Source of the DNA: Prevotellaceae bacterium
Lineage (GTDB): Bacteria; Bacteroidota; Bacteroidia; Bacteroidales; Bacteroidaceae
DNA: 8,527 nt
Assembly: GCA_021204885.1 (NCBI GenBank)
Contig: JAJPYP010000003.1
Span: forward strand, 1 to 8,527
Direction: 5' to 3'
Shown here: piece after piece, positions 1 through 8,527 of the stretch
Position numbering within the stretch: position 1 is the first letter of the stretch
Layout of the letters: each line of letters opens with the position of its first letter
Made by a program: the position numbers and the translations under genes
The notes under the pieces: generated by a model
Databases searched by the model: none
Told to the model about the DNA's origin: nothing
Seen by the model: the letters and a program-made list of their open reading frames with translations, nothing else

Positions 1-90
1 AGACATATATATTATATATAGGGATAATAATATTATAAACTTAAATAAACAAGATAATAATAAACAAGATAACGTAACTATTATAAATGC
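1..90. other. Candidate replication origin: AT-rich tract inside initiator gene
   Basis: Only 15 of the first 90 bases are G or C (83% A+T, counted by hand). The helicase-loader gene that follows reaches about 67% GC at 541-600. The tract contains alternating TA runs, a 10-bp palindrome ATAATATTAT (27-36) and a 15-bp tandem duplication (44-73). It encodes the flexible linker of the initiator protein. In lambda O and several Gram-positive siphoviruses the origin lies within the initiator gene, with repeats and an AT-rich unwinding element, so an origin here is plausible. Equally, low-complexity linkers in Bacteroidales initiators are often AT-rich without any shown origin role. Confidence 0.3.
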
Positions 91-424
91 GGAAAATGAA
101 AAAAAGTCCGAGAAAAAATTTTTTACACCGCCGACCGTCGAGGAGATACAGGCCTACATCGACGAGAAGAAATACAACGTTGACGCGGAGCAGTTCTTCC
201 TCTTCTACGACCAAAAGAACTGGATGGTCGGAAAGAACAAGATGAGCAAATGGCACAGTGCCGTCGCTCTTTGGAACAATCGTGAAACCAAAGAAAAAAA
301 GATAAGAGATGAAAAAGATTACAGAGAAAGACTCCGTAATGGAGATGTGCAACTCCCTGCTTCGAAGGAAGAGTACTTTAAATCGTTTCTCCCTGAAGGT
401 GACCCGAGAAACCGCCGTAGATAG
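1..424 (+). CDS. Phage replication initiator, C-terminal part (5' end outside window)
   Basis: An open frame read from base 2 continues to the stop at 422-424 (140 codons) with no start codon before base 224, so this is the 3' end of a gene that begins upstream. The first ~35 residues are an Asn/Lys/Gln-rich linker with NKQDN repeated twice. Bases 122-283 encode a conserved block: FTPPTVEEIQAYI, then VDAEQFFLFYDQKNW, MVGKNKM and a final W-x-x-A-V-x-x-W. This block is characteristic of the C-terminal tail of phage DnaD-like / Lin1244-Lin1753-type (DUF4373) replication proteins. Those proteins bind the origin and recruit the helicase loader, which fits the DnaC-like gene that follows and overlaps by 116 bases. 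The N-terminal winged-helix part is not in the window. The ATG at 224 lies inside the conserved block and is not the start. Family recognition is from memory of these motifs. Confidence 0.8.
   Translation, partial: DIYIIYRDNNIINLNKQDNNKQDNVTIINAENEKKSEKKFFTPPTVEEIQAYIDEKKYNVDAEQFFLFYDQKNWMVGKNKMSKWHSAVALWNNRETKEKKIRDEKDYRERLRNGDVQLPASKEEYFKSFLPEGDPRNRRR
44..73 (+). repeat. 15-bp tandem duplication (AATAAACAAGATAAY x2)
   Basis: Bases 44-58 and 59-73 are identical except for the last base (T against C). The unit is five codons long, so the initiator linker reads NKQDN-NKQDN. The repeat could be an iteron-like initiator binding site or simple replication slippage in a linker. Only two units are present in the window. 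Confidence 0.85.
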
Positions 425-995
425 CCTTACAGCCGCCGTATGGGCGGAAGTAAGATACCGCCTCCGCGAGTTTGACGAGGACGACAATACACAGCTTGTT
501 ATCGGGAAGGTGGCCGAATGGCTTATTGACGAGAGCCATTTCGGGTTGCTGCTGATGGGAGCCCCCGGCAACGGCAAGACCACCATGATACGCGCGGTGG
601 CCTCACTGATAGGCGCGATGGAGATTTACGATGTAAGGTGCGAGGGAATTCTGCGCGTGAAGACGATTAAGGCGAGAGACCTTGCCATGCTTGCGCGTGA
701 AGACGCGAAGGCATACAACAAGCTTCTGAACTACCCGCTGCTTGCCATAGACGACATAGGGATTGAACCTGCCGAGGTGAAGTACTTCGGGAACATGCTC
801 AACCCTGTGGTGGACCTGCTCTACCACCGCTATGACGAACAACTGTTCACGATGGTGACCACCAACCTTACACCGCCGCAGATTCTGGAGAAGTACGGAT
901 TGCGGCTTGCCGACCGCTTTTACGATATGATGGAGGTAGTAACATATACCAACGACTCTTATCGCGGGCGACAAGGCGGTTTTTCTTGCGTCTAA
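309..995 (+). CDS. DnaC-like AAA+ helicase loader ATPase
   Basis: This 228-residue protein is a DnaC/IstB-type AAA+ ATPase that would load the replicative helicase onto the origin opened by the upstream initiator. Visible motifs are Walker A GAPGNGKT (84-91), Walker B LLAIDDIG (144-151), a sensor-1-like TTNL (184-187) and an arginine-finger-type RLADRF (199-204), followed by a short tail ending near SYRG. The order and the spacing from Walker A to RxxDR are normal for DnaC-like loaders, and the sequence resembles those of Bacteroidales mobile elements. The start is uncertain. ATG 309 gives a 116-base out-of-frame overlap with the initiator gene; ATG 339 or 345 would still overlap by about 80. 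No good Shine-Dalgarno sequence precedes any of them. The Walker region is notably GC-rich. Confidence 0.92.
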   Translation: MKKITEKDSVMEMCNSLLRRKSTLNRFSLKVTRETAVDSLTAAVWAEVRYRLREFDEDDNTQLVIGKVAEWLIDESHFGLLLMGAPGNGKTTMIRAVASLIGAMEIYDVRCEGILRVKTIKARDLAMLAREDAKAYNKLLNYPLLAIDDIGIEPAEVKYFGNMLNPVVDLLYHRYDEQLFTMVTTNLTPPQILEKYGLRLADRFYDMMEVVTYTNDSYRGRQGGFSCV

Positions 996-1173
996 GCGAT
1001 TTTCTTTGCAAATGTGTATAAGTTATTGCCCAAGGAAAGAAAGTGGCTTAAATCGAAAATAAATCATGTTTTTAACAAATCAACTTAGAAACTGGAAATA
1101 TGGACGAAGAGAACGAGCGTGCCGAGTTGAATGGTATATTTAAGAAAAACAATTACAATTAAAGTCACACATC
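996..1173 (+). other. Largest intergenic gap; probable leader of the small-gene operon
   Basis: These 178 bases are AT-rich. They separate the replication module from the run of small genes, so a promoter here would make sense. I could not find a convincing Bacteroides -33 TTG / -7 TAnnTTTG pair. TTTCTTTG (1001-1008) is one base off the -7 box but lacks a correctly spaced upstream element. There is an 8-bp palindrome TTTGCAAA (1005-1012) and no hairpin followed by a T run. Confidence 0.4.
1100..1162 (+). CDS. Possible 20-residue leader or minimal ORF
   Basis: An ATG at 1100 opens a frame of 20 codons, acidic at the N-terminus (MDEENERAELN) and lysine/asparagine-rich at the end, with stop TAA at 1160-1162. 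The stop is 11 bases before the ATG of the next gene. It has an AT-rich, non-Shine-Dalgarno upstream region like other genes in this window. It may be a leader peptide, a remnant or chance. The acidic hydrophilic composition resembles real coding sequence but is too short to decide. Confidence 0.25.
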   Translation: MDEENERAELNGIFKKNNYN

Positions 1174-1566
1174 ATGGATAAAAAAACATTACAGAAAAAG
1201 TTTACGAAAGAGCTTATCCGCAAGGCCAAGGAGAACGGCTCGATAGACCGCCTGAACCGTCTGCTGTCGGCCGCGCACCTGATCAACTGCGTGGCCAACG
1301 ACCTTATCGAGGAGGGGTCGGAGCTGATGGAGCGTTGCGGCTTGAAGTTCGGCGAGCTCAGGCACAACCACCGTATGTTCACCCAGCGTGCGGACATGTA
1401 TTTTGACTGCTTCGCGAAGCTGGTGAACACCGACAAGCAGAAGGAGTGCATGTTCCGCGACATGGAGAAGTTCGAGAACTGGTTCCGTGACTACGCCGGA
1501 TTGACTGACAGGAAGGCGGAGTTGCCCGAAATCGTGGACGAAGAAGAAAAGGAGGCGAAGCCATGA
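1174..1566 (+). CDS. Unknown 130-residue helical protein
   Basis: I do not recognise this protein. It appears almost entirely alpha-helical and highly charged. It begins with a basic segment (MDKKTLQKKFTKELIRKAK), has a central helical region with scattered Cys and His, and ends in an acidic tail (PEIVDEEEKEAKP). No signal peptide or membrane segment is visible. The start at 1174 follows an AT-rich spacer without a Shine-Dalgarno sequence. Its final codons carry AAGGAGG (1549-1555), which serves as ribosome-binding site for the next gene, and its TGA overlaps that gene's ATG. GC-rich codon use supports real coding. It is probably an early phage accessory protein. Confidence 0.75.
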   Translation: MDKKTLQKKFTKELIRKAKENGSIDRLNRLLSAAHLINCVANDLIEEGSELMERCGLKFGELRHNHRMFTQRADMYFDCFAKLVNTDKQKECMFRDMEKFENWFRDYAGLTDRKAELPEIVDEEEKEAKP

Positions 1567-1712
1567 AAGCACGTCTTACAAGGTGCGCTTCACGGAGGCT
1601 GTACGTCATACCTACCGTGACAATAGAGAAGCGCGTGTTCTACTCTTTCGCCTACTACGTGGAGTTCCATTGGCTGCACTTCACGCTGGAGATGGAAATA
1701 ATCAGGAAATAA
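1563..1712 (+). CDS. Unknown 49-residue aromatic-rich protein
   Basis: A short gene starts at ATG 1563, overlapping the previous stop as ATGA, and ends at TAA 1710-1712. GGAGG at 1551-1555 sits seven bases before the start. The N-terminal third is basic (MKARLTRCASRRLY). The rest has alternating aromatic and hydrophobic residues (FYSFAYYVEFHWLHFTLEM) followed by IIRK, suggesting beta-strands or a small membrane-associated peptide. The hydrophobic run is broken by Glu and His, so it is not a clean transmembrane helix. Its translation is probably coupled to the gene before it. I cannot assign a function. Confidence 0.65.
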   Translation: MKARLTRCASRRLYVIPTVTIEKRVFYSFAYYVEFHWLHFTLEMEIIRK

Positions 1713-1721
1713 TCATTTGAA

Positions 1722-1727
1722 AGGAGG
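1722..1727 (+). promoter_or_regulatory. Shine-Dalgarno AGGAGG deciding the start at 1735
   Basis: AGGAGG lies seven bases before ATG 1735. The same frame extends to a TTG at 1717, but that codon lies upstream of this site, so ATG 1735 is the likely start. Confidence 0.8.
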
Positions 1728-1734
1728 AAAGGTT

Positions 1735-2181
1735 ATGAGTTTGGAAAAAGAAAAAGGATTGACAGATGCCGGCCGTGAGATTATCACGTCCTTGGCAAGG
1801 GATTTGGCCGAATACGACACTGCATGGAAAGAGTGCGCCAAGGCTATGGATGACATGACGGGCGAGCGGCTCAGGAGAGGTTGCAGGAATGCATGCGACC
1901 TCTGTCCACGATACTCCGACTGCAAATATCGCGTCCTATTCAAGGATGCTCTCGAGAAGGAGGAGAAGGCCGCAAAGAAATACGCTTTCAACTCCATTTT
2001 GAGCTATAACATGCTTTACGTTTTCCGAATGGCAGGTGCCACATACAAGGAGATAGGCCCGCTGGTGGAGAGCTATTTGGAACATGAACGCTCGCTTTTC
2101 GGCGGCATCACGAAGACCACGGCCAAGATGCTGACAGAGATAGGGGCGAAAGTCCCGAAAGACGTGCTGAAAAAAATATAA
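1735..2181 (+). CDS. Four-cysteine cluster protein, family member 1
   Basis: A 148-residue protein of unknown function. Residues 1-48 look helical. Cysteines at 50, 54, 57 and 63 form C-x3-C-x2-C-x5-C (CRNACDLCPRYSDC), followed by a basic/acidic helix and a C-terminal half that is more hydrophobic (YNMLYVFRMAG, then a helix-turn-helix-like stretch to VPKDVLKKI). The cluster could bind zinc. Its C-x2-C-x5-C part also has the spacing of the Fe-S staple in Cas4/AddB nucleases, although no nuclease motif is visible here. Four other genes in this window share the arrangement. The start is set by the strong Shine-Dalgarno sequence. The next gene, also a family member, begins 12 bases after the stop. 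This is the longest C-terminal domain in the set apart from that of the gene at 8012. Confidence 0.82.
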   Translation: MSLEKEKGLTDAGREIITSLARDLAEYDTAWKECAKAMDDMTGERLRRGCRNACDLCPRYSDCKYRVLFKDALEKEEKAAKKYAFNSILSYNMLYVFRMAGATYKEIGPLVESYLEHERSLFGGITKTTAKMLTEIGAKVPKDVLKKI

Positions 2182-2193
2182 GAGATACGGGTT

Positions 2194-2508
2194 ATGAAAA
2201 GAGGACAAATGATTGCAAGGGAGTTGGCGGGCAGGCTTGCGGCATGCCTGCAGACGGAAAAGGACGTGCACAAGGCGGAGGAAAAGGTGAACGCCTGCCA
2301 AGACCAGCGGGGCTATCCATGCACGAGCTGCCTTTCATGCTTTAGCTGCGTCGATGCTACGAAGCTCAGGGAACTCAACTACAGGAGACGGAAAAACCAC
2401 AAAGACCTGTTCGGCTCTTTGCGTACCTACTCGAACGACATCTTCGACGCGCTGGGCGCGGAAAAGGAGGATATCGCGGAATATACGGAATTGATTTATA
2501 ACAAATAA
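2194..2508 (+). CDS. Four-cysteine cluster protein, family member 2
   Basis: A 104-residue unknown protein with the shared plan. A helical N-terminus (residues 1-34) is followed by cysteines at 35, 43, 46, 49 and 52, giving C-x7-C-x2-C-x5-C with one extra Cys (49) inside the last gap (CTSCLSCFSC). A very basic segment (LNYRRRKNHK) and an acidic helical C-terminus follow. The four shared cysteines occupy exactly the residue numbers seen in the gene at 3329 (35, 43, 46, 52), a strong hint of common ancestry. ATG 2194 has no clear Shine-Dalgarno sequence. ATG 2209, five codons in, is preceded by GAGG at 2201-2204 and is an alternative start. It lies directly behind family member 1 and is probably co-transcribed with it. 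Confidence 0.82.
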   Translation: MKRGQMIARELAGRLAACLQTEKDVHKAEEKVNACQDQRGYPCTSCLSCFSCVDATKLRELNYRRRKNHKDLFGSLRTYSNDIFDALGAEKEDIAEYTELIYNK

Positions 2509-2523
2509 CTAAAAATAGAGCCT

Positions 2524-3321
2524 ATGGATAATTTTGTTGTGACATTTCAAGAGATAACGCCGGAAATCGCGCAACGTTATCTCGGTTATTTATGCGAACA
2601 GCGCAATATCAGGAGAGGCCTCGTGGAACGCTACGTTGCGATTATGGACAAAGGCGGATGGAAGCCCAACCCGTCGCAGCCGTTAGTGTTCTCCAACAAA
2701 GGGCATCTTTTAAACGGCCAACACAGGCTGAACGCCGTTGTTAAAAGCGGGAAGACCGTTGTGATGGCTGTAATGCACGGCGTTGACGAGGAGGATTTCT
2801 CCATAATCGACACCGGAGGCATGCGCACGCCGACCGATATGCTCACCATAAAGGGTGTAGAGAACGCCTCGATGGTCTCCGCTATTGTCAGCAGATACCT
2901 GTACCTTATTGATTCGAGGTATGACATGAAAGCGTCGTCAAGGGATTTGGTGTTGAGCACCTACTTGAACGACAGTCAGCTTTGGCAGGAAATCGTACGG
3001 TTTGCATCACGGTACTACAAGAGGACAATTTCGGTTCTATGTACTTCAGAGGTAGGCGGAATATACGCCTACTTGGTTAAGTACCGCAACCACAGCCGGG
3101 AGAAGATAGAATCGTTCTTTAACCAGTTGTTCGGGGACGAGAACATTATTTGCCCGGTCATACGCACGCTCCGCAATAGGCTGTTGCTTGCCTTGAAAAG
3201 AAAAAATTTGACAAAAGAAGCCAAATTGAAGTGTGTGCAGGTCGCTTGGAATATGTTTATCAAAGGCAGCAAAAGTAACAAGCTTGTCGTTGATATGAAC
3301 GAGGTGTATAAATTCAACTGA
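2524..3321 (+). CDS. ParB/DGQHR-like phage protein
   Basis: A 265-residue protein. The N-terminal half matches a widespread phage/plasmid family often labelled ParB-like. It has EITPEIAQRYL near residue 10, W46 in GGWKPNP, the signature HLLNGQHRLNAVVKSG (61-76) and IIDTGGMRTPTDML (94-107). NGQHR corresponds to the DGQHR signature of ParB/Srx-fold proteins and DndB-like regulators, in which this loop can bind nucleotide. Some ParB/Srx proteins are CTPases, nucleases or DNA-binding factors, and which applies here is unknown. The C-terminal half is helical and basic (LRNRLLLALKRKNLTK), consistent with nucleic-acid contact. The start follows an AT-rich spacer without Shine-Dalgarno. The gene is flanked on both sides by four-cysteine family genes. 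Confidence 0.78.
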   Translation: MDNFVVTFQEITPEIAQRYLGYLCEQRNIRRGLVERYVAIMDKGGWKPNPSQPLVFSNKGHLLNGQHRLNAVVKSGKTVVMAVMHGVDEEDFSIIDTGGMRTPTDMLTIKGVENASMVSAIVSRYLYLIDSRYDMKASSRDLVLSTYLNDSQLWQEIVRFASRYYKRTISVLCTSEVGGIYAYLVKYRNHSREKIESFFNQLFGDENIICPVIRTLRNRLLLALKRKNLTKEAKLKCVQVAWNMFIKGSKSNKLVVDMNEVYKFN

Positions 3322-3328
3322 CAACGTT

Positions 3329-3673
3329 ATGGAAAGGAAAGAAATAATCTATACCGCCGCCGAGCGTCTTGCCTACAGCAAGCGCCGCGACGAGATTATG
3401 AATGAGCTTTGGTTGAAGGTGAAGGAGTGCTGCAAGAGCAAGCACTTCATCGCCTGCAACGAATGCTACAAAAGAACGGAATGTGACTTGTTCAATCAGC
3501 ATCAAATATCCAACCGGAAGGCGGCCGCGTGCAGGCAACTCGCGGTTATATGGATGTATAGAAATTATGACGTGCTGTTGAAGGCTTGTTTTAAGGAAGC
3601 AGGCGTGGACTTCGAGGGACTGGTAAACGACTACCGCAAGACAGTGAGCAACGAGGACAGGATATCTTTTTGA
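3329..3673 (+). CDS. Four-cysteine cluster protein, family member 3
   Basis: A 114-residue unknown protein. The helical N-terminus (residues 5-33) precedes cysteines at 34/35, 43, 46 and 52, read as C-x7-C-x2-C-x5-C (ACNECYKRTECDLF). A helical C-terminus contains two further lone cysteines and an aromatic patch (VIWMYRNYDVLL). The core spacing is identical to family member 2 although the sequence is otherwise divergent. It follows the ParB-like gene after seven bases, without a Shine-Dalgarno sequence, and its TGA is directly before the AAGGAGG that serves the next gene. Metal or Fe-S binding is inferred from cysteine spacing only. Confidence 0.82.
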   Translation: MERKEIIYTAAERLAYSKRRDEIMNELWLKVKECCKSKHFIACNECYKRTECDLFNQHQISNRKAAACRQLAVIWMYRNYDVLLKACFKEAGVDFEGLVNDYRKTVSNEDRISF

Positions 3674-3689
3674 AAGAAGGAGGATGAAA

Positions 3690-4016
3690 ATGCAGCTGGG
3701 ATTTTTTAAGCCGAACAAGAGCTATCAGAAGCTCTTCGACGCTGTAATGGAAGCCAAGGGCAAGCAGGCGGATTTTCAGAAAGCCGTGAAAGAAGCGGCT
3801 GAAAGCATCGTATTCAAGGGCTTTAAAGGCAAGTATTATACCGTAACCTACGACGGCAAGACCGGCATGGAAATCGAGTACGACGGCCGTGTAATGAAAG
3901 AGCCGATGATACTTGAAAGGATGATGCATTTCGGCAACATCAAACCAGAGGACTTCGACCTTTGCGAGAAGAAAGAGCCGAACCCCATGTACACTGGAAT
4001 CATTAGTTTAAACTAA
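3690..4016 (+). CDS. Unknown 108-residue protein
   Basis: Not recognised. The N-terminal ~50 residues are helical and lysine-rich. Residues ~45-70 look like two or three beta-strands (GKYYTVTYDGKTGMEIEYDG). The C-terminus is mixed and ends ISLN. Two in-frame ATGs are available, at 3684 and 3690. The Shine-Dalgarno sequence AAGGAGG (3677-3683) directly abuts the first and is six bases before the second, so 3690 is the better start. The last five codons form a perfect 16-bp palindrome. No cysteine cluster is present. Confidence 0.75.
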   Translation: MQLGFFKPNKSYQKLFDAVMEAKGKQADFQKAVKEAAESIVFKGFKGKYYTVTYDGKTGMEIEYDGRVMKEPMILERMMHFGNIKPEDFDLCEKKEPNPMYTGIISLN

Positions 4017-4017
4017 T
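4002..4017. promoter_or_regulatory. Perfect 16-bp palindrome ATTAGTTTAAACTAAT over a stop codon
   Basis: The 16 bases equal their own reverse complement and include the TAA of the preceding gene. They lie 13 bases before the MazG-like ATG. No T run follows and there is no loop, so this is not a normal intrinsic terminator. A dimeric repressor or activator site controlling the genes from 4031 on is possible but unproven. Confidence 0.35.
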
Positions 4018-4030
4018 CAAGATATATATC

Positions 4031-4585
4031 ATGGATTTAAACGAATTGGCTAAGCGTGCGCACGAAACGGCGGTGAAGCACGGATTTTACGATAATGAAG
4101 TGTCGGAGAGGTCGCTTCAAATGCTTGTGATAACGGAGTTGGCCGAAGCGGTGAACGCGGACCGTAAAAACCGACACGCGAAGTTGGAACTGTTCAACGC
4201 TTGCTCCTGCACGTCGGAGGACTTTTATAAGGATGTCTTTATCAAGAACTTTGAAGAGTACATTAAAGACACGGTGGAGGATGAGCTTACGGACGCTGTG
4301 GTACGTTTGCTCGACTATGCGGTCTATCTCGGATATACTCTTAACGGAATGAGGTCTTATAATGTGTATGGCATATTCGTTGAAGACATATTCGGCTTGG
4401 TTAGGCGAGTGACTGATACGATACACTATATGTTGGATGGCGAGAAAGAGTTACACATCAACATATTACTTAATGACATTATAGAATTGCTTGACCATAT
4501 CTCGGACGGTAACGCGGAGTTCTACATCAACACCAAGATGAAGTACAACGAGTTCAGGCCGTACAAGCATGGCAAGTCTTACTAA
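4031..4585 (+). CDS. MazG-like NTP pyrophosphohydrolase
   Basis: This 184-residue protein belongs to the all-alpha NTP pyrophosphohydrolase (MazG / dimeric dUTPase-like) group, which cleaves nucleoside triphosphates to monophosphate and pyrophosphate with Mg2+. The paired acidic motifs are visible: E36-x2-E39 in VITELAEAVNADR and E85-x2-D88 in DTVEDELTDAVVRLLDYA, the usual metal ligands. The N-terminal helix (LAKRAHETAVKHGFYD) is also typical. The stretch between the motifs (~50-80) includes the FIKNFEEYIKD pattern common in phage and Bacteroidales versions. Residues ~105-184 extend beyond the core and are less conserved. The substrate could be dNTPs, noncanonical NTPs or alarmones; the sequence does not tell. 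The start follows an AT-rich spacer without Shine-Dalgarno. Confidence 0.85.
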   Translation: MDLNELAKRAHETAVKHGFYDNEVSERSLQMLVITELAEAVNADRKNRHAKLELFNACSCTSEDFYKDVFIKNFEEYIKDTVEDELTDAVVRLLDYAVYLGYTLNGMRSYNVYGIFVEDIFGLVRRVTDTIHYMLDGEKELHINILLNDIIELLDHISDGNAEFYINTKMKYNEFRPYKHGKSY

Positions 4586-4599
4586 AAATTTATCAAGAT

Positions 4600-4974
4600 A
4601 TGGAAGTAATAAAATCAAGGAAAATGCAGTACATCGGTGTTGACTGCATGAACGCCGGCAGGCTGGAGGCGGTCAACGACCTGCTCTACTACTGCAAGAT
4701 GTGGAAAGAGCAGGACGGTTTCCAGCCGGATCCGCTGGACGGCGAGCAGAAGGGCTATACGCCCACGTTCTACGTGGACTACTCCAACCGGTGCATTTGC
4801 GTGCGTGGCGCCAAGCCGGTGACCTCTTTCCCACCCATGCTGCTGGTGGTGCTGAAAACGCCGGAACGCGCGGAGGACTTCGGCAACACGTTCATCGATT
4901 TGTTCAACAAATGGATTCTCGATGCGGACATTCCGCTGGAGAGTTCCTTGGCGTATGGAGGGCAGCAGGTATGA
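4600..4974 (+). CDS. Unknown 124-residue protein
   Basis: Not recognised. The pattern suggests a mixed alpha/beta fold: a short strand YIGVDCM, a helix LEAVNDLLYYCKMW, strands TFYVDYSNRCICVRGAKPV, a hydrophobic segment PPMLLVVLKTP, and a C-terminal helix AEDFGNTFIDLFNKWI. GC content is high (172 of 300 bases at 4621-4920, 57%), in sharp contrast to the next gene. The start at 4600 follows an AT-rich spacer containing ATCAAGATAT, a 10-mer also present just before the MazG-like gene. The stop TGA overlaps the next ATG. GGAGGG near its end serves as ribosome-binding site for the next gene. Confidence 0.75.
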   Translation: MEVIKSRKMQYIGVDCMNAGRLEAVNDLLYYCKMWKEQDGFQPDPLDGEQKGYTPTFYVDYSNRCICVRGAKPVTSFPPMLLVVLKTPERAEDFGNTFIDLFNKWILDADIPLESSLAYGGQQV

Positions 4975-5228
4975 TGACTAAGGACGATATTAAGGAATTT
5001 GAAAAATTAGTAGACGCATGCAAGGATGCAGCCATGAGAACTTATCCGGATAGTGAACTATATTGCGCAAGCATGAGATTGTGCGGTTTTATAGATAATC
5101 GTTATATTGTTGATGAGTTAAAAAAGTGCATCGCTTACGACGATACCCCCATCTTCAAAAACATGCCGAACGGAGCTTCAAACGGATGCGTGGCAAAAGC
5201 AATAACGTATGAAGGGGAAGAACAATGA
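4971..5228 (+). CDS. Unknown 85-residue protein
   Basis: The start is at ATG 4971, within the ATGATGA junction with the preceding gene, and GGAGGG (4957-4962) is eight bases upstream. The same frame extends upstream to 4701, but that stretch is only the preceding gene read out of frame. The protein begins MMTKDDIKEFEKLVDACKDA, a helical segment resembling the start of the extra C-terminal part of the DUF4406 protein that follows (MTKEEVDIFAKKWKRAKDA). Bases 4981-5160 are 38% GC (68 of 180), far below the preceding gene. Five cysteines are scattered without a CxxC pair. Its TGA overlaps the next ATG (ATGA at 5225). Function unknown. Confidence 0.75.
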   Translation: MMTKDDIKEFEKLVDACKDAAMRTYPDSELYCASMRLCGFIDNRYIVDELKKCIAYDDTPIFKNMPNGASNGCVAKAITYEGEEQ

Positions 5229-5779
5229 GTTGCAAGGTTTACATATCGGGAAAGATAAGCGGTGTTAGCTTCGCAAAAGCCTACGACAAGTTCTTGGATG
5301 CCGAGAAGCGTCTGAAAAGCGAGGGGTACGATGTTGTCAACCCTATGACGATAAAATTCCCCGACGAATTCGGATGGGCGGATTGTATCCTTTACGACTT
5401 GAAAGAGTTGCAAAGGTGCGATGCCATCTATCTGTTAAAGGATTGGGAGGATTCAAACGGTGCGAAAATTGAGAAGTCATTCGCCGATGGGATTGGTTTA
5501 AAGATAATGTACGAGGAGAAGCCGCTTTCGGTGGTTATGACTAAGGAAGAAGTTGACATATTTGCCAAAAAGTGGAAAAGAGCAAAGGATGCGTATGCCG
5601 AATATCTTGCCGCACCCGTACTTGAAAGTTTTGGCTTGCGCGAGGGATATAGGACATTAGTGCGTGAGATGTTTCTTGATACAGTAGACTTTGACGTGGT
5701 TGAAACTCTTTACGCAGGAGCGGAAGCAATGGATAACAATAAAAAAATAGACAATGGGAATATACAAGGAAATGCATGA
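5225..5779 (+). CDS. DUF4406 protein (nucleoside deoxyribosyltransferase-like) with C-terminal extension
   Basis: Residues 4-96 match the DUF4406 family, which is related to nucleoside 2-deoxyribosyltransferases. The signatures are KVYISGKISG (4-13), VVNP (37-40), FGWADCILYDLKELQRCDA (49-67) and LLKDWEDSNGAKIEKSFADG (70-89), then a GLKIMYEE ending. Such proteins are common in phage early regions, and a nucleotide-binding or base-exchange role is usually presumed rather than shown. The family is normally about 90-110 residues. This protein is 184, with an extra helical segment beginning at M105 (MTKEEVDIF...) that resembles the N-terminus of the upstream protein and looks like a fusion. The last ~17 residues are Asn/Lys/Gly-rich and probably disordered. 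The start overlaps the preceding stop as ATGA. Confidence 0.85.
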   Translation: MSCKVYISGKISGVSFAKAYDKFLDAEKRLKSEGYDVVNPMTIKFPDEFGWADCILYDLKELQRCDAIYLLKDWEDSNGAKIEKSFADGIGLKIMYEEKPLSVVMTKEEVDIFAKKWKRAKDAYAEYLAAPVLESFGLREGYRTLVREMFLDTVDFDVVETLYAGAEAMDNNKKIDNGNIQGNA

Positions 5780-6416
5780 GCTGACAACAAGGCTTTTGGA
5801 CACGGAAGAATCATTATGGATTCCGGAAGACGGCATTACGGAAGTAGGCAGGTGTAAGACAACCGAAGAAATGCTGCGTGGAAATACGATAAGCCGAGAA
5901 ATGTTTGATATCATAGACACCGCAAAGCCGGAGTTTCACCCCTTTTTCTTTGACAAGAAAAAGGACAAGGCGGAGACACCCATCCGTTTTTCAAGGCTGC
6001 AACTACTTGTCATGGACGGTCTGTTGGAGGTTGTCGATGATATGCTGCATGAGTACGGCATCAATGCCGCCGAGAAGGGACATGATAACGGGGACGCGGA
6101 ATACTGCCGTTTATATGTCCGGATAGACATGTACCGGTTCGCGCGGCTGATATTCGGGGACGATGTGGAAATAGACAAGCCTACGGTGTCCTCTCTTGAA
6201 AGTGCGGTAGACGAACTTGAAGAGGTGGGCGTGTCCTACAGTGGAGACAAGGGGCGCATTACCACCCATGCGCTCTGCGACATGGGAAAACTTACAAGTA
6301 AAGATTCCGGATTAGTCTTAGTTTGTTTTACCATATCCGATACATTTATGTACGCCCGGCACGAGATTGTGGAAAGCATGAAGAAATTTCAACAAGATAT
6401 TGGACAAGGGTTATGA
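5754..6416 (+). CDS. Unknown 220-residue protein
   Basis: Not recognised. Residues ~75-95 form a likely helix (FSRLQLLVMDGLLEVVDDML). Residues ~117-175 (RLYVRIDMYRFARLIFGDD to VGVSYSGDKGRITTHAL) alternate helix and strand in a way that could be a winged-helix fold, and residues ~186-200 (GLVLVCFTISDTFMYAR) look like beta-strands. The DNA-binding idea is only an impression. ATG 5754 overlaps the DUF4406 gene by 26 bases; ATG 5772, six codons on, would overlap by 8. Neither has a clear Shine-Dalgarno sequence. The stop overlaps the next start as ATGA. Confidence 0.78.
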   Translation: MGIYKEMHELTTRLLDTEESLWIPEDGITEVGRCKTTEEMLRGNTISREMFDIIDTAKPEFHPFFFDKKKDKAETPIRFSRLQLLVMDGLLEVVDDMLHEYGINAAEKGHDNGDAEYCRLYVRIDMYRFARLIFGDDVEIDKPTVSSLESAVDELEEVGVSYSGDKGRITTHALCDMGKLTSKDSGLVLVCFTISDTFMYARHEIVESMKKFQQDIGQGL

Positions 6417-6631
6417 CCGAGAAAATATTCAAGCAAAAGTTCAACGACTTCATGGAAGCCGTATTTGAACGCACCGAACCCGAAGAGGCGGAGAAATGGA
6501 GGTGCAAGAGCAGTGAGAGGTATTTCGGCGTGATGGTCTACTCTTCGGACGGTTACCACGCCGCGTTCAACTCGAAAGGCGACGTTACCATGCTGATGCC
6601 GCCGTATCAGAGAAAGGAGGTGCAGGTATGA
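6413..6631 (+). CDS. Unknown 72-residue protein
   Basis: The start at ATG 6413 overlaps the previous stop (ATGA). The frame is open further upstream, but that part merely overlays the preceding gene. Residues 1-30 are a helix with alternating charge (EKIFKQKFNDFMEAVFERTE). Residues ~35-65 look like beta-strands (YFGVMVYSSDGYHAAFNSKG, then VTMLMPP). There are no recognisable motifs. The end of the gene contains AAAGGAGGTG (6614-6623), a full match to the anti-Shine-Dalgarno complement, which serves the next gene. The two are probably translationally coupled. Confidence 0.7.
   Translation: MTEKIFKQKFNDFMEAVFERTEPEEAEKWRCKSSERYFGVMVYSSDGYHAAFNSKGDVTMLMPPYQRKEVQV
6614..6623 (+). promoter_or_regulatory. 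Perfect Shine-Dalgarno AAAGGAGGTG before 6628
   Basis: Ten bases complementary to the 3' end of bacterial 16S rRNA, with four bases left before ATG 6628 (seven after the GGAGG core). The site lies inside the preceding gene. Such a complete match is unusual for Bacteroidales genes, which mostly lack Shine-Dalgarno sequences. Confidence 0.8.
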
Positions 6632-7512
6632 AAGGAGATAAGACATTAGAGACAAAGTTCTTTAAGACTATGGGGGCTTTGGGAACTGTGGGGGATTGCT
6701 TTAGGTGGATGGAAAAACAATATGATTTGATGCCATACATAAACGCAGGGGATGAAGAACGAGCCGAGAGGAATAGGGGCAAAGCCCAAGCCCAAGCCCC
6801 TAATTGGGTTGCCGGGCAACGGCGATTGATGGAGCGGATATTGGAAGAATGCAGCGAGTTTGATTTTGAGATGTTGAGAGATGAAGGATATGCGATTGAT
6901 GCAAGCCCATTAATGGCAGAGATAGCAAGCAATATAGACGGATTGGGAGACGATAGAAAGCACGTGGAAAGGTATATTTACAGCTTGCTACAGCCATTTA
7001 AATACTACAGTGATATAATCACCCCTATCATGCCGATAAAGACGTTTAAAGGGAGAATTAGGCAGCATGAGCAAGAGTTGCAGATGTGGGAGCAGAGGAA
7101 GAAAGAGGCGGCGGATAAAAGCGGCATAGATGAGGCTTTGGAGCATATAAAGTCATGCACCCAAGAGATTGAATCCTGTGAACGTAGGATAGAGCGAGCC
7201 GGGTATGTGAGGGATAAGTACCGGGAAATGCTACAAGCCCCCTATGGGGGATATGATACTGTAGAGGATTGTCTAAGGGGTTTTCACAATCTAATCTGTG
7301 AGTTTGGTTATATGCTCGATGCCCTACTATTGGAGCGAGGGATTAACTTGTTATGGTATCAGAGGAATAAAGGCATTTACTTGTTTGAAAAGAGGAATGT
7401 ACAAGTACTTTCATGGTTGTTTGGGGATGAACGGACACGGAGATATATAGATGAGGCTTTGCCCAAGATGGAGACCGAGCCGGGCGAAGCAGCAGCTGAA
7501 AGAAAAGAATAA
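6628..7512 (+). CDS. Unknown 294-residue coiled-coil protein
   Basis: Not recognised. The protein is highly helical. Residues ~140-205 have strong coiled-coil character (IRQHEQELQMWEQRKKEAAD and IESCERRIERAGYVRDKYRE). The C-terminal part has a hydrophobic helix (YMLDALLLERGINLLWYQRN) and ends in an acidic Glu/Ala-rich tail. Residues 52-58 (KAQAQAP) come from three tandem copies of AAGCCC. Translation starts at ATG 6628 behind the best Shine-Dalgarno sequence in the window and overlaps the preceding stop. Its codon use differs from the neighbours: many GGG, TTG and AGG codons, far more G than C on the coding strand, and about 43% GC in four sampled 60-base lines. This suggests a separate origin. 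A structural or scaffolding role is a guess. Confidence 0.78.
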   Translation: MKGDKTLETKFFKTMGALGTVGDCFRWMEKQYDLMPYINAGDEERAERNRGKAQAQAPNWVAGQRRLMERILEECSEFDFEMLRDEGYAIDASPLMAEIASNIDGLGDDRKHVERYIYSLLQPFKYYSDIITPIMPIKTFKGRIRQHEQELQMWEQRKKEAADKSGIDEALEHIKSCTQEIESCERRIERAGYVRDKYREMLQAPYGGYDTVEDCLRGFHNLICEFGYMLDALLLERGINLLWYQRNKGIYLFEKRNVQVLSWLFGDERTRRYIDEALPKMETEPGEAAAERKE

Positions 7513-7523
7513 GGAGAAATGAT

Positions 7524-7814
7524 ATGGAGATAGATAACAAGCTGGAAGAAGCCCTGAAACGGCATGCGGCAGCTTTCGATGAGTATTGCGACGCACAGAA
7601 AAAGTACAGCCGTGCAAGGCAGGTGGCTTTCACGTGTCGGGCAGAACTTGGTTGCGATACTTGCCTCATACGTAGATATTATTATTGTGGCAAGTTTGAT
7701 GATGCTGTTAAAGCGGAAAGAGATGTTGATATTAAAGAGCGGCTGTTTCTCAAGGCTTCAGAAAAGTTAGCTCTGGAATATAGGAATTTTATAAAGAGAA
7801 AGGAGAATAAATGA
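7524..7814 (+). CDS. Four-cysteine cluster protein, family member 4
   Basis: A 96-residue unknown protein. The helical N-terminus (residues 3-36, rich in Ala, Lys and Glu) is followed by cysteines at 38, 44, 47 and 55, giving C-x5-C-x2-C-x7-C (CDTCLIRRYYYC), then a charged helix (FDDAVKAERDVDIKERL) to the end. The last gap is 7 rather than the 5 seen in the other four members, so it is the most divergent in spacing. The start is supported by AAGGAG at 7511-7516, seven bases upstream of ATG 7524. The stop overlaps the next gene's start as ATGA. It has nothing beyond the shared plan, so it may approximate the minimal family unit. Confidence 0.82.
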   Translation: MEIDNKLEEALKRHAAAFDEYCDAQKKYSRARQVAFTCRAELGCDTCLIRRYYYCGKFDDAVKAERDVDIKERLFLKASEKLALEYRNFIKRKENK

Positions 7815-8008
7815 TAATGGAAGAGAAACAGAATAATTACGACTTGGCCACGACCGATAGCGGCCGAATCAATATTAAAGAGTTGAAAGACGTGCTTACA
7901 CGCATTATGCGGGACTGCGACAAATGCGGTATGCACATCACGAATATAACCATAGTCCGTGATTATGCCGAACGCATTGGAGATTTGAGTATAACGTATA
8001 ATTGTTGA
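7811..8008 (+). CDS. Unknown 65-residue protein
   Basis: The start at ATG 7811 overlaps the previous stop, with AGGAG (7801-7805) five bases upstream; ATG 7817 is also possible. The sequence contains one CDKCGMH motif around residues 37-43 and ends in Cys. A CxxC with nearby His could be half of a metal site, but the four-cysteine pattern of its two neighbours is absent. Predicted secondary structure is a helix (IKELKDVLTRIMRDC), strand (TNITIVRD), then a short helix and strand. It lies between two four-cysteine family genes in one apparent operon. Function unknown. Confidence 0.68.
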   Translation: MIMEEKQNNYDLATTDSGRINIKELKDVLTRIMRDCDKCGMHITNITIVRDYAERIGDLSITYNC

Positions 8009-8011
8009 TTT

Positions 8012-8494
8012 ATGAATGACAAACCGAAAAAAACAGGTAGGACCATGGAACAAAAGAATTTGAATATAACGACCGACTTGGACAAAGCCGTGGAAAAAGT
8101 GGAACAGGCAATGAAAGAGTACGATGAGATGAGCAAGCGCGAGGATGAGCTGATAAGGCGGCAGATGAAATGTCTCCGGAAAAACGGAAACATGGAAAAA
8201 TGCATCGGATGCTTCGATTACCACAGGTGCGACATCCTTTACAGCCTGCAAGAGGTACATCGGGAACAGGGATACCAGAAACAGACGGTTGTTGCCGTCG
8301 CGAATACAATGGTGAGGCTCTACAAGAGCACTAAGGAAAAGGAGAAGCGTTCAAAACTTGTTGCCGTAGTGTACAAGGCTTATATGGAGGATAAGAAAGA
8401 TGAAAATAATAGACATTTACAGAGCGATTTAAAATTTTCAAAATACTTTATGTACACTCTCCCATTTGATTATCATAACAACCCTGAGAGATAG
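8012..8494 (+). CDS. Four-cysteine cluster protein, family member 5
   Basis: A 160-residue unknown protein. A polar lead (1-20) is followed by an acidic helix (TDLDKAVEKVEQAMKEYDEM), then cysteines at 54, 64, 67 and 73, giving C-x9-C-x2-C-x5-C (KCIGCFDYHRCDIL), then a long helical region. The C-terminal ~35 residues (from about KKDENNRHLQ) come from AT-rich DNA and look unlike the rest, possibly a recent extension. ATG 8012 has no Shine-Dalgarno sequence. ATG 8045 (residue 12), preceded by an AGGTAGG stretch, is a good alternative and would give a 149-residue protein. It is the member with the widest first gap. Function unknown; metal or Fe-S binding is inferred. Confidence 0.8.
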   Translation: MNDKPKKTGRTMEQKNLNITTDLDKAVEKVEQAMKEYDEMSKREDELIRRQMKCLRKNGNMEKCIGCFDYHRCDILYSLQEVHREQGYQKQTVVAVANTMVRLYKSTKEKEKRSKLVAVVYKAYMEDKKDENNRHLQSDLKFSKYFMYTLPFDYHNNPER

Positions 8495-8499
8495 GTAGC

Positions 8500-8527
8500 A
8501 TGTATATTATTTATTATTCCTCATTTC
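8500..8527 (+). CDS. Start of a further gene, truncated by window end
   Basis: ATG 8500 lies five bases after the previous stop and opens a frame (MYIIYYSSF) that continues to the end of the window. The preceding bases are AGGTAGC, a weak ribosome-binding site. The spacing matches the tight packing of the other genes. Nine residues are too few to identify it, and it could be a chance frame. Confidence 0.35.

What the first reader, a model, noticed from the sequence alone, without database searches (positions are those of the whole stretch)
1735..8494. Five divergent small proteins share one four-cysteine cluster architecture
Genes at 1735, 2194, 3329, 7524 and 8012 encode C-x3-C-x2-C-x5-C, C-x7-C-x2-C-x5-C, C-x7-C-x2-C-x5-C, C-x5-C-x2-C-x7-C and C-x9-C-x2-C-x5-C. 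Each cluster lies after a helical N-terminus of ~35-50 residues and before another helical stretch. In the members at 2194 and 3329 the four shared cysteines have identical residue numbers (35, 43, 46, 52). Outside the cluster the sequences are very different. Five copies within 6.8 kb suggest expansion and fast diversification of a metal- or Fe-S-binding module, as in accessory or anti-defence factors. C-x2-C-x5-C also occurs in the Fe-S staple of Cas4/AddB nucleases, but no nuclease core is seen here. I know of no named family with this plan.
Basis: partly seen in the sequence, partly recalled or inferred. Interest (0 to 1): 0.72.

Follow-up and report, generated by a model that had tools for sequence, protein, structure and literature searches.

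The report
Four-cysteine helical hairpins in one phage
A short piece of DNA, probably from a virus of gut bacteria, carries five small, mutually dissimilar proteins that each look like two long helices joined by a four-cysteine, probably metal-binding, tip; almost no relatives were found and their job is untested.

Summary
Shuffling predicts 0.025 such genes. Among related loci, 13 of 2146 filtered ORFs match; unfiltered, 56 of 10398, many apparently wrong-frame. The gene given as 8012 probably starts at 8045, where its only independent relative (P0005, 74% identical, all four Cys kept) starts. Helix-loop-helix is modelled well (pLDDT 85) for the 7524 protein, from an alignment of the five plus P0005, and poorly (55) for the 8045 protein, from its own relatives.

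No Pfam, PHROGs, NCBIfam or PADLOC model matches convincingly. Descent from one ancestor is plausible but unproven: leave-one-out profiles rank two of five members first or second, and none better than 17th once cysteines are masked. The metal is unknown; RseC and EndoIII/MutY spacing makes [4Fe-4S] somewhat likelier than zinc. 'Anti-defence' has no direct support. I read these as a local set of unnamed, probably metal-tipped helical hairpins in a phage accessory region.

The parts
1735..2181 (+). Cys protein 1 (148 aa): C50-x3-C54-x2-C57-x5-C63, extra C34; longer C-terminal part than the others
   Evidence: AGGAGG upstream; weak phrog_34924 match E 0.0072 to residues 39-127
2194..2508 (+). 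Cys protein 2 (104 aa): C35-x7-C43-x2-C46-x5-C52, extra C18 and C49
3329..3673 (+). Cys protein 3 (114 aa): C35-x7-C43-x2-C46-x5-C52, extra C34, C68, C87
7524..7814 (+). Cys protein 4 (96 aa): C38-x5-C44-x2-C47-x7-C55, extra C22; modelled helices 5-42 and 56-95
   Evidence: AF2 pLDDT 85.2, pTM 0.73, six-row alignment A6
8045..8494 (+).
   Evidence: P0005 same start, all four Cys kept; AF2 pLDDT 54.8: helices 3-47 and 62-135
309..995 (+). DnaC-like helicase loader; places the contig among Bacteroidales phages and prophages
   Evidence: phrog_50, 3.5e-26
2524..3321 (+). phrog_5931 protein (unknown function) between Cys proteins 2 and 3
   Evidence: 1.4e-43
4031..4585 (+). pyrophosphatase-like protein in the same-strand gene run
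   Evidence: phrog_9236, 6.8e-41
5225..5779 (+). DUF4406 / nucleoside 2-deoxyribosyltransferase-like protein in the same-strand gene run
   Evidence: PF14359, 1.4e-21; phrog_355, 2.5e-22

Best explanation
The five genes encode small accessory proteins of a Bacteroidales phage. Each is a pair of long helices whose connecting tip binds one metal centre through four cysteines, more likely a [4Fe-4S] cluster than a zinc ion. The centre would staple the two helices at the tip, so that the hairpin stays folded while its helix surfaces change freely; the five would be diverged copies, or repeated uses, of one scaffold that bind different partner proteins. Shown: the cysteines, their spacing, the excess over chance, all four Cys kept in the one relative. 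Supported by modelling of two of the five and by proline-free flanks: helix-tip-helix. Inferred: metal binding, cluster type, common descent, partner binding.
For: Spacing and statistics. All four Cys kept in P0005 at 74% identity. Proline-free flanks. Model of the 7524 protein with the six-row alignment (pLDDT 85.2, pTM 0.73): whose structural neighbours are coiled-coil hairpins; helix-loop-helix at low confidence for the 8045 protein with its own three rows. Leave-one-out rank 1 (1735) and 2 (8045). Comparable spacing in proteins reported to hold [4Fe-4S]: RseC CX5CX2CX5C, absorption consistent with an oxygen-sensitive cluster (PMC11729352, passages); EndoIII/MutY Cys-X6-Cys-X2-Cys-X5-Cys (PMC11138216, passages). 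Hosts of this order are largely anaerobes (established knowledge), which favours Fe-S.
Against: With Cys masked no member ranks better than 17th; ungapped flank comparison is at chance upstream (p 0.68) and weak downstream (p 0.018). The good model used an alignment that already assumes kinship, and its Cys loop is the low-confidence part; there was no single-sequence control. Only one independent relative of one member was found, and at 74% identity keeping four of four Cys is no strong sign of selection. In RseC only the last three Cys are conserved and needed. The 7524 protein has x7, not x5, at the end, and the first spacing runs from 3 to 9, looser than in the families named. PMC11138216 itself warns that zinc and Fe-S proteins often have similar motifs.
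Confidence: 0.45

Rival explanations
1. Same helix-tip-helix and same Cys4 tip, but the metal is a structural zinc ion.
For: Four closely spaced Cys suit Zn. Of the weak PDB profile matches (3, 5) those aligned over the whole cluster are CBFA2T1 and DEAF1 domains (MYND zinc fingers, name recalled), at E 2.7-7.2; the other two are a DH-domain protein (E 0.96) and a designed protein (E 6.8). Sequence often cannot separate Zn from Fe-S (PMC11138216, passages).
Against: C-x2-C-x5-C preceded by a near Cys is close to the spacing of reported [4Fe-4S] sites; many Zn knuckles pair two C-x2-C units (recalled), which the five cores lack, except that C49 of the 2194 protein adds a further C-x2-C.
Confidence: 0.33
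2. The five are not paralogues: unrelated small helical phage proteins acquired similar Cys4 tips independently, or were brought together from different phages.
For: Little similarity outside the cysteines; no repeat of 18 nt or more joins two of the five genes; different spacing in 1735, 7524 and 8045; GC3 is 0.63-0.69 in the three upstream genes and 0.41-0.55 in the two downstream ones. Small proteins with C-x2-C-x5-C in other layouts occur in related phages.
Against: Five in one 8.5 kb contig, with the same helix / tip / helix order in each; filtered related loci hold at most one match each (unfiltered, up to three, mostly doubtful frames). Flank scores for 7524 with 8045 (p 0.003 and 0.018) and 3329 with 8045 downstream (p 0.006) are above chance, though out of 20 comparisons.
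Confidence: 0.3
3. The cysteines bind no metal; they act as redox or disulphide sites.
For: Extra cysteines (C18, C22, C34, C49, C68, C87) occur outside the four-Cys plan.
Against: A bacterial cytoplasm is normally reducing (established knowledge); a fixed C-x2-C core in all five.
Confidence: 0.08

Closest known systems
RseC cytoplasmic N-terminal domain (CX5CX2CX5C; absorption consistent with oxygen-sensitive [4Fe-4S]; PMC11729352, passages seen)
   Same: Four Cys with nearly the same spacing in a small segment
   Different: RseC is a two-TM membrane protein of the SoxR reducing system; only its last three Cys are conserved and needed. The five match no RseC model.
EndoIII/MutY [4Fe-4S] motif (Cys-X6-Cys-X2-Cys-X5-Cys; PMC11138216, passages seen)
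   Same: Order and C-x2-C-x5-C tail; x7 against x6 in the 2194 and 3329 proteins
   Different: There the motif belongs to a glycosylase; no such domain matched here.
Cas4/AddB iron-sulphur nucleases (spacing recalled)
   Same: C-x2-C-x5-C tail
   Different: No nuclease model matched the five; the first Cys is close, not distant.
Small phage-region proteins with C-x2-C-x5-C followed by a downstream Cys: BS-TP4 gp35 (L002:17133-17324), L062:13488-13697 and 14469-14696, L102:13559-13822
   Same: C-x2-C-x5-C in a small phage-region protein
   Different: Fourth Cys lies after, not before, the trio; the L062/L102 ones share an N-terminal NGIII...YEAV motif absent here.

Membership tests
One paralogous family made of the five | Members find each other by profile when left out | tested here: inconclusive
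   ranks with Cys 1, 481, 28, 18, 2 (order 1735, 2194, 3329, 7524, 8045); Cys masked 17, 113, 1142, 638, 82; 9,179-10,113 ORFs scored per run
One paralogous family made of the five | Same fold with superposing cysteines | tested here: inconclusive
   Two of five modelled, both helix-loop-helix, one at pLDDT 55, the other from the joint alignment; no coordinates at hand for superposition
Cas4/AddB iron-sulphur nucleases | Nuclease domain model match | tested here: not met
   no nuclease model for any of the five (a PHROG DNA helicase line for the 1735 protein is E 0.32)
EndoIII/MutY glycosylases | Glycosylase domain with Cys-X6-Cys-X2-Cys-X5-Cys | tested here: not met
   no glycosylase model; first spacing x3, x7, x7, x5, x9
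RseC | RseC domain model match | tested here: not met
   no match
RseC | Two transmembrane helices | not tested
   No transmembrane prediction was run
MYND zinc finger | Significant profile match | tested here: inconclusive
   E 2.7-7.2, not significant; no Pfam match
[4Fe-4S] proteins in general | Bound iron and sulphide | not testable with these tools
   Needs protein
Anti-defence proteins | Inhibition of a defence system | not testable with these tools
   PADLOC holds defence models; weak lines only (1735 protein E 0.012, P0005 E 0.028)

The most novel reading that the evidence does not exclude
The contig carries a locally expanded family of [4Fe-4S]-tipped helical hairpins: a cluster-stapled scaffold that a phage of anaerobes diversifies to bind several host or phage partners, perhaps switching off when oxygen or a redox burst destroys the cluster.
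Probability: 0.2. Interest if true: 0.75.

Novelty: new variant of a known kind. Interest (0 to 1): 0.42.

Why it matters
Phage accessory regions are full of small unnamed proteins. A recognisable plan (two helices joined by a Cys4 tip) shared by five of them gives a handle for finding more and a testable biochemistry. If the site holds [4Fe-4S], it would be a small, sequence-tolerant Fe-S scaffold used repeatedly by one phage.

Tried and rejected
Close DNA relatives in the phage collection: none, near (whole window) or distant (bases 1-8000). tblastn of each of the five in 50,697 phage records up to E 10: nothing credible, best E 0.7. The 8012 protein in plasmids up to E 1: none. Eight viral-contig scans: six aimed at the Cys proteins gave no relative, one with the 2524 protein gave none, one with the loader gave 66 loci. 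Genome contigs: none with the 8045/P0005 alignment; 142 loader relatives, best 80 kept. Protein database: the five-row profile found three window proteins, P0003 and P0005, but not the window's own 7524 protein, so it is not exhaustive (1863 candidates); P0005 alone returned itself and P0003 (3 candidates). None of the four other proteins had a single-sequence search of that database.

Whole genomes: P0005 in 393 genomes of the order of G001 (E <= 0.01: 4 matches, E 0.004-0.006), 399 of the family of G001 (E <= 1e-4: 0) and 397 of the family of G002 (E <= 0.001: 0); profiles in 14 genomes (E <= 1: 2 with matches, best 0.014), in 50 records (0; phrog_34924 in the same 50: 0, with its control found in 2 of 14 named genomes) and in 395 genomes of the class (E <= 0.01: 4, E 0.003-0.01). 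The loci of those weak matches, L149-L160, were read for a four-Cys pattern: L150-L152, L154, L155, L157, L159 and L160 contain pattern matches, which I judged by eye to be chance frames or, in L152, a ferredoxin-like protein (recognised from memory); no gene of this plan was seen. The 50 records were 50 of the 68 phage loci held (2 named phages and 48 of 66 IMG/VR loci). None of these genome searches had a positive control for the query.

Is C-x2-C-x5-C favoured in related phages? In filtered phage ORFs (1083) it is seen 8 times against 1.95 in shuffles, but x2 (7 against 1.85) and x9 (7 against 2.30) are similarly frequent, and in genome loci (1059) it is 4 against 2.85; so no special preference was shown.
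Full report
What the window is. 8527 bases, the length the protein database gives for the contig of the window's own proteins, with no DNA match in the phage collection. The 19 genes I called all lie on the + strand, mostly with short gaps or 4-base overlaps and one gap of 178 bases after the loader. A DnaC-like helicase loader (phrog_50) follows the end of a gene (phrog_15768, unknown function) where Versailles and BS-TP4 have a replisome organizer or replication initiation gene. The loader has 116 database hits, the window's own included, and relatives in 66 IMG/VR loci and 142 places in bacterial genomes, of which the best 80 were kept; their titles mostly name Bacteroidales (many Prevotella/Prevotellaceae and Muribaculaceae), with three bins named otherwise (L076, L093, L127). 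Of 8 phage records with a loader match, two cover over 80% of it: Bacteroides phages Versailles (40.6%) and BS-TP4 (33.8%). The contig is therefore most likely part of a Bacteroidales phage or prophage, in the accessory region after the replication genes.

The observation. All five cysteine clusters are as described. Composition-preserving shuffles of the 19 proteins give 0.025 expected genes with C.{2,9}C..C.{5,7}C; 5 are seen; 0 of 20000 shuffles reach 5. In 148 related loci, 13 of 2146 filtered, non-redundant ORFs match, none two in a locus, against 5 of 17 window genes of that size. Without the filter it is 56 of 10398 in 48 loci, five of them with two or three matches, against 6 of 59 in the window; most of the 56 look like wrong-frame or antisense reading (by eye), though some read like real metalloproteins, e.g. 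L085, L144 and L147 look like Fe-S proteins (recognised from memory). For the narrower C..C.{5}C the window has 4 of 17 against 15 of 2146, with L062 holding two. The pattern limits were chosen after the five were known.

Relatives. Searching the five-row profile against 5.8 billion proteins gave three window proteins (1735, 3329, 2194), P0003 and P0005, and missed the window's 7524 protein. P0003 equals the 8045 protein over 123 residues and stops there; it is listed without a source, as the window's own proteins are. P0005, 103 aa on a 42,204-base NCBI contig, is the only independent relative: 74% identical, all four Cys kept, 6 of the 16 residues between them changed and FDYHR before the last Cys identical. 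It starts at MEQKNLN, so the window gene probably starts at 8045; it lacks the last ~46 residues of the window protein. P0005 as query gave nothing new. No credible relative of the other four proteins was found. Absence from the sampled genomes shows little, as those searches had no positive control.

Is it one family? Tested two ways. Ungapped comparison of the flanks, cysteines unscored: upstream total at chance (p 0.68), downstream weak (p 0.018); the best pairs are 7524 with 8045 (upstream p 0.003, downstream p 0.018) and 3329 with 8045 downstream (p 0.006), out of 20 comparisons, while some pairs are worse than shuffles (1735 with 7524 upstream, p 0.998). Leave-one-out profiles: with cysteines, 1735 ranks 1 (E 0.0048), 8045 ranks 2 (E 0.15, behind a Versailles ORF without the Cys plan), 7524 18, 3329 28, 2194 481; cysteines masked, 17, 82, 638, 1142 and 113 in the same order. 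So the shared signal is mainly the cysteines and their place between helices; descent from one ancestor is plausible, not shown. The two ends of the contig also differ in GC3.

Structure. The 8045 protein with its own three rows: pLDDT 54.8, pTM 0.38, helices 3-47 and 62-135, cysteines at 43 (in helix 1), 53 and 56 (loop) and 62 (start of helix 2); helix packing is uncertain at this confidence. The 7524 protein with the six-row alignment A6 (the five plus P0005): pLDDT 85.2, pTM 0.73, helices 5-42 and 56-95, with 50-52 under 50. The second model borrows the assumption of kinship, and simple helical hairpins are often predicted well anyway, so it is no proof of kinship. Independent of models, the flanks hold 0 prolines in 417 residues against 58 of 2131 in the other proteins (chance about 1e-5); the 45-residue downstream limit was my choice, and Pro109 of the 1735 protein lies just beyond it. 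Only 3 of 10 flanks are more amphipathic than shuffles. Foldseek and VIA-align return only common coiled-coil hairpins for the 7524 model.

Mechanism. Four cysteines in 14 to 20 residues between two helices suggest a metal staple. C-x2-C-x5-C with a near upstream Cys is the spacing of the RseC N-terminal domain, whose reconstituted form absorbs like an oxygen-sensitive [4Fe-4S] cluster (PMC11729352, passages; there only the last three Cys are conserved), and nearly that of EndoIII and MutY (PMC11138216, passages). The same review warns that zinc and Fe-S sites often look alike in sequence. I put [4Fe-4S] somewhat above zinc. Partner binding, and any role in host takeover or counter-defence, is inference from place and size only.

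Comparison. None of the five reaches a curated family: the best lines are phrog_34924 (E 0.0072, 1735 protein) and NF012028 (E 0.0077, far under cut-off, 8045 protein). Related loci carry other small proteins with C-x2-C-x5-C but with the fourth Cys downstream (BS-TP4 gp35, L062 twice, L102); whether those share ancestry with the window's proteins was not tested, and x5 is not clearly favoured over other spacings there.

Verdict. A real and unusual cluster of unnamed proteins with a sensible but untested reading; interesting as a lead, not yet a discovery.

Noticed in passing
L062:13488-13697, L062:14469-14696, L102:13559-13822: A separate small-protein group with N-terminal NGIII...YEAV and C-x2-C-x5-C-x7-9-C, twice in one phage contig and once in a Muribaculaceae genome contig.
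   Followed up: no
window 2524-3321: phrog_5931 protein (unknown function) with an NGQHR motif; remote tblastn matches in 70 phage records, mostly Mycobacterium, Rhizobium, Vibrio, Rhodococcus and Streptomyces phages, a few annotated as ParB-like or DNA-binding.
   Followed up: no
window 5225-5779 and 4031-4585: DUF4406/deoxyribosyltransferase-like and pyrophosphatase-like genes in the same run, suggesting nucleotide-pool functions.
   Followed up: no
window 309-424: The loader's ATG at 309 lies inside the preceding frame (ending at 424), a 116-base overlap if that start is used; Versailles and BS-TP4 are annotated with shorter overlaps at the same place.
   Followed up: partly
window 7811-8008: 65-aa protein between Cys proteins 4 and 5 with one CxxC pair and no proline; not one of the five but similar in flavour.
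   Followed up: no
L085:20282-20566, L144:1367-2119, L147:4194-4814: Among background matches to the four-Cys pattern are genes that read like known Fe-S proteins (recognised from memory).
   Followed up: no
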